Positions 1 to 64,000 of a stretch of DNA of 64,000 bases are shown here, one piece after another. The notes under the pieces are model-generated. The model saw only the letters and a program-made list of their open reading frames with translations. It was not told the DNA's origin and did no database searches. The stretch is from the NCBI RefSeq assembly GCF_017948245.1, contig NZ_CP072867.1:455705-519704 (forward strand). The letters run 5' to 3'. A program made the translations under genes and the position numbers. This stretch comes from Rhizobium sp. NLR16a (GTDB lineage: Bacteria; Pseudomonadota; Alphaproteobacteria; Rhizobiales; Rhizobiaceae). How positions within the stretch are numbered: position 1 is the stretch's first letter; every line of letters starts with the position of its first letter.

Positions 1-152
1 GTGTTGACCTGATCCCCGCGCTTCTTGTCGTCGGCGCATCGGGAGCAGTATCGAATATCAAAACCGTGCGAGCATACACGGGTGCGGAATTCAAGGCCGC
101 CCAAGAAAAGGCGGGCAAAATCGCATCTGCCTACAAGGCCCCGGCAAAATAA
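1..152 (+). CDS. C-terminus of an unidentified protein (5' end cut by window edge)
   Basis: An open frame enters the window and stops at TAA 150-152, giving about 49 residues. The tail contains an Ala/Gly/Val-rich stretch followed by a Lys/Ala-rich end (KAAQEKAGKIASAYKAPAK). It is followed 24 bases later by a strong hairpin, as expected for the end of a transcription unit. No family is recognised from this fragment. Confidence 0.45.
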   Translation, partial: VDLIPALLVVGASGAVSNIKTVRAYTGAEFKAAQEKAGKIASAYKAPAK

Positions 153-176
153 CGAAACCACTCGTCGAACGATCTT

Positions 177-203
177 CGGCAGCGGATGTTCGATCCGCTG
201 CCG
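177..203 (+). terminator. Hairpin after the partial gene, probable terminator
   Basis: A perfect 11-bp stem (CGGCAGCGGAT / ATCCGCTGCCG) with loop GTTCG lies 24 bases after the stop at 152. Only a weak T-containing tail follows, so it is terminator-like but not a textbook intrinsic terminator. Confidence 0.5.
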
Positions 204-559
204 GTTCGTTCCGGCATCGCCACAGGCGGAGAGGTCAGCCATTCGGGCAGGAGAGTGCGTAAATCCAAAATTGTGGGTGTCCAAGAGTGCGTGACCGAAG
301 TCCAAAAGTATCTGGCGACACTCACTGAATGGTGGGGGTGGTGGTGGAGAATCTGTGGCGCTCAGGTTGAAATGTCCGCTGAGCCGCAAAGCAGAAATGT
401 CACTCGCGGCTGCCACGCGGCACGACGACCAGCCCCGATCTGAGCGGCTGGTCCGGGTTGCAAGGTCAGAATCGGGGCGGGGTTGTGGCACCATTGGCTT
501 TAGCTTTGAGACTATGCGATCGACGCCTCACGCTGCCGCATCGAGCTTTTAGTTGCCGC

Positions 560-826
560 TCAGATCTGGCATCTGCGGTCTTCAAAAGTATTCCGCTTGA
601 GCTCGCGGAAGATCGTCGAGCGATGCCGGCCGAGCTTCTCGGCAATGACGGTGGCGCTCACGCCGGCCGCTCGCCAGCGAACGATCCTGCGACGTTCATC
701 CATGTCGATTTGGGAGTAGGTGCGTCTCGCAAGTCGCACTTCATCCTTGAGTCCACCCCGGCTACAGGTGAATCCGGCGTAATCTGTGTTATGGAACTTG
801 AAGACGTGTGGCAACCGCTGCCACAT
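560..826 (-). pseudogene. IS30-family transposase remnant (N-terminal helix-turn-helix only)
   Basis: The frame encodes the start of an IS30-type transposase: RTYSQIDMDERRRIVRW, then a helix-turn-helix with AEKLGRHRSTIFRELKRN. It runs into a stop just after this domain. The DDE catalytic core of about 250 residues that should follow is absent from 153-559, and no terminal inverted repeats were recognised. The first 25 or so residues of the frame are probably not native. This is a decayed insertion-sequence scar with no expected activity. Confidence 0.75.
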
Positions 827-871
827 AATTCGTTGAAATACCCAGAAAATTACTTCTTGTGCCTTCCCACA

Positions 872-2008
872 TCAGAGCGTCAGCCAGTCGCCGATCGTTG
901 TCCCGACACGTCGCATGGAGCGTGTTGTTGGAACGGCCGGGTGCTCGGTTGCTATGGTCTTTCGGACTTCACGCGGGCTGAGCCCGAATTCATGGCTGAA
1001 CGCGCGGGTGAAATTGGCTGCAACGTCGAAGCCGGCGGTCTCGGCAATCTCCGAGATTGGCCTGGTGTCGGTCGGGTTGGTAAGCTCCGCATAGGCCTGC
1101 AGCAACCGACGTTTGCGAATGTAGTTGAAGACGCCCCCGCTCGTTTCGAACAATTGGTAGAGCCGCGTCCGCGAGATCCCCAGCGCACGGCACATGACCT
1201 CAGGCGTCAAGCTATCTGAATGAAGATTGAGGTGAATATAGCGATGCGCCCGCTCCATCAGCCCCATGTTGGTCTGTTCGTGACCGCGGTCCGAACTGGT
1301 GGAGGATGCGGCGCATGCAACGACCATATCGCCGATCGTCCGTACGATCCGCGGCACCTCCTCCACCGTCAAGCTGCTCAGATTGGCTTCCAGGCCGTTG
1401 ATATAGCTGACCAGCAATTCAGCCAGGCTACCGGAGAAGGCGGTGTTGTTGGCGTTCTGCAGAAGGCTGGCATCACGGGTCAACAGTTCATAGGGCAGGA
1501 AGACGAGCACAGCGACTGAATCGGTCATCCGCCCGCGGTACGGATAACCAAGAGACCTGAAAAATATCTCACCCGGGCCGGTCTCGGTTACATGCCGATC
1601 GGCCTCGGTCCAGGCCCGGCCGCTGCGCAGCACGCCGAGGTTCCAGTGATCGATTGGGCTCGATCGCAGCATCGCCTGATCGCGAATATAGCTGCACGCC
1701 TGCGCGCGCTGCTGAACGATGAGGATATCGCCGAGATGCCAGCCGGTCTGTTCCGCAAGGAAACCGTCGCCCTCCGATTTTTCGTCCGGCAGATGAACAT
1801 TCATAAGGGGCGCGACATGTGATCGCCAAGCCTGGAACTGTTCTTTCGGTGGCAGTTCGTGCGTTGAAAATCGCAGGGGCGCCAGCGCCGGTGGAACGTC
1901 CACCCGATGTTCTTTCTGGGAAGACGGTTCGCGCGGCCAGCGCCGCCGCTCCAGGTGCGCCGGCCATTCCTGTCCCGCAGCCGGGTCATCTCCAGATTCC
2001 GTAACCAT
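872..2008 (-). CDS. AraC family transcriptional regulator
   Basis: A 378-residue regulator. The C-terminal ~110 residues form an AraC/XylS double helix-turn-helix: TPEVMCRALGISRTRLYQLF, then ISEIAETAGFDVAANFTRAF with the typical FSHEFGLSPREVRK end. The N-terminal ~200 residues resemble the AraC-binding-like sensor domain of rhizobial regulators. A longer frame starts at 2047, but the ATG at 2008 has GGAGG six bases upstream and is preferred. Residues after the HTH (about 35) form an unusual tail. The gene stands alone between an IS remnant and a long AT-rich upstream region. Its ligand and target are unknown. Confidence 0.85.
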   Translation of the reverse strand: MVTESGDDPAAGQEWPAHLERRRWPREPSSQKEHRVDVPPALAPLRFSTHELPPKEQFQAWRSHVAPLMNVHLPDEKSEGDGFLAEQTGWHLGDILIVQQRAQACSYIRDQAMLRSSPIDHWNLGVLRSGRAWTEADRHVTETGPGEIFFRSLGYPYRGRMTDSVAVLVFLPYELLTRDASLLQNANNTAFSGSLAELLVSYINGLEANLSSLTVEEVPRIVRTIGDMVVACAASSTSSDRGHEQTNMGLMERAHRYIHLNLHSDSLTPEVMCRALGISRTRLYQLFETSGGVFNYIRKRRLLQAYAELTNPTDTRPISEIAETAGFDVAANFTRAFSHEFGLSPREVRKTIATEHPAVPTTRSMRRVGTTIGDWLTL

Positions 2009-2644
2009 CCAATTCCTCCAGCGCAAGAGCCAATCCGGGCTGTTCAAACTGAAGCAAACAATCGTTTTCGCGGCTGAACCGCGCAGCCATCCGACAAAAC
2101 CGAATTGACTAAAGCTCTACGTGCATAAGCTACTTATCATATTCATCCGCGAGCAGAAATGGACGGACCGATAATTTTCTGGATGCGGCGATAACGACAA
2201 TTGCGTCCCGTTCATATATCTAAATAAGCAATGGTTAATTCCGAAGGACGTTCGGAAATTTCCAAAATACTCAACTGCCGGTGCAATGTAGTGTCGAAGC
2301 GCCGTCAACGTAAAAAGACACTTATTCAAAACAAAAGATGCGAACATGGGAGGATAGGTCGTGAACTATCGGGGAAATAGTCGTGTGCGATTTGCGCAAG
2401 CCTTGGCTTGCGACAGGAATCATCCTGAGGGTGCGCCAGGAGAGATTCTACCGCCCATCGTGCCGATTCATGCGAGACGCTCCTGAGGCCGGACATCGGC
2501 AAATAATGGCGCGCGAGGGGTTGCGCGCAACCGAGGCCATCTGTGTCGATGCGTAAAGGCTCGAGGCTTGCACGCAACCCCTATCATATCCACCCATTGT
2601 CGAATTTCTTTGACGCTGCCCTTCATGTGGCAGAGGAGGCTAAG
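2009..2644. other. Long intergenic region, no gene supported
   Basis: About 640 bases that are more AT-rich than the surroundings, especially 2040-2340. The region probably holds the promoter of the leftward AraC gene and of the rightward small gene at 2645. Short open frames exist (for example 2117-2347 on the minus strand) but lack ribosome binding sites and rhizobial codon bias. Nothing else is recognised. Confidence 0.4.
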
Positions 2645-2845
2645 ATGACTACCGCATGCGATGAGAACGTAATCCAATTGAAGCCGATTTCGAGCTGCAG
2701 ACGAGAAGTCGAAGTCGCAATGGTGGAAATGCTCGTCAGTTTGCAGAAACGTGGATGGTCGGCTGCGGAGTTGGCATTGACGCTCGCAGACGCCTCGGAA
2801 GATCTTGTCATGCTGATCGCGACCAAAAAGCTTCGACCGAATTAA
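2645..2845 (+). CDS. Small conserved hypothetical protein, 66 aa
   Basis: The ATG at 2645 follows GAGGAGGCTAAG, a strong ribosome binding site, and is preferred to the upstream in-frame ATG at 2543. The protein is predicted helical, with the central motif KRGWSAAELALTLADAS. A stretch of similar pattern (EAGWSPDEATEALAALR) occurs in the 74-residue protein at 6490-6714, on the far side of bgsBA. No function is recognised. A hairpin follows 50 bases downstream. Confidence 0.6.
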   Translation: MTTACDENVIQLKPISSCRREVEVAMVEMLVSLQKRGWSAAELALTLADASEDLVMLIATKKLRPN

Positions 2846-2895
2846 AGCAGTTCCAGGAAATGACAGGGTCCGGAATTGCGTAAACACAAAAGAGT

Positions 2896-2934
2896 AGAGC
2901 GGTTCTGTGCTTCCGTGAAAAGCTGAACCGCTCT
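2896..2934 (+). terminator. Hairpin downstream of the 66-aa gene
   Basis: The inverted repeat AGAGCGGTTC / GAACCGCTCT (10 bp) with a 19-base loop is followed by TTGATC. It lies 50 bases after the stop of the small gene and about 310 bases before bgsB, so it probably separates the two transcripts. Confidence 0.5.
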
Positions 2935-3244
2935 TTGATCGCGTGGAATTAGGCCGTTTCTGTCTTAATGAGATGTCGGCATTACAGGCGCGGCGCGGCG
3001 ATTTTCATCACCCCATACCCCACCACGTCAGTTCGCCGCGCCGGGATGGTTGACCACCGCATCGATATGCCCACGCCTCCGTCGGCGGCATTTGCTCCAA
3101 AGCCGAATTGTTTCTGTCGCAGGTTACGACCATCACTTGTCTACTAATTCTCAATGCGCTAATTTATGCAATAATGAGTTGCATCCGTTTGTGCCGGGTC
3201 CCCTAGCGACGGATGGCTGCAGAGCGATACCTTCGGATGACAAT
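2935..3244 (+). promoter_or_regulatory. Upstream region of bgsBA, promoter not resolved
   Basis: Roughly 300 bases with no convincing gene. The bgsB reading frame is open back to 3050, but those residues look non-native. The stretch around 3140-3180 is AT-rich and could hold the -10 region. No clear operator was found. Confidence 0.35.
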
Positions 3245-4477
3245 ATGATCTGGAACCATCGCATCACACGCATCGTCGTCGGCCTGTTGCTGCTGGCACT
3301 CGTGACCGTCCTGTCATTGCCGACGATTACCGGCTTTACGAGCCTTGATGGCACAGTCAATGCCCGGTTTGCTGTCGTTAATGCCCCAATCGACGGCACG
3401 ATTGCGGAAGAACCCCTCAAGGTCGGCAGCCCGGTCAAGGCGGGGCAACCCCTCGCAGAAATCCGAAATACACGCGTCAATCGTGCAATCCTCGCTTCGC
3501 TCGAGGCAGATCGCAACACGGCACTCGACCGCGTCGCGGCACTTAAAAAGGAGCGGGAGGAGCTCTCCGCACTTCGCGAGGAATTGTCTGCCAGATTGGA
3601 AATCTACAGGCAGACCACCATTGCCAATCTCGAGCGCGAAGTCGAAATCCTGCGGAAAAAAGTCGAAGTGTCGCAAGCTCAGGATCTGGTCGCGCAGGTC
3701 GACCTGAATCGCCGGATGGAGCTCGAGTCAAAAGGCATTCTAACGCAGAAGCTGGTTGAGGTCGCGCGGGCCGCCGGAGCTGCGACTGGCGGCGAGGTCG
3801 AAATCAGCAATTTGACTGTCGATCAATTGGAACAAAGGCTCAATGCGGTCCGCCAGGGTATCTTTGTCTTCGGCGACGGACAGAATGACGTGCCTTATTC
3901 GCGACAGCGTGAAGACGAGGTTGTCGTTCGCATCAACGACTTGAACTCACGCATCGCGGAAAATGAGACACGAGCCACCGAAGTTCAAAAGCAGCTGGTC
4001 AAAGAGGCAGATCGCGTCAGCAGCCTTGAATCCGCGACCGCAATAGCGCCGTTCGACGGCGTTATTTGGACCAGGAGCATCGTCGACGGTTCCAACGTGG
4101 TGCTGAACGACGAGTTGATGCGCCTCCTCGACTGTCGAGAGCTGTTTGTGGATATCCTTGTTCCCGAGGTCAATTATGACGAGATCTATCCGGGGCTTGT
4201 TGCGCAGGTGCGCTTGTTCGGCCGCAGCGATGTCTTCCAAGGCACCGTCATTTCTGCCAGAGGCAGTTCGGCTTCGGTCGAGGCCGATTCCTTTGCCGCC
4301 AGTTTACCGCCGTCGACCGAGCGTAATGCCCGCATTCGCGTTCGCCTTGATCCATCTTTCATGAACGACGATTTTGCGAACTCCTGCCAGGTGGGGCGCA
4401 CAGTGCAGGTACGGTTTTCCAAGCACGGCATCGACGTATCCAACTGGGTCAAAAGCCTGTGGTTCAGTATCTTCTAG
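3245..4477 (+). CDS. bgsB: BgsB-like membrane-fusion protein of mixed-linkage beta-glucan secretion
   Basis: A 410-residue HlyD-type periplasmic adaptor. One membrane segment (about residues 8-28) is followed by a biotinyl-lipoyl-like half (APIDGTIAEEPLKVGSPVKAG), a long coiled coil (about 75-265, rich in Lys/Glu/Arg) and the second lipoyl/barrel half (SATAIAPFDGVIW onward). The start at ATG 3245 is chosen because it immediately precedes the membrane helix; the frame itself opens at 3050. The gene overlaps the GT2 synthase by 19 bases, the same pairing as S. meliloti bgsB-bgsA, where BgsB is needed to make the linear (1-3)(1-4)-beta-glucan. The name rests on this pairing and on domain layout. 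A generic alginate or cellulose export adaptor is the alternative. Confidence 0.75.
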   Translation: MIWNHRITRIVVGLLLLALVTVLSLPTITGFTSLDGTVNARFAVVNAPIDGTIAEEPLKVGSPVKAGQPLAEIRNTRVNRAILASLEADRNTALDRVAALKKEREELSALREELSARLEIYRQTTIANLEREVEILRKKVEVSQAQDLVAQVDLNRRMELESKGILTQKLVEVARAAGAATGGEVEISNLTVDQLEQRLNAVRQGIFVFGDGQNDVPYSRQREDEVVVRINDLNSRIAENETRATEVQKQLVKEADRVSSLESATAIAPFDGVIWTRSIVDGSNVVLNDELMRLLDCRELFVDILVPEVNYDEIYPGLVAQVRLFGRSDVFQGTVISARGSSASVEADSFAASLPPSTERNARIRVRLDPSFMNDDFANSCQVGRTVQVRFSKHGIDVSNWVKSLWFSIF

Positions 4478-6453
4478 CGCTGGTTCCGACCTTTCTCGTT
4501 ATGGCCTTCTTCTTTCTGGGGCCGTTCAATTGGTCGCGGCATCACACCTGGACACGGGCGGTAACCTGCGCGTTCGTCGCAGCATTCGCCTTGCGATACA
4601 TGTACTGGCGCTTGACCGAGACGGTGCTTCCCTATCCGAACGACGGTGCGAGTTTCTACTGGGTCTGGATCCTCTTTGTCGTCGAGGTTCTCGCCTGCGT
4701 CGAAGTCATCCTTTTTCTGGTATTGATGAGCCGCTATGTCGACCGGAGCGCGGAAACCGACAGGTTGGGTCGTGTTTTCTTTGCGCGCGACAAGCGTGAG
4801 CTGCCGACAGTCGATGTTTTCATTCCCACCTATAACGAGCCGCTCGATGTTCTCGAGCGAACCATCATCGGCGCCCGCTCGCTGGATTATCCTGCGGACA
4901 AATTGAATGTGTATGTGCTTGACGATCAACGCCGGGATTGGCTGAAGGCCTATTGCGAAGAAAAGAACGTCATCCACGTCACGCGCGGCGACAACAGCCA
5001 TGCCAAAGCCGGCAATATGAACAATGGGCTGAAGGTCAGCTCGGGCGAGTTTATTGCGATTTTCGATGCCGATTTTGTTCCCTATCGACACTTCCTTCGC
5101 CGGACCCTGCCCTTCTTTTCCGACGAAAGCATCGGTATCGTCCAGACACCTCAACATTTCTTCAATGTCGATCCGGTGCAATCAAACCTGGGCCTGGAGA
5201 ATATCTGGCCGGACGAGCAGCGTTTGTTCTTTGACGAGATCGCGCCCAGCCGAGATGCCTGGAACGTCAGTTTCTGCTGCGGGTCATGCTCGATTGCCCG
5301 CCGCCAGGCCGTCGATGCAATCGGCGGTTTTCCGACGGAGTCGATCACAGAAGACCTGCTGACAACTCTTTCGATGCTCAACAAAGGCTACAAGACGCGC
5401 TACCTGAACGAGCGGCTATCGATGGGACTGGCCGCCGAAAACCTGACCGGTTATTTCGTGCAGCGCGAACGATGGTGCCAGGGGGGTATTCAAACCCTGT
5501 ACTTGTATAATGGCCCGCTGCGCGGCCCGGGATTGACGCTCTTTCAACGGATCATGTTCCTGCCGGCATCATGGCTGGTGCAGTATCTGGTCCGCTTCAC
5601 TATATTGCTTGTCCCCATCGTCTATCTCTGGTTCGGCCTGCTTCCGCTCTATTTCACGGATATGGCCGATTATGTATCTCATCAGGTGCCGCTGCTGGCG
5701 GCGTATTTTCTGCTCATGCTGTGGATCACGCCGACGCGCTATCTGCCTGTGGTTTCCAGCGCCGTCGGTACCTTTGCGACATTCCGCATGTTGCCGACCG
5801 TGGTCTCCAGCCTGGTGAGACCATTTGGCAAGCCTTTCAGGGTGACGCCAAAGGGCAGTGGCAACGAGGCGAACCAGTTCGACCGCTACAGCTTCGCCTG
5901 GATCGCAAGCATGATCACGATCACCGTGGTTGGTCTGCTGGTCAACATCGTACCGGAAACGTCGCATGTACAAGGCCAGTTTTCGCCGGTCGCGGCATGG
6001 TGGTCAGGGATCAATATTGTCGTCCTGCTGATTGCGTCACTCATCTGCTTTGAGAAACCCCGGCGCCTGTTTCATGCGTTCAAGCTCGATGAACCCGCCA
6101 TCGTCAACGATGTCCCCGGCCAAGTCGTCAGTCTCGCACTCGACAAGGCGGTCGTTGCAGTCCCGGACATGGCCCGATTTCAATCCAAATCGGCGATGCT
6201 GAAACTCTCTGGCTTCGCCCCGATCAAAGCGGAGCTCGGACAGATCACCCAACGACGAAGGAGCGTAAGTCGCGGCGGCGACAAGCAAGCCTATTACCTG
6301 CACTTGTATTTTGAACTCAGCGGCTCTGCTCGCGACAGCATGATTGTAAAACTCTACACCGGTCGATATTCGCGGGACGTTCGCGACATCGACAAGGTTG
6401 CCGTCTCTCTTAATCTGCTGTTGCGGTCATTCGGGCGAACGCGCACGTTGTAG
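4459..6453 (+). CDS. bgsA: BgsA-like GT2 synthase of mixed-linkage (1-3)(1-4)-beta-glucan
   Basis: A 664-residue processive inner-membrane glycosyltransferase of the cellulose synthase type. It has about three N-terminal membrane segments, then the cytosolic GT2 domain with VLDDQ (~153-157), FDADF (~202-206), the acceptor TED (~297-299) and QRERW (~335-339), then about four more membrane segments. The C-terminal ~110 residues lack a PilZ signature (no RxxxR...D/NxSxxG). In S. meliloti, BgsA binds cyclic-di-GMP through a non-PilZ C-terminus, which fits this protein. It starts at GTG 4459 inside bgsB, implying translational coupling. Product: a secreted linear beta-glucan used in aggregation, biofilm and root attachment. 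The substrate (UDP-glucose) is inferred from the family. Confidence 0.82.
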   Translation: MVQYLLALVPTFLVMAFFFLGPFNWSRHHTWTRAVTCAFVAAFALRYMYWRLTETVLPYPNDGASFYWVWILFVVEVLACVEVILFLVLMSRYVDRSAETDRLGRVFFARDKRELPTVDVFIPTYNEPLDVLERTIIGARSLDYPADKLNVYVLDDQRRDWLKAYCEEKNVIHVTRGDNSHAKAGNMNNGLKVSSGEFIAIFDADFVPYRHFLRRTLPFFSDESIGIVQTPQHFFNVDPVQSNLGLENIWPDEQRLFFDEIAPSRDAWNVSFCCGSCSIARRQAVDAIGGFPTESITEDLLTTLSMLNKGYKTRYLNERLSMGLAAENLTGYFVQRERWCQGGIQTLYLYNGPLRGPGLTLFQRIMFLPASWLVQYLVRFTILLVPIVYLWFGLLPLYFTDMADYVSHQVPLLAAYFLLMLWITPTRYLPVVSSAVGTFATFRMLPTVVSSLVRPFGKPFRVTPKGSGNEANQFDRYSFAWIASMITITVVGLLVNIVPETSHVQGQFSPVAAWWSGINIVVLLIASLICFEKPRRLFHAFKLDEPAIVNDVPGQVVSLALDKAVVAVPDMARFQSKSAMLKLSGFAPIKAELGQITQRRRSVSRGGDKQAYYLHLYFELSGSARDSMIVKLYTGRYSRDVRDIDKVAVSLNLLLRSFGRTRTL

Positions 6454-6489
6454 CCCGGCTCGTGAGAGAGGTTGTCGCGCTTCTTCAAC

Positions 6490-6714
6490 TTATTGCCCGG
6501 ATCGTTCGTCGAGGATGGACAGCGCGTCCTGCAGTCTGAGCGCCGCCAGCGCTTCCGTTGCCTCGTCCGGAGACCATCCTGCTTCGAGCGCTGCAGAAAG
6601 AACCAGCGATTCCGTTTGAAGTTCGAGCTTCTCATAAAGCGGCTCGATGGCTTCGCGTGCGGTGACAACGTGCTGATCGGGCGGAGTGATGGGCGTCGCG
6701 GCAACCGTAGGCAT
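6490..6714 (-). CDS. Small conserved hypothetical protein, 74 aa
   Basis: The ATG at 6714 is preceded by AAAAGGAGGAGCATC, a very good ribosome binding site. A longer frame to 7008 is not supported. The protein is acidic and helical: a short Thr/Pro-rich head, then LYEKLELQTESLVLSAALEAG, then WSPDEATEALAALRLQDAL. It lies 36 bases past the end of bgsA on the opposite strand. The GWS-D/A-E-A pattern recalls the 66-residue protein at 2645. No function is recognised. Confidence 0.6.
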   Translation of the reverse strand: MPTVAATPITPPDQHVVTAREAIEPLYEKLELQTESLVLSAALEAGWSPDEATEALAALRLQDALSILDERSGQ

Positions 6715-6944
6715 GATGCTCCTCCTTTTAAACGCTAAGGTTCGAAACCCAATTGCAGGCATGCTTGTTCCGTTCACAATCGCATTTAGCCGGATCACGG
6801 CTGACGGACACTGTTCCGAAGCTCTGGCGATCGCAATTTCGCCCGTCCTCGGCATCTCTGGGCTCCCAGCGAAAATCTCCGCTGGATGTGAACGAACGGA
6901 CAGGCTACCGCACAATTGCCGAAAGCGGAAGCGACTTGCGGTAA

Positions 6945-7781
6945 TCACCGTTGCCGCAGAAGCGCGCCTAACGAGGACCGTCGCCACATCTGCCGAAATT
7001 TCCTCCATTTCAGAAGCGCCCTGATGACGAGGGCCGACGGTATCTTCTCGTGGTCGCCGACGGTCCCCTGCTTGGCGACCGGTGCGTTTGCGTAGAGGAG
7101 AAACGCGATCAGCGTGGCTGGATCCTTGGCCTCGAGGTCGAGGCGGGCATCCGACAGATGCAGTCCCTGCTCGCCGTCCATGAAGGTCTGACCATCAACG
7201 GTGATCGAGCCATGGAAGACATAGAAGTAGAGATCCCTGCCCTGCTTGCGCGGGAATTCCGACCGCGCACCCGCTTCCAGCCGGATGTCGAAGATGTCGA
7301 CAGCGCTGCGGACATAAAACGGCGCGCCCTCCCCTTCCGGGCCGACCAGGTGTCGCCAGACATTCGCCGCGACCGTGGGGATCGGGCCGTATTGAATTTT
7401 GGGCTGCAGATCGACCGCACGCGGACGAATGAGGATCTGCACCATTCGCAGCGGCGGATCGGTCACCAGCGTCTCCTCGGAGTGCCAGAAGCCTTTCCCG
7501 GCATTCATCACCATCAGATGATGGCGGTCGATCAGCAGCCAGCCTGTGGCTCGGTTCTGGTGACGCATCACGCCATCAGGCACCCAGGAGACGATCTCGT
7601 CGTTTCTGTGCTCGTGCATCGCGATCAGCCGGCCAGGGTCGAGAATGGATTCGACGACCATGGCGAGAGGGCCATGGCCGTGGTCCGTCGGCTTCGGCTT
7701 CAACCATCCCGGCATATTGATGTGCGCGACAAAACCGCCAGCATCCCGCACCAGGAATGTCCGTTCGCCTTTGAGCAGCAT
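6945..7781 (-). CDS. Pirin-like bicupin protein
   Basis: A 278-residue protein of the pirin/YhaK type. The N-terminal cupin has MHEHRNDEIVSWVPDGVMRHQ, supplying the metal-ligand histidines, followed by FWHSEE. The C-terminal cupin has LYFYVFHGSITVDGQ and FMDGEQGLHLSD. Pirins are iron-binding cupins, some with quercetinase-like or redox-regulatory roles; the substrate here is unknown. The ATG at 7781 has GGAGG five bases upstream and is chosen over the ATG at 7793. The frame extends further to 7916 without support. The last ~30 residues are very basic (KWRKFRQMWRR), which is unusual for a pirin. Confidence 0.75.
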   Translation of the reverse strand: MLLKGERTFLVRDAGGFVAHINMPGWLKPKPTDHGHGPLAMVVESILDPGRLIAMHEHRNDEIVSWVPDGVMRHQNRATGWLLIDRHHLMVMNAGKGFWHSEETLVTDPPLRMVQILIRPRAVDLQPKIQYGPIPTVAANVWRHLVGPEGEGAPFYVRSAVDIFDIRLEAGARSEFPRKQGRDLYFYVFHGSITVDGQTFMDGEQGLHLSDARLDLEAKDPATLIAFLLYANAPVAKQGTVGDHEKIPSALVIRALLKWRKFRQMWRRSSLGALLRQR

Positions 7782-7897
7782 CGCGTCCTCCATGCCTGTC
7801 AGGCTATGACGACACGTCTTGCTGAGGATGCCGATGAATGGCCTTAGTGGCAATTTGAAAAACATCCGCCGCAATCGATTCGCATACGGGATCTCCA

Positions 7898-8383
7898 ATG
7901 ACCATCGACGCCGCACGAAATCCGCATCCGATCTACTTTGCCGGCGCTTTTGCCACGGGTGGGCTCCTGACGTTCATGGTGCATCTCAATGGCGAGCTGG
8001 CACGGTACGGAAATCCGCTTTTTTCTTCCTGGACCGCTCACGGCACCGGCATCATCGCCGCCGTCATTCTTCTCCTGCTGGTTCACCGGCGGCGAATGCC
8101 AAGGCAGGAAAAGATCTTGAAGGCGCCCTTATGGGCCTATTTCGGCGGCATTTCCGGCGCGGCAACGGTCATGCTGACCTCGACCGCGGTCAACTCACCG
8201 CTCGGGCTCTCCGGCACCTTGGCTCTCGGCCTGGCAGGCCAGGTCGTCTTCAGCGTCGCGGCCGACAGCTGGGGGCTGTTCGGCCTGCAAAAGCGGCATC
8301 CCGATACTCGCGACATCGTTGCGCTCGGCCTGGTCGTTGCGGGAGCGGCGCTGATCATCCTGTTCGGGCGAGGCGCGGCATGA
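7898..8383 (+). CDS. YdcZ (DUF606) family membrane protein, first of a coupled pair
   Basis: A 161-residue protein with about five membrane helices of the small drug/metabolite transporter type: GGLLTFMVHLNGELARYGNPL, then repeated Gly/Ala/Leu-rich segments, ending ALIILFGRGAA. The DUF606 hallmark N/Q-xxL near the first helix is present. Its stop overlaps the ATG of the next gene (ATGA at 8380-8383), so the two are almost certainly translated together. Such pairs are thought to form antiparallel heterodimers. The substrate is unknown. Confidence 0.7.
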   Translation: MTIDAARNPHPIYFAGAFATGGLLTFMVHLNGELARYGNPLFSSWTAHGTGIIAAVILLLLVHRRRMPRQEKILKAPLWAYFGGISGAATVMLTSTAVNSPLGLSGTLALGLAGQVVFSVAADSWGLFGLQKRHPDTRDIVALGLVVAGAALIILFGRGAA

Positions 8384-8820
8384 CGCTCTTCATTCTCCTC
8401 GCTTGCCTCGGCGGCGTGCTCGTCGGCCTCAGCCGTCAGCTTAATGGGCGGCTGAGCATCTCGACGACGCCGCTGATCGCATCCTTCTGGAATCACGCGA
8501 TAGGCTTTGCCGTCCTCACCTGCCTCGGTGTCGTCGTCGGCGGCCTGCTTCCTGCGGGGGCTGCCGAGGCGCCCTGGTATGCCTATCTCGGCGGTCCGCT
8601 CGGCGTTGTCTTCGTGGCGGCCGGCAGTTGGGCGATTGCGCGGATCGGCGCAGTCAACTCGGCTCTGCTGATCATCGGCGGGCAGATGGTCACGGGGGTG
8701 GCGTTTGATTATCTCAGCGCCGTGCCGGCCTCCTTCTGGGCGAATGCCGGCGGGATTGTTCTCATCATAGGCGGAATGATGGTCAGCCGGGGACGGCGCA
8801 GGGCCGGCGCTCCGAAATAA
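8380..8820 (+). CDS. YdcZ (DUF606) family membrane protein, second of the pair
   Basis: A 146-residue, five-helix protein homologous in layout to its upstream partner (GVLVGLSRQLNGRLS corresponds to the partner's LNGEL segment). It ends in a positively charged cytoplasmic tail (MVSRGRRRAGAPK). The start at 8380 overlaps the upstream stop. A longer frame reaching back to 7819 is only open sequence. Probable heterodimeric small-molecule transporter or exporter; the substrate cannot be read from sequence. Confidence 0.7.
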   Translation: MTLFILLACLGGVLVGLSRQLNGRLSISTTPLIASFWNHAIGFAVLTCLGVVVGGLLPAGAAEAPWYAYLGGPLGVVFVAAGSWAIARIGAVNSALLIIGGQMVTGVAFDYLSAVPASFWANAGGIVLIIGGMMVSRGRRRAGAPK

Positions 8821-8828
8821 CCCCGGCG

Positions 8829-8857
8829 TCCGGCGGGAACGCCTCCCCGCCGCCGGA
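8829..8857. terminator. Convergent terminator hairpin
   Basis: TCCGGCGG / CCGCCGGA, an 8-bp stem with a 13-base loop, sits between the stops of the YdcZ pair (8820) and the leftward dienelactone hydrolase (8877). It could serve both strands. No T tract is present. Confidence 0.45.
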
Positions 8858-8876
8858 TCACCAAGCCGCTGCATTC

Positions 8877-9764
8877 TCAAGCGAGGTATTTGGTAAACCA
8901 GTCGACCGTCCGCTGCCAGGCCAGCTTGGCCGCCGCCTCGTCGTAGCGCGGCGTGGTATCATTGTGGAAGCCGTGATTGACGTCGGGGTAGATATAGGCC
9001 TCATAGGTTTTTCCCGCGGCTTTCAGCGCCGCTTCATAGGCCGGCCAGCCTTCGTTGACGCCCGTGTCCAGCCCGGCATAGTGGAGCAGCAGCGGCGCCT
9101 TGATCTTCGGCACGTCTTCGGCGCGCGGCTGCCGGCCGTAGAACGGCACGGCTGCGGCCAGTTCGGGATAGGCGACCGCCGCGGCATTGGCCACGCCGCC
9201 GCCGTAGCAGAAGCCTGTTATGCCGACCTTGCCGGTGGTGAGGTCACCCTTCATCAGGAACTCGACCGCCGCGAAGAAGTCGTTCATCAGCTTTTCCGGA
9301 TCGACTTTCTGCTGGAGCTCCCGCCCCTTTTCGTCATTGCCGGGATAACCGCCGACCGAAGTGAGGCCGTCGGGCGCCAGCGCGATGAAGCCGGCCTTCG
9401 CCACGCGCCGCGCCACATCCTCGATATAGGGGTTGAGGCCCCGGTTCTCGTGCACGACCACGACGGCGGCGACCTTGCCGGTGGCGTTTTTGGGGCGGAC
9501 GAGATAGCCGCGCACATCGCCATTTCCTTTCGGCGAGGGGTAGGTGATGTATTCGGCGGCGATATCCGGATCGGTGGCCTCGACCTGGGTCGCCAACGCA
9601 TAATTCGGGCTCAGCGACGCCAGGATGGCGGCCGCGGTCACGCCGCCGACGGCGAATTTGCCGGCGCGGTCGAGAAACTCGCGCTTGGTGATCCTCCCAT
9701 GCGCGTAGTAATCATAGAGTTCGAGCAGTTCCTGTGGGAAATCCTTGGCTGTCATGCGGGTCAT
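8877..9764 (-). CDS. Dienelactone hydrolase family protein, probably exported
   Basis: A 295-residue alpha/beta hydrolase. The nucleophile is the Cys in [10 protein letters not shown], with Asp in [12 protein letters not shown] and His in [10 protein letters not shown] completing the Cys-Asp-His triad of dienelactone hydrolases. [16 protein letters not shown] holds the usual Glu. An N-terminal segment ([28 protein letters not shown]) resembles a Tat/Sec signal but has Lys-Arg rather than Arg-Arg, as in a known subgroup of this family. The ATG at 9764 follows AGGAGGAGCC. The true substrate is unknown; many members are not chlorocatechol enzymes. Confidence 0.8.
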
Positions 9765-9941
9765 GATGGCTCCTCCTGGCCTCCGGTTCCCATCCATCCT
9801 ACACAGGCCAGCGTGCTCGACTTTTCAACATTTCGCGAGTTCTGCGTGAGCTTGCCGGCGAAATTGGCGTCAGTTGCAACCATTCGGCGCTTCCGCATCC
9901 GGTCGTCGACCGCATGAAAATCGAAAGCCGCCTGCCGGTTT

Positions 9942-9958
9942 ATGAAAATTAATTTCAT
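9942..9958. promoter_or_regulatory. Palindrome upstream of the sugar ABC operon, candidate RpiR-type operator
   Basis: ATGAAAATTAATTTCAT is nearly symmetrical (TGAAA-N5-TTTCA), 93 bases before the Gfo/Idh start. A related TGAAA-N4-TTTCA palindrome lies at 22006-22019, in front of the ridA-rpiR genes. The assignment to an RpiR regulator is inference from this sharing. Confidence 0.4.
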
Positions 9959-10050
9959 GGCCGTGGCGTGAGGCCCGTTTTCTATTGACGCCCTCCAATT
10001 TTTGTCTCAACTTAAAGAAAATAAATTACTTAGTTGGGAACTTGATCGGC

Positions 10051-11208
10051 ATGAAAGTGGGCATCATCGGGCTCGGATTCCGGCTCGGCTACCTCGGCTA
10101 CGTCTTCAAGGCGATCGATAGCAGCTTCGACATCGTCGGCTACGTGGATCCGGATCCCGCCGGCCTTCCCGGCTTGACGGAAAAGGGTATTTCCGCCGGC
10201 AAGGCCTATGGTACGCCGGAAGAGCTGCTCGCCTCGGAAAAGCTCGATCTGCTGATGATCGGTTCCCCCAATCACCTGCATCTCGACCACATCCGGCTCG
10301 GGCTCCAGTCCGGCCTCAAGGTGTTCTGCGAAAAGCCGATCGTCACGACCATCGCCGAGAGCATCGAGCTTGCCCATCTCCTGGCGAAGTTCGGCCACGA
10401 GCGGCTGATGGTCGGTCTCGTGCTGCGTTATTCGCCTCTTTATAAGGATCTGCGCGCCATCCAGGCCGAGGGCAAGCTCGGCCAGATCGTGTCGATCGAG
10501 GCTTCCGAACATATCGAGCCCTATCACGGCGCCTTCTTCATGCGCGACTGGCGCCGCTATGAGCGCTATTCCGGCAGCTTCATGCTGGAGAAATGCTGCC
10601 ACGACCTCGACCTTTACAATGGTGTCGTCGGTGCGCGGCCGGAGCGCGTCGCCAGTTTCGGCGGCCGCAAGAGCTTCATTCCGGCCAACGATCCGACGCG
10701 CGAGGGCATCAACGACCTCGAGCTTTTCCATCGCAAGCCGAGTGGCTGGATGGGGTCGGACAAGGTGTTCGACAGCGATGCCGATATCATCGACTATCAG
10801 GTGGCGATCGTCGAATATGCCAATGGCGTCGGCATGAACTTCCATACCAATCTGAACGTACCCGACCAGTTCCGCCGCTTCGCCATCATGGGCTCGCGCG
10901 GCATGGCCGAAGGCGATTTCGTTCGCGGCTATCTCAACGTGCACGAACAGCTGACCGGCAACAAGGTGGTCGCAAACACTTATGCTGCAACCGAACTGTC
11001 CCAGCATTACGGCGCCGACGAACAGATGGCGAGCGACCTCCTGGAAAGCGTGCGCACCGGCCTCGAGCTTCCGGTTTCGACGCTGAATGCGCTCGAGGCC
11101 GGCATCCTGGCCCTTGCCATGGACGAAGCGAGGATGAAGAAATCGGTCGTCGACCTGCGTCCCGTGTGGGACCGCTTCGACGAGGCCCTTCACGCCAGAG
11201 CGGCTTGA
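10051..11208 (+). CDS. Gfo/Idh/MocA family NAD(P)-dependent oxidoreductase
   Basis: A 385-residue enzyme. The N-terminal Rossmann fold opens with VGIIGLGFRLGYLG, then has FCEKPIVTT (the EKP signature with catalytic Lys). The C-terminal GFO/IDH domain carries EKCCHDLDLYNGVVGARP, where the His-x-x-Asp motif is typical of sugar or inositol dehydrogenases. The start at ATG 10051 fits directly before the Rossmann strand; the frame is open to 9985. It is the first gene of the operon with the CUT1 ABC transporter 13 bases downstream. It probably oxidises the imported sugar, a glycoside or an inositol-like compound. The exact substrate is unknown. Confidence 0.85.
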   Translation: MKVGIIGLGFRLGYLGYVFKAIDSSFDIVGYVDPDPAGLPGLTEKGISAGKAYGTPEELLASEKLDLLMIGSPNHLHLDHIRLGLQSGLKVFCEKPIVTTIAESIELAHLLAKFGHERLMVGLVLRYSPLYKDLRAIQAEGKLGQIVSIEASEHIEPYHGAFFMRDWRRYERYSGSFMLEKCCHDLDLYNGVVGARPERVASFGGRKSFIPANDPTREGINDLELFHRKPSGWMGSDKVFDSDADIIDYQVAIVEYANGVGMNFHTNLNVPDQFRRFAIMGSRGMAEGDFVRGYLNVHEQLTGNKVVANTYAATELSQHYGADEQMASDLLESVRTGLELPVSTLNALEAGILALAMDEARMKKSVVDLRPVWDRFDEALHARAA

Positions 11209-11221
11209 GGAAGGCGGCAAG

Positions 11222-12106
11222 ATGAGTGTTCAAAGAAGCGCCTTCATCTTCGCCTGGATCCTTCTTCTTCCGGCCGTTCTTTATGTCCTCGCCATCGTCG
11301 CCTATCCCCTCGTCGATACCTTCATTCTCTCCTTCACCGATGCGTCGCTGAAGAAGACCACCAATTGGGTCGGCTGGGTCAACTATGAGAAGATCTTCAA
11401 CGCCACATTTGCGGAGGTCATTCTCCGAACCTTCGTCTGGACCTTCTTCTCCGTCGCGCTGAAAATGGTGATTGGCACATTCGGCGCCTGCATGCTGAAT
11501 GCCGCCGTGCCGGGCCGCTCGCTGTTCCGGCTTTTGACCATGCCGCCATGGATCGTGCCGATGGCGATCGGCATCTTCATGTGGGGCTGGATGTATAATG
11601 GCCAGTTCGGGATGATCTCGGGCCTGTTGCAGCGCTTCGGCCTCGTCGACGGCCCGGTCGCCTTCCTCGCCTATGGCAGCACCGCCTTCTGGGCGACGAT
11701 CGTTACCGACGTGTGGATCGGCGTGCCGCTGGTGACGATCTATTTCCTGGCGGCGATCCAGTCCATTCCGAAGGATCTCTATGAAGCCGCCTGGACCGAT
11801 GGCGCCGGCCGCTGGTACCGCTTTCGCCGCATTACCCTGCCGCTGATGGTGCCTGCCATCATCACCATGTCGATGCTGTCGCTGATCGCCACCTTCAACT
11901 CGTTCGACATCATCTGGATCCTGACGCAGGGCGGTCCGAGCGGCGAGACGACGACGATGATCATCGACACCTATCAGACCGCGATCGGCTCGAAGAAATA
12001 CGGCGAAGGGGCGGCGCGCGCCGTCCTGATCTGCATCTTCCTGTCGCTCTTCTGCTTTGCCTATTTCCGTGTCACCCGCCGCCTCAACCCGGAGAAGCGC
12101 GCATGA
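11222..12106 (+). CDS. Sugar ABC transporter permease (MalF/UgpA type)
   Basis: A 294-residue inner-membrane permease with six predicted helices. It carries the EAA loop for ATPase contact (LYEAAWTDGAGRWYRFRRITLPLM). It is the first permease of a CUT1 importer, starting 13 bases after the dehydrogenase and overlapping the next permease by four bases. The substrate is inferred only as a sugar or sugar derivative. Confidence 0.88.
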   Translation: MSVQRSAFIFAWILLLPAVLYVLAIVAYPLVDTFILSFTDASLKKTTNWVGWVNYEKIFNATFAEVILRTFVWTFFSVALKMVIGTFGACMLNAAVPGRSLFRLLTMPPWIVPMAIGIFMWGWMYNGQFGMISGLLQRFGLVDGPVAFLAYGSTAFWATIVTDVWIGVPLVTIYFLAAIQSIPKDLYEAAWTDGAGRWYRFRRITLPLMVPAIITMSMLSLIATFNSFDIIWILTQGGPSGETTTMIIDTYQTAIGSKKYGEGAARAVLICIFLSLFCFAYFRVTRRLNPEKRA

Positions 12107-12960
12107 GCAGTGCCGCCATGATCGACCGTTACCGCTGGTGGGAAATCATCCTGATCTATTGCGGCATCGCGGTGTTCCTGTTCTTCGTGCTGGCGCCCTT
12201 CGTCGAGGGTTTTCTCGTATCGCTGAAGCCGCTTGCCCAGCTTTTCTCTTCGCCCTATCGCTTCTGGCCGGAGAACGGCTCGTTCGAAGCCTACCGGACG
12301 ATGTGGATCAGCGTGCCGGGTTTCGGGCGCTATATCTTCAACTCCTTCTTCATTTCGATCATCGTCACGCTGATCGTGCTCTGCCTCGTCATTCCGGCGG
12401 CCTATGCCTTCGCCAAGTTCGAATTCAAGGGCATGGGCATCCTGCTCGGCGCCTTCCTGACGGTGAACATGTTCTCCGGCGCCGTGCTGCTCATCCCACT
12501 CTTCCGGCTGATGCGCAGCATGGGCGTGCTCAACACCTATCTCGCCATGATCGTGCCTGGCGTCGCCTTCCTGATCCCCTCGGCGATCTGGCTGCTACGC
12601 ACCTATATGATCCGCATTCCCCAGGAGCTCAACGAAGCTGCCTTCATGGATGGCGCCAGCCACTTCTACACGCTGCGCCGCGTCATCCTGCCCATCGCGA
12701 TGCCGGGGATCATCGTCGTCGCCATCACCACCTTCATCGGCGCCTACGCCCAGCAATTCATCTTCGCGCTGACGTTCAACTCGAAGAGCGAATACATGCC
12801 CTTGCCGGTGGGGCTCTTTGCTTACTTCGGCAAGCAGGAGGTCATCTGGAACGAACTGATGGCGGCTTCTTTCGTCGGCATCGCGCCGGCGATGGTCGTC
12901 ATCTTCTTCCTTCAGCGTTACCTCGTCGGCGGTCTGACCGCCGGTGCGGTGAAACAATAA
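12103..12960 (+). CDS. Sugar ABC transporter permease (MalG/UgpE type)
   Basis: A 285-residue permease with six helices and an EAA loop (LNEAAFMDGASHFYTLRRVILP). It overlaps the preceding permease (ATGA at 12103-12106), indicating translational coupling. It pairs with that protein to form the membrane channel of the CUT1 importer. Confidence 0.88.
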   Translation: MSSAAMIDRYRWWEIILIYCGIAVFLFFVLAPFVEGFLVSLKPLAQLFSSPYRFWPENGSFEAYRTMWISVPGFGRYIFNSFFISIIVTLIVLCLVIPAAYAFAKFEFKGMGILLGAFLTVNMFSGAVLLIPLFRLMRSMGVLNTYLAMIVPGVAFLIPSAIWLLRTYMIRIPQELNEAAFMDGASHFYTLRRVILPIAMPGIIVVAITTFIGAYAQQFIFALTFNSKSEYMPLPVGLFAYFGKQEVIWNELMAASFVGIAPAMVVIFFLQRYLVGGLTAGAVKQ

Positions 12961-13006
12961 GAGCAATAATCAGTGAACAGCTAACAACCACATTGGGAGT
13001 CACAAC

Positions 13007-14239
13007 GTGAGCATAGCAATCAAGACAGGCCTTATGGCGCTCGCCCTGCTCGGTTCGACGGCATTGACCGCGGTCACTGCCCATGCGGCCGACAAGGAAA
13101 TCAGCTGGATCTATTGCGGCGACACGATCGATCCGGTCCACACCAAATACATCAAGCAGTGGGAAGAAAAGAACGCGGGCTGGAAGGTCACGCCTGAAGT
13201 CGTCGGCTGGGCGCAGTGCCAGGACAAGGCAACGACGCTCGCCGCCGCCGGCACGCCTGTTGCCATGGCCTATGTCGGCTCGCGTACGCTGAAGGAATTC
13301 GCCCAGAACGACCTCATCGTTCCGGTGCCGATGACCGACGACGAAAAGAAGGCTTATTATCCGCACATCGTCGACACGGTGACCTTCGAAGGCAACCAGT
13401 GGGGCGTTCCGATCGCCTTCTCCACCAAGGCGCTCTACTGGAACAAGGATCTCTTCAAGCAGGCCGGCCTCGATCCCGAGAAGCCGCCGAAGACTTGGGC
13501 CGAAGAAATCGAGATGGCCAAGACCATCAAGGAAAAGACCGGCATTCCGGGCTTCGGTCTCTCCGCCAAGACCTTCGACAACACCATGCACCAGTTCATG
13601 CATTGGGTTTACACCAACAACGGCACGGTGACGGATGCCGAAGGCAAGATCACGCTCGACAGCCCGCAGATTCTCGCCGCGCTGAAGGCCTACAAGGATA
13701 TCGTCCCCTACTCCGAGGAAGGCCCGACGGCCTATGAGCAGAACGAAGTCCGCGCCATCTTCCTCGACGGCAAGGTTGCGATGATCCAGGCAGGATCCGG
13801 CGCTGCCTCCCGCCTGAAGGAAACCAAGATCAACTGGGGCATCACGACGCTGCCGCTCGGTCCCGACGCCAAGGGCCCCGGGACGCTGCTGATCACCGAC
13901 AGCCTGGCGATCTTCAAGGGCTCCGGCGTCGAAGACAAGGCGACGGAATTCGCCAAGTTCATCACCTCGCCGGATGTGCAATCGGAGTACGAGCTGCAGG
14001 GCGGCGCCGGCCTCACCCCGCTGCGGCCCTCGAAGAAGGTTGACGAGTTCGTCGCCAAGGATCCCTATTGGAAGCCCTTGATCGAAGGCATCGACTATGG
14101 TGGTCCGGAACCGCTCTTCACCGACTACAAGGGCTTCCAGAACTCGATGATCGAGATGATCCAGTCGGTCGTCACAGGCAAGGCCGAACCGGAGGCCGCG
14201 CTGAAGAAGGCGGCTGGCGAAATCGAAGCCTTCAAGTAA
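13007..14239 (+). CDS. Extracellular sugar-binding protein of the CUT1 ABC transporter
   Basis: A 410-residue periplasmic solute-binding protein. It starts at GTG 13007 with TTGGGAGTCACAAC upstream. A Sec signal peptide (LMALALLGSTALTAVTAHAA, cleavage about residue 26) precedes the mature start ADKEISWIY. Family-1 features include the segment WGVPIAFSTKALYWNKDLFK and the aromatic-rich binding cleft. It is followed by two hairpins before the ATPase gene, a usual device for making the binding protein in excess. Ligand unknown. Confidence 0.9.
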   Translation: MSIAIKTGLMALALLGSTALTAVTAHAADKEISWIYCGDTIDPVHTKYIKQWEEKNAGWKVTPEVVGWAQCQDKATTLAAAGTPVAMAYVGSRTLKEFAQNDLIVPVPMTDDEKKAYYPHIVDTVTFEGNQWGVPIAFSTKALYWNKDLFKQAGLDPEKPPKTWAEEIEMAKTIKEKTGIPGFGLSAKTFDNTMHQFMHWVYTNNGTVTDAEGKITLDSPQILAALKAYKDIVPYSEEGPTAYEQNEVRAIFLDGKVAMIQAGSGAASRLKETKINWGITTLPLGPDAKGPGTLLITDSLAIFKGSGVEDKATEFAKFITSPDVQSEYELQGGAGLTPLRPSKKVDEFVAKDPYWKPLIEGIDYGGPEPLFTDYKGFQNSMIEMIQSVVTGKAEPEAALKKAAGEIEAFK

Positions 14240-14255
14240 GCTTGCTTCGCGCCTT

Positions 14256-14329
14256 GGGATCGTGGAGGCAACAATCCGCGATCCCTCCCCTGCAGCGTCA
14301 CGCGTCTTATCGGATGCGTAACGCTGCAG
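14256..14329 (+). promoter_or_regulatory. Two hairpins between the binding-protein and ATPase genes
   Basis: Stem 1 pairs GGGATCG (14256-14262) with CGATCCC (14279-14285). Stem 2 pairs CTGCAGCGT (14290-14298) with ACGCTGCAG (14321-14329). Neither has a strong T tract. They probably stabilise the 3' end of the binding-protein message or attenuate transcription into the ATPase gene. Confidence 0.5.
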
Positions 14330-14392
14330 CACCTTGCCTGTGCAGTAATGATGATCGAACGTGCGACAAAGACCGCCGGCGGAGACAGATTT

Positions 14393-15526
<1,134 letters not shown>

Positions 15527-15717
15527 GCTGATCCAATACCTCGACAGTGAAGCATGCACGTTCCAGCGCCAATCCCGACGACCGACGGCCAGCTGTTCGC
15601 GAGCGGTCTGGGGTGATGAAATACATGGAGGGCGGACCGCCCGAGACAGGGTCCGACTGGCGTCGCATGGCCTACACGCTCCGCGAGCTGCATCGGTTGA
15701 CACAGGGCAGCGGCCGC

Positions 15718-16302
15718 CTAGGGAGAAATCACAACAAGAGCCGTCGAGATTACCTCGCCTTCCCGGCGGTAACTGTGCGGAACGCTTGAGTCAAAATACA
15801 TAGCGTCGCCCGCATCCAGCGCTGTCTCCTTGCCGTCCACAATGATGACAAGCCGACCGCTGAGCACGTAAATGAACTCGGCGCTGCCATGTTGATGCGG
15901 CTCCGAGGGCGGCGAATCGAGTGGGAACTCGGCGTAATACGCCTCCATGCGGCGGTCGGAAGCGGGATAATCGAGGCTTTCGAAGAGGAAGGCTGGGTTC
16001 TTTTCGCCCGGCGGGCTTGGAAGTTTGAGACGCTCGTGCTTTCGGACGACCGCGATGAGCGGCTCCTCCTTGTCGGATTTGAAAAAGTGATCGAGGCCGA
16101 CCCCGAAAACCATCGCGATCCGAAGCAGCGTGGGCAGCGTCGGAAACATCTGCCCGCGCTCGATCTTCGAAAGCATCGCAGGCGAGAGCCCTGTATGCCC
16201 CGCCAGCTGCACCAGCCCCAGCTTCTTTCTCAGTCGCAGTGTCTTGATACGCGGGCCGATCGCGTAGCGCTGAAGCTCATTGGACAGCGTGTCGGAGAGC
16301 AC
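15718..16302 (-). CDS. XRE-family regulator with C-terminal cupin sensor
   Basis: A 194-residue protein. The N-terminal helix-turn-helix (~16-70) has IKTLRLRKKLGLVQLAGHTG followed by LSPAMLSKIERGQMFPTL. A linker leads to a cupin_2 domain (~120-190) with EPHQHGSAEFIYVLSGRL and the late His in DSSVPHSYRRE. Proteins of this build usually sense a small metabolite and often act beside amine or amino-acid catabolism. It is transcribed away from the fasciclin gene, sharing a 160-base intergenic region with a TATC-N5-GATA palindrome just ahead of its own start, so autoregulation is plausible. Confidence 0.85.
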   Translation of the reverse strand: MLSDTLSNELQRYAIGPRIKTLRLRKKLGLVQLAGHTGLSPAMLSKIERGQMFPTLPTLLRIAMVFGVGLDHFFKSDKEEPLIAVVRKHERLKLPSPPGEKNPAFLFESLDYPASDRRMEAYYAEFPLDSPPSEPHQHGSAEFIYVLSGRLVIIVDGKETALDAGDAMYFDSSVPHSYRREGEVISTALVVISP

Positions 16303-16330
16303 TCGTAAACTCCTTTTCGTTACGGGAAAC

Positions 16331-16343
16331 TATCATAACGATA
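16331..16343. promoter_or_regulatory. Palindrome TATC-N5-GATA, candidate operator of the XRE-cupin regulator
   Basis: TATCATAACGATA lies 29 bases upstream of the XRE-cupin start, in an AT-rich region shared with the rightward fasciclin gene. It was found by eye. Binding by the adjacent regulator is inference. Confidence 0.35.
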
Positions 16344-16462
16344 ATTTTCATTACAATATAATTCTGTTTCCGCTCACGAAATTTTGAGTGGCAATAAAAT
16401 CTGCGTTCTCCAAATGAAAGATGCGCGGTGCAACGCGCACCTGTCATCGAGAGGAGAATGAC

Positions 16463-16948
16463 ATGAAGTTGAGAAGCCTTTTAGTCGCTGCAGCAATCAC
16501 GCTCGGCAGCAGTTTCAGCGGGGTCGCCGCGGAGAAGGATGTCGTCGAAACTGCCGCGGAGGCGGGTAAATTCAAGACGCTGGCGACCGCGCTCGAAGCG
16601 GCAGGCCTGGTCGCCACTCTCAAGGGAACGGGTCCGTTCACGGTCTTTGCTCCGACCGATGAAGCCTTCGCCAAGTTGCCGGCCGGTACCGTCGAAAACC
16701 TTCTGAAGCCAGAAAACAAGCAAAAGCTCACCGCGATCCTCACCTACCATGTGGTCGCGGGCAAGATGATGGCTAAGGACGTGGCGGGTATCGATGAGGC
16801 GAAGTCGGTCAATGGCAAAATGATCGACGTCAACGTCGAGGGCTCCACCGTCAAGGTCAACGACGCCGCCGTCACCGCCGCCGACATTGCTGCCTCCAAT
16901 GGTGTCATCCATGTCATCGACAAGGTGATCGTGCCGCCGGAAGGCTGA
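16463..16948 (+). CDS. Secreted fasciclin (FAS1) domain protein
   Basis: A 161-residue exported protein. A signal peptide ([22 protein letters not shown]) is followed by one FAS1 domain with the H1 motif [17 protein letters not shown], the YH motif ([10 protein letters not shown]) and H2-like [18 protein letters not shown] 16463 follows GAGAGGAGAATGAC. Single-FAS1 proteins act in adhesion or stress; rhizobial Nex18/fasciclin members are linked to symbiosis and surface interactions. The specific role is not known here. It begins a rightward group with DUF378, TspO and an unknown protein. Confidence 0.88.
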
Positions 16949-16976
16949 CCCTCGTCCCCTCAACTGGAGAAGAACC

Positions 16977-17201
16977 ATGAAGTTCATCAACATACTAACG
17001 CTCATCCTCGTCATCGTAGGCGGCCTGAACTGGGGGCTGGTCGGGCTATTCGGCTTTGACCTCGTGGCCGCCATTTTCGGGGCCGGCTCGGTTATCGCCC
17101 GGATCGTTTACGTCCTGGTGGGGCTGTCAGCCGCCTGGCAGGTCATCCCGCTGTTTTCAGCAATGGGTTCCGGCGAGTTCGCTGCTCGCCAAAACCAATA
17201 G
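16977..17201 (+). CDS. DUF378 family small membrane protein
   Basis: A 74-residue protein with two membrane helices and the DUF378 signature GGLNWGLVGLFGFDLVAAIFG, followed by IVYVLVGLSAAW. AACTGGAGAAGAACC precedes the ATG. It follows the fasciclin gene by 28 bases, so both are probably in one transcript. The function of the family is unknown. Confidence 0.85.
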   Translation: MKFINILTLILVIVGGLNWGLVGLFGFDLVAAIFGAGSVIARIVYVLVGLSAAWQVIPLFSAMGSGEFAARQNQ

Positions 17202-17255
17202 GGCCTTTGGAGGGACCCGCTTGCCGCGTCGGCGGCTCCCTCCACCTTTTGTCGG

Positions 17256-17750
17256 ATGGACATGCATTCCCTTCTTGTGATGGTCGCCTTTCAGGCCGTG
17301 AGCTTTGCTGCGGCGGCCACCGGCGTGATTTTTCGGCCAGGCGACTGGTACAAGCAGCTCGACAAGCCAGGATGGCGCCCGCCCGATTGGCTGTTCGCCC
17401 CGGTCTGGACGGTACTCTATGCCTCGATCGGACTGTCGGGCTGGCTCCTGTGGCTGGAGGCAGGCATTGCCGGTGCAGCATTCCCGCTCAGTGTCTATGC
17501 AGTCCAGCTTCTGCTCAATGCTGCGTGGTCGCCGATCTTTTTTGCCCTTCACCGACCCGGGCTGGCCGCGGTGGAGATCATGCTCCTTTGGAATGCGATC
17601 CTGGCGACGATCATCCTGTTCTATCCCGCGAATTCGGCTGCTGCCCTGCTCCTTGTTCCTTACCTCACGTGGGTGAGTTTCGCGGCGGCACTCAACGTGT
17701 CCATCTGGCGGCGTAACCGCCCGAAACCGCTGTCGGAGGGCGCCCGATGA
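17256..17750 (+). CDS. tspO: TspO/MBR family tryptophan-rich sensory protein
   Basis: A 164-residue membrane protein with five helices. Hallmarks are WYKQLDKPGWRPPDWLFAPVW in the first loop and helix 2, NAAWSPIFF in the middle and a C-terminal W-R-rich end (NVSIWRRNRP). TspO proteins bind porphyrins and cholesterol-like ligands and influence tetrapyrrole and oxygen-dependent regulation; in S. meliloti TspO affects nutrient-stress expression. Its stop overlaps the next ATG (ATGA 17747-17750), so the partner is translationally coupled. Confidence 0.9.
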   Translation: MDMHSLLVMVAFQAVSFAAAATGVIFRPGDWYKQLDKPGWRPPDWLFAPVWTVLYASIGLSGWLLWLEAGIAGAAFPLSVYAVQLLLNAAWSPIFFALHRPGLAAVEIMLLWNAILATIILFYPANSAAALLLVPYLTWVSFAAALNVSIWRRNRPKPLSEGAR

Positions 17751-18256
17751 AACCCCAGTGGATCGTCGTGAATGATGGGATGCAGCAAGGCTACCGATAC
17801 GCTCTCGCTGCACCAAGTGGCCGCAACTTTCATCCCGACTTCCGGCCAGAGCTGACCCCCGCCGAGATGCTTGCGCTCGGCGTGTTCGGCGGCAAATACA
17901 TGACCGATTGTCGTAACGAATTCCCGGCAAGCTGGTTTGCAGAGGCCCGTCTATCGCCGCTGCGAAAGGATCCGTCACTGAATTGCTTCGGTGTCGACGC
18001 CAGCCAACCCCTTAGCGTCTGGCGAGCCAAGGGATGGATATATCCCGACGATCCGCGTGGCTGGTTCCAGTGGTACTGCCGCTATTATCAAGGTCGCCGC
18101 ATGCCCGGCGAGGACGAGCGACAGATCGCCCGCTGGAAAGCCATTCGCCGCCATGTCGCTCAGCTTCGCCGAGCCTGCGAGCCTGGAGATTGTTGGTGCC
18201 GGCCGCGCCAGCGCCAGGCTCTGCTGCATTGGGCATATGACAGCCGCTCGATCTAA
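17747..18256 (+). CDS. Conserved hypothetical protein coupled to TspO
   Basis: A 169-residue soluble protein with no recognised domain. It is rich in Trp, Tyr, Arg and Cys in the second half ([37 protein letters not shown]). The first half contains [24 protein letters not shown], which reads like a conserved block. It overlaps tspO by four bases. Its last codons abut the decayed ABC-ATPase copy at 18262, so the final ~10 residues may not be native. Confidence 0.65.
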
Positions 18257-18261
18257 CGGCC

Positions 18262-18847
18262 GCTGCTGCGCCGATGTGCGCATCGAGCTTGCCAAGCTGC
18301 ACAGGGCTTTGAAGGTGATGATGATCTACCTGACGCACGACCAGGTCGAAGCTATGACAATGGCTGACCGCATCGTCGTGCTGGACGCCGGCAATATCTC
18401 GCAGACCGGCGCGCCGCTCGAGCTCTATCACAAGCCGGCGAACCAGTTCCTCGCCGGCTTCATCGGCAACCCGAAGATGAATTTCCTCCCCGCGACCTGC
18501 ATGGCGTCAGCGCCGCCGGCGTCGAAGTGGATTACAAGGGGCAGACGGCCGTTCTGCCGGTGACGCTGCGCGACGGCATGGCCGGCAAGACCCTGACGCT
18601 CAGCATCCGCCCGGAGCATATCCAGCTCAACGGCGGCGATATCGTGTTCACCGTGACCCCGAGGGTCATCGAGCGCCTTGGCGCCAATAGGGTCGCTTAC
18701 GCCTCGCTCAATGGCGAGGGAGAGAATTTCTGCGCCATGCTGCCTGGCAGCGTCGGCATCCGCCCCGACGCACCTGTTTCGACCGGCATCAATGCCGCTG
18801 ATTGCCATCTTTCGACGAGGCCGGCATCGCCTTCGAGCGGCGTGTAA
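18262..18847 (+). pseudogene. Decayed partial duplicate of the CUT1 ABC ATPase C-terminus
   Basis: This stretch matches 14899-15475, the C-terminal half of the intact ATPase. The first 72 residues match at 67 positions by eye. It lacks Walker A, the signature and Walker B. Two one-base deletions, near 18503 (TGCATGGCGTC against TGCAAGGGTGTC) and near 18811 (CATCTTTCG against CATCTCTTCG), break the frame. It cannot encode a working ATPase. With the intact gene it forms a direct repeat of about 580 bases flanking the XRE-to-TspO cassette. Confidence 0.88.
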
Positions 18848-18902
18848 CCGCAGGAATTTTTCGTCATGGCCTTCCTCAATTCGCCCTCAACCGGAAACGC
18901 CC

Positions 18903-20003
18903 CTACCAGACAAGACCGCGAGCCGCGACCTCTTCGACGCGGGTCACCACGCCAGCCCGATGAAACACCATCGTATCGAACAGGTTGGACACCACGCAGG
19001 TGTGGTTCGGGATGATGAAGAGCTTTTCGCCGATCTGCGGCCGGGGGCCGGTGCAGTTCGACAGATCGATCACGCCGTGTTCTTCCGAGAGGCTGGTGAT
19101 GCGTGCCTGGGGATAACCGACGATCAGGCCGTAATCGCTGAAGCCCTGAAGATCCGATGTCAGCGCCTTTGAGCCGGCATCGATGACGGCGCGGTCGGCG
19201 TTCGGGCGTGACACGACCGTTGCCAGCACATGCATGGCGCAATCGTCCTCGGTGCAATGGCCCATGCGCACCATCTGGCGGTCGTTGTAGATATAGGTGC
19301 CGGCGCGGTGTTCGGTGGCCGATGCGACGAGATGCGCCTCGAACAGGCTTGGCGTTCCGCCATTGCTGACGATCGGGCAGGTTATGCCTTCGGATTGCAG
19401 GCGGCTCACTGTTTCGGCGATGAAGGCTTCCACGGCGGCGGCCGATTGCGGCTTCGGATAGGTGACGATGCCGCCGAAGGTGAGGCCGTCGGCTGCGGCT
19501 ATGCGCTTGGCGAGCGAGGCTGCTTCCTCCGGCGTCTGCACGCCGCAGCGGCCGGCGCCGGTGTCGCACTCTACAAGCACCGTCAGCGGCTTATGTCCGG
19601 AAAAATGTGCGGCGAGCCCGTCGACCGTCACTTCGCTGTCGGCGACGACTTTCAGGGCTGGAATGCGCTCGTTCAGCCTGGCCAGGCGCTCGAGCTTCTG
19701 CTGGCCGAGGATGTTGAAGGTGATGAGGATGTCGCCGAAGCCGGCTTCGGCAAAGACCTCGGCTTCCGTCACCTTCTGGCAATTGATGCCCTTGGCGCCG
19801 GCGGCAACCTGCGCGACGGCGAGCGCCGGAATCTTGTGCGTCTTGATATGCGGGCGGAAGTTCAGGCCGTGCTCGTCCATATAGGATTGAACGCGGGCGA
19901 TGTTTGCAGCCAGCCGGTCTTCGTCGATAATAGGGCGCGGCGTCGAGAGATCGGCGATCCTCTCCCCTGCCTTGGCGACGACGGCGAAGCTGTTGTCATG
20001 CAT
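18903..20003 (-). CDS. D-threonine-aldolase / D-serine-dehydratase-like PLP enzyme
   Basis: A 366-residue fold-type III PLP enzyme. The alanine-racemase-like N-terminal barrel has the PLP lysine in FRPHIKTHKIPA. The C-terminal domain has the metal-binding His-x-Cys in IPNHTCVVSNLFDTM. This layout fits metal-activated enzymes acting on D-beta-hydroxy amino acids (D-threonine aldolase, DSD1). It begins directly after the stop of the upstream M81 gene (no gap), so the two are coupled. Substrate unproven. Confidence 0.82.
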   Translation of the reverse strand: MHDNSFAVVAKAGERIADLSTPRPIIDEDRLAANIARVQSYMDEHGLNFRPHIKTHKIPALAVAQVAAGAKGINCQKVTEAEVFAEAGFGDILITFNILGQQKLERLARLNERIPALKVVADSEVTVDGLAAHFSGHKPLTVLVECDTGAGRCGVQTPEEAASLAKRIAAADGLTFGGIVTYPKPQSAAAVEAFIAETVSRLQSEGITCPIVSNGGTPSLFEAHLVASATEHRAGTYIYNDRQMVRMGHCTEDDCAMHVLATVVSRPNADRAVIDAGSKALTSDLQGFSDYGLIVGYPQARITSLSEEHGVIDLSNCTGPRPQIGEKLFIIPNHTCVVSNLFDTMVFHRAGVVTRVEEVAARGLVW

Positions 20004-21479
20004 CTAGGCGGCTCCGCGTTGTAGCCCGTGTGGATCGGCCACGATCGGCCAGATGGTCTTCGGCGCTCGCCGGTACGGCGTCGTCGCAGGATTATTGGGA
20101 TAAGGCGTTCCGGCGGAGCAGTAAAGGATTTCCGCGGCGATCCTCGAGAAGGACGCGAAGAAGTGGTTGGTGGATTTGATCACCAGGATCTTCTGCTTCG
20201 TCGGATCGATGCCCATCACCGAAAACAGGCTCGGATCGAAGCTCTGGGCGCGCGTCGAATTCAGGATGATGTCGATGCCGTTAAGCACGATATGGGCGGC
20301 ATCGCCGAAGGGCACCAGGCTCTCGCCGAACCGCATCTCGGCATTCCTGACCAGCTTGACGATCTTGACGGTGCCGTCGATCGGGTTGCCGGTGCCGGGC
20401 GCCGACTTGGCGCCGAAGCGCAGCGGAATTTCCGCGCCCTCGCCTGCCGCAAAGCAAATCTGGACGGCCATCGGATCCCAGATGGTGCCGACCGCCGCAC
20501 TCGTGACGCCGCGGGCCATCAGTTCTGCGAGAATAACAGTCGCATCCCCTGCCGTGCCGCCACCCGGATTGTCCCAGACATCGGCGATGACGACGGGCCA
20601 TGCGGTTGCGGCGATTGCGCGCGCGACGGCTTGCCTCTCGTCGATTTGCGGCACCATGAAGGTGCCGCGCTTGGAAAACAGTTCGAGGCCGAGTTCGCGC
20701 GCCAGCGCCGCGCCCTTTTCCGGTCTGTTGTCGGTCACGACAAGCAGCTTCGTTCCCATTTCGGGAACGTCGCCGACCATGAAGCCGTGGACCACTGAAA
20801 TCGACAGGATCTCGGGGTCGTCCTTTTCGATCTGCATGATCTTGTCGACGAAGGAGCGCATGGGTTCGCGCGAGGTCGGGAAGACATCGATCATCCGGCA
20901 GTCGAACACCGACATGACCGGCTTCACCCGGCCTTCCAATGTGTCGACGGTGATGCGCCAGAGGTCCTCGGCGCGGTCGACGAAGTCGGTATGCGGAAAT
21001 TCCTTGAAATAGACGGCGAAATCGACTGCGGCGACGCGTTTTGCCGTGAGATGGCTGTGTGGGTCGAGTTCGGCTGAGATGAGCACGTCAGGTCCGACGA
21101 TCTCGCGCATGCGCTGGAGAAGATCGCCTTCGGAATCCTCATATCCCGCCGCCACCATGGCGCCATGCAGGCCCATGACGACGGCATCGACAGGCATTGC
21201 CGCCCGGAGTTGGCCAAGGATTTCGTCGCGCAGTTCCTCATAGGTGGCCCGGTTGACGAGGCCGGCGGGGTCGGCCCAGGTGGCGGTTCCCTCGATCAGC
21301 TCCCATCCCTTCTCTTTGGCGACGCGCCTGCCGACGGTGATCGGCGCGGTGCAGAGCGTCGGCGTTTCGGGATGCTGGCCGGGCGGGGCATAGAGTGAGG
21401 CTTCGAAGGCGCGGCGATCCACGCAGATCGGGGAGAAGGTGTTGGTCTCGGTCGCCAGTGCTGCCGTGAAAATGCGCAA
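20004..21479 (-). CDS. M81 family metallopeptidase (MlrC-like)
   Basis: A 491-residue protein. The N-terminal MlrC domain has FTAALATETNTFSP and VVMGLHGAMVAAGYEDSEGD; the metal-binding segment ISAELDPHSHLT follows. The C-terminal domain has VIADVWDNPGGGTAGDATV. MlrC hydrolyses linear microcystin fragments, but the family is widespread and most members have unknown substrates. It lies 30 bases downstream of the NTF2-like gene and is immediately followed by the PLP enzyme, suggesting hydrolysis of an amide before aldol cleavage or dehydration. Confidence 0.85.
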   Translation of the reverse strand: MRIFTAALATETNTFSPICVDRRAFEASLYAPPGQHPETPTLCTAPITVGRRVAKEKGWELIEGTATWADPAGLVNRATYEELRDEILGQLRAAMPVDAVVMGLHGAMVAAGYEDSEGDLLQRMREIVGPDVLISAELDPHSHLTAKRVAAVDFAVYFKEFPHTDFVDRAEDLWRITVDTLEGRVKPVMSVFDCRMIDVFPTSREPMRSFVDKIMQIEKDDPEILSISVVHGFMVGDVPEMGTKLLVVTDNRPEKGAALARELGLELFSKRGTFMVPQIDERQAVARAIAATAWPVVIADVWDNPGGGTAGDATVILAELMARGVTSAAVGTIWDPMAVQICFAAGEGAEIPLRFGAKSAPGTGNPIDGTVKIVKLVRNAEMRFGESLVPFGDAAHIVLNGIDIILNSTRAQSFDPSLFSVMGIDPTKQKILVIKSTNHFFASFSRIAAEILYCSAGTPYPNNPATTPYRRAPKTIWPIVADPHGLQRGAA

Positions 21480-21509
21480 GAAAGTGGCCTTCTTCTTATC
21501 GGCTCCGCT

Positions 21510-21992
21510 TCAACCCATCGGGTTCGGCAGGTAGCCGGTGAAACCTGAGATCTTCCAGCGTCCCTCGTGCAGCCTGCAATAATAGAGTGTCTGCCATTGC
21601 AGGACATCGCGGGTGCCGTCCGCCTTGGTAATGCCGCCGTCGAATTTCTTGCGAACCAGCGCCGTGTCGCCTTCGATCTCGATATCTTCGAGCGTCGTCG
21701 TGGTGAAGATCGCTGTGCGCGCATCTTCAGCGAAGCTCTGTTTGGCGAAATCCTCCGCCTGCCTCAGCCACTCGTCGCGATAGGCTTTGAGCGTCGGGAA
21801 AGCGAGCCGCCATTTGTCGGGGTTTGTCTCCTTGCGGCCATCGATGCCGATGAAGCCATCTTCCACGAAGTCATGCTCCACCATCGACCAATCAGCGGCC
21901 AGAAAGGCATCGATATCGCGGGGAACGAGCATCTCCCAGATCGCGTGGCGGGCGCTATCGGATGGGAAAGGATTCTGGAATGGATCGCGCAT
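21510..21992 (-). CDS. NTF2-like / SnoaL-type fold protein
   Basis: A 160-residue soluble protein whose strand-rich pattern (DGFIGIDGRKE, RTAIFTTTTLEDIEIEGDTALVRKKF, WQTLYYCRLHEGRWKISGFTGYLP) suits an NTF2-like cone fold. Several His, Asp and Tyr residues could line a pocket, but no specific enzyme motif is seen. It is the first gene of the leftward operon with the M81 peptidase and PLP enzyme. Role inferred: auxiliary isomerase, hydrolase or binding protein of the same pathway. Confidence 0.65.
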   Translation of the reverse strand: MRDPFQNPFPSDSARHAIWEMLVPRDIDAFLAADWSMVEHDFVEDGFIGIDGRKETNPDKWRLAFPTLKAYRDEWLRQAEDFAKQSFAEDARTAIFTTTTLEDIEIEGDTALVRKKFDGGITKADGTRDVLQWQTLYYCRLHEGRWKISGFTGYLPNPMG

Positions 21993-22005
21993 GGCTGCCC
22001 CGGAT

Positions 22006-22019
22006 TGAAATTCTTTTCA
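22006..22019. promoter_or_regulatory. Palindrome TGAAA-N4-TTTCA in the divergent promoter, candidate RpiR operator
   Basis: TGAAATTCTTTTCA lies in the 110-base region between the leftward NTF2-like gene (start 21992) and the rightward ridA (start 22103). The second gene of the rightward operon encodes an RpiR regulator, and inverted TGAAA repeats are common in operators of that family. A related site is at 9942-9958. Confidence 0.45.
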
Positions 22020-22102
22020 TAAAACGCGTTTTTCACTGGTCAAATTCTGCTTTCTATGGTCACTTGTCAACTTATCAAGAAAATAATTTGCAAGGACTTT
22101 GA

Positions 22103-22492
22103 ATGCCAATCAAGCGCTATGGCACTGTTCAAACCGGCGCCGGCGGCAAGGCGCTGCCTTTCGCGCGCGCCGTCGAAGCTGACGGATGGCTCTATGTTTC
22201 CGGGCAGGTTGCGATGGAAGATGGCGAGATCATCGACGGCAACATCATCGCCCAGACCCACAAGACGATCGCCAATGTTCTGGATATCCTCGAGGAAGCC
22301 GGTTACGGCGTCGAGGATGTCGTGCGCGTCGGCGTCTGGCTCGATGATCCCCGCGACTTCTGGACCTTCAACAAGATCTACCAGGAATATTTCGGCGAGC
22401 ATCCGCCGGCGCGCGCCTGTGTGCAATCGTCGATGATGGTCGATTGCAAGGTTGAGATCGATTGCGTGGCCTATAAGAAGAAGGGCGCGTAG
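22103..22492 (+). CDS. RidA family enamine/imine deaminase
   Basis: A 129-residue protein of the YjgF/YER057c/UK114 family. Marks are LPFARAVEADGWLYVSGQV, the central DDPRDFWTFNKIYQEYFGEHPPARACVQ with the conserved Arg, and MVDCKVEIDCVAY at the end. RidA hydrolyses reactive enamine/imine intermediates released by PLP enzymes, which fits the divergent PLP enzyme at 18903. CAAGGACTTTGA precedes the ATG. Confidence 0.88.
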   Translation: MPIKRYGTVQTGAGGKALPFARAVEADGWLYVSGQVAMEDGEIIDGNIIAQTHKTIANVLDILEEAGYGVEDVVRVGVWLDDPRDFWTFNKIYQEYFGEHPPARACVQSSMMVDCKVEIDCVAYKKKGA

Positions 22493-22514
22493 CGAACAAT
22501 CGGAGGGAGGCGGT

Positions 22515-23378
22515 TTGGATATCTTTTCGACATTGCAGGAAGATAAGAGCCGGCTTTCTCCTTCGGAAAACCGCATCGCGGAGATCATCGTCAACGATTT
22601 CGAGTTTGCGGTGAATGCCTCGATCATCGAGCTCGCCGAACGCGCGGAGGTCTCGCCGCCGACTGTCACCCGCTTCTGCCGGCGGCTCGGCTGCGAGAGC
22701 TTTTCCGATTTCAAGGTGCAGCTCGCCCGCACCGCCCATATCGGCGTGCGCTATCTGAAGCCGGAATCGAAAAGCACCGATCCGGCCGATGTCGCCCAGG
22801 ATATCATCACCAAGGCGCAGAACGCGCTCTTCCTCCTGCACCGCTCGCTCGATCTCGCGGCAATCGAAGCGGCCGTTTCGTTCATCGCCAAGGCCGATAT
22901 GATCTATGCCTTCGGCTCGGGCGGCAATTCGTCGATGATCGCCGACGAGCTGCAGAACCGCCTCTTCCGTCTCGGGCTTCGCATCACCGCCAGTTCCGAC
23001 CACAGCATGCAGCTGATGATGGCGGCCGCGGCCAAATCGGGCGACGTGCTGATCGGCTCGTCCTTCTCCGGGCGCAATATGGAGCTGGTGCGGGCCTTCG
23101 AGCTTGCCCGCGACACCAAGGTGAAGACGATCGCTTTGACCCAGACGGAGAGCCCGGTTGCCAAGGCCGCCGAAATCGTCGTGCCGATCGATCTTCCCGA
23201 GGGCAACAATATCTATCGCCCGACTTCGACGCGCATCGCCTACATCGCCATGGTCGATATTCTGGCGAGCTTGGTTGCCTACGCCGTTCAGCCGAAAGCG
23301 ACGGTGACCCTGCGGCGCATCAAACAGCAGCTCGTCCTTCACCGGGACGGCGACGACCGGCAATTGCTTGGAGACTGA
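22515..23378 (+). CDS. RpiR/MurR family transcriptional regulator
   Basis: A 287-residue regulator. The N-terminal HTH_6 (~1-77) has LSPSENRIAEIIVNDFEF and VSPPTVTRFCRRLGCESFSDFK. The C-terminal SIS domain (~125-260) has IYAFGSGGNSSMIADELQNR and SSFSGRNMELVRAFE. TTG 22515 is the likely start because GGAGG (22502-22506) lies nine bases upstream; an ATG at 22452 falls inside ridA. SIS domains sense phosphosugars, so a phosphorylated sugar or amino sugar is a possible inducer. It lies between ridA and an SDR gene. Confidence 0.85.
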   Translation: MDIFSTLQEDKSRLSPSENRIAEIIVNDFEFAVNASIIELAERAEVSPPTVTRFCRRLGCESFSDFKVQLARTAHIGVRYLKPESKSTDPADVAQDIITKAQNALFLLHRSLDLAAIEAAVSFIAKADMIYAFGSGGNSSMIADELQNRLFRLGLRITASSDHSMQLMMAAAAKSGDVLIGSSFSGRNMELVRAFELARDTKVKTIALTQTESPVAKAAEIVVPIDLPEGNNIYRPTSTRIAYIAMVDILASLVAYAVQPKATVTLRRIKQQLVLHRDGDDRQLLGD

Positions 23379-23403
23379 AGCATATGAACGGGAGCGACAA
23401 TCA

Positions 23404-24180
23404 ATGACTCAATCGATCGCCATCGTGACGGGCGCTGCAGGCGACATCGGCGCGGCGATTGCCGCGCGTCTCGCCGAGGACCATGATGTCGTTCTGCTTG
23501 CCGATATCGATGCGGCTGCTGCCGCCGCCGCGGCTTCGAAACTCGGGCCGGCGGAGCGTTTCGTCGCCGTCTGCTGCGATGTGACCAGCGAGGCGAGCAT
23601 TGCCGAATTGGCAGAACGCGCTGCCGGCAGCGGCGTCGTCCGAACCCTCGTCAACAATGCCGGGGCCGCCCGCGCCACCAGCCTGCACGAGACGACGCCC
23701 GAGATCTGGCGGGCCGACAATGCGCTCAATCTCGAAGCGGCATTCTTATGTTTCCGCGCCTTCGAACCGATGCTGAAGACCTCCAAGGGTTCGGTCGTCA
23801 ACATCGCCTCGGTCAACGGCCTGCATGTCTTCGGCCATCCGGCCTATAGCGCCGCCAAGGCAGGCCTCTTGCATTTCACCCGGCTGGTCGCCGTCGAATA
23901 TGGCAAGTTCGGCATCCGCTCCAATGCGGTGGCGCCCGGCACGGTGAAGACGCAGGCCTGGGAAGCGCGCGCCGCCGCCAACCCGAACGTGTTCGAGGAG
24001 GCGCGCCGCTGGTACCCTCTGCAGCGCGTCGTCGATCCCAAGGACGTCGCCAATGCCGTGGCCTTCCTTGCCAGCCCATTGGCCGCGGCCATTACGGGCG
24101 TCTGCCTGCCCGTCGATTGCGGCCTGACGGCCGGCCAGGCCGAGCTGGCGCGAACCTTCTCGCAATCAGAACATTACTGA
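23404..24180 (+). CDS. SDR family oxidoreductase
   Basis: A 258-residue classical short-chain dehydrogenase: TGAAGDIGAAIAARL (TGxxxGxG), NNAGAAR, catalytic Ser in IASVNGLHVFGH and the YSAAK motif (Tyr-x-x-x-Lys), then VAPGTVKT. ATG 23404 follows CGGGAGCGAC. It probably oxidises or reduces a hydroxyl group of an intermediate of the RpiR-controlled pathway. The MFS gene follows after nine bases. Confidence 0.85.
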   Translation: MTQSIAIVTGAAGDIGAAIAARLAEDHDVVLLADIDAAAAAAAASKLGPAERFVAVCCDVTSEASIAELAERAAGSGVVRTLVNNAGAARATSLHETTPEIWRADNALNLEAAFLCFRAFEPMLKTSKGSVVNIASVNGLHVFGHPAYSAAKAGLLHFTRLVAVEYGKFGIRSNAVAPGTVKTQAWEARAAANPNVFEEARRWYPLQRVVDPKDVANAVAFLASPLAAAITGVCLPVDCGLTAGQAELARTFSQSEHY

Positions 24181-24189
24181 CCGAGATAG

Positions 24190-25413
24190 ATGCGCCGCCT
24201 CTTTCCCGACGTCTTCCGCAATCCGGCAATCCGCGCCAGCATGATCGCCATATTCACTTTCGGAATGGCGGGGGCGATGACCGCGCCCTATCGCTCGATC
24301 GTCGGCATCCGCGAGTTGGGGCTGAGCGACGGTCTCTATTCCATCCTGGCCTTTGCTTCGGCGGCGGTGAACGTGGTCGTCAGCGTTCTGCTCGGCAATC
24401 TCGCCGACCGGCTGGGCGAGTACCGTTCGGCGATGATCGGCGCCTGCATTTTCGGCATCGTCGGCTACGGCGTGGTCTATGCCTTTCCGAGCGCGGCCGT
24501 CTTCGTCGGCAGCGCGCTGCTGCCACTTCCGATCTACGGCGCGCTGAATTCACTGCTTTTCGCCAATGCGCGGGCGGCGATGCAGGGCATGAACCGGGAG
24601 GACATGGTGACGGCGAACTCGGGCGTGCGCGCCATGATCTCGCTATCCTGGGTGCTGATCCCCGGCATGACTGGCCTTCTGCTTTCGGGCGCATCGAGCA
24701 TGCTGCCGGCCTATCTCTTTGCCGCCCTCTCCTGTCTCTTATGCCAGGGCATCATCCTCTTCGCCCTGCCGAAGCGCGCGGCAACGGAGATCGACACCAT
24801 CGACCATCTTTCCCATCTCGGCGCCCTGCGGCAGGTGATTTCGCCGGGGATTTCGGCGCACATCATCGGGGTGGCGCTGATCACCAGCACGCTGCATCTC
24901 AACGATGCGCTGCTGCCGTTGATCGCTACCGGCGCGGCGCATGGTGCACTCAGCGATGTCGGCATTCTGGTCGGGATCGTCGCCTTGCTCGAGATCGTCT
25001 TCATCATCGTCTGGTCGCGGATAGCGCGGCAGGCCGGTCAGATGACCGCGCTTGCCGCCGGCACGATCGTCTATGCCGTCTTCCTCGGCCTTCTCGGCTT
25101 TGCCTCCGCGCCGTGGCATCTCTACGCGCTCACCTTGCTCGCCGGTATCGGCGCGGCGGCGATCATCAGCATCCCGATCACCTATCTGCAGGATCTCATC
25201 GCCGACCGGCCGGGGCTCGGCAGTGCACTAATCTCCGTCAACGTCTTTGCGAGTGCGGGCATCGGGGCGCTGGTCTTTGCCGCCGGCACCTATGTGACCG
25301 GATACTCCGGGACCGCCATGCTGAGCGCCGTCACCGGATTGTCGGGGATTACGATCCTCGGCCTGCCGCAGCGACGAAATGCCGTTGCGCCTGTCGACGC
25401 CGAGCTTCGATAA
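24190..25413 (+). CDS. MFS transporter (sugar efflux SetA-like)
   Basis: A 407-residue, 12-helix transporter. Motif A after helix 2 reads GNLADRLGEYRSAMIG. The layout (MTAPYRSIVGIRELGLSDGL, helices paired 6+6) resembles the sugar efflux SetA/B group of the major facilitator superfamily. It starts nine bases after the SDR gene. It could import the pathway substrate or export a by-product; direction is not readable. Confidence 0.8.
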   Translation: MRRLFPDVFRNPAIRASMIAIFTFGMAGAMTAPYRSIVGIRELGLSDGLYSILAFASAAVNVVVSVLLGNLADRLGEYRSAMIGACIFGIVGYGVVYAFPSAAVFVGSALLPLPIYGALNSLLFANARAAMQGMNREDMVTANSGVRAMISLSWVLIPGMTGLLLSGASSMLPAYLFAALSCLLCQGIILFALPKRAATEIDTIDHLSHLGALRQVISPGISAHIIGVALITSTLHLNDALLPLIATGAAHGALSDVGILVGIVALLEIVFIIVWSRIARQAGQMTALAAGTIVYAVFLGLLGFASAPWHLYALTLLAGIGAAAIISIPITYLQDLIADRPGLGSALISVNVFASAGIGALVFAAGTYVTGYSGTAMLSAVTGLSGITILGLPQRRNAVAPVDAELR

Positions 25414-25488
25414 ATCAGGCGAAGAATCCCGCTTTCATCGCCACCCGTCTTGTGACAAGGGTGATGCTTCACTTGCTTCGAAGGCGAC

Positions 25489-26691
25489 ATGAAGGCGATC
25501 TCCGGCACGAATCTCGAGCAGGCCAAGTCTCACAACCGGCGCGTGGTGATCGAGGCTGTGCGCACCCACGGTCCGCTGTCGCGGGCGGCGATTGCCCGAA
25601 TGACGGCGCTGACGCCGCAGACCGTCTCCAATATCGTCGAGGAGCTGGAGAGCTCGCAGCTTCTCGTTGCGGCCGAGGCTCAGAAGCTGGCGCGAGGCCA
25701 GCCGATCATTCCCTACAGCATCAATCCGCATGGTGCCTATTCGATCGGCCTGGAGCTTGGCCGTCGACGCGCCAGCGGTGTGCTGACGGACCTCTCGGGC
25801 GCCGTCTGCGCCCGCATCGAGCACCAGGTCGAACAGGCCGATCCGCAACAGGCCATGCCGGCGCTGCAAACAATCGTCGAGGATCTTCAAGAGGCTTTCG
25901 TCTTCGATCGAAACAGGCTGCTCGGCGTCGGCATCGCCCTGCCCGGCCGCTACGCCGATGGCGGCACCACGTCTCTCAGCCCGCACAGCCTGCCGGGCTG
26001 GCAGGATTTCCCGGTCGGGCATGCACTGGAACAACGGGTCGGAGTGCCGGTCCTCGTCGAGAACGACGCGACGGCGGCCGCAATCGGCGAGCGTCTTCAC
26101 GGTGTCGCCCGCGGCCTCGGCAGTTTCGTCTATCTGTTTCTGGCCGGCGGCGGCGGCATCGGCGCCGGAATGTTTCTCGACGGCCACCTCTACAAGGGCA
26201 GCCGCAACAATGCCGGCGAGATCGGTCATATCATCGTCGAGCCGCATGGCAGGCTCTGCAGCTGCGGCAAGCGCGGCTGCCTGGATCGCTATCTCTCGCC
26301 CTCGGTCGCCTACGAATTCATGGGCATCGCCAATGCCGGGGAGCTTTCCCCCGACGATCTCGATGCGCTGATCGCCGAGGGACGTGAAGGCCTGGATGCG
26401 TGGCTCGATCAGGCCGTCGAGCCGCTGCGCCAGACCGTCGATTTTCTGGAGCTCGCCTTCGATCCGCAGACCATCGTGCTTGGCGGCAGCATCCCGACGT
26501 CACTGATGCGCCGGCTGGCCGAACGGCTGGAGCCGCTGCATGATCCGCTCGATCCCGGCCGGAAGCGGACGCTGCTCCGCATCATGATCGGCATGACCGG
26601 CAAGGATACGGCGATCCTCGGCGCAGCCGCCCTGCCGATCTTTTCCGAAACCAATCCGCGCTTCGACGTCCTGCAAAAGCCGGTCGGCTGA
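25489..26691 (+). CDS. ROK family transcriptional regulator / sugar kinase homologue
   Basis: A 400-residue protein. The N-terminal winged helix (~15-75: GPLSRAAIARMTALTPQTVSNIVEEL) is followed by the ROK domain. The domain has VGIALPGRY, VENDATAAAIGE, GGGIGAGMFLDG and the zinc motif ending CSCGKRGCLDRY. The HTH identifies a NagC/XylR-like repressor rather than a kinase. It lies 75 bases after the MFS gene on the same strand and may belong to the same operon. Confidence 0.88.
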   Translation: MKAISGTNLEQAKSHNRRVVIEAVRTHGPLSRAAIARMTALTPQTVSNIVEELESSQLLVAAEAQKLARGQPIIPYSINPHGAYSIGLELGRRRASGVLTDLSGAVCARIEHQVEQADPQQAMPALQTIVEDLQEAFVFDRNRLLGVGIALPGRYADGGTTSLSPHSLPGWQDFPVGHALEQRVGVPVLVENDATAAAIGERLHGVARGLGSFVYLFLAGGGGIGAGMFLDGHLYKGSRNNAGEIGHIIVEPHGRLCSCGKRGCLDRYLSPSVAYEFMGIANAGELSPDDLDALIAEGREGLDAWLDQAVEPLRQTVDFLELAFDPQTIVLGGSIPTSLMRRLAERLEPLHDPLDPGRKRTLLRIMIGMTGKDTAILGAAALPIFSETNPRFDVLQKPVG

Positions 26692-26696
26692 CGCCC

Positions 26697-27611
26697 TTAC
26701 CCGCCTGCCGGCAGCCTCGCATCTGCTTGGAGCGCGCGACGGGCCAGAGGTCGTGCAAAGATGACCACGTTGCCGAGAAGCGTCAGCGCCAGGCCGATCA
26801 GGCCGAGGCTGGTCCAGTGGTAGCCCTCGAAGATCGTCGACAATGACAGGGCGACGATCGGGAACAGGACGGTGGCATAGGCGGCGCGTGAGGAGCCGAT
26901 GCGGGAGACCAGCATGAGATAGGCGGTGAAACCGATCACCGATCCGATTGCCGCGAGATAGAGCAAGGCGGCGAGATAGGTGATGTCAGGCGGCGTCACG
27001 ATCGGCGTTTGCGTTAGGGCAATCAGCAACAGGAGAACGACCGCGCCATAGGTCATGCCCCAGCCATTGGCGGTCAGCGGTGAAATTCCCGCCGCGCTGT
27101 TTCGACGCGAGGCCATATTGCCGAGCGAGAAGAACAGCGTGCCGAGCGCCGCGAGCCCGATCCCTTTCAACGTGCCCACATTGAAATCGACGACAACCTC
27201 CTCTGCGAACAGCAGCAGCAGGCCGGTGGCGCCGAGCGCTGCCGCGAGCAGCGTGCGGCCTGTAATGCGGTCGCCGAAGAACAGGCGCGCATTGACGGCA
27301 TTGTAGATCGTTGCGAGCGAGAAGATGACGGAGATCAGCCCGGACGGGATGAAGCCGGCGGCGTTGTAGAAACAGATGAAATTGAGGCTGAACAGGCAGA
27401 GCGCTTGCGCCAGGATGAAAGGTTGGTCACGCAAGGCCGGCAACTTCAGCCGCCGCATGAAAGCCAGGATGGCAACGAGGATCACGGCTGCGAGCGCAAA
27501 TCTGTAAAAGACCGAGACCAGGACCGGCACGGGACCGACCTGGATCGCAATGGCGATCCAGGTCGTGCCCCATATGAGGACGGTCGCGATGAAGAGAGCG
27601 GCATTTGCCAT
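26697..27611 (-). CDS. EamA family (drug/metabolite) transporter
   Basis: A 304-residue membrane protein with ten predicted helices in two EamA repeats. The first opens ATVLIWGTTWIAIAIQVGPVPV; the second is around GIGLAALGTLFFSLGNMASRR. ATG 27611 follows GAGGATCACTCC and starts just before the first helix. Its promoter region is shared with the divergent AraC regulator at 27765, which may control it. Confidence 0.85.
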   Translation of the reverse strand: MANAALFIATVLIWGTTWIAIAIQVGPVPVLVSVFYRFALAAVILVAILAFMRRLKLPALRDQPFILAQALCLFSLNFICFYNAAGFIPSGLISVIFSLATIYNAVNARLFFGDRITGRTLLAAALGATGLLLLFAEEVVVDFNVGTLKGIGLAALGTLFFSLGNMASRRNSAAGISPLTANGWGMTYGAVVLLLLIALTQTPIVTPPDITYLAALLYLAAIGSVIGFTAYLMLVSRIGSSRAAYATVLFPIVALSLSTIFEGYHWTSLGLIGLALTLLGNVVIFARPLARRALQADARLPAGG

Positions 27612-27764
27612 GGAGTGATCCTCGTTTTCTCCATGAATAGGCGAACCGTGAGCCGGTCTCTTGCAGATTCTTGCTGTGAAATTCTTAGCCCCGGAGTTCC
27701 CGCTCGCCACGTCGGCCGTCCACCGCTATTGTTCGCAAGACGTCACGGGTGTGGGAAGAAATTG

Positions 27765-28628
27765 GTGAAAGACAGCCGCCTCTCTGTTTTCAGGTTTTTG
27801 TCCGCATCGCCCTCGGCGCGGATGTCGCAGTCGATCGATCTGGGGCTCGGGCGATCTGCGGCCCTCTGGAGCAATGGCAGCGACAGGATGAGCTATGAGC
27901 GGCCGGACGGACATACGTTCAGCCTTTATCTCAACGGAGGCGCCGGAACGCGCCGTCTGGACGGCAGCCCCGCCGCGCGAGGACGGCCCGGGGCCTTGTG
28001 TGTCATGCCACAGGGGCACTCGTCCGAATGGGAAATCACCGATCCCTTCGACTTCGTCCATCTCTATGTTCCCGACGATCAGATGCGCCGGATGTTTGCC
28101 GAGACGTTTGACCGCGATGCGCGGTTTATGGCTGTTGCCGAAGCGACCTTCGCCGATGCACCCGTCTTGGCGCATACGCTTCGGCAGTTGACGGAAGCGA
28201 TGTTGGCGGGGGATCATCTGCTGGCTGAAGAAGCGATGACGCAGACGATCAGTGATTTTTTGGTTGATCCGCGTTATGGAGGGATGCGCCCTTGCGCGAT
28301 CAGCGGCGGGCTCGCGCCCCATGTGCGCCGCCGCAGCCTGGACTATATCGAGGCCCATCTCGGCGAGACCATCCGCTTGCAGGATCTGGCGACGATCGGC
28401 CAGCTCAGCGCCTTTCATTTCCAGCGGATGTTCCGGGCAAGCTATGGTGTGTCCCCGCATGGCTGGGTGGCTCACCGGCGTGTCGAGCGCGCCAAATCGA
28501 TGCTGCGCGGCCCGGACCCGATCGCACAGATCGCTTCGGCCTGCGGCTTCAGCAGCCAGAGCCACATGACGCGGGCTTTCAAGTCGGCCACAGGCGTCAC
28601 ACCCTCTGCCTACCGGCAGCGGCAGTGA
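27765..28628 (+). CDS. AraC family transcriptional regulator
   Basis: A 287-residue protein whose C-terminal 100 residues form the AraC DNA-binding domain (IRLQDLATIGQLSAFHFQRMF, then IAQIASACGFSSQSHMTRAFK and GVTPSAYRQ). The N-terminus is a sensor region without clear match. GTG 27765 with GGGAAGAA upstream is preferred; ATG 27822 is the alternative. It is divergent from the EamA exporter, the usual position for its local regulator. Confidence 0.82.
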   Translation: MKDSRLSVFRFLSASPSARMSQSIDLGLGRSAALWSNGSDRMSYERPDGHTFSLYLNGGAGTRRLDGSPAARGRPGALCVMPQGHSSEWEITDPFDFVHLYVPDDQMRRMFAETFDRDARFMAVAEATFADAPVLAHTLRQLTEAMLAGDHLLAEEAMTQTISDFLVDPRYGGMRPCAISGGLAPHVRRRSLDYIEAHLGETIRLQDLATIGQLSAFHFQRMFRASYGVSPHGWVAHRRVERAKSMLRGPDPIAQIASACGFSSQSHMTRAFKSATGVTPSAYRQRQ

Positions 28629-28645
28629 CGCGGCTTCTCCGAGCG

Positions 28646-30667
28646 CTACGACTCCTGCAATCCATAGAGCAGCGGCATCAGCCCCGCGAGCGCCTTGAAA
28701 CGTTCCCATGACTTGGACGAGGGTTTCGTCCAGCCGGTTTCGGCAAGTGCCGAAAGGCGCGGGAAGACGAGACGGTCGAAGACGGCGCGATCCGTCATCG
28801 GCTCGGACCAGATGCAGGCCTGGATGCCGAGCAGTTGCTGTTTCTGGCTCGCTGTCCAGCCGCCGACGGGATCGAAATTGTAGAGCTTTTCCGCGTTGGA
28901 ATTTCCTGCCCAGCTGGCGCCGGGCTCATCCCAGTCCGTCCTCAGCGCCATGTCGAGATAATAGACCTGGCCCGGGCAGACGACCATCTGATAGCCGCGT
29001 TCGGCGAGTTCGGCCGAAACCTCAACATTGCGCCAGCTGCAGAGATAGCTCTTCGACTTGTCGATGACGTCGCCGTGCGCGGCTTCCTCCCAGCCGCCGG
29101 TGATGCAGCCCTTGCTCGCGAGGAAGCGCTGGACACGCTCAAGGAATTCCGCCTGCAGGATGGCGGCGCCCGAGCCGTGAATGTCGTCGGCGCCATGGGT
29201 GTTGGTGACGACGTTCAACCGTTTGGCATGCGCATCGGCAACCTCGTCGCCGGCGATGGCGCTGAGGCGCGCCAGCGCTTCCGGCGAGCCGGACCATGCG
29301 CCGAGGGGAACCTCGTCGGCGCCGAGATGGATCGTCTTGAACGGAAAGAGCTCGATGAGTTCGGAGAGAATGGTCTCGACGATCTGGTAGGTTTGTTCGC
29401 GCGCCGGATTGATGCAGTTGTCGGGAAAACCCTGAACCGAGTAATAGCTGCCTTTTTCGGCCGGATCGCGCAGCTCCGGTATCGCCTGTTGCATGGCGTA
29501 ACAATGTCCGGGCATATCGATCTCCGGCACGATTTCGATGCCGAAGTTCTTTGCGAGGGCGACGATCTCGCGGATGACAGGCTTGGTGTAGTAGCCGCCC
29601 GTCCGCGCCGGGCTTGAACCCAGAAGCGGCGGCACGGCGAGACCGTGGCCGCGCCATGCGCCGATCTCTGTCAGGGCCGGGTAGGCATCGATCTCCACGC
29701 GCCAGGCCTCGTCGTCGGATAGGTGCCAGTGGAAGCGGTTGAGCTTGTTCCAGGCCAGCACCGCCAACAGCTTCTTGACCTCGGCCGCGCCATAGAACTG
29801 GCGTGCGACATCGAGATGCAGACCGCGCCAGCCCATCGACGGCTCGTCGACGATCTCGCCGGATGCGGGAAACTGGAAAACTTGGGGGTGCAGCCTGGCG
29901 CCGCGCCAGATCTGGCCGAGCGTGACGAGGCCGTAGAGGAAGCCGGTGCGGCTGCTTGCCTCGATCGTGATCGCCTCTTCTTCGAAGCTCAGCCGATAGG
30001 CCTCCGACCCGAAGCCGGCAGCCTCCTTCAGGCCGACACGAACCGCGCCTTCGGCCTGGGTTCGCACGATGCCTTCGACCGCGAAGAGATGCTCCGCCAG
30101 CGCCGCGAAGCCTTTTGCCGCCGCCTCCCCTTCAGGGCTCTGCGCCTGCGGCGCAAAACCCGCCGGCAGCGGGCGGCGCGATGCGACGGCGACGCGGTTC
30201 GGCCAGGGAATGATCGACACCGGAACGGGCGCGTTGACGGGAACGGGATAGATCTCGGCACCGCGCTTCAGCGGCGCATTGCTGACGGAAGAGCGTGTCG
30301 GCCCGACGCCGAGCACGATGGTGCTGCCATCGGACAATGCGAGATAGGCACTCGTCGCGCCGTCCGTCCAGTGGCGGAACTGCCAGCTGAGCGCATAGAC
30401 GGAGATCGTCCAGGTTTCGCCTGCGCCGAGAACGAAGTTGGCCGGCGGCTGGAATTCGGTGAAATTAGAAAGCCGTTGCGACACCGTTGCGCCTTCCACG
30501 CGTCCGGCGGGGTCGACGCGGCCCGGACCGCTGACGCAGAGGGAAAAACTCGAAAGCGGCTCGCTGCCTAGGTTCTTGAGGCGCAGGACATAGGAGAATT
30601 CCTTGCCCTCGGCAGGCGGATTCCAAATGGTTTCAAGCCGCAGGGCGTTCGGTCGCGGTGTCGACAT
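28646..30667 (-). CDS. GH20 beta-N-acetylhexosaminidase, cytoplasmic
   Basis: A 673-residue protein. An N-terminal beta-rich domain (~1-150) and a GH20b-type domain (~150-270) precede the (beta/alpha)8 GH20 barrel. The barrel shows WRGLHLDVARQFY, FHWHLSDDEAWR, PEIDMPGH and the catalytic Asp-Glu pair in HLGADEVP. No signal peptide is present, so it should act in the cytoplasm on imported chitobiose or N-acetylglucosaminides. AAGGAAGA precedes the ATG. The gene is divergent from a DHA2 exporter across a 409-base gap holding a 13-base palindrome. The ROK regulator at 25489 could sense its product, but that is speculative. Confidence 0.88.
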   Translation of the reverse strand: MSTPRPNALRLETIWNPPAEGKEFSYVLRLKNLGSEPLSSFSLCVSGPGRVDPAGRVEGATVSQRLSNFTEFQPPANFVLGAGETWTISVYALSWQFRHWTDGATSAYLALSDGSTIVLGVGPTRSSVSNAPLKRGAEIYPVPVNAPVPVSIIPWPNRVAVASRRPLPAGFAPQAQSPEGEAAAKGFAALAEHLFAVEGIVRTQAEGAVRVGLKEAAGFGSEAYRLSFEEEAITIEASSRTGFLYGLVTLGQIWRGARLHPQVFQFPASGEIVDEPSMGWRGLHLDVARQFYGAAEVKKLLAVLAWNKLNRFHWHLSDDEAWRVEIDAYPALTEIGAWRGHGLAVPPLLGSSPARTGGYYTKPVIREIVALAKNFGIEIVPEIDMPGHCYAMQQAIPELRDPAEKGSYYSVQGFPDNCINPAREQTYQIVETILSELIELFPFKTIHLGADEVPLGAWSGSPEALARLSAIAGDEVADAHAKRLNVVTNTHGADDIHGSGAAILQAEFLERVQRFLASKGCITGGWEEAAHGDVIDKSKSYLCSWRNVEVSAELAERGYQMVVCPGQVYYLDMALRTDWDEPGASWAGNSNAEKLYNFDPVGGWTASQKQQLLGIQACIWSEPMTDRAVFDRLVFPRLSALAETGWTKPSSKSWERFKALAGLMPLLYGLQES

Positions 30668-31076
30668 TGGTCACTCTTCCTTTGAGGAAAACGGGGCTTT
30701 TGGACGTTCCGGCACGGCCACCGGGATCGGAGCGGCGATTGAAGTCAATCAAATTGATTTAATAGTGATAGCCAGTTTCCCGCCGGGCCGTCAATCGGCC
30801 ACCCGGAATTTCTGCCGCCCGGCACTTAAGCAAATCCACCCGATGACATCGCCGGGGTGTCGCAATGTGGGAAATAATATCGGCTTGCCCATTTGCGTTA
30901 ATATTAAGGTACCGTGAGCGACCAACGCCCGGCTGGTGGCGATCTCCTCGGTCTGCGCGCGCTGGATCAATTCTTCGCCGCAGCGTGGCGGTTGACATGC
31001 CGATCGTTTCGATCGCAAACATGAAAGCCCTAGATTTCTCACCGATCGGACGATGCCGCGCTGGCGGGATACTCGC
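30668..31076. promoter_or_regulatory. Divergent promoter region between GH20 gene and DHA2 exporter
   Basis: About 409 bases. An AT-rich segment at 30745-30775 includes the palindrome AATCAAATTGATT. A further AT-rich stretch at 30866-30914 could serve the rightward promoter. No gene is supported. Confidence 0.5.
30747..30759. promoter_or_regulatory. Palindrome AATCAAATTGATT, candidate operator of the GH20 gene
   Basis: This 13-base palindrome lies about 80 bases upstream of the hexosaminidase start in the AT-rich core of the divergent region. A local repressor (ROK, LacI or GntR type) is the likely binder. The assignment is by position only. Confidence 0.4.
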
Positions 31077-32618
31077 ATGTCGGAACGACTTGAAGCTGCT
31101 CGTCCTGATGGAAGGCCCGCCATGGTCTGGTTCGGCTTCCTGGCCATGTGCGTCGGCATGTTCATGGCAATCCTCGACGTTCAGGTGGTGGCGACATCGC
31201 TGCCGACCATCCAGTCGGCGTTGGGCATCGATCCGGATCAGATGAGCTGGATACAGACGGCCTATCTGATCGCCGAAGTGGTCGCCATCCCGCTGACCGG
31301 TCTGCTGACGCGGCTTTTGACGATGCGTTGGCTGTTCGTCGTCGCCATCAGCCTGTTCGTGACGGCGTCGGCCGGTTGTGCGGCGAGCGGCAGCTTCGGC
31401 GCGCTGGTCGCCTGGCGGGTGCTTCAGGGCTTTTCCGGCGGAACGCTGATCCCTTCGGTGTTTTCAGCCGTGTTCATTCTGTTTCCGAACGAGCGGCAAG
31501 CGCTTGCGACGACGATTGCCGGCGTGCTTGCGGTGCTTGCGCCCACCGTCGGCCCGATCGTCGGCGGATGGCTGACCGAAACCTATTCCTGGCACTGGCT
31601 GTTCCTGATCAACATCCTTCCGGGGCTTGCCTCGGCAATCCTTGCGGCCCGCTTTCTTCCCAGGCAGGAGGCCGATCGGTCCGAACTCAGGCATCTCGAC
31701 GGGCTGTCGCTCCTCTTGATGGCGGCAGCGCTGACGGCGCTGGAACTCAGCCTCAAAGAGGCGCCGACCAGCGGCTGGACCTCGGCCTACGTCCTCAGCC
31801 TGCTGGCCGTCTGCCTTCTCTCGGGCGGCGCGTTCATAACGCGAACGCTGCGCCGACGCCGGCCGATCGTCGATCTTGGCAATTTCGGCGATCGGAATTT
31901 TCTCGTCGGCTCGGTTCTGAGCTTCATCCTCGGCATCGGCCTTTTCGGCTCGGTCTATCTCATGCCGGTCTTTCTCGCTTTCATCAGGGGACACGACGCC
32001 CTTGAGATCGGCGTGACCATGCTGGTCACGGGCATCGCACAGCTGGTCACTGCGCCGGTCGCTGTCGCGCTGGAGAAACGCATGGATGCGCGGCTGCTGT
32101 CGGCCGCAGGTTTCGCGCTGTTTGCGATCGGCGTCGGCATGAGCGCGTTTCAGGATCCGCGCTCGGATTACGACGCGATGTTCTGGCCCCAGGTGGTGCG
32201 CGGCGTCGCCATCATGTTCTGCCTGCTGCCGCCGACCCGGCTGGCGCTCGGCACGCTTCCGGCTGATCGCGTTCCCGATGCGAGCGGGCTTTTCAATTTG
32301 ATGCGCAATCTCGGCGGCGCCATCGGCATCGCGCTGATCGACACCATCATCTACACACGCTCGGAGCCGCTGGGACAAGACCTCTGGGCACATCTTGAGG
32401 CCGGCGACATCGAGGCGGCCACGTTTGTCGGCGCGCCTGCCGAGATCATATCGGGACATAGCGGCAGCTTCGATGCGGATACCATGGCGACGCTCGATCC
32501 GCTGGTCCAGACCGCGGCCAGCGTTCAGGCGATCAACGAAGCCTGGATGGTCGTCGCCGTCCTGACCGGCTGCGCCCTGCTCTCGGTCCCTTTCGCCAGG
32601 CGGCCGGCGCCGGCATGA
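31077..32618 (+). CDS. DHA2-family MFS multidrug transporter (EmrB-like)
   Basis: A 513-residue protein with about 14 helices. Motifs are LDVQVVATSLPTIQSALG at helix 1 (D1-type motif of DHA2), GLLTRLLTMRW (motif A) and APTVGPIVGGWLTE (motif C of drug antiporters). ATG 31077 follows GGCGGGATACTCGC; an ATG at 31053 is less likely. No membrane-fusion partner (EmrA) is adjacent, which is uncommon for an EmrB type. Function inferred: proton-driven export of a toxic compound. Confidence 0.85.
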   Translation: MSERLEAARPDGRPAMVWFGFLAMCVGMFMAILDVQVVATSLPTIQSALGIDPDQMSWIQTAYLIAEVVAIPLTGLLTRLLTMRWLFVVAISLFVTASAGCAASGSFGALVAWRVLQGFSGGTLIPSVFSAVFILFPNERQALATTIAGVLAVLAPTVGPIVGGWLTETYSWHWLFLINILPGLASAILAARFLPRQEADRSELRHLDGLSLLLMAAALTALELSLKEAPTSGWTSAYVLSLLAVCLLSGGAFITRTLRRRRPIVDLGNFGDRNFLVGSVLSFILGIGLFGSVYLMPVFLAFIRGHDALEIGVTMLVTGIAQLVTAPVAVALEKRMDARLLSAAGFALFAIGVGMSAFQDPRSDYDAMFWPQVVRGVAIMFCLLPPTRLALGTLPADRVPDASGLFNLMRNLGGAIGIALIDTIIYTRSEPLGQDLWAHLEAGDIEAATFVGAPAEIISGHSGSFDADTMATLDPLVQTAASVQAINEAWMVVAVLTGCALLSVPFARRPAPA

Positions 32619-32661
32619 GACCCGGGCAACGATCCGACTCGACTATCTTCTGCGGCAAATA

Positions 32662-33072
32662 TCAATCGGACACAGAAACGTCGATCCATCGACCGGTTCC
32701 TTGGTCACCGTAGATATCAACGTCAATCCATACATTGCCACGCAGGATCATATTGGCGGCCCCTCGCGTCATCGTTCCGTTCCGAAGCATCTGCTCCAGA
32801 GCTTGGCGATTTGCCGGATCGGCAAAGAATGAGTCCGATTGATCGTCATGATCGCGCACATGGTACTGATGGAAATTCGCCCTGTCTTGTCGGATGATCT
32901 GCCACGGCTGGGTAAGTCTAGCCCCATTTGAATTGTAAAGATCAGCGTCGCCGATATACGCGCGATAGCTTTCGATCAGGCGATTGCTGTGGGTGGCCTG
33001 AACTCTCGCTTGAGCGTGCGCTGTTCCCGCCACGATGACTGTGCTGAATAGAATCGATAATAATTTCCGCAT
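32662..33072 (-). CDS. Secreted small hypothetical protein
   Basis: A 136-residue protein with a clear signal peptide (RKLLSILFSTVIVAGTAHA). The mature part is rich in Asn, Asp, Arg and aromatic residues (YRAYIGDADLYNSNG, HQYHVRDHDDQSDSFF). The ATG at 33072 is favoured by GAAAGAGGGC upstream over the one at 33087. No domain is recognised. It stands alone between a DHA2 exporter and a cupin gene. Confidence 0.65.
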   Translation of the reverse strand: MRKLLSILFSTVIVAGTAHAQARVQATHSNRLIESYRAYIGDADLYNSNGARLTQPWQIIRQDRANFHQYHVRDHDDQSDSFFADPANRQALEQMLRNGTMTRGAANMILRGNVWIDVDIYGDQGTGRWIDVSVSD

Positions 33073-33315
33073 GTTGCCCTCTTTCAAAAAGAGCGGTCTT
33101 ACTGAGCGTTAAGCCAATTCGCCAGCCAAAAAGTGTCTTTTTGGCATAGCGAGGCTCCAGCGTGTGAGGGAACCGCCGGCGGCCGCCAAAGTTTAGCCTT
33201 TTGAAGCCATTGGCGGAGATGAGTTCAATGGCAGACGCACCGAACTCGCTCACCAGCACCGATGGCTCGCAGATTATCCTGTTGAGGCCATCATCGCCTA
33301 CCGTGGGAATTCAGC

Positions 33316-33804
33316 ATGAACACCGAGACGATTATTTTCGATGAGAGCGACTGGGTTCCGAACAACCCACGCCTTCCTGTATTGCTTTACCGGGATGTCT
33401 TTGCCGACGGTGGACCTCGCGATTTCAAAGATCGCTTCGCGGCAAACGGTTGGACCGGCATCTGGACGAACGGTGTCTTCGATTATCAGCACTACCATTC
33501 CGGTGCTCATGAAGTGCTGGGCATTGCACGTGGCAGCGCCACGCTGCTGATCGGCGGTCCCGGCGGTCGAGCGCTCGAAGTCACGGCGGGAGACTGTCTG
33601 GTGCTTCCAGCCGGAACCGGGCACCAAAACCTCGGCTGCACGTCGGAGTTCGAGGTCATCGGGGCTTATCCCAAGGGGCAGCATGCCGACATTCAGACTT
33701 CGGCTGCTTCAAGTGAAATGCTGGCGAAAATCTCGTCAGTGCCCCTGCCCGATACCGATCCCGTTCAGGGACCATCGGGATTTCTCATCGAGAAGTGGCG
33801 ATAG
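33316..33804 (+). CDS. Cupin domain protein
   Basis: A 162-residue single-cupin protein. FDYQHYHSGAHEVLGIARG supplies His-x-His...Glu-type ligands (motif 1), and GDCLVLPAGTGHQNLG supplies the motif-2 His. Similar small cupins are often annotated as of unknown function. The start at 33316 has only a weak ribosome binding site (GGGAATTCAGC). Substrate unknown. Confidence 0.8.
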   Translation: MNTETIIFDESDWVPNNPRLPVLLYRDVFADGGPRDFKDRFAANGWTGIWTNGVFDYQHYHSGAHEVLGIARGSATLLIGGPGGRALEVTAGDCLVLPAGTGHQNLGCTSEFEVIGAYPKGQHADIQTSAASSEMLAKISSVPLPDTDPVQGPSGFLIEKWR

Positions 33805-33983
33805 CCATTTGCGCACCCTGATATCTTTCGCTTTCTGTTCCGCTTTGAGCCGGTTTTTGCAGCGTCCTCATGTGCGTTCATCAGCTGCGGCACCTTGTCG
33901 ACCTTCCCATCATCGGTAAGATTTCTCTCAATCTTTTTGCGCCATCCTTTGATTCCCCTCTGACATCAATCGACGAGATCTTT

Positions 33984-36900
33984 ATGGCCCCGAACCTCAA
34001 GCGCAGTTTGCAAATGCCACGACGCGAAGAGCTGGGTCTCGTTGCGATCAGCAACGGTTCCGGCCTGTCGATATCGGCTTTGCCGAACGGCACGTTGTTT
34101 GCCATCGAATATGCCGACGACAAAGGGGCGGTGCAGATCAATCAGATCCAGGGCTCGCCGCTCTACGGCGGCATCGGCCGCCTTTATCTGCGCATCGGAG
34201 GCGCCAAGCCTGATGTCGTCGAGATCGTCGGCCCTCGCGCCGATGGCCGCTTCGGGCACGATGCGACTGGCTTTTCCTGGAGCGGCAAGGCCGGCGATAT
34301 CAGCTACACCGTCCGCCTCGAGCTGCATCCCTCCGAGACGGCCTGGTTCTGGCGCGTCACGTTCAAGCATCCGAAGAAGGGAGCGCTGCCGGTGGATCTG
34401 GTGCTCGTCCAGGACGTCGGTCTCGGCGATCGCGGTTTTCTGATGAACAGCGAAGCCTATGCTTCGCAATATGTCGATCACCATATCGCCGATCACGAGA
34501 CATATGGCCCCGTCGTCATGAACCGGCAAAATCTCAAGCAGTCGGGCGCCCGCAATCCCTGGCTCATCCAGGGGTGCTTCGATGGCGCGGCCGCCTATGC
34601 CACGGATGCGATCCAGCTGGTGCAGGCGAAGCATCGGCAGGGCGACCTTCTGGTTGGTTCCTTCGGCACCAACCTTCCGAGCGAACGGCGGCAGCAGGAG
34701 ACGGCCTGTCCGGCCATTCAGTCGAAATCCTTCTCCGTACCGGCAAGCGGTGCGACTGCGAGTTTCTTTGCTCTGTTCGCCGCCGATCACCCCGAGGCCT
34801 CGAGCGATGCCGACCTCTCGCGGCTCGACGGGTTCGCGGCGCCGGAGAGTGCAGCCGCCGATCCGGAGGCGGCCGCGGCCGTTCGCAGCCTGCTCCAGGA
34901 TGCGCCCCTGCTGGAGGCCGAGGCGCTGGACCTGAAGGCGATCCGAAGGCTCTATCCGGAGCGGACCTTGGAGGAGCGCGCGCACGGAAGGCTTCTTTCA
35001 TTTTTCGTGCCGGACGGCGTTCTCAACCGTCACGTCGTCCTGCGCGACAAGGAATTCATCGTCGCGCGGCGCCATGGCGCCATCGTGCGAAGCGGTCAAA
35101 ACATGCTGCTCGACGATTCAACCCTTGCCGCCACCTGCTGGATGCAAGGGATTTTCGCCGCGCAACTGACGATCGGCAATACATCCTTCCACAAGCTTTT
35201 TTCCGTCTCCCGTGATCCCTACAACCTGATGCACGCCAGCGGATTGCGCATCATGGCCGATCTCGACGCAGGCTGGCAGCTCCTGGCGGTACCGTCGGCC
35301 TTCGAGATGGGACTGAGCGACTGCCGCTGGATCTATCAGTGCCGGGATCGCAGGATCATCGTCACGGCGATCGCTTCCGGCGAGGATGCGGCGATGCAGT
35401 GGAGCGTGTCGGTGGAGGGCAAGCCGTGCCGCTTCCTGGTGTTCGGTCATGTCGTGCTCGGGGAGCGCGAATATGACGCCGGCGGGCAGATCGAATTCGA
35501 TCCCGGCCGCAAACGCATCTCTTTCCGGCCGGACCCGGCCTGGCTCTGGGGCGAGCGTTATCCCGATGCCGTTTACTGGCTGGTGAGTTCGACGCCCGAC
35601 GCCATCGAGGAGATCGGCGGCGACGAGCTGCTCTATGCCGATGGCGCTGCGCGCAACGGCGCCTTCATCGCGCTCAAGTCCCGGCCGACGCGGGCGCTCT
35701 CCTTTGCCGTTGTCGGTTCGATGGCCGATGCCGAAGAAGCCGAACGGCTGGCGCGCCGTTATGAGGCCGGCGTCACCGATGAGGCCATGCTTGCGCCGGC
35801 ATCGGCATTCTGGCGCAACGTCGTGCGCGGCATGAGGATCGACAATCCTTCGCCCGATCTCGCTGCCCAGACGACCCTTCTGCCCTGGCTTGCGCATGAC
35901 GCCATCGTGCATCTCAGCGTACCACACGGCCTGGAACAATATACGGGTGCGGCCTGGGGGACGCGCGATGCCTGCCAGGGGCCGATCGAATTCCTGCTCG
36001 CTTACGAGCACGACCGCGAAGCCAGGGAGGTGGTGAAGACCGTCTTCAGCGAACAATATCTGGAAGGAGGCGACTGGCCGCAATGGTTCATGCTGGAGCC
36101 CTATGCCAACATCCGGGCGGGCGACAGTCACGGCGACGTCATCGTCTGGCCGTTGAAAGCGCTCTGCGACTATATCGAAGCGACCGGCGATCTCGCCATT
36201 CTCGACGAGAAGGTTTCCTGGCGCGATGAAAAGACCATGCAGAACGCGCCCGAGGCCGACGCCATCGCCTCTCACGTCGAGAAGCTGCTCGATACCGTCC
36301 GCACACAGTTCATCCCGGGAACGCATCTGATCCGCTATGGCGAGGGAGACTGGAACGATTCCCTGCAGCCGGCCGATCCGCATCTGCGCGACTGGATGGT
36401 CAGCAGTTGGACCGTTGCTCTGCTCTATGAGCAGTTCGTCCGTTATTCCGCCATCCTGCGCCGGCGCGGCCAGAGCGGCAAGGCAAAGGCTCTGCGGCAG
36501 ATTGCAACCGCGATGCGCCGGGATTTCAACCGTCATCTCGTGCGCGACGGCGTCGTTGCCGGCTACGGCATCTTCGATCCCGCCCATGACGGCGTCGAAT
36601 TGCTGCTGCATCCGAGCGACAAACGCACAGGCCTTTCCTTTTCGCTGATCTCGATGACGCAGGCCATGCTCGGCAAGCTGTTCACGCCGGCGCAGAGGCG
36701 GCATCATATGCGGCTGATCGAGGAGCATCTGCTCTTCCCCGATGGCGTGCGGCTGATGGAAAAGCCGGCGAGCTACGCCGGCGGGCCCGAAACGCTGTTT
36801 CGCCGGGCCGAATCCTCGTCCTTCTTCGGCCGCGAGATCGGACTGATGTATGTGCACGCGCATCTGCGCTATTGCGAAACGCTCGCGCTGGAGGCTTCGG

Positions 36901-37286
36901 CAGAGGAGCTGTGGAAGGCGGTCGCCATCGTCAATCCGATCGCCGTCACGACGGTCTTGCCGCACGCTTCACTGCGCCAGCGCAATACCTATTTCAGCAG
37001 CAGCGACGCGGCTTTCCACGACCGCTATCAGGCGGCGGATGACTGGGCGCGCGTCAAGGCGGGGAAGATCGCCGTCGACGGCGGGTGGCGCATCTATTCA
37101 AGCGGACCCGGCCTCTACACCAGGAGCTTCGTCGAAAATATCCTGGGTTTCAAACGACGCTTCGGCCGGCGCCGCCGCAAACCGCTTCTGCCGCCGTCGC
37201 ACGCCGCCGTCGCTCTGCAAACGGATCATAGCGCCTGGCGGCGGTTGAGGAAGCCGAAGATGAAAATGGCGTTGAGAGAACCCTAA
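33984..37286 (+). CDS. GH94 family phosphorylase, likely 1,2-beta-oligoglucan type
   Basis: A 1100-residue protein. A long N-terminal beta-sandwich region (~1-600) precedes an (alpha/alpha)6 barrel with EQYTGAAWGTRDACQGPIEF, GGDWPQWFMLEPY and GEGDWNDSL. The Asp in GDWND is the general acid in GH94. Its length and the GTRDACQGP motif resemble the ~1100-residue 1,2-beta-oligoglucan (sophorose) phosphorylases rather than the ~800-residue cellobiose or chitobiose enzymes. No signal peptide or membrane helices, so it is not the NdvB cyclic-glucan synthase. ATG 33984 chosen; the frame is open to 33870. The C-terminal ~40 residues are very basic. Substrate inferred, not shown. Confidence 0.75.
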   Translation: MAPNLKRSLQMPRREELGLVAISNGSGLSISALPNGTLFAIEYADDKGAVQINQIQGSPLYGGIGRLYLRIGGAKPDVVEIVGPRADGRFGHDATGFSWSGKAGDISYTVRLELHPSETAWFWRVTFKHPKKGALPVDLVLVQDVGLGDRGFLMNSEAYASQYVDHHIADHETYGPVVMNRQNLKQSGARNPWLIQGCFDGAAAYATDAIQLVQAKHRQGDLLVGSFGTNLPSERRQQETACPAIQSKSFSVPASGATASFFALFAADHPEASSDADLSRLDGFAAPESAAADPEAAAAVRSLLQDAPLLEAEALDLKAIRRLYPERTLEERAHGRLLSFFVPDGVLNRHVVLRDKEFIVARRHGAIVRSGQNMLLDDSTLAATCWMQGIFAAQLTIGNTSFHKLFSVSRDPYNLMHASGLRIMADLDAGWQLLAVPSAFEMGLSDCRWIYQCRDRRIIVTAIASGEDAAMQWSVSVEGKPCRFLVFGHVVLGEREYDAGGQIEFDPGRKRISFRPDPAWLWGERYPDAVYWLVSSTPDAIEEIGGDELLYADGAARNGAFIALKSRPTRALSFAVVGSMADAEEAERLARRYEAGVTDEAMLAPASAFWRNVVRGMRIDNPSPDLAAQTTLLPWLAHDAIVHLSVPHGLEQYTGAAWGTRDACQGPIEFLLAYEHDREAREVVKTVFSEQYLEGGDWPQWFMLEPYANIRAGDSHGDVIVWPLKALCDYIEATGDLAILDEKVSWRDEKTMQNAPEADAIASHVEKLLDTVRTQFIPGTHLIRYGEGDWNDSLQPADPHLRDWMVSSWTVALLYEQFVRYSAILRRRGQSGKAKALRQIATAMRRDFNRHLVRDGVVAGYGIFDPAHDGVELLLHPSDKRTGLSFSLISMTQAMLGKLFTPAQRRHHMRLIEEHLLFPDGVRLMEKPASYAGGPETLFRRAESSSFFGREIGLMYVHAHLRYCETLALEASAEELWKAVAIVNPIAVTTVLPHASLRQRNTYFSSSDAAFHDRYQAADDWARVKAGKIAVDGGWRIYSSGPGLYTRSFVENILGFKRRFGRRRRKPLLPPSHAAVALQTDHSAWRRLRKPKMKMALREP

Positions 37287-37420
37287 ACAACGGCAAGAGA
37301 GAACGGCTGGAGAGCATCCTATGCGGCCCGTGTTCCTCGGCAGGACGAGGGTTTCCGCGCCTTAGCTTGCGCAGCCCGCCCCCGGGGCCGCTATCAGCAG
37401 ATCCGAGCGACAGGGTTCTT

Positions 37421-38193
37421 ATGACAGGCAACTCCTCACAAAGCAAAATCCTGAAACACAGGGCACGGTCCGATGCCGAAAAGGCGCGTATTTGTGCCGC
37501 TAACAATGCAGATCTGTATCAGGCGGTTTTCCGTGCCCATGGACTGCCTGATCAACGAACCAACGCATTTTGGTCAAGCGACGCGATTGCACCGCCATAC
37601 TATTCCAACATGACAACACTTGACCCGGATGCAACGGAGGAACAGCTGGTTGAAATCGGTTGGCTGACAGATCGGCTGGGACGGCGCCCCGGTTTCAAAG
37701 ACGGGTTTTCCCGGTTCAATCTCGTCGACAAAGGGTTCCAGTTGTTGTTTTCCGCATCGTGGATTTGGGCCGAACCTCACAAAATTTCAGCGCGTGCGCC
37801 CCAGGAGTGGGTACGCATTCGCGATGCGGCGGCCCTGCAACGCTGGGAACATTCGTGGAAAGAGTCGGGTAGCCCCACAGATGCCGACGTCTTCACACTG
37901 GGTCTGCTTTCCGATCCGGACATACACATTATGGCCGATGGGCCGACGACGGCTTTGACGCGGGCTGCATCGTAAATCGATCACCCGAGGCTGTCGGGAT
38001 CTCCAACATCTTTAGCTTGGCTGGCACGCCGCAGGTCTTCCGGGATGCCGTCTCCTTGGCCACTGTCGCCTTTTCACCCGATCTGCCGCTTGTCGGATAC
38101 GAGCGTGGTGCAGCACTGGACGAAATGACAAAACTGGGTTTCAAGCCGGTCGGCCAATTGCGCATTTGGCTATCTGATGAAGGCGGCATGTAA
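37421..38193 (+). pseudogene. Frameshifted acetyltransferase-like gene
   Basis: The first part (37421-37975, ~184 residues: KILKHRARSDAEKARICAAN, PPYYSNMTTLDPDATEEQL, SASWIWAEPHKI) stops early. A second frame (~37936-38193) continues seamlessly with DDGFDAGCIVNRSPEAVGIS and LPLVGYERGAALDEMTKLGF, ending QLRIWLSDEGGM. The shift from frame 2 to frame 1 indicates loss of one base between about 37935 and 37947. The C-terminal half has the look of a GNAT-like protein common in rhizobia. It is either a real frameshift mutation or a sequencing error in this copy. Confidence 0.72.
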
Positions 38194-38254
38194 CGCTTTT
38201 CTTCATTTGCGTTGTTCAGCGGGAAATCACGCAACGCCCTCAAGATGCGAACGT

Positions 38255-39001
38255 TCAGGACAGGCCGGTCGCGTCGCGCAGTTCCTCGAACCGGGCAGCA
38301 CTCTTCGACAGATGGCTGCGGATGGCACGGCGCGCGGCCGCTTCGTTGCCGTCGCGGATCGCCGTGAATATGGCGTGGTGTTCCCTACGCATACGAGCGG
38401 CATGGCGCTTGCGCTCCGCCGCAGTCATCTTGTCCAAGCGTGCCCATTGCCGCGGCACCATGATGTTGCCGAACGTATCGAAGAGGCGGCCGTAGTAGGA
38501 ATTCTGCGTCGCCACCAGGATCGACCGGTGGAAGGCGTAATCTTCCTCTGCGCCATATCCACCCTCTTCGAGCGCCCTGTCGAGCGCATCGAGCCGGTCC
38601 TGCATACGGTCTATGTCTTCCGGCGTGCGCCGCAGCGCGGCAAGACCGGCCGCCTCATATTCGACCCCCATGCGCAGCTCCAGCACCCGCAGAACCTCAT
38701 CGATCGACTGCAGGTCATTGGGAATGATAGAGAAGGATCTCGGTGTCGGATCGTCCGAGACGAAAGCCCCGAGCCCCTGGTGCGTGGTGATCAGTCCTTT
38801 GGCGCGCAGGGTCGCGAGCGCCTCGCGCACGATCGTGCGGCTGACGCCGGTCGCCGCCATGATCGCCTGTTCGGTCGGCAGGCGCTGGCCCGGCTTGAGG
38901 TCACCGGACTCGATCTGCGCCGTCAGCGTATCGGCAAGGTTGCTGCGCAGGTTCGACGGCTGGCGAATGGTGGTGAAGAGCGCGTTGTCCTTGTCCGTCA
39001 T
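38255..39001 (-). CDS. GntR (FadR/FCD) family regulator of the kdu operon
   Basis: A 248-residue protein. The winged helix (~20-85) has LRSNLADTLTAQIESGDLKPG, then LPTEQAIMAATGVSRTIVREAL, then the FCD helical sensor domain with metal-ligand-type residues (EDYAFHRSI, REHHAIFTAI). It lies downstream of kduI-kduD on the same strand (125 bases apart). A TTGTCGTACAA palindrome, typical for GntR/FadR operators, sits inside the kduI promoter. It most likely represses kduID and is relieved by a uronate intermediate. Confidence 0.85.
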   Translation of the reverse strand: MTDKDNALFTTIRQPSNLRSNLADTLTAQIESGDLKPGQRLPTEQAIMAATGVSRTIVREALATLRAKGLITTHQGLGAFVSDDPTPRSFSIIPNDLQSIDEVLRVLELRMGVEYEAAGLAALRRTPEDIDRMQDRLDALDRALEEGGYGAEEDYAFHRSILVATQNSYYGRLFDTFGNIMVPRQWARLDKMTAAERKRHAARMRREHHAIFTAIRDGNEAAARRAIRSHLSKSAARFEELRDATGLS

Positions 39002-39125
39002 TCCTTGTCATATCCTGCCTGTCGGGGCGGCTGCGCCGGCCGGTATGCTTTTGCTAGCGCATGCCGGCCGGAAAGGCAAAACGACGCGGGCCGAGACGCT
39101 GTGTTTCGCCGGTCGACGAAAGCGA

Positions 39126-39890
39126 TTACCGCGCCAGCCAGCCGCCGTCGACGGGCAGCACCGTCCCGTGCACGTAATCGGATGCAGGCGATGCCAGGAA
39201 CACGGCGGCACCTCCAAGTTCGGACGGCGTTCCCCAGCGTCCCGCCGGAATACGGGCCACGATGGCGGCGTTGCGATCGGGATCCTCACGCAGCGCCGTC
39301 GTGTTGTTGGTGACGAAGTAACCGGGGGCGATGGCGTTGACGTTGACGCCCTTGCCGGCCCATTCGCAAGCGAGCAGCTTCGTCAGTCCGGCAAGCCCGC
39401 TTTTCGAGGCGGTATAGGACGGGATGCGAATGCCGCCCTGGAAGGAGAGCAGCGACGCGATGTTGATGATCTTGCCCCTGCCCTTCCCGACCATATGGCG
39501 GCCAGCCGCCTGCGACAGGAAGAAGGCCGTCTTCAGATTGACGTCGATCACCGCGTCCCAATCTTCCTCGGTGAAGTCGAGCGCATCGGCACGGCGGATG
39601 ATGCCGGCGTTGTTGACGAGAATGTCGAGGCCGCCGAAGGTCTGGATCGTCTCGGCGACGATCCCCTTGACCGGTTCGATGGTGCCAAGATCGGCCTTGA
39701 TGACATGGAAGCGGCTTCCGGCCTGCTTCACCAGCGCCTCGGTTTCCTCCATCGAGGAGCGCCCAACGGCGACGATCGCCGCACCGGCCTCGGCCAACGC
39801 CGCAGCGATCGCCTGGCCGATCCCGGTATTGGCGCCGGTGACGACGGCGGTCCGGCCGGAGAGGTCGAAGGGATTTGCCACGGTGCTCAC
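39126..39890 (-). CDS. kduD: 2-dehydro-3-deoxy-D-gluconate 5-dehydrogenase (SDR)
   Basis: A 254-residue classical SDR: TGANTGIGQAIAAAL, NNAGIIRRAD, catalytic Ser in IASLLSFQGG and YTASK, then IAPGYFVTNNTTALR. Those last residues and its partner kduI identify KduD. It converts 2,5-diketo-3-deoxygluconate to 2-keto-3-deoxygluconate in unsaturated uronate (pectin) breakdown. It starts at GTG 39890, overlapping the kduI stop by four bases. Confidence 0.92.
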   Translation of the reverse strand: MSTVANPFDLSGRTAVVTGANTGIGQAIAAALAEAGAAIVAVGRSSMEETEALVKQAGSRFHVIKADLGTIEPVKGIVAETIQTFGGLDILVNNAGIIRRADALDFTEEDWDAVIDVNLKTAFFLSQAAGRHMVGKGRGKIINIASLLSFQGGIRIPSYTASKSGLAGLTKLLACEWAGKGVNVNAIAPGYFVTNNTTALREDPDRNAAIVARIPAGRWGTPSELGGAAVFLASPASDYVHGTVLPVDGGWLAR

Positions 39891-40723
39891 CTCAGATCCG
39901 CGATGGCGATATGATCCATGTCGGTAAAGCTCTTGTTGTCGCCGGCCATCGCCCAGATGAAGCTGTAATTCTTGGTGCCGGCGCCCGAATGGATCGACCA
40001 GGGCGGCGAGATGACCGCCTGCTCGTTGGCGACCAGCATATGCCGGGTCTGTTGCGGCTCGCCCATGAAGTGGAAGACACGCTGGTCGGATTCGAGATCG
40101 AAATAGAGATAGGCTTCCATGCGCCGGTCATGCGTATGGGCCGGCATGGTATTCCAGACGCTGCCCGGCTCGATCATGGTGAAGCCCAGGGTGAGTTGGC
40201 ACGACTGGCAGACTTCCGGGTGGATGAACTGGTAAATCGAGCGCTTGTTGGCCGTCGCGGCTTCGCCGGGCGTCAGGTGACGAGCCTTTTCGCGGGTGAG
40301 CAGCACGGTCGGGTGCGTTTGATGGGCCGGCGTCGAGACCAGATAGAATTTCGCCGGATTGGCGGCATCCAGGCTTTCGAACCGGATGTCCTTGGCGCCC
40401 TTGCCGGCATAGAGGCAATCATATTTGGCAAGGTCGTAGCTCGTGCCGTCGACGATGATGCGGCCGGCGCCGCCGATGTTCAAGGTTCCGAGTTCACGCT
40501 CGGCGAGGAAGGTTTCCTGTCCGATCGCCGTCGGCGCCGTCAGCGTCAGCGCGACACCGAGCGGCGTGGCGCCGCCGATGACCATCCGGTCGTAATGGGA
40601 ATATGTCAGCCGGATCTCGCCGCCTGCGAAAACGGTCTCGACCAGAAAGTGACGCCGCAGCGCTTCGGTGTCGTATTCGCGCACGGCCTCAGGATGGGAG
40701 GCGTGCCTCACGTCGATCTGCAT
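39887..40723 (-). CDS. kduI: 5-dehydro-4-deoxy-D-glucuronate isomerase
   Basis: A 278-residue protein with the conserved KduI blocks: DVRHASHPEAVREYDTEALR at the start, HQTHPTVLLTREKA, then MPAHTHDRRMEAYLYFDL carrying the zinc-binding His/Glu set, and SPPWSIHSGAGT near the end. It isomerises the ring-opened 4,5-unsaturated uronate to 3-deoxy-D-glycero-2,5-hexodiulosonate. It is the first gene of a kduI-kduD(-gntR) unit. No pectate lyase or uptake genes are seen near, so the substrate must come from elsewhere in the genome. Confidence 0.93.
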   Translation of the reverse strand: MQIDVRHASHPEAVREYDTEALRRHFLVETVFAGGEIRLTYSHYDRMVIGGATPLGVALTLTAPTAIGQETFLAERELGTLNIGGAGRIIVDGTSYDLAKYDCLYAGKGAKDIRFESLDAANPAKFYLVSTPAHQTHPTVLLTREKARHLTPGEAATANKRSIYQFIHPEVCQSCQLTLGFTMIEPGSVWNTMPAHTHDRRMEAYLYFDLESDQRVFHFMGEPQQTRHMLVANEQAVISPPWSIHSGAGTKNYSFIWAMAGDNKSFTDMDHIAIADLR

Positions 40724-40818
40724 GTCAATTTTCCTTCAGCTTCGTTGTCGTCACGCATCGTCGCTATTGCGCAAGCCGATCCATCAGGCGTCCTCCGCTG
40801 CGGCGGTATCCGTCTGGT

Positions 40819-40848
40819 TACATAGTTGTACGACAAGTTTGGTGTCAA
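40819..40848 (-). promoter_or_regulatory. kduI promoter with overlapping GntR-type operator
   Basis: On the minus strand, TTGACA (40843-40848) and CTATGT (40820-40825) are 17 bases apart. The spacer contains TTGTCGTACAA (40826-40836), an inverted repeat TTGT-N3-ACAA as bound by many FadR-type GntR proteins. Repressor binding there would block RNA polymerase directly. The 5' untranslated region would be about 90 bases. Confidence 0.65.
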
Positions 40849-40935
40849 CACGTTTGTCCGGGACTTGGCTGAGCAGACGTGAAGGGATCGTAAGGGGGCG
40901 CTTTCGGCGCGGCCGCACATTCCTCGGCCAAAACG

Positions 40936-40970
40936 AAAAAAGCCTGCCGCGGGAGGAGGTGCGGCAGGCT
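40936..40970 (-). terminator. Anti-SD hairpin 4 of the array, doubling as intrinsic terminator
   Basis: Minus strand: AGCCTGCCGC pairs perfectly with GCGGCAGGCT around the loop ACCTCCTCCC, and TTTTTT (plus 40936-40941, sharing one base pair with the stem) follows. It ends the array, so the last RNA carries the anti-SD loop in its terminator. Confidence 0.82.
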
Positions 40971-40984
40971 TTCGATAAAAACCG

Positions 40985-41015
40985 AACGACAGCTGGGAGG
41001 AGGAGTGCTGCCGTT
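40985..41015 (-). repeat. Anti-SD hairpin 3 of the array
   Basis: Minus strand: AACGGCAGC pairs with GCTGTCGTT (9 bp, one G-U). The loop contains CTCCTCCTCCC. Confidence 0.75.
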
Positions 41016-41022
41016 CCCGCAA

Positions 41023-41048
41023 GCGACCCTGGGAGGAGGATGGGGCGC
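41023..41048 (-). repeat. Anti-SD hairpin 2 of the array
   Basis: Minus strand: GCG and CCC pair with GGG and CGC across one bulged T. The loop contains TCCTCCTCCC. It is the weakest stem of the four. Confidence 0.65.
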
Positions 41049-41056
41049 CTGCATGG

Positions 41057-41089
41057 TCGAAGGATGCGGGAGGAGGTGCACCGCTTCGA
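41057..41089 (-). repeat. Anti-SD hairpin 1 of the array
   Basis: Minus strand: TCGAAG plus GGTGC pair with GCATC plus CTTCGA, with one bulged C. The loop ACCTCCTCCC is fully exposed. Confidence 0.75.
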
Positions 41090-41202
41090 TGAAATAATCA
41101 TACTTATTTTCTGCTCAGATGATAGGCATTTCTTTGCAGGGCAGCTATGCGTTATGCGAAAAGCGGGCGGCTCGCCATCTGACGGGCAAGCCCAAAAAGC
41201 AA

Positions 41203-41230
41203 AGCGCCCGCTCGGGAGGAAGCAGGCGCT
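41203..41230 (-). repeat. Variant anti-SD hairpin next to the DUF1127 stop
   Basis: Minus strand: AGCGCCTG pairs with CGGGCGCT (8 bp, one G-U) around a loop with TTCCTCCC, a shortened form of the array motif. It lies 35 bases past the DUF1127 stop and is followed by a T-rich stretch (TTTGCTTTTT), so it may terminate or be processed from the DUF1127 message. Confidence 0.65.
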
Positions 41231-41264
41231 GGCCAAATGTCGAAGGTGGTGGTCTGTCTGGCCG

Positions 41265-41411
41265 TTAGCGGGCGATGGCCGCACGGGCGATGGTGCGGAT
41301 TTCGCCGCGGCCGATGCCGAGGTCGTCCAGTTCGCGCGTCGACATACGGCCCAGTTCAGCGACCGTCTGACGGTACTTGCGCCAGTTGTTGAAAGAGCGT
41401 GCTACGTTCAT
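41265..41411 (-). CDS. DUF1127 small protein (CcaF1-like), 48 aa
   Basis: The 48-residue frame reads MNVARSFNNWRKYRQTVAEL, then GRMSTRELDDLGIGRGEI, then RTIARAAIAR. The central block L..MS.REL.DLGI.R.EI is the DUF1127 signature. AAAGGGGATCATC precedes the ATG. DUF1127 proteins of Alphaproteobacteria are Arg-rich; CcaF1 of Rhodobacter binds RNA and affects maturation of the downstream CcsR RNAs, and Agrobacterium members influence phosphate and small-RNA metabolism. The same gene order is found here. Confidence 0.88.
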   Translation of the reverse strand: MNVARSFNNWRKYRQTVAELGRMSTRELDDLGIGRGEIRTIARAAIAR

Positions 41412-41482
41412 GATGATCCCCTTTCCGTGGGCTTTCGAAGCCTAGCTGCCAGTCCTTGGCGCTTCGGTTGCTTCGATGAGTT

Positions 41483-41539
41483 CTATATAATACGGGACCC
41501 CCGGTTGTTGCAGCGCCAATGCATCACTGCACCTATGCG
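41483..41539 (-). promoter_or_regulatory. DUF1127 promoter with LysR-type operator candidate
   Basis: On the minus strand a GTATTATATAG -10 region (plus 41482-41492) gives an expected start near 41475 and a leader of about 65 bases. Upstream, GCAT-N10-ATGC (41521-41538) forms a LysR-type inverted repeat centred near -55. In Brucella and Agrobacterium the LysR activator VtlR controls several DUF1127 genes, so a VtlR-like regulator is a reasonable but unproven candidate. The -35 element is not clear. Confidence 0.5.
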
Positions 41540-41574
41540 ATAACTGCATGGGTTCTGATGGGCCGCGGCCGATC

Positions 41575-42555
41575 TCAGGCTTTGAAGCGATCGAAGGCCG
41601 TCAGCCGGACGAGCGGCGGATCGGCCTCCTTCCACCGATAGATTTCCGAACGCAGATAGGAAAGCTCGTCGCCGAGATCGTCCTCGCCGACTTCGATCCA
41701 CCAGGATTTCAGGCGGCCATCGCTTCCATCAGACCAGCGGTAGCCCCTTGCCTTCAGGTGGTCCTTCATCTCGAACGGGCTGTGTTCGGCAAAGATGCGG
41801 ACGCGGCAGCGTTGGCTGGCGCGGTACAGCTCGGCGAAGGGGCTTTCACCGTCGCCCTGCTGTCGATCCAGGATCTCCAGGAGTGCGTGGCAGTCGTCCA
41901 CCGCGCGGTGGCCTTCATGGAAATAGCCGGCCTGGCCGACGAGGTAACCGAGCTTGGTGCCCTCGAAGCCGCGGGCGCTCCAGTCGATCTCCGAAACCGA
42001 GCACGCCCAGGCCTTGCCGGTGAAGATGGGTGAGAAGGCCTCGCAGAACGGCCGGTCGAACCCGGCATTATGGGCAATGATGAGGTCCGCCGGTTCGATC
42101 AGTGCACTCAGCGACGGCATGTCGATCATCTGTCCTTCGACCATGGCATCGGTAATGCCGGTCAGCCTGGTGATGTCGGGCGGGATCGGCCTGGACGGCT
42201 GCTGCAGACCGCCATAGATGCCGACCACATCGCCGACCGCGCCGTCATCGTTGAAGGTGAAGGCGACGGCGCCGATTTCGATGATTTCATCGCTGCGGTA
42301 GTTGAGGCCCGTCGTCTCGGTATCGAGGATGACGCCGAGCCGCGAAAACTGCGGCTGTCTCGCTGCCGCGACCGGCCGGGCGGCAAGTTTCCTCAGGATG
42401 CGATAATTGCCGCTCTCCTCGAGCGCGCGCGCCATGTCTTCATCGCAGCGGGCCGCCGGCGGTGACGGCCGCCGGCGCGCCGGGCCGCGTGCCTCGGCCA
42501 TTGCGGGCGATGGCTTGGCAAACATGTCGAGTTGCGAATCTCTGTGCACGCTCAT
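41575..42555 (-). CDS. DEDDh 3'-5' exonuclease (DnaQ-like) with extra C-terminal domain
   Basis: A 326-residue protein. A low-complexity head (~1-70) precedes the exonuclease domain: ILDTETTGLNYRSDEIIEIG (DxE, Exo I), AHNAGFDRPF (Exo II) and HRAVDDCHALLEIL (HxxxxD, Exo III). The last ~80 residues contain FEMKDHLKARGYRWSD and LKSWWIEVGEDDL, a small domain often attached to such nucleases. Role inferred: trimming of DNA ends or repair, separate from the replicative DNA polymerase epsilon subunit. Confidence 0.88.
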   Translation of the reverse strand: MSVHRDSQLDMFAKPSPAMAEARGPARRRPSPPAARCDEDMARALEESGNYRILRKLAARPVAAARQPQFSRLGVILDTETTGLNYRSDEIIEIGAVAFTFNDDGAVGDVVGIYGGLQQPSRPIPPDITRLTGITDAMVEGQMIDMPSLSALIEPADLIIAHNAGFDRPFCEAFSPIFTGKAWACSVSEIDWSARGFEGTKLGYLVGQAGYFHEGHRAVDDCHALLEILDRQQGDGESPFAELYRASQRCRVRIFAEHSPFEMKDHLKARGYRWSDGSDGRLKSWWIEVGEDDLGDELSYLRSEIYRWKEADPPLVRLTAFDRFKA

Positions 42556-42672
42556 CGAACTTGTATGTCACGGAGGCGCGGGCGAATCCATCGCCCGCGG
42601 CGCGCTATGCCCAGCCCTTGCCTTTCATGGACAGGAAAGTTTAGCTGAGTGTCAGCGGCGGAAGGAGAAACC

Positions 42673-43941
42673 ATGCCTCGTGACGACTTCAAGGACGCGG
42701 ACGAAGACGTCGTCATCATCGGCGCCGGTGCTGCCGGTATTGCCGCTGCCCGCCGCCTGCTGGCAATCCGTCCCGGTCTTTCCGTCCTCCTGCTCGAAGC
42801 CGGCGACCGTCTCGGTGGCCGGGCCTGGACGGTCGGGCTGCCCGGAACCGGCGATCTCGGTTTCGATCTCGGTTGCGGCTGGCTGCATGGGGCGCGGACC
42901 AATGCCTGGACGGCGATTGCCGGTGAGGTCGGATTGACGGTCGACCGCTCGCCGGCGCCCTGGAACGGGGGGCGGCGGCTTCAGCGGGACGATGCGGAGA
43001 GCCAAGCCGCGCAGCAGGCGATTGGCGCTTACTTCGAACGCCTAGAAAGCCACGAAGGCAACGATCGCGACATGGCAGCAAAGCTACAGCCCGGTAGTCG
43101 CTGGAACGGCCAGATCCGGGCAATCGGCACCTATATCACCGGCGCCGAACTGGAGCGTTCGTCGATCGTCGACTACAACAGATATGATCCCGGCGCCGGT
43201 CCCGACTGGCGGGTGCGGGAAGGCTATGGAACATTGATCTCGCTCTATGGCGCGCCGGTCCGGACAAGGCTTGGAGTCGAAGCAAGGCGCGTGGATCACC
43301 GCCATGCCGGCCGTATCAGTATCGACACGAACAAGGGGATGATCACCGCCGGGACGGTGCTCGTCACCGTTTCGACGAATATGCTTGCCGCCGGCAGGAT
43401 CGCGTTCGATCCTCCCCTGCCCGACAAGATTGAAGCGGCAGCTCGTTTGCCGCTGGGGCTCGCCGACAAGATTTTCCTCAGCCTCGCCGATCCGGACGCG
43501 TTGCCGGCAGATACGCATATGCTCGGATCGACCAGTCGCGGTGCGACCGGCACCTATCAGCTGCGGCCGTTCGGCGCTGCCGTCGTCGAGGCCTATTTTG
43601 CCGGCGATCTCGCGCATGATCTGGAGCGGGCAGGGAAAGAAGCCGCCTTTGCCTTCGCCGCCGATGAGATGGCGGGGCAATTCGGCGCGGACATCCGCAA
43701 GCAGCTGTCGCTGGCGGCGATCTCGGCCTGGGCCGCTACACCCCATATCGGCGGCTCCTATTCCTATGCCGAGCCCGGCGCCTCCGATTTGCGCGCGATC
43801 CTCGCCGCACCGCATGACGAACGGATCTTCTTTGCCGGCGAAGCCTGTTCGCATGCGCGTTATTCGACGGCGCACGGCGCCTACGAGACCGGCGTCGCCG
43901 CAGCCGAGCTGCTCGCCGCCTCGTTTTCGAAAAATCCGTAA
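42673..43941 (+). CDS. Flavin-containing amine oxidase
   Basis: A 422-residue FAD enzyme. It has the dinucleotide-binding DVVIIGAGAAGIAAARRLL, then LLEAGDRLGGRAWTV (flavin-binding ED-x6-GG type), and the C-terminal FAD motif RIFFAGEACSHARYSTAHGA. This fits the monoamine/polyamine oxidase group. GAAGGAGAAACC precedes ATG 42673. With the nearby polyamine-type ABC transporter (46311-50373), an amine substrate is likely but not shown. Confidence 0.85.
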   Translation: MPRDDFKDADEDVVIIGAGAAGIAAARRLLAIRPGLSVLLLEAGDRLGGRAWTVGLPGTGDLGFDLGCGWLHGARTNAWTAIAGEVGLTVDRSPAPWNGGRRLQRDDAESQAAQQAIGAYFERLESHEGNDRDMAAKLQPGSRWNGQIRAIGTYITGAELERSSIVDYNRYDPGAGPDWRVREGYGTLISLYGAPVRTRLGVEARRVDHRHAGRISIDTNKGMITAGTVLVTVSTNMLAAGRIAFDPPLPDKIEAAARLPLGLADKIFLSLADPDALPADTHMLGSTSRGATGTYQLRPFGAAVVEAYFAGDLAHDLERAGKEAAFAFAADEMAGQFGADIRKQLSLAAISAWAATPHIGGSYSYAEPGASDLRAILAAPHDERIFFAGEACSHARYSTAHGAYETGVAAAELLAASFSKNP

Positions 43942-44159
43942 CCGGCGCCCGCCCGCGGGAATATGTTTTCCCACTTGTGGCACGGGCGGGATTGGTTATG
44001 CTGCCCTCGCCCCTGCGCTGGATGAGCCCAGGGCGCCATACGTCATCCGGCGGCAAGCGGCCGCCTCAAGCTCGATATTGTCATTGGATTGCGGAAGCCC
44101 CGGCTTCTACCCCGGCGATTTTGCGCGTCGGCTGCGGGCGCCCGCATGAGGAGGAAGAA

Positions 44160-45191
44160 ATGGATTATCGCAAGCTCGGTCCCAGCGGGACCGTCGTTAC
44201 CGCCTATTGCCTGGGCACCATGACCTTCGGGGCGGAGGCCGACGAAGCGGCCTCGCACAAGCTGCTCGACGATTATTTCGCCTGGGGCGGCAATTTCATC
44301 GATACCGCCGACGTCTACAGCGCCGGCAAGTCGGAAGAGATCATCGGTCGCTGGCTGAAGGCGCGCCCGACCGAGGCCCGCCAGGCGATCGTCGCGACCA
44401 AGGGCAGGTTTCCGATGGGCAACGGGCCCAACGATATTGGCCTGTCGCGCCGCCATCTCGGTCAGGCACTCGACGATTCGCTGCGCCGGCTCGGCCTCGA
44501 GCAGATTGACCTCTACCAGATGCATGCCTGGGACGCGCTGACGCCGATCGAAGAGACGCTGCGTTTCCTCGACGACGCGGTTTCATCAGGCAAGATCGGC
44601 TATTACGGCTTTTCCAACTATGTCGGCTGGCACATCGCCAAGGCTTCGGAGATCGCCAAGGCGCGTGGTTATACGCGTCCGGTGACGCTGCAGCCGCAAT
44701 ACAGCCTGCTGGCGCGCGACATCGAGCTCGAAATCGTCGCCGCCTGCCAGGATGCCGGCATGGGCCTGTTGCCGTGGTCGCCGCTCGGCGGCGGCTGGCT
44801 GACCGGCAAGTACAAGCGCGACCAGATGCCGACCGGCGCCACCCGCCTCGGCGAGAACCCCAATCGCGGCAGCGAATCCTATGCGCCGCGCAACGCGCAG
44901 GAACGCACCTGGGCGATCATCGGTGCGGTCGAAGAGATCGCCAAGGCCCGCGGCGTCAGCATGGCGCAGGTGGCGCTCGCCTGGACGGCGGCGCAGCCGG
45001 CTGTAACCTCGGTCATCCTCGGCGCCCGCACGCCCGAGCAGCTCGCCGACAATCTCGGCGCCATGAAGGTCGAGCTATCCAAGGAGGAAATGACGAAGCT
45101 CAACGAGGTCAGCGCTCCTCAACCGATGGACTATCCCTACGGCAAGGGCGGCATCAACCAGCGCCACCGCAAGATCGAAGGCGGCCGCTGA
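44160..45191 (+). CDS. Aldo/keto reductase
   Basis: A 343-residue NADP-dependent reductase. Asp and Tyr of the tetrad are in FIDTADVYSAGKSEEIIG, Lys in IVATKGRFP and His in LYQMHAWDALTP. Cofactor-binding residues are near VILGARTPEQLADNL. ATG 44160 follows GAGGAGGAAGAA; the frame is open to 43977. It may reduce the aldehyde formed by the amine oxidase upstream, an inference from order only. Confidence 0.88.
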   Translation: MDYRKLGPSGTVVTAYCLGTMTFGAEADEAASHKLLDDYFAWGGNFIDTADVYSAGKSEEIIGRWLKARPTEARQAIVATKGRFPMGNGPNDIGLSRRHLGQALDDSLRRLGLEQIDLYQMHAWDALTPIEETLRFLDDAVSSGKIGYYGFSNYVGWHIAKASEIAKARGYTRPVTLQPQYSLLARDIELEIVAACQDAGMGLLPWSPLGGGWLTGKYKRDQMPTGATRLGENPNRGSESYAPRNAQERTWAIIGAVEEIAKARGVSMAQVALAWTAAQPAVTSVILGARTPEQLADNLGAMKVELSKEEMTKLNEVSAPQPMDYPYGKGGINQRHRKIEGGR

Positions 45192-45261
45192 GCCCTCCGG
45201 CCGCAACTGAACGAAGCCTGTCTGCTTCATGCCGAAGCGGACAGGCTGTCCGGTCCGAGGC

Positions 45262-46116
45262 CTATTGACTCGTTCTTTGGGCTGCTGGTCGGTCGCCGGC
45301 GCTGCCGAATGTCTTCAGGTAGATTGACAAAAGCTGCGTCTGCGAGGAGATGCCCAGCTTGCGATAGACGTTGCGGCGATGGACCTTCACCGTGCCCGTC
45401 GAGATGTTGAGCCTGAGGCCGATCGATTCCGAGGAATGTCCTTGCAATACCAGATCGACGATCGCGGTTTCGCGGCTCGTCAACTTGAGGTCACGCCAGA
45501 CAGTGTCGGCCGGCTGCAGCGCCTGCGCCGCCGCACCGCTTTTCCTTCCCTTTCTCAAGCCGGCATCGCGTTGCGCGTCGAAGCGGACGCCGAGCCCCGG
45601 CCAGAAATGCCGGACAAGGCTCGCCACCAAAGGTTCGGCCTTTTTCAGAAGCGCGAATTCAGCCGGTGGAAACGGGCCGGTCTTTTCCCGGCGCATCAGC
45701 GACAGCACGACGGTGATGTCGTCGTCGAGTGTCACGAAGAAGCCGATCTCCTCGGCAAGTCCCGTCTGGACATAGTAGCTCCGGTAATATTCGCTGGAGA
45801 AGAAACGGTCGGGCGCGAGTTCGCGCATGCGGAAGACCCCCGGACGGCGTGCGCGGGCGGTATGGTAAAATGGATCGAGCAGGTAGGGACCGACCTGATA
45901 GAGGGTGACGAAAACGACGTTTTCGTCTGGATCGAAGGTGCTATAGAGATCGATCGGTCGCTCCTTGCCGCGATAGGCAAAAACCACGACATAATCGAAG
46001 CGCACCAGCGCCGCCATCATCCGGCGGAACGTCTCTCCAAACTCCGCATCCGCCATGGCGGCCTTTCCGACGGTGACGTCGAAAGCCTGAAACAGCGCCT
46101 CGAGATCGATGCTCAT
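45262..46116 (-). CDS. LuxR-family regulator with N-terminal sensor domain
   Basis: A 284-residue protein. The C-terminal ~65 residues form a LuxR/GerE helix-turn-helix (LTSRETAIVDLVLQGHSSES, GLRLNISTGTVKVHRRNVYRK). The N-terminal ~190 residues are a helical/GAF-like region with no autoinducer-binding signature (no conserved W...Y...D set). GGGGAGGC lies ahead of ATG 46116. It is divergent from the polyamine-type ABC operon, its likely target. Confidence 0.85.
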   Translation of the reverse strand: MSIDLEALFQAFDVTVGKAAMADAEFGETFRRMMAALVRFDYVVVFAYRGKERPIDLYSTFDPDENVVFVTLYQVGPYLLDPFYHTARARRPGVFRMRELAPDRFFSSEYYRSYYVQTGLAEEIGFFVTLDDDITVVLSLMRREKTGPFPPAEFALLKKAEPLVASLVRHFWPGLGVRFDAQRDAGLRKGRKSGAAAQALQPADTVWRDLKLTSRETAIVDLVLQGHSSESIGLRLNISTGTVKVHRRNVYRKLGISSQTQLLSIYLKTFGSAGDRPAAQRTSQ

Positions 46117-46310
46117 CGATAGCCTCCCCAAAACCGCCTCAGCAGGAATACTCTGAGTTTCATATACACCTTCCACGAAGAGATGTGAGGCAGAATACCT
46201 CTTTCGGGGTATATACCGCGCCGAGGGCCCGGGCTTACTCTTTGTCCAACGACGGTGGCAAAAAGGCAGCGCTAGACTGCCCATCCCAACCAACCGCAGG
46301 GAACAGACGC

Positions 46311-47495
46311 GTGGCATCCGCTTCGACGAACGATATCGAATTCCGTTCGGTCACCAAGAATTATGGCGCGGTGACCGCCGTGACCGACATAAACCTGAAT
46401 GTACCGAAGGGCGCTTTCCTCGCTCTGCTCGGCCCGTCCGGCTGTGGCAAGACCACGTGTCTGCGCATGATCGGCGGCTTCGAGCAGCCGAGCGAGGGCT
46501 CCGTGCTGATCAACGGGCGGCAGATGAACGGCGTTCCGGCCTATCGCCGCCCCGTCAACATGGTCTTCCAGCATTATGCTCTGTTTCCGCATTTCAACGT
46601 CGAACAGAACGTCGCCTATGGCTTGCGGCAGATGCGACCAAGGCTTGCGGAGGCCGAGATCAATCGCCGCGCGGCAGAGGCGCTCGAGATGGTGCGTCTC
46701 GGCGGGTTCGCCAAGCGGCGCATCCACGAGATGTCCGGCGGCCAACAGCAGCGGGTGGCGCTGGCGCGCGCGATCGTCAACCGGCCTTCGGTACTGCTGC
46801 TTGACGAGCCGCTGGCCGCGCTCGACAAGAAACTGCGCTCGGCCATGCAGATCGAATTGCAGACGCTGCAGCGCGAGCTCGGCATCACCTTCGTGCTCGT
46901 CACCCACGATCAGGAAGAAGCGCTGTCGATGGCGGACGTCGTCTGCGTCATGAGCGCCGGCCGCATTCGTCAGCTCGGCACGCCGCAAGAGGTCTATGAC
47001 CGCCCGGCCGATCTTTTCGTCGCCGATTTCGTCGGCAAGACCAACCGGATCGATGCGACGCTGGAAGCCGGTGGCACGCTGCGCCTTGGCGACGGTTCGG
47101 CGCTTGCAGCCATCGGCCGCCCTGGCCTTACGATGGGCGACGTCATCGTTGCGATCCGTCCCGAGGCAATCCGGCTTACGCGGGCTGCGGTCGGCAGCAC
47201 GTCCTTTGCCGGGACGGTCACGCACCGCATCTTCCTCGGCTCCTCGGCCGAATATGCCGTGACTGTTCCAGGTCTCGGCGATTTCCTCGTCACCGCCGAC
47301 CGGCGCGGCATGAATGAGAGCGATCTGGTCGAGCCAGGTGAAGCGGTCTTCCTCAGCTTCGATCCTGATATGGCCCACATTTTTCCAGGCGAGGCTTCTT
47401 CGCCCCAAGTTTCTTCAGCATCGAATGCAAAAACCAGAACAAGGGAACAGCATCATGAGCAAGGACTACAAGGATCATCTGCCTCTTACCCCTGA
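46311..47495 (+). CDS. Polyamine-type ABC transporter ATP-binding protein (PotA-like)
   Basis: A 394-residue ATPase. It carries GPSGCGKTTCLRM (Walker A), FQHYALFPHFN (Q loop), MSGGQQQR (signature), VLLLDEPLAALD (Walker B), FVLVTHDQEEAL (H loop) and a C-terminal TOBE domain. GTG 46311 has AGGGA upstream. Its last 41 bases overlap the binding-protein gene (ATG 47455), and its C-terminal tail is low complexity and probably not functional. Confidence 0.88.
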   Translation: MASASTNDIEFRSVTKNYGAVTAVTDINLNVPKGAFLALLGPSGCGKTTCLRMIGGFEQPSEGSVLINGRQMNGVPAYRRPVNMVFQHYALFPHFNVEQNVAYGLRQMRPRLAEAEINRRAAEALEMVRLGGFAKRRIHEMSGGQQQRVALARAIVNRPSVLLLDEPLAALDKKLRSAMQIELQTLQRELGITFVLVTHDQEEALSMADVVCVMSAGRIRQLGTPQEVYDRPADLFVADFVGKTNRIDATLEAGGTLRLGDGSALAAIGRPGLTMGDVIVAIRPEAIRLTRAAVGSTSFAGTVTHRIFLGSSAEYAVTVPGLGDFLVTADRRGMNESDLVEPGEAVFLSFDPDMAHIFPGEASSPQVSSASNAKTRTREQHHEQGLQGSSASYP

Positions 47496-48615
47496 AGGCT
47501 TCATGGACGAGTTCATGCGCCTGAAACGCGGCTCCGTCAGCCGCCGCCACTTCCTCGGCGTCACCGGCCTCGGACTTGCGACCGCCGTGCTGTCGCGTTT
47601 CCCCGGTGCGCTGTCGACGCCCGCTTACGCCGAGGACCTCGGTACCCAGATGTCGATCGCCACCTGGCCGAATTATCACGACCCTGCGACCTTCGAGAAT
47701 TTCAAGGCGGCGACCGGCGTTGCCGTCGAGGTCAACGTCTTCGGCTCCAACGAGGAAATGCTGGCCAAGCTCCAGGCGGGCGCCTCCGGCTGGTCGCTCT
47801 TCGTGCCGACCAACTACACGATCTCCACCCACCACAAGCTCGGCCTGATCGACGAACTCGATCTCTCCAAGATCCCGAATTTCAGCCCGGCGACGGAAAA
47901 TCCGCGCTTCACCAGGGAAGGCATGATCGACGGCAAGACCTACGCGGTGCCGAAGAACTGGGGTACCACCGGGTTCTCGGTCAACACAGCGAAGATCAAG
48001 ACCAAGCTTTCGAGCTGGAAGGATTTCTTTGATATCGCCCAGACGGAAGCCGACGGCCGCGCCATGGTGCACGACTATCAGTTAACGACGATCGGCAGCG
48101 CGCTGGTGTCGCTCGGCTACGATTTCAATTCGATCAAGGCAGACGAACTCGCAAAAGCCGAGGAACTGCTGATTAAAGTCAAACCGCATCTTTTCGCCAT
48201 CAACAGCGACTACCAACCGGCCATGCGCGCCACCGACGCCTGGCTCACCATGTGCTGGACCAATGACGGGGCGCAGCTCAACCGTGACGTTCCCGAGATC
48301 GCCTATGTGCTCGGCACCGACGGCGGTGAGATCTGGACCGACTATTACGCCATCCCGAAGGACGCGCCGAATAAGGCGGCGGGTTACGCGCTGCTCAACT
48401 ACCTCATGGATCCGGCCAATGCCGTCAAGGAGCACGTCGCCAACGGCGCACCGACGACCGACAGCCGGGTCATCGCACTGCTGCCGAAGGAGATCACCGC
48501 GAACAAGATCGTCTATCCGGACGAGGCCTCATTGACGCCGCTGGAATTCGGCGCGGCGGTGACGTTGACCGATCCCGGCCGGGCGGAGCTGATGGCGCGT
48601 TTCAAGTCGGCTTGA
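47455..48615 (+). CDS. Polyamine-type periplasmic binding protein (PotD-like), Tat-exported
   Basis: A 386-residue binding protein. A twin-arginine signal (SVSRRHFLGVTGLGLATAVL) precedes a mature region with MSIATWPNYHDPATFENF, KNWGTTGFSVN and MCWTNDGAQLNRDVPEI, typical of the spermidine/putrescine-binding family. AAGGGAACAGCATC precedes the ATG. The exact ligand, a polyamine or other amine-carrying compound, is not readable. Confidence 0.88.
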   Translation: MSKDYKDHLPLTPEGFMDEFMRLKRGSVSRRHFLGVTGLGLATAVLSRFPGALSTPAYAEDLGTQMSIATWPNYHDPATFENFKAATGVAVEVNVFGSNEEMLAKLQAGASGWSLFVPTNYTISTHHKLGLIDELDLSKIPNFSPATENPRFTREGMIDGKTYAVPKNWGTTGFSVNTAKIKTKLSSWKDFFDIAQTEADGRAMVHDYQLTTIGSALVSLGYDFNSIKADELAKAEELLIKVKPHLFAINSDYQPAMRATDAWLTMCWTNDGAQLNRDVPEIAYVLGTDGGEIWTDYYAIPKDAPNKAAGYALLNYLMDPANAVKEHVANGAPTTDSRVIALLPKEITANKIVYPDEASLTPLEFGAAVTLTDPGRAELMARFKSA

Positions 48616-48697
48616 TCGCCGTGCCCAACTCCGGCCCCGCCGCCTTGGCGCGAGGGGCCGGTCTCGTGCTTAGAATCGGCGGATAAAGAACCTTTCG

Positions 48698-49564
48698 ATG
48701 CCTTTTACTCCTGCCACAAATCGGCGCCTTGTCACCGCGGCTCTTGTCGGTCCGGCCAGCATCTGGCTGTTCGTGTTCTTGGTGCTGCCCTTCATCGCCA
48801 TCATCGTCTTTGCCTTCGGAGAGCGGGCGCCAGAAGGTGGTTATCAGGCGGCTTTTACCTTTGCGCAGTTTGCCAATCTCGGCTCGCGCACCGCAGCCTT
48901 CAAGAACACGCTGATTCTTGCGCCGATCGGCGCCTTCGCCTGCCTGCTCGTCGCCTATCCGGTTGCTTATTACCTGGCCGTCAAGGCGAGCGCCAAATAC
49001 CGGCTGCTGCTGGTCTCCCTCGTCGTCGTGCCCTTCTGGACGAGCCTTCTCGTGCGCACCTACGCCTGGATGTACATCTTGGGCGCGCGCGGCATTCCGC
49101 ATCTCTTGGAGATGGTCGGCATCGAAGACGTCAGGCTGCTGAACACACCGGGCGCCGTGCTGCTCGGCATCGTCTACGGCTACCTGCCGCTTATGATCAT
49201 GCCGATCTATGTCAGCCTCGAAAAGCTCGACCGCCGCCTTCTGGAGGCCTCCGCCGATCTCGGCGCGCGGCCGCTTTCGACCTTTTTCGGCATTACGCTG
49301 CCTCTGTCGCTTCCGGGTGTGATGACCGGCATCGCCCTCGTCACCATCCTGCTGCTCGGCGAATATTTGATCCCGCAGTTGCTTGGCGGCGGCAAAGTCT
49401 TCTTCATCGGCAATGCGCTGGTCGATCTCTTCCTGCAGTCGCGCAACTGGCCGTTCGGCTCTGCAATCGCTGTCACTCTCGTCGTTGTCGTCGTCATCGT
49501 GCTGTTGATCGCCATGCGCATCGCCTGGCGTGTTGCCGGTACCCGCCAAGTGGATCTCGTCTGA
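48698..49564 (+). CDS. Polyamine-type ABC transporter permease (PotB-like)
   Basis: A 288-residue inner-membrane permease with six helices and an EAA loop (LLEASADLGARPLSTFFGITLPLS). It follows the binding protein by 82 bases and overlaps the next permease by one base (TGATG). Confidence 0.88.
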   Translation: MPFTPATNRRLVTAALVGPASIWLFVFLVLPFIAIIVFAFGERAPEGGYQAAFTFAQFANLGSRTAAFKNTLILAPIGAFACLLVAYPVAYYLAVKASAKYRLLLVSLVVVPFWTSLLVRTYAWMYILGARGIPHLLEMVGIEDVRLLNTPGAVLLGIVYGYLPLMIMPIYVSLEKLDRRLLEASADLGARPLSTFFGITLPLSLPGVMTGIALVTILLLGEYLIPQLLGGGKVFFIGNALVDLFLQSRNWPFGSAIAVTLVVVVVIVLLIAMRIAWRVAGTRQVDLV

Positions 49565-50373
49565 TGCGCGCGCTGGTCACCGCAGTCTACCTGTTCCTCT
49601 ACATGCCGATCGCGCTTGTCGTGCTGTTCTCCTTTAATGCAGGCCGTAATGCCAGCGATTTCACCGGCTTCTCGACGCAATGGTATGGCAGGGCGATTGC
49701 GAACACTTTCCTGATGGAAGCGCTGCAGAACAGCCTGACCATCGCCTTTACCAGTGCCGGGCTGGCGGCCATTTTCGGCACGATGGCGGCGATCGGCATG
49801 GAGCGGCTCGGCGTCCGGGCGCGAGCGGTCTTCGACGGGCTGTTCGCTGCGGCGATCGTCGTTCCCGGCGTCGTCATCGGCATTGCGACGCTGGTGGCGC
49901 TGGTCGAGGTCTTCGGCTTCGTCAATCCGCTGATTGCCGCCGTCTGGCCAGGCGAACAGGCGCCGAAGCTATCACTCGGCTATGGCTCGATCATCGCCGC
50001 CCACGGCCTCTTCACCATGGCGCTGGTGGCAATGATTGTCAAAGCACGCATCGCCAGCCTCGGCCGTGACATCGTCGAAGCGTCGAGCGACCTTTACGCC
50101 ACGCCTTTCACCACTTTTCGCCAGATTGTGCTGCCGCAGATCCTGCCGTCAATCCTGGCCGGTTTCCTGCTCGCCTTCACCTTCTCCTTCGACGATTTCA
50201 TCATCGCCTTTTTCGTCGCAGGTTCGAACACGACACTGCCGATCTATGTCTTCGCCTCGATCCGTCGTGGCGTGACACCGGAGATCAACGCCATCGCCAC
50301 GATGGTGCTTGTCGCATCGCTGGGACTGATCCTCATCGCGCGCTTTCTGATGCGCGAGAAAACAACAAACTGA
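49564..50373 (+). CDS. Polyamine-type ABC transporter permease (PotC-like)
   Basis: A 269-residue permease with six helices and an EAA loop (IVEASSDLYATPFTTFRQIVLP). The sequence FSFDDFIIAFFVAG is typical of PotC-type permeases. It is the last transport gene of the operon, followed after 13 bases by an SDR. Confidence 0.88.
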   Translation: MRALVTAVYLFLYMPIALVVLFSFNAGRNASDFTGFSTQWYGRAIANTFLMEALQNSLTIAFTSAGLAAIFGTMAAIGMERLGVRARAVFDGLFAAAIVVPGVVIGIATLVALVEVFGFVNPLIAAVWPGEQAPKLSLGYGSIIAAHGLFTMALVAMIVKARIASLGRDIVEASSDLYATPFTTFRQIVLPQILPSILAGFLLAFTFSFDDFIIAFFVAGSNTTLPIYVFASIRRGVTPEINAIATMVLVASLGLILIARFLMREKTTN

Positions 50374-50386
50374 ACGGGAAACACCA

Positions 50387-51148
50387 ATGATTCTTGAAAA
50401 TCGCGTCGCGATCATCACCGGAGCGGGCTCGGGCATCGGCCAGGCCGGCGCGCTGATCATGGCAGGAGAAGGTGCTTTCGTCGTCGTGGCCGACCTGAAT
50501 GCCGCCAGTGCCGCCGAAACCGTCGACCGGATTGAGGCCGCCGGCGGCAGGGCTGAGTGCCTAGTTCTCGACGTCACCGACGACAGGGCGCTCGAAGCGG
50601 GCATCGCTGCGGTCGCCGAACGTCATGGCCGAATCGACATCCTCCACAATCATGCCGGCGCACAGGTGGCGGGCGATCTGGAACAGGTGGCTGTCGAGGG
50701 TTTCGACAGGTCCTGGAGCCTGAATGTCCGAGCGCATTTCATGGCGGCCCGCTTCGTCATGCCGCTGATGAAGAAGGCGGGCCGCGGCGTCATCCTCAAC
50801 ACCTCTTCCTCGTCGGGCGTACTCTACGATCGCGAGATGATCGCCTATACGACGACGAAACATGCGGTCATCGCGATGACCCGGCAGATGGCCGGCGACT
50901 ACGCCAGGTTCGGCATCCGCGTCAACGCGCTCTGCCCGGGCTGGGTGGATACGCCGTTCAACGAACCCTTCATCGCCCAGATGGGCGGCCGTGGCGCGAT
51001 CGAGGCCTATGTCGCTGAGAAGGTGCCGCTCGGACGCTGGGCCGATGTTTCCGAAATCGCCGAGCCCATTCTCTTCCTGGTCTCGGACCGTTCGTCCTAC
51101 ATGACCGGTCAGATTCTCGTCGTCGACGGCGGCGAGACCATTGTTTGA
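50387..51148 (+). CDS. SDR family oxidoreductase
   Basis: A 253-residue classical SDR: TGAGSGIGQAGALIMAGEG, NHAGAQVAG (an NNAG variant), TSSSSGVLYD, YTTTKHA (Tyr-x-x-x-Lys) and LCPGWVDTPF. AACGGGAAACACC precedes the ATG. It is the last gene of the ABC operon and probably oxidises the imported compound or its aldehyde/alcohol product. Confidence 0.85.
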   Translation: MILENRVAIITGAGSGIGQAGALIMAGEGAFVVVADLNAASAAETVDRIEAAGGRAECLVLDVTDDRALEAGIAAVAERHGRIDILHNHAGAQVAGDLEQVAVEGFDRSWSLNVRAHFMAARFVMPLMKKAGRGVILNTSSSSGVLYDREMIAYTTTKHAVIAMTRQMAGDYARFGIRVNALCPGWVDTPFNEPFIAQMGGRGAIEAYVAEKVPLGRWADVSEIAEPILFLVSDRSSYMTGQILVVDGGETIV

Positions 51149-51220
51149 CGGTGGTGGAATGGTTTGCCCCCTACTAGGTCAACCCTCATCCAGATCAAAT
51201 CCCAGAATCAGGGCATGAAA

Positions 51221-51246
51221 AAGCCGCCATGTTTCCATGGCGGCTT
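51221..51246. terminator. Bidirectional terminator between SDR and APC permease
   Basis: AAGCCGCCATG / CATGGCGGCTT, a perfect 11-bp stem with a four-base loop (TTTC), lies between the convergent stops at 51148 and 51272. A run of A on its left gives a T tract on the minus strand, and CGGCTTTTCT follows on the plus strand. Confidence 0.8.
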
Positions 51247-51271
51247 GCGGCTTTTCTGCTTGGGAGGCTAT

Positions 51272-53056
51272 TCAAGCCGGGAGCTGGAAGAACCAGTTGG
51301 CGATCAGTACGATCGCGAGGCCGCCGACAAGTGCAAGATAAGGGAGCATGCCGGCTTTCCTGACGCCGAGATCCTGGCCGATGAGGCCGAGATCCTCCAT
51401 CGCGCCGGCCGGGAACTTGCCGCCGTCGCGCACATAGTGGCGATAGGCGAAGACGGGCAGGATCAGTGCGGCGAAGATGAATCCGACCCAGAGTGCGTTG
51501 GAATAACCCCAGACCTTGGCGCCGGCGCCGAGGAAGAGCGCGTTGACGAAGGCGAGCACGGTGTTGAGGCCGATCAGCCAGCTCGGCGCCTTCCAGGGCC
51601 GTTCGATATGGCCGGAATCCACCCGGTGGATCCAGCCGGAATTGAGGTTCAGGAAGTTGAAGATGATGTAGCCGACATTCGAGACGGCGAGTACGAAGAA
51701 GTAGCCGCCGACGTCCGATGCGATCGCCAGAAGGAAGAGATTGAAGGCGAAATCGGTCCACATCGCCCGTGTCGGGGCGCCATGCTCGTTGGCGTGGTCG
51801 AGATATTTCGGCAGCCAGCCGTCTTTCGAACCCTGATAGAGCGTACGTGAGGAACCGGCCATTGCCGTCATGATGGCGAGGAAGAGCGCCAGGATCATCA
51901 ATATCACGAGCAGTTGGGTGATGACCCGGCCGGCGCCGATCAGGCCGCCAAGCGCTTCGGCAACGCCCGTGCCATCGACGATGCCGGGGGCCAGCATGCC
52001 GGCGTGGCCGAGTACGCCCTGGAAGGCGAAGGGCACCAGGAAGAAGAACAGGCAGCAGGCCAGGCCGGAATAGAAGATCGCCTTGAAGGTGTCTGTCTTC
52101 GGATTCTTCAGTTCGCGGGTGTAGCAGACCGCCGTCTCGAAGCCGTAGGTCGACCAGGCGGCGATATACAGGCCGCCGAGAAACAGCGTCCAGCCGCCAT
52201 TGCTCCAGCTGCCGTCGCTGGCGGCATAGGCCGCCGTCGGCGGGACGAGGCCGGTGACATTTGCGGAAACGATCTGGCCGCTGACGATCGGATAAAGGCC
52301 GATGATCAGCAGCGGCACCAGCACGATGATCGCCAGCCATTTCTGCACGCTAGCCGTTTCCGAGATGCCGCGATGCTGGATCGCGAAGATGATCAGCATC
52401 AGGATGCCGCCGATGAAGAAGGTGGCGTTGATGTTGGCGGTGGCGAGGTAGGGAATGCTGAAGCTTGCCAGCGACCAGTTGCGGATCGCCGGCGTCAGAG
52501 CGGCAACACCGTCGGCGCCGAGCAGCGCCTTGACGGCATCGTCAGGCGTCGTGCCGGCGTGGGCTGCGATATATTCGGCGACGCGGGGGCTGTCGGCCGT
52601 GACGGAAGCGGCATGCGCGGCGATCCAGTCGAGGACCATTTGCGAATCGGCTGCCGGAATCGGGAAAAATGCATTGAGAATGTAGCCGGCGGCGATGGCA
52701 CAGCCGAGTGAAAGCACCGGCGACCAGGCAAACCAGTTGCACCAGACCGACAGCGGCGCGATGAATTTCGAATAGCGCAGCCAGGCGGTGGCGCCGTAGA
52801 CGGAGGCCCCGCCGGATTTGTTGCCGAACATGCCGGCGATCTCGGCATAGGTGAAGGATTGCAGGAAACCCATCACCATCGAGATGATCCAGACGACGAA
52901 GGCGAGCTTGCCCGTCGTGCCTGCGATGCCGCCGATGGAGAAGAGAACGAGCGGCGGCACGCCCGCGGCCACCCAGAATGCGCCCTTCCAGTCGAGCGCG
53001 CGTATAAGCTTACCTTCGGTGCCGGATGCAATTCCGGCCTCCACAATATCTGTCAT
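51272..53056 (-). CDS. APC-family amino acid/amine permease
   Basis: A 594-residue transporter with about 12-13 membrane helices. It opens with a cytosolic head and the APC helix-1 glycine motif (SIGGIAGTTG), and has FTYAEIAGMFGNKSGGASVY. A soluble insertion (~150-205, SVTADSPRVAEYIAAHAG) is unusual. It is divergent from tdm across a 225-base region. In this setting it could import trimethylamine N-oxide, a betaine or another methylated amine, but amino acids cannot be excluded. Confidence 0.78.
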   Translation of the reverse strand: MTDIVEAGIASGTEGKLIRALDWKGAFWVAAGVPPLVLFSIGGIAGTTGKLAFVVWIISMVMGFLQSFTYAEIAGMFGNKSGGASVYGATAWLRYSKFIAPLSVWCNWFAWSPVLSLGCAIAAGYILNAFFPIPAADSQMVLDWIAAHAASVTADSPRVAEYIAAHAGTTPDDAVKALLGADGVAALTPAIRNWSLASFSIPYLATANINATFFIGGILMLIIFAIQHRGISETASVQKWLAIIVLVPLLIIGLYPIVSGQIVSANVTGLVPPTAAYAASDGSWSNGGWTLFLGGLYIAAWSTYGFETAVCYTRELKNPKTDTFKAIFYSGLACCLFFFLVPFAFQGVLGHAGMLAPGIVDGTGVAEALGGLIGAGRVITQLLVILMILALFLAIMTAMAGSSRTLYQGSKDGWLPKYLDHANEHGAPTRAMWTDFAFNLFLLAIASDVGGYFFVLAVSNVGYIIFNFLNLNSGWIHRVDSGHIERPWKAPSWLIGLNTVLAFVNALFLGAGAKVWGYSNALWVGFIFAALILPVFAYRHYVRDGGKFPAGAMEDLGLIGQDLGVRKAGMLPYLALVGGLAIVLIANWFFQLPA

Positions 53057-53281
53057 CGGCGAAATTCCCCATTCGATTGTTCCGGACGTATCTCTGTACG
53101 TCTCCCTGAACGTGTCTCCCTGACGGTCTCGAGCGCGCTCGGATGATTTTGGCGATCCGCGCTCCCGACGGATTCTCCGAGCCTGAACTCTTGATGCATA
53201 GTGAAGATATTTTCTTTTTAGTCAATATGACTTTACTTTCCATAGGCATTTTGTAACCTGTATGGGCGTATGCTGAAGGGC
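53057..53281. promoter_or_regulatory. Divergent promoter region between APC permease and tdm
   Basis: About 225 bases, AT-rich at 53195-53260 (for example ATATTTTCTTTTTAGTC). It presumably carries both promoters. No operator can be named with confidence. Confidence 0.4.
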
Positions 53282-55675
53282 ATGCCGATCCCCCATGAGG
53301 GTAGAATGCGAGAACTTCATCCTGTCATGCCGGGCCCCCGAACGATCGTTCCGAGCCTCGTCCATTACCCCGGTATTCCCGCCCTGCCGGCGGGCAGTGA
53401 ACGCTACCGGGCAAAGGGTGGCGGATCGGTCGTCGTGCGCGTGGAGCCGGGCGACCGCGTGAGCGTCATCGACAGCGAAGGCGGGCAGATTTGTGAGCTC
53501 TCCTTCCTTGACGAAAAAGGGCGCTTCCAGGCAGCCGGTCTCGGAACGGCATTCAGCAATTCAGCCGAGGGCTTGAAGGCCATTCTTCAGGCGGAGGATG
53601 AGAGTGCTGCCCGCACGCGCGCGGCACTTCAGCGGCGCGGCGCCGATCTCGCAGCGGCCGGCGCGCTCCGCGTCTTCGGGGCAGGATCGACGCCGGGCAG
53701 CCGGGCGGAGTTCACGATTGCCGTGAAGGGTCTGCTGATCGTTGCGGCACCCGCCGGCGCCATGTCGCCGGAGGCGCAGGACACGGCGACGCCGATCGAG
53801 ATCCGGATCAAGCGCAGCCTGCTGGTCCGCGACTATGCCTCCGCCCTGCCGGAGCCGGCGGCCGATCCGATCGAGGATATCCGCATCCGGGCGGCGAGCG
53901 CAGCCGCCTATTTCGTGCGCGCCGGCGAATTCATTCAGATCATCGACGTCTATGGGCGCCAGTGCACCGATTTCCAGGCCTTTGCCGCCCGCAAGGTCGA
54001 CAAGGGCCTCGATCTCGCGCTCGATTCGACCGTCACCCGCACGCTGCTCGGCCGCAGCTATCCCACGCCCGGCCTGCCGTCCAAGGCTTTCGACCGCGAC
54101 TTCGAGCCGCTGGTCGAGATCGTCCAGGATACGGTCGGCCGCCACGACGCTTTCGCGACTGCCTGCAATTCACGCTATTACGACGACATGGGTTATCCCG
54201 GCCACGTCAACTGCACGGACAATTTCAACGCGGCGCTGGCGCCTTATGGCATTGCCGGGCGCAAGGGCTGGGAAGCGCTGAACTATTTCTACAACACCAA
54301 TATCGACCACAACAACCAGCTCTATCTCGACGAGCCCTGGTCGCGTCCCGGCGATTACGTGCTGATGCGTGCGCTGACGGATCTCGTCTGCGTCTCATCG
54401 TCCTGCCCTGACGATATCGATGCGGCGAACGGCTGGGATCCGACGGATATCCACGTCCGCACCTTTTCCGGAAAAGAGAAATTCTCACGAGCGGTAGCCT
54501 ATCGCATGACCCCAGATGCCGAAGCCGAACTGACGCGCGAAACCGCCTTCCATCCCCGCCTTTCGGCGTTGACGCGAGACTATACGGAATATCGCGGCTA
54601 CTGGTTGCCGAACCGCTTCTCGTCCGAAGGACCGGTCGAGGAATACTGGGCCTGCCGCGAGCGCGCCGCCGTCATCGATCTCTCGCCCTTGCGGAAGTTC
54701 GAAGTGACGGGTCCGGACGCCGAGGAACTGCTGCAATACTGCCTGACGCGCGACGTGCGAAAACTCTCGACCGGCCAGGTCGTCTATTCCGCGATGTGCT
54801 ACGAAAACGGCGGCATGATCGACGACGGCACCCTCTTCAGACTCGGCGACAAGAACTTCCGCTGGATCGGCGGCGATGATTTCAGCGGCATATGGCTGCG
54901 TCAGCAGGCCGAGAAGAAGGGTTTCAAGGCCTGGGTTCGCTCATCGACCGATCAGTTGCACAATATCGCGCTGCAAGGGCCGCGGAGCCGCGACATCCTG
55001 AAGGAGATTATCTGGACGGCGCCGCGCCAGCCCGCGATCGGCGAGCTCGAATGGTTCCGCTTCACCGTCGGCCGCATCGGCGGCTTCGAGGGGGCGCCGG
55101 TCGTGATCTCGCGCACGGGCTATACCGGCGAGCTCGGCTACGAGATCTTCTGTCATCCGAAGGATGCGCTGGGGGTGTTCGATGCCGTCTGGGAGGCAGG
55201 CCAACCGCACGGGCTGAAGCCGATGGGGCTGGAGGCACTCGACATGGTCCGCATCGAGGCGGGCCTGATCTTTGCCCACCACGAATTCACCGACCAGACG
55301 GATCCGTTCGAGGCCGGCATCGGCTTTACCGTGCCGCTGAAATCCAAACAGGACGATTTCATCGGCCGCGAGGCGCTGATCCGGCGCAAGGAACATCCGC
55401 GCCATCTGCTCGTCGGCCTTGATATCCAGGCGAACGAGGCGGTCGGCCATGGCGATTGCGTCCATATCGGCCGGGCCCAGATCGGCGTCGTCACCAGCGC
55501 CACGCGCTCGCCTGTTCTCGGCAAGACGATCGCGCTCGCCCGCATAGACGTGATGCATGCGAGCCCGGGCACCGAGGTCGAGATCGGCAAGCTCGACGGC
55601 CACCAGAAGCGTTTGCCGGCGACGATCGTGCCGCTTTCGCATTACGATCCGCAGAAGACGCGCCCGCGATCGTAA
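53282..55675 (+). CDS. tdm: TMAO demethylase (DUF1989 + GcvT fusion)
   Basis: A ~797-residue fusion. The N-terminal half (~1-400) is a DUF1989-type domain with Cys at about 228 (GRQCTDFQ), 295 (ACNSRYY), 311 (NCTDNF) and 370/375 (VCVSSSCPDD), candidates for zinc binding. The C-terminal half (~410-790) is a GcvT tetrahydrofolate domain (SRTGYTGELGYEIF, GLEALDMVRIEAGL). Tdm of Methylocella silvestris has the same order and length. It splits TMAO to dimethylamine and formaldehyde, and the GcvT half can pass the carbon to tetrahydrofolate. ATG 53282 follows GAAGGGC; 53270 and 53306 are alternatives. The nearby tmm and dmm genes support the name. Confidence 0.82.
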   Translation: MPIPHEGRMRELHPVMPGPRTIVPSLVHYPGIPALPAGSERYRAKGGGSVVVRVEPGDRVSVIDSEGGQICELSFLDEKGRFQAAGLGTAFSNSAEGLKAILQAEDESAARTRAALQRRGADLAAAGALRVFGAGSTPGSRAEFTIAVKGLLIVAAPAGAMSPEAQDTATPIEIRIKRSLLVRDYASALPEPAADPIEDIRIRAASAAAYFVRAGEFIQIIDVYGRQCTDFQAFAARKVDKGLDLALDSTVTRTLLGRSYPTPGLPSKAFDRDFEPLVEIVQDTVGRHDAFATACNSRYYDDMGYPGHVNCTDNFNAALAPYGIAGRKGWEALNYFYNTNIDHNNQLYLDEPWSRPGDYVLMRALTDLVCVSSSCPDDIDAANGWDPTDIHVRTFSGKEKFSRAVAYRMTPDAEAELTRETAFHPRLSALTRDYTEYRGYWLPNRFSSEGPVEEYWACRERAAVIDLSPLRKFEVTGPDAEELLQYCLTRDVRKLSTGQVVYSAMCYENGGMIDDGTLFRLGDKNFRWIGGDDFSGIWLRQQAEKKGFKAWVRSSTDQLHNIALQGPRSRDILKEIIWTAPRQPAIGELEWFRFTVGRIGGFEGAPVVISRTGYTGELGYEIFCHPKDALGVFDAVWEAGQPHGLKPMGLEALDMVRIEAGLIFAHHEFTDQTDPFEAGIGFTVPLKSKQDDFIGREALIRRKEHPRHLLVGLDIQANEAVGHGDCVHIGRAQIGVVTSATRSPVLGKTIALARIDVMHASPGTEVEIGKLDGHQKRLPATIVPLSHYDPQKTRPRS

Positions 55676-55734
55676 CCCACTTCGTGTTCGGGAGACGACG
55701 ATCGGTTCCGTCCGTCGTCCCCCGGATATTGCCC

Positions 55735-55995
55735 TCAAGCGGCCTGTACGGCTGCGTTCAGCGGGATTTCGACGTCGATCTCAAGAGTGGAGACAAACTC
55801 GTTGCGGTCGATCGTCACCTGCACCTTGTCGTGGTCGAGCTCGACATGTTTTGCTATGACCGCAAGGATTTCCTCGCGCAGCAGCGAAACAAGGTCCGAT
55901 CCTGCCGATGAGCGTTCGTGCGCAAGGAGCACCTGCAAGCGTTCGCGGGCGGCGGGTGCCGTTCTCTGCTTGTTGAAAAGACGGAAGATATTCAT
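55735..55995 (-). CDS. minE: Cell division topological specificity factor MinE
   Basis: An 86-residue protein with the MinE pattern: amphipathic start [19 protein letters not shown] (membrane targeting), then the MinD-contact helix VLLAHER and the dimer domain [19 protein letters not shown]. It overlaps the minD stop by four bases. It drives MinCD oscillation that keeps division at mid-cell. Confidence 0.95.
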
Positions 55996-56807
55996 GCTGC
56001 CCTCCGTCCGAAGATCTTGCCGAATAGATTGCGCTTTTCCTCGGGGATCGTGATCGGCAAGGTTTCGCCGGCGAGCCGGCGCGCGGCATCGAAATAAGCC
56101 ATCGCAGCCGCGCTGCGGCTTTCCGCCAGCGTGACCGGCGCACCGATGTTGGACGCCCGCAGCACATCCATGCTCTCCGGCACGATGCCGAGGAGCGGGA
56201 TGGAGAGGATCTCGAGGACGTCGTCGACCTTCAACATGTCGCCGCGTTCGGCGCGGTTGGCGTCATAGCGGGTGAGCAGCAGGTGCTTTTCCATCCGCTC
56301 GCCGCGTTCGGCCTTGGCGGTCTTGGCGTCGAGCAGGCCGATGATGCGATCGGAGTCGCGCACCGACGAAACCTCCGGATTGGTGACGACGACGGCGACA
56401 TCGGCATGGCGCATGGCAAGTGTCGCGCCGCGCTCGATCCCGGCGGGGCTGTCGCAGATGATCCAGTCGAAATAGCGCTTCAGATCGTTGATGACGCGTT
56501 CGACGCCCTCGGCCGTCAGGTTGTCCTTGTCGCGGGTTTGCGAGGCCGGCAGCAGGAACAGCGTCTCCAGCCGCTTGTCGCGGATCAGCGCCTGGGTGAG
56601 TTTGGCGTCGCCCTGGATGACGTTGATCAGGTCGTAGACGACCCTCCGCTCTGCGCCCATCACGAGGTCGAGATTGCGCAAGCCGACGTCGAAATCGACG
56701 ACGACGACCTTTTCATTGCGTTGCGCCAGCGCCGCTCCCAATGCGGCGGTCGAGGTCGTCTTTCCGACCCCGCCCTTGCCTGACGTGACGACGATCACTT
56801 TCCCCAT
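55992..56807 (-). CDS. minD: Septum site-determining ATPase MinD
   Basis: A 271-residue ParA-like ATPase. It has the deviant Walker [20 protein letters not shown], Walker B-like [33 protein letters not shown] and a C-terminal amphipathic helix ([18 protein letters not shown]) for membrane binding. Second gene of minC-minD-minE, 31 bases after minC. Confidence 0.96.
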
Positions 56808-56838
56808 TTCTCTCTCCTTTGCCGTGGCCGCAGCCGGG

Positions 56839-57564
56839 TCAGATCAGTTTTTCCGCCATGATCGCGTCCTCTTCGAGCCAGAGCTGAACCGCTTGTCCAC
56901 GAAGATTGGGGGCCATGTCTTCCGCCATTTTGTAGATGCCGTCGATCGCCACCAGCTCGGCTTCGAGCTTGCGGCAAAAGATCCGCGCCGATGCGTTGCC
57001 GATGGAGCCCGCCATGGCCCGGCCGCGCAACGCGCCGTAGATATGAACGGAGCCGCCGGCGATCACCTCGGCCCCCGAGGCGACCGAGCCAACGATGGTG
57101 ACGTCGCCTTCGGGGAAGATCACTGACTGCCCCGAGCGCACCGGTTCCCTGATGACGATGGATTGCGTTGTCGTTACGGGGCGGGTCTCGGTTGCCGTTG
57201 GTTTGGTGACCGGATCGGCAGGCTCATTCGGCTGAACCTCGACGTCGGAGGCGGAGCGGCCGCCCTTCAGCGCCGGAGGCATGCCCGCGCCGAGAATCGA
57301 CGGCCGGGCGCCCTCGATCCCCATAATGCTGACATTGCGCTTGGCAAGTTCGGCGATGAGGTCCTTCAACTGCGGCCGGTCGATTTGCAGGTCCGTCAGA
57401 TCGAGCACGACAGGCCGTCCGAGGAAGAAACCGGCCGAACGGGCAGCCAGATCGTCCAGTCTGGTCAGCCAATCATCGATCGGCAGGTCCGGGGACAGCA
57501 TGACCGCCAGGAAAGAGCGGCCCTTGATGCGGATAGAGCGAGCGTCTGTTAGCACTTTGGTCAT
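56839..57564 (-). CDS. minC: Septum formation inhibitor MinC
   Basis: A 241-residue protein. The N-terminal domain (~1-110: RSIRIKGRSFLAVMLSPD, FFLGRPVVLDLTDL) is joined by a Pro/Thr-rich linker to the C-terminal beta-helix (SGQSVIFPEGDVTIVGSVAS, GGSVHIYGALRGRAMAG). It inhibits FtsZ when bound to MinD. First gene of the min operon. Its upstream ~200 bases are AT-rich. Confidence 0.94.
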   Translation of the reverse strand: MTKVLTDARSIRIKGRSFLAVMLSPDLPIDDWLTRLDDLAARSAGFFLGRPVVLDLTDLQIDRPQLKDLIAELAKRNVSIMGIEGARPSILGAGMPPALKGGRSASDVEVQPNEPADPVTKPTATETRPVTTTQSIVIREPVRSGQSVIFPEGDVTIVGSVASGAEVIAGGSVHIYGALRGRAMAGSIGNASARIFCRKLEAELVAIDGIYKMAEDMAPNLRGQAVQLWLEEDAIMAEKLI

Positions 57565-57772
57565 CTATGTGAAGAAATCGTTGACCATGTCTACCGCCGG
57601 TATGGTTAACAAAAAGTTAACGCGGCTCTAACAATACCGATAATGCGACGAGATTTTTCAACCGAGGGAGTTCCGCAACCTTTTGAAAAGAAATAATATT
57701 AGTCCCGCGCGGGACGGTTAATGATGCGGATTTTTCGATGTGAGCCGCAATTCTGCCGCTGCTTCGTAGCGC

Positions 57773-58375
57773 TCAGCCTTCCGGCTTGCGTTGCGCGTTG
57801 GAAATGGCGCGTGCGGCCTCTTCCGAGGAGTTGGCGAGCGTGCGCATCTCGGCGGCAAGCACGGCAAAGCCTGACCCTGCCGTGCCGGCACGGGCCGCCT
57901 CGATGCCCGCATTGACGGCGAGCAGCTTGAGATAGCGCAGCGACTGCAGGATCTCATTGGTCTTCGAGGCTGTGACGCGCATGTCGGCGGTCTGTTCGTC
58001 GATTCGCTGATAGAGCGATTCGATATTGATGATGCTGCCCTCGAGATAGAGAAGTTCACCCTTCTCGTCCCAGATTCCGCCACCGGTCTCGGTCACCCAG
58101 ACGAGATGACCCCTGGCATGACGTATACGGTATTCCATCGTCCAGTCCGTCCGCTTCTCGAGCGCCCTCCCCACTACCTCGTCCATCAAAGGCACGTCTT
58201 CCTCGTACATGATTGAGGTGAAAGTCCGTGTCCTGTTGCCGATGATTTCGTCGGCGGGGTAACCGAAGATGCGCTCGATGCCGTTGGTCATCTCAAGCAT
58301 CGTGTAGTTTTCGTCGGCGCGGCAGCGGTAAAGAAAACCGCTCATGCGCCCGAGAATGCTTGTTTGAAAATCCAC
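57773..58375 (-). CDS. Short soluble PAS-MCP-type signalling protein
   Basis: About 200 residues. A PAS domain (~15-125: TNGIERIFGYPADEIIGN, then YRIRHARGHLVWVTETGGG) is followed by a truncated chemotaxis-receptor-like tip, LAVNAGIEAARAGTAGSGFAVLAAEMRTL, in which the usual E-I-x-x-LA-x-N-A-x-x-E-A-A-R-A core is kept. No membrane helix or HAMP is present and the signalling coiled coil is much shorter than in a normal receptor. GTG 58375 with GAGG upstream is the likely start; a TTG at 58405 is possible. Confidence 0.75.
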   Translation of the reverse strand: MDFQTSILGRMSGFLYRCRADENYTMLEMTNGIERIFGYPADEIIGNRTRTFTSIMYEEDVPLMDEVVGRALEKRTDWTMEYRIRHARGHLVWVTETGGGIWDEKGELLYLEGSIINIESLYQRIDEQTADMRVTASKTNEILQSLRYLKLLAVNAGIEAARAGTAGSGFAVLAAEMRTLANSSEEAARAISNAQRKPEG

Positions 58376-58552
58376 GAAGGCCTCGCTCGAAAGGAGGAGT
58401 TGCAAATTGGATTACTCACTTCACTTTAAACGTTGGAGGGAGCCGCAACGAACGGCTCTCTTCCTACCATGCGGCGCCGTAGCACCTTGAATCTGCAGCA
58501 TGATTCTATCCCGAAATCGATTCGGATCTAAGAAATTATGCGGCATCCGCCA

Positions 58553-59890
58553 TCAGTTGCGCAGATATTCCTCCATGGAATCGTCGAGCGCTTCGACCCA
58601 GGGCGTGTGATGCTTCGGTGACATGTTGCCGGTCATCAGCGATCGGTAGGCATGGTCGCGGAAGCCCATGATGTTCTCGGCCTTGTGATGTTCCCACTCC
58701 ATGAACGTCCGGTTGGTCCCCTCGATGTCGAAGGAGGGATAATCGGTCTCTGCGAGCAGTTCCTTCACATAGTCGCCCTGATACCAGATCATCTGTTCGG
58801 CATCCTCGAGCGTCTCCTCGCGGGCGCGCCACATGTCGAAATTCGCCTTCAGTTCTTCTTCCGGCGGCAGGGTGATGCGGCCCATCATCACGTCGCGCGC
58901 CCACCAGGCCTGAACGTCGAACATGTTGAAGGTATAGAACTGGTCCTGCATGCCGATATAGAAGAGCTGCGGGTTCTTGTCGAAGATCACGCCCTTGTAG
59001 AGGCTGTCGGCCCACAGGCGGTTGGCCGTCTTCAGCCGGAGGTCGTCGGGCAGGAAGGGGAAATGGTGCTGGTATCCGGTGCAGAGGATCAGGGCGTCGA
59101 CTTCCTTGCTCGACCCGTCGAGGAAATGCGCCGTGCGGTTTTCGAGCTTGGTCAGCAGCGGCCGTTCTTCGAAATTCTCCGGCCATTTGAAGCCCATCGG
59201 CTTCGAGCGGTAGCTCGTCGTCACCGATTTCGCGCCGTATTTCCAGCATTGCGAACCGATGTCTTCGGCCGAATAGCTGCGGCCGACGATCAGGATGTCC
59301 TTGCCCTTGAACTCGAGCGCGTCGCGGAAATCATGGGCGTGCAGGACGCGGCCGTTGAAGGTCTTCACGCCCTCGAAATAGGGCACATTCGGCGTCGAGA
59401 AGTGACCGGTCGCGACGACGACATAATCGAATTCCTCGTCGTACATCCGGTCTTCGATGCGGTTATGCGCCGTCACCGTGAATTTCTTCGTGGCCTCATC
59501 GAAGCGGACCATGCGCACCGGCGTGCTGAAGCGCACCCAGTGGCGGACATTCGCCTTCTCGACCCGGCCCTTGATATAGTCCCAGAGCACGGCGCGCGGC
59601 GGGTAGGAGGCGATCGGCTTGCCGAAATGTTCCTCGAAGGAATAATCGGCGAATTCGAGGCATTCCTTCGGACCGTTCGACCAGAGATAGCGATACATGC
59701 TGCCATGGACAGGCTCGCCATATTCGTCGAGGCCGGTGCGCCAGGTATAGTTCCAGAGCCCGCCCCAGTCCGACTGCTTTTCGAAGCAGACGATCTCCGG
59801 GATTTCGGCGCCCTTCTGGGCAGCCGATTGAAAGGCGCGCAGCTGCGCCAGCCCGGACGGACCGGCACCGATGACGGCTACTCTTGTCAT
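58553..59890 (-). CDS. tmm: Trimethylamine monooxygenase (FMO)
   Basis: A 445-residue class B flavin monooxygenase. FAD motif [18 protein letters not shown] signature [11 protein letters not shown] (F-x-G-x3-H-x3-F), NADPH motif [14 protein letters not shown], and the C-terminal [11 protein letters not shown]. The length and these motifs match bacterial Tmm, which makes TMAO from trimethylamine and can also oxidise dimethyl sulfide. It lies 104 bases downstream of the DUF3445 gene of the dmm operon. AGGGGAATGCTTC precedes the ATG. Confidence 0.85.
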
Positions 59891-59994
59891 GAAGCATTCC
59901 CCTCTTGATTATATGGCATCGTCTCCTGGATAACTCCTCGAATTGAAATCGAAGGAGGATGTACCCAGAAATTCAAAATGTTACGGCATTTCTT

Positions 59995-61035
59995 TCAGTC
60001 CGGATAAATACCGGGGCTGGTCGGAGCCCCGTCGTCATATTTGGAAAGCCAGTCAATCGTCGTCTCGCGGTAACGGGTGAGTCCCTTGTAGTCGATGAGT
60101 TCCGGAGGCAGCGTCTTCAGCACCCGCGGGAAGCGCCGCGCCCATTTCGGGACGGTGACGAGTTCTTCCATGTTCATCAGGTAGCAGCGGATGACGAAGA
60201 GGATGGCGTTGGAGCGCGGCAGTCGCCAGAGGCTTTGCAACTCGACCCGCAGATGCACTTTCTCGCCCACATTCTCCGGCGTCACCGTCGTGCGGTCGGG
60301 CCCCCATTTGTGATAATTCTCGGGGCTGGTGTCGAGCCGCGGATTGATCGTCATCGTCCAGTTGAAGCGCCGTGTCGGCTTGCCCTGCTGCAGGTTCAGA
60401 AGGAATTTCAGCGCCCGGTCGAAGACGCCGATCTGATGGGCGAGCGGCACCGGCCCGTGCCATTCCATGAAATTCATGCCGATGTCGAAATCGAGCGACC
60501 AGTCGGCCTGCGTCGTCACCATGCCGGCATCCATCCACAGATTGCCGTCGCGCTGATCGACGATGCAGAAATCGCCCTGGGCCTGGCGGGTGATATATTC
60601 GAAGGGCTCATAGGGCAGCGTCGAGGCGTCGCCGAAGGTGAAGCTGTCGTCGATGCCGAGCGGGCGGTTGATCCAGCGCCACTGGTCGCCGTTGCGGATC
60701 AGGGTGAAATGGTCGGGGTAGCCCGCTGCCTGCTCTTCCATCAAAAGTTCGAGCGTGTCCCACTGCGCGCTCATCATGTGCGGCAGGGCCTGGTAGCGCA
60801 GCGGATCTTCCTTCAGCACCAGCGCTCGGTCGTGCATCTCGGCGACGTAATGCTCGTCGACATCGATCAAGTTTTCGTAGACGGTTCCCGCCCGTCCGCG
60901 CACATGCGGCTCCATGTTGACCGAATACATGTATTCGTCGCGGTCGAAGGGGAACGGAAAACGACGGATGTTCCCGGGGCTGTTCCGGTAACTGAAATCG
61001 TCCCGGAATGTTTCTTGCTTGAAGGCGATTGCCAT
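59995..61035 (-). CDS. dmmC: DUF3445 heme-dependent oxidative N-demethylase (dimethylamine monooxygenase subunit)
   Basis: A 346-residue DUF3445 protein, the heme-dependent oxidative N-demethylase family. Blocks include FPFDRDEYMYSVNMEPHVRG, HFTLIRNGDQWRWINRPLG, FCIVDQRDGNLWMDAGMV and FMEWHGPVPLAHQIGVFDR. AAAAAGGAGACC precedes ATG 61035. It is the probable oxygen-activating subunit. The subunit letter is assigned from the dmmD-A-B-C gene order seen here and may be named differently by others. Confidence 0.8.
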   Translation of the reverse strand: MAIAFKQETFRDDFSYRNSPGNIRRFPFPFDRDEYMYSVNMEPHVRGRAGTVYENLIDVDEHYVAEMHDRALVLKEDPLRYQALPHMMSAQWDTLELLMEEQAAGYPDHFTLIRNGDQWRWINRPLGIDDSFTFGDASTLPYEPFEYITRQAQGDFCIVDQRDGNLWMDAGMVTTQADWSLDFDIGMNFMEWHGPVPLAHQIGVFDRALKFLLNLQQGKPTRRFNWTMTINPRLDTSPENYHKWGPDRTTVTPENVGEKVHLRVELQSLWRLPRSNAILFVIRCYLMNMEELVTVPKWARRFPRVLKTLPPELIDYKGLTRYRETTIDWLSKYDDGAPTSPGIYPD

Positions 61036-61059
61036 GTCCGGTCTCCTTTTTCGATGCCG

Positions 61060-62025
61060 TTAGAGATCAAGATGCAGCGTGTTTCCCTCGAAGCGGGAAA
61101 CACAGATCATCACCTTGCTGCCGGATGCCTTTTCTTCGCTCGTCAGATAGACGTCATTGTGCAGCAGTTTGCCCTCGCAGACGGCGACCGCCGTTTCGCA
61201 TTGACCGCAGGCGCCGCCGCGACAGAGGAAGGGGGCGTCGACGCCGGCCGCCTCGATCGCCTCCAGCATGCTTTCGTGATGGCCGACCTTCACGGTCTTG
61301 CCGGAGCGTAGAAGCTCGATCGTGAAGGGTTTACCGGGCAAGGATGAGAGGAACCGTTCCGAATGCAGGTTCTGCTCCGGCCAGCCGGCATCGAGCCCCG
61401 CTTTCATCACACCGTCGATCATGCCGGAGGGGCCGCAGACATAAAGATGCGTGCCGAGCGGCTGGCAGTCGAGCAGACGCGTCAGCGGGATGCCACTGCC
61501 TTCGGCGTCGCAATAGATCTTGATGCGATGCGGACCATAGCGCTCCAGGAGTTCCCGCCAGTAGGCGCCGCGGTCGCGCGTTCGGATGGCGTAATGCAGT
61601 TCGAAGGCGGCGCCTTCGCGGGAAAACTGCGCCATCATCGCAATGAATGGGGTAATGCCGATGCCGCCGGCGATCAGAAGATGCTTGCGCCCGCGCCAGT
61701 CGGGCTGGAAGAGGTTGACAGGATAGCTGACCTTCAGTTCGTCGCCTTCGCTGACCTTCTGATGCATGAAGGCGGAGCCGCCGCGTGAATCCTCGACATG
61801 CAGCACGCTGATTTCGTAGGCCGCGCAGTCGTGCGGGGGAGACATCAGCGAATAGGCGTTGCGGCGCATATGGCCGCCATCGTTCATCGAGACGATGATA
61901 TGGGCGCCGCCTGAAAAATACGGCATCGGCTTTCCGTCCAGGCGCTCGAAGCGGAAACGCTTGACGCGCTCGGCGATCAGAGTGATCCGCGCTACGCGCA
62001 CGGGAATTTCAGTGCCACCGCTCAA
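61060..62025 (-). CDS. dmmB: PDR/VanB-type ferredoxin reductase of dimethylamine monooxygenase
   Basis: A 321-residue oxidoreductase. An FMN/FAD-binding barrel (~10-105), an NAD domain (LLIAGGIGITPFIAMMAQF, LYVCGPSGMIDGVM) and a plant-type [2Fe-2S] domain at the C-terminus (FLCRGGACGQCETAV, with the later Cys in KVMICVSRF). It moves electrons from NAD(P)H to the oxygenase. TTG 62025 overlaps the upstream stop by four bases; GGAG lies upstream. Subunit letter by gene order. Confidence 0.85.
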   Translation of the reverse strand: MSGGTEIPVRVARITLIAERVKRFRFERLDGKPMPYFSGGAHIIVSMNDGGHMRRNAYSLMSPPHDCAAYEISVLHVEDSRGGSAFMHQKVSEGDELKVSYPVNLFQPDWRGRKHLLIAGGIGITPFIAMMAQFSREGAAFELHYAIRTRDRGAYWRELLERYGPHRIKIYCDAEGSGIPLTRLLDCQPLGTHLYVCGPSGMIDGVMKAGLDAGWPEQNLHSERFLSSLPGKPFTIELLRSGKTVKVGHHESMLEAIEAAGVDAPFLCRGGACGQCETAVAVCEGKLLHNDVYLTSEEKASGSKVMICVSRFEGNTLHLDL

Positions 62026-62627
62026 AGGAACAACTCCTCTGGTTCAGGCGCGCTGCCGGGCTCTTCCGCGTCGATGTTGACGCCCTGGAAGGCGGCAAGC
62101 CGCCGCGAATAGTGATCGCGGACAAGAAGCGTCAGCCCGCAATGGCTGCAGGCGAACGGGCTGGTGGTGACGTCGTCCGTGATGCCCTTGCAATGGACGC
62201 ATTGCACCCGCCTGGCCAGGGAGCCGCGATGCTCGGTGATGATGGAGGCGTGGTCCATGCCGTAGTCAAGCGCCACGAGCATCGCCTGGCCGATGAAGCC
62301 CTCCGTGCCGGAGATATAAAGCCGAGTGCCCATGTGAGCCGTCGCGAGCGAGCCCTTCAACCGGAAGAGCAGCGTTGCGATCGTCGGCGCCGTGAAGAAC
62401 ATGTCGGCGCCGAGCCGGCGCAGGGGTTCATCGAGGCCGGAGCCTCGAGAACCGCGGGCGACATAGAGGATCTCGCTGCGGGAAAGAGCCGTTTCGTCAA
62501 GCGCCGGCTGCTGATCGAGGAGAGCCTTGGCGCCCTCCCCCTCAAGTGCGAAAATGTGCTGCCGGGCGCGCGGCTGGATGGTCAGGCCCTTATAGACTGG
62601 TCGGCTCTTGATGCCTGCGACGAGCAT
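62022..62627 (-). CDS. dmmA: Dimethylamine monooxygenase small subunit with zinc ribbon
   Basis: A 201-residue protein of the DmmA family. The N-terminal half resembles a reductase-like fold (LYISGTEGFIGQAMLVALDYG). The C-terminal half has a rubredoxin-like four-Cys site (VQCVHCKGITD...FACSHCGLTLL). It lies 11 bases after the dmmD stop. A metal-bearing electron-transfer or structural role in the oxygenase is inferred. Confidence 0.78.
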   Translation of the reverse strand: MLVAGIKSRPVYKGLTIQPRARQHIFALEGEGAKALLDQQPALDETALSRSEILYVARGSRGSGLDEPLRRLGADMFFTAPTIATLLFRLKGSLATAHMGTRLYISGTEGFIGQAMLVALDYGMDHASIITEHRGSLARRVQCVHCKGITDDVTTSPFACSHCGLTLLVRDHYSRRLAAFQGVNIDAEEPGSAPEPEELFL

Positions 62628-62638
62628 TGGCGGGCTCC

Positions 62639-63772
62639 TTAACCTACGGCAGTCCTTTTCTTCTTTTCCGGGTCGTCGAAGGGAAGCGTATGGGCGGTGG
62701 CGCTAGCCTCGACGGTCTTGCCGCGGACTTCGAGTTTCGTCCCGTGCACCGCCTTGTCAACGTCGAGGCGGACGATCGCCATGGATTTCTTCGTCAGTGA
62801 CGAATAGCTCGGGCAGGTGATGACGCCGACTTTCTTGCCGTCGGCAAAGACCTCGTCGCCGAGATCGGCCGGTCCGTCGGCGTCGATCAGCATGCCGAAG
62901 ATCTTGAAGCGCTCCTTGCCCTTAAGGCGCGCATGTTCCTCGGCGCCGCGGAAGCCCGTCTTGCCGGGGCTGACGGTGAAGTCGAGGCCGAGTTCCCAGA
63001 GACTGTCGCCGGGTGGCTGGTCGGCGAAGGGATACATCTGCGAATTGTCGTAGGGGTAGAACAGCAGGTAGCTTTCGACGCGCAGCATGTCGAGGACCGA
63101 GAAGCAGCAGGGGATGATGCCCATCTCCTTGCCTTCCTCGACGATTCTGTCCCAGACCATGACGGCGTCCTGGCCGCGCACGAAGATCTCGTAGCCGCGC
63201 TCGCCGGTATAGCCGGTGCGCGAGATCATGACGGGCGCGCCGAACAGCGTCGTCTGCATGTGGTGGAAATATTTGAGCTCGCGGATGCCGGGCACATATT
63301 TGGCGAGGTAATCGACCGCAAGCGGACCCTGCAGCGACAGGTCGTGCAGGTCGTCGTCGAAGAGCACCGCGCAGTTGCGGCCTGCCGCCTGTTTGACGAC
63401 TTCCTCGTGGCCGGAACCGGATCCATGCACCAGCATCCAGGAATTCGGGCCGGTGCGATAGACGATGCAATCGTCGGTGAAGTGGCCGCGGTCGTTCAGC
63501 ATGGTCGCGTAGACCGAGCGGCCGGGATAGATCTTCGTCAGATCGCGGGTGGTGATGTAGTCGAGTACGGCGATGGCGTGCGGGCCGACCAGGTGCACCT
63601 TCTTCAGACCCGAGACATCCATGATGCCGGCCTTGGTGCGAACGGCGACATGTTCTTCCGACATGTCCTTCTCGTAGGTCCAGGCGGTTCCCATGCCGCT
63701 CCAGTCCTCGAGCTTCGATCCCAGTGCGCGATGCCGATCCGCCAAGGCGGAGAAACGCCATGATAGAGCCAT
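62639..63772 (-). CDS. dmmD: GcvT-like tetrahydrofolate aminomethyltransferase
   Basis: A 377-residue GcvT/YgfZ-type protein: SRTGYTGERGYEIF, SVLDMLRVESYLLFYPYD and a central tetrahydrofolate-binding domain. It heads the dmmD-A-B-C operon and would capture the methyl carbon released by the oxygenase as 5,10-methylene-tetrahydrofolate. AGAGGGAACGGAA precedes ATG 63772. The C-terminal ~20 residues are Lys-rich. Confidence 0.82.
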   Translation of the reverse strand: MALSWRFSALADRHRALGSKLEDWSGMGTAWTYEKDMSEEHVAVRTKAGIMDVSGLKKVHLVGPHAIAVLDYITTRDLTKIYPGRSVYATMLNDRGHFTDDCIVYRTGPNSWMLVHGSGSGHEEVVKQAAGRNCAVLFDDDLHDLSLQGPLAVDYLAKYVPGIRELKYFHHMQTTLFGAPVMISRTGYTGERGYEIFVRGQDAVMVWDRIVEEGKEMGIIPCCFSVLDMLRVESYLLFYPYDNSQMYPFADQPPGDSLWELGLDFTVSPGKTGFRGAEEHARLKGKERFKIFGMLIDADGPADLGDEVFADGKKVGVITCPSYSSLTKKSMAIVRLDVDKAVHGTKLEVRGKTVEASATAHTLPFDDPEKKKRTAVG

Positions 63773-63785
63773 TTCCGTTCCCTCT

Positions 63786-63803
63786 TATTTCCTCTACGGA
63801 ATA
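63786..63803. promoter_or_regulatory. Near-palindrome upstream of dmmD
   Basis: TATTTCCTCTACGGAATA is roughly symmetrical (TATT-CC...GG-AATA) and lies 14 bases before the dmmD start, in an AT-rich leader. A local methylamine regulator could bind it; no such gene is in the window. Confidence 0.3.
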
Positions 63804-63863
63804 TTTATTTCCTGACTATATAAATCTTTCGCGTCATGGCAAGCCCGCCAGACGGCATTCCAC

Positions 63864-64000
63864 TCAAAACTTTGGCGGCGTCTGCCCGGCGGTGCGATGG
63901 GCGGCGATGACCGTATTGGCCATCAGCATGGCGATGGTCATCGGGCCGACGCCGCCCGGAACCGGCGTGATGGTGCCGGCGACCTCGGAGACCTCGCGGA
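63864..64000 (-). CDS. folD: FolD methylene-THF dehydrogenase/cyclohydrolase, C-terminus only
   Basis: The window edge cuts the gene. The visible 45 residues contain [20 protein letters not shown], the FolD PGGVGPMT signature. It is upstream of dmmD on the same strand, about 90 bases away. FolD oxidises 5,10-methylene-THF to 10-formyl-THF, which fits one-carbon units coming from the Tdm and Dmm reactions. Confidence 0.93.

Follow-up and report, generated by a model that had tools for sequence, protein, structure and literature searches.

The hairpin array analyzed here belongs to a known family of RNAs with CCUCCUCCC loops ('cuckoo', NfeR1, SmelA099), and it most likely represents an LsrB-activated small RNA (sRNA) of ~155 nt that would block Shine-Dalgarno sites. 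We assign a probability of roughly 70% to a model in which two units are both raised by LsrB and the loops of the sRNA pair with Shine-Dalgarno sites, lowering translation. Unit 1 would make a short DUF1127 protein and stop at its own terminator, and unit 2 would make the sRNA, with four hairpins, CCUCCUCCC unpaired in each, and an end at hairpin 4. Both promoters would bear a site for LsrB/VtlR, a LysR-type, redox-linked regulator, ~60 nt before the start, so that active LsrB should raise DUF1127 and the sRNA jointly. The sRNA loops would then pair with the Shine-Dalgarno sequences of many messages, whose translation would fall, as reported for NfeR1. If this is right, a single redox regulator would simultaneously raise a small protein and several anti-Shine-Dalgarno RNAs of broad range.

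Throughout, the window is the whole 64-kb stretch of DNA that was analyzed, located at the end of a contig of 519,704 bp in a 6.58-Mb genome. The family, its loop, the copy number, the stress link and the association with DUF1127 are already in print. The split two-promoter layout was not found described in the literature passages searched, a set to which the original cuckoo, CcaF1 and CcsR papers do not belong.

Anatomy and family of the array

The motif CCTCCTCCC is present in four exact copies in the window, all on the minus strand; the shuffled window holds 0.59 copies on average, and four or more were found in 0 of 100 shuffles. Each of four hairpins carries CCUCCUCCC in its loop: hairpin 1 (41057..41089, loop motif at 41068-41076, z = -3.67), hairpin 2 (41019..41052, motif at 41031-41039, z = -3.02), hairpin 3 (40984..41016, motif at 40995-41003, z = -4.69) and hairpin 4 (40936..40972, motif at 40951-40959, z = -5.75). 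Together they form the predicted anti-Shine-Dalgarno sRNA at 40936..41090 (minus strand), both ends of which are putative. The stem of hairpin 4 (40972-40938) is perfectly paired and followed by six T, in agreement with its earlier description as a perfect terminator. A shorter hairpin at 41230-41203 is separated from the array by a spacer of ~110 nt with a conserved, promoter-like block, and upstream of both lies a gene for a DUF1127 protein of 48 aa (41265..41411, minus strand; PF06568, 61 bits against a cut-off of 23.3). All five hairpins beat 200 of 200 of their own shuffles (z from -3.02 to -5.75). The motif count, the folds and the PF06568 match thus agree with the earlier note, which had placed four CCTCCTCCC hairpins and a shorter variant in a row behind a DUF1127 gene.

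The Rfam covariance model ar14 (RF02344) matches 40935-41058 over model positions 1-123 of 123 at 108.5 bits, above the gathering cut-off of 58.8. Since this model spans three hairpins only, hairpin 1 falls outside it. The proposal of a cuckoo/CcsR-type anti-Shine-Dalgarno RNA, with DUF1127 first and the array second, is borne out. The cuckoo family was reportedly described by Reinkensmeier and Giegerich in 2015 as two to four adjacent hairpins, each with a CCUCCUCCC loop; the window has four. SmelA099 and its kin are reported to have adjacent hairpins with a common loop and variable stems, in two-, three- and four-hairpin forms (PMC3927594). The array resembles them in having four adjacent hairpins, the same loop and variable stems, and no structural difference from them was seen. 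With NfeR1, the founding ar14 RNA, it shares the whole model, matched by its last three hairpins, the CCUCCUCCC loops and an LsrB-type box upstream at a matching distance; it differs in having four hairpins rather than three and a DUF1127 gene directly upstream. The link of CCUCCUCCC RNAs to DUF1127 genes has been published as the "CIN1 locus" (PMC10253847). In Sinorhizobium meliloti plasmid records (H94-H97) the match is confined to the array, at 81-82% identity, and leaves out DUF1127; the array can thus exist by itself. A phage origin was rejected, as the 661-base locus had no match in 50,697 phage records.

Two LsrB/VtlR-type boxes and a terminator-like hairpin

We examined 80 loci, the best of at least 276 confirmed relatives of the DUF1127 protein. 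On the same strand, 280-620 nt downstream of the gene start, two or more loop motifs ([CT][CT]TCCTCCC) were found in 63 of the 80 and four or more in 49; two motifs on the opposite strand within 1,500 nt were found in none of the 80. Because the relatives share descent, these locus counts are not independent.

A terminator-like hairpin lies just 3' of DUF1127 in 60 of 64 loci (the window and the 63 relatives with arrays); in one of them, L098, the match is weak and at a different place. The home-made rule behind this count asks for a stem of 6 or more pairs with a T-rich stretch after it, just behind DUF1127; among the controls it picked up 56 of 1280 dinucleotide shuffles and 18 of 756 flank blocks. 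With the stem raised to 8 or more pairs, 56 of the 64 loci still qualify, against 6 of the 1280 shuffles and 6 of the 756 flank blocks. A similar scan of the window alone (40900-41600) gave 1 terminator against a shuffle mean of 0.7, which is within chance, and the case for a DUF1127 terminator is therefore made from the relatives. Its recurrence among them indicates that the 'shorter variant' of the earlier note, which does exist and folds beyond its shuffles, is not a member of the array and probably serves as the terminator of the DUF1127 unit (41193..41230, minus strand, loop CCUCCC). TCCTCCC is found inside this hairpin in 9 of the 64 loci, the window included; the putative DUF1127 terminator of one Rhizobium lineage thus carries an anti-Shine-Dalgarno-like loop.

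The VtlR box has the consensus GCAT-N3-TG-N3-T (PMC7486931), and information on the LsrB site also comes from work on NfeR1 (PMC10746234). In the window this box lies near both presumed promoters and fits exactly at each. The copy upstream of DUF1127, GCATAGGTGCAGT (41526..41538, minus strand), is at -127 of the start codon and overlaps TGCA-N6-GCAT at 41548-41535; the copy upstream of the array is GCATAGCTGCCCT (41138..41150, minus strand). A -10-like element, TATTATATA, and the presumed DUF1127 transcript start (the A of ATCGAA, 41477) occupy 41477..41492, and the array has a -10-like TATGAT at 41097..41102, with the sRNA presumed to start at 41090, 60 nt from the box (all on the minus strand). 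Both presumed starts thus have a TAT-rich hexamer at the usual distance. Over 40900-41600, a sigma-70 scan gave a single site, which is on the plus strand, and no minus-strand promoter. Work on NfeR1 placed its LsrB site at -72 to -57 (PMC10746234), which roughly agrees with the box-to-start spacing predicted for the window.

Among the 63 relatives, the exact box precedes DUF1127 in 50, the array in 53 and both in 40; it is absent before DUF1127 in 13 and before the array in 10. Controls with the reversed sequence gave 0 and 0, and 22 of 2236 flank blocks had a box. The spacing is nearly fixed: with the window included, 50 of 54 array boxes lie 74 or 75 nt before the first loop motif, and in promoters where both elements were found, box and ATCGAA-like motif are 61 nt apart in front of DUF1127 (48 of 48) and 60-61 nt apart in front of the array (49 of 51). 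These spacing counts kept 48 of 51 and 51 of 54 boxes, leaving aside box loci without an ATCGAA-like motif in reach and two distant array boxes. The box is also carried by 8 of the 17 DUF1127 loci without an array and hence marks DUF1127 promoters as such. The idea that the two promoter regions are products of a duplication was dropped: aligned with each other and compared with mononucleotide shuffles, the two regions scored above z = 3 in just 22 of 64 loci, with a median z of 1.95.

A LysR-type ORF of 303 aa adjoins trxB in the same genome (L133), the position reported for lsrB in Rhizobiales, and is a candidate for LsrB, the name given to VtlR outside Brucella (PMC11975290); an lsrB-specific model was absent among the families listed for this ORF (25 of 55). 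VtlR is reported to activate DUF1127 genes or their orthologues (PMC12595884, PMC7486931). The window resembles these genes of Brucella and Agrobacterium in that its short DUF1127 gene is preceded by the same box, and differs in that the literature passages on them make no mention of an anti-Shine-Dalgarno array behind the gene.

One operon or two units

In Rhodobacter sphaeroides, ccaF1-CcsR1-4 forms one transcript from an RpoHI/RpoHII promoter that is cut by RNase E (PMC10253847). The earlier note had matched the window to this locus. The gene order stands, in that tandem anti-Shine-Dalgarno RNAs come after a short DUF1127 gene in both. The operon layout does not: where Rhodobacter has a single transcript, the window has, as judged from sequence, a terminator-like hairpin (41230-41203) and a second promoter-like block between gene and array. 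One could still suppose that a transcript from the DUF1127 promoter is cut by RNase E with the DUF1127 protein assisting. The co-transcription and processing reported for the same gene order (PMC10253847) favor this, and read-through past the hairpin is conceivable. The recurrence of that hairpin in nearly all of the Rhizobiaceae loci and of a second box, at fixed spacing, before most of their arrays point the other way, and we regard a single operon as improbable here. The matching boxes and the terminator-like hairpin make both the signal behind the array and the joint or separate synthesis of protein and RNA directly testable.

We also looked for the locus beyond these relatives. An ar14 match above the cut-off was found in 25 of 25 same-genus genomes searched, the source genome included, and among the matches listed an ar14 match lies behind a same-strand DUF1127 relative in 23 of the 25, the exceptions being G001 and G016; the match of G003, which sits at a contig end, does not reach the cut-off. 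In same-genus ar14 loci (L103-L126) the box is at -75 or -76 of the first loop in 16 of 24, and in the other 8 it is absent from the 150 nt before the first loop or there is no loop there. In an order-wide sample, the exact motif pair at the spacing of the window occurs in 68 of 297 genomes, and the reversed pattern occurs once each in 12.

Outside the family we fetched 33 stretches from the listed matches, which were hand-picked and some of which come from one genome. In 16 of them, from three families, a DUF1127 gene lies 23-128 nt before the array (17 by script; L146 was removed because its translated frame is unlike DUF1127). In none of these 16 loci was a terminator found between DUF1127 and the array, and 9 of the 16 gaps are at most 32 nt, too short for one, which counts in favor of the single-operon reading. 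A box between DUF1127 and the array was found in one of the 16 (L155), and an exact box upstream of DUF1127 in 5. The remaining stretches held no convincing DUF1127 beside exact loops, in searches whose queries were Rhizobiaceae proteins and which may miss distant genes. This pattern, drawn without a tree, suggests that the close-packed layout is general and that the split layout is confined to Rhizobiaceae. We give even odds to a history in which the Rhizobiaceae locus was split from a close-packed, 3'-UTR-type layout into two units with LsrB promoters and in which the DUF1127 terminator of one lineage gained an anti-Shine-Dalgarno-like loop. If the split is real, protein and anti-Shine-Dalgarno RNA would be co-induced by redox signals, yet separately adjustable.

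Two further arrangements were observed. Three loci of another family of the order (L156, L158, L164) have nine anti-Shine-Dalgarno motifs each, starting 31-32 nt behind DUF1127. A further locus (L162, G031:C130:30200-33300) has four DUF1127 genes in a row and no exact CCTCCTCCC-type loop; ar14-like matches (31.7 to 45.6 bits, below the cut-off) start near the 3' end of three of these genes. With DUF1127 genes and sub-cut-off ar14 matches and no exact loops, L162 was left out of the spacing count.

Stem covariation, candidate targets and genome context

The window and 48 of the 63 array loci were aligned by sequence alone; the other 15 do not have exactly four regularly spaced motifs or are identical. 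The consensus fold has 38 pairs, 97.7% of cells are paired and 20 of the 38 pairs show changes on both sides. This level of covariation was reached by 0 of 500 shuffles and 0 of 6 slid versions, with the reservations that the fold was predicted on the same alignment, which favors it in the slide test, and that the aligned sequences are related. The view that the stems differ yet pair well is therefore sustained, and stems that fail to covary in related rhizobia, which the earlier note had named as grounds for giving it up, were not what we found. Hairpins 2 and 3 hold 16 of the 20 two-sided pairs (7 of 7 in hairpin 2, 9 of 10 in hairpin 3); two-sided changes affect 3 of 8 pairs in hairpin 1 and 1 of 13 in hairpin 4. 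Stems that vary and stay paired are as in cuckoo/SmelA099, with hairpin 4 as the exception. Its stem (40938-40972, minus strand) is nearly invariant over the 49 loci, and 8 of its 13 pairs never vary, which is beyond what a terminator needs.

The loop CCUCCUCCC resembles the 3' end of 16S rRNA. Genome-wide, the pattern GGAGGAGG-N2-12-ATG has 74 sites and its reversed counterpart 10; one of the 74 is the array antisense, some overlap and not every ATG is a gene start. NfeR1 is reported to be activated by LsrB, to be repressed by NtrC and to silence the mRNAs of ntrBC and of two transporters, with redundancy among its three loops (PMC10746234), and CcsR RNAs are reported to target the mRNA of the regulator flhR (PMC8307010). 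Alternatively, rather than acting on chosen messages, the loops could serve as a decoy that imitates the 3' end of 16S rRNA and holds a ribosomal or RNA-binding factor, the DUF1127 protein being a candidate binder. That the anti-Shine-Dalgarno loop is kept while the stems of hairpins 2 and 3 drift would fit such a role, as would a hairpin 4 that is more fixed than pairing requires. DUF1127 proteins are reported to bind RNA in Rhodobacter and to target the PhoR kinase in Agrobacterium (PMC12501420). The reported silencing of specific mRNAs through the loops of NfeR1, a member of the same family (PMC10746234), speaks against a decoy, which we consider unlikely. A last reading, in which C-rich hairpins lined up by chance or the array is a series of spare terminators, functionless as RNA, agrees with the terminator shape of hairpin 4 and of the shorter hairpin and is already contradicted by the motif shuffles, the Rfam match, the covariation and the arrays in 63 of 80 relatives, which leaves it next to no probability.

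We return to the setting of the two proposed units. The earlier note had also found it notable that the array lies next to what it called a C1-amine replicon, and CcsR RNAs are reported to modulate C1 metabolism (PMC10253847). This link is weak. A trimethylamine N-oxide demethylase gene (53270-55675, plus strand; NF053776, 1274.5 bits, cut-off 1100), which may have prompted the remark, is ~12 kb away and nothing was found that ties it to the array, so the link was set aside. Directly beside the locus lie genes for an exonuclease, for KduI and for a short-chain dehydrogenase that is kduD in R. etli. The DNA of the locus is ~90-94% identical to that of bean-nodulating Rhizobium (R. esperanzae, R. 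etli, R. phaseoli and relatives), and plasmid p42e of R. etli CFN42 has the same order of exonuclease, DUF1127, array stretch, kduI, kduD and GntR-type regulator. The passages retrieved from transcript studies of R. etli (PMC2881028, PMC3188799) make no mention of the locus, and a term search of PMC3738593 for it gave no occurrence.

Five ar14 loci, spread over four contigs, and ten DUF1127 matches above the cut-off were found in the genome. A search with the DUF1127 protein of the window gave three matches in this genome, itself included; the other two follow a different ar14 locus at distances of 444 and 891 nt. The box precedes the first loop in three of the five ar14 loci, namely the window and the paralogues L001 and L002, where it is 76 nt before that loop; in L003 and L005 it is absent from the 150 nt before the first loop or there is no loop there. 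In L003 (G000:C1:2073831-2076950) a three-hairpin ar14 array is followed by two short DUF1127 genes. A TGCTTCCTCCCGAGCA hairpin lies 3' of the stop codon of the first of these, followed by a separate terminator-like hairpin, and the gene after the two is one that we take, from the start of its protein, to be trmFO.
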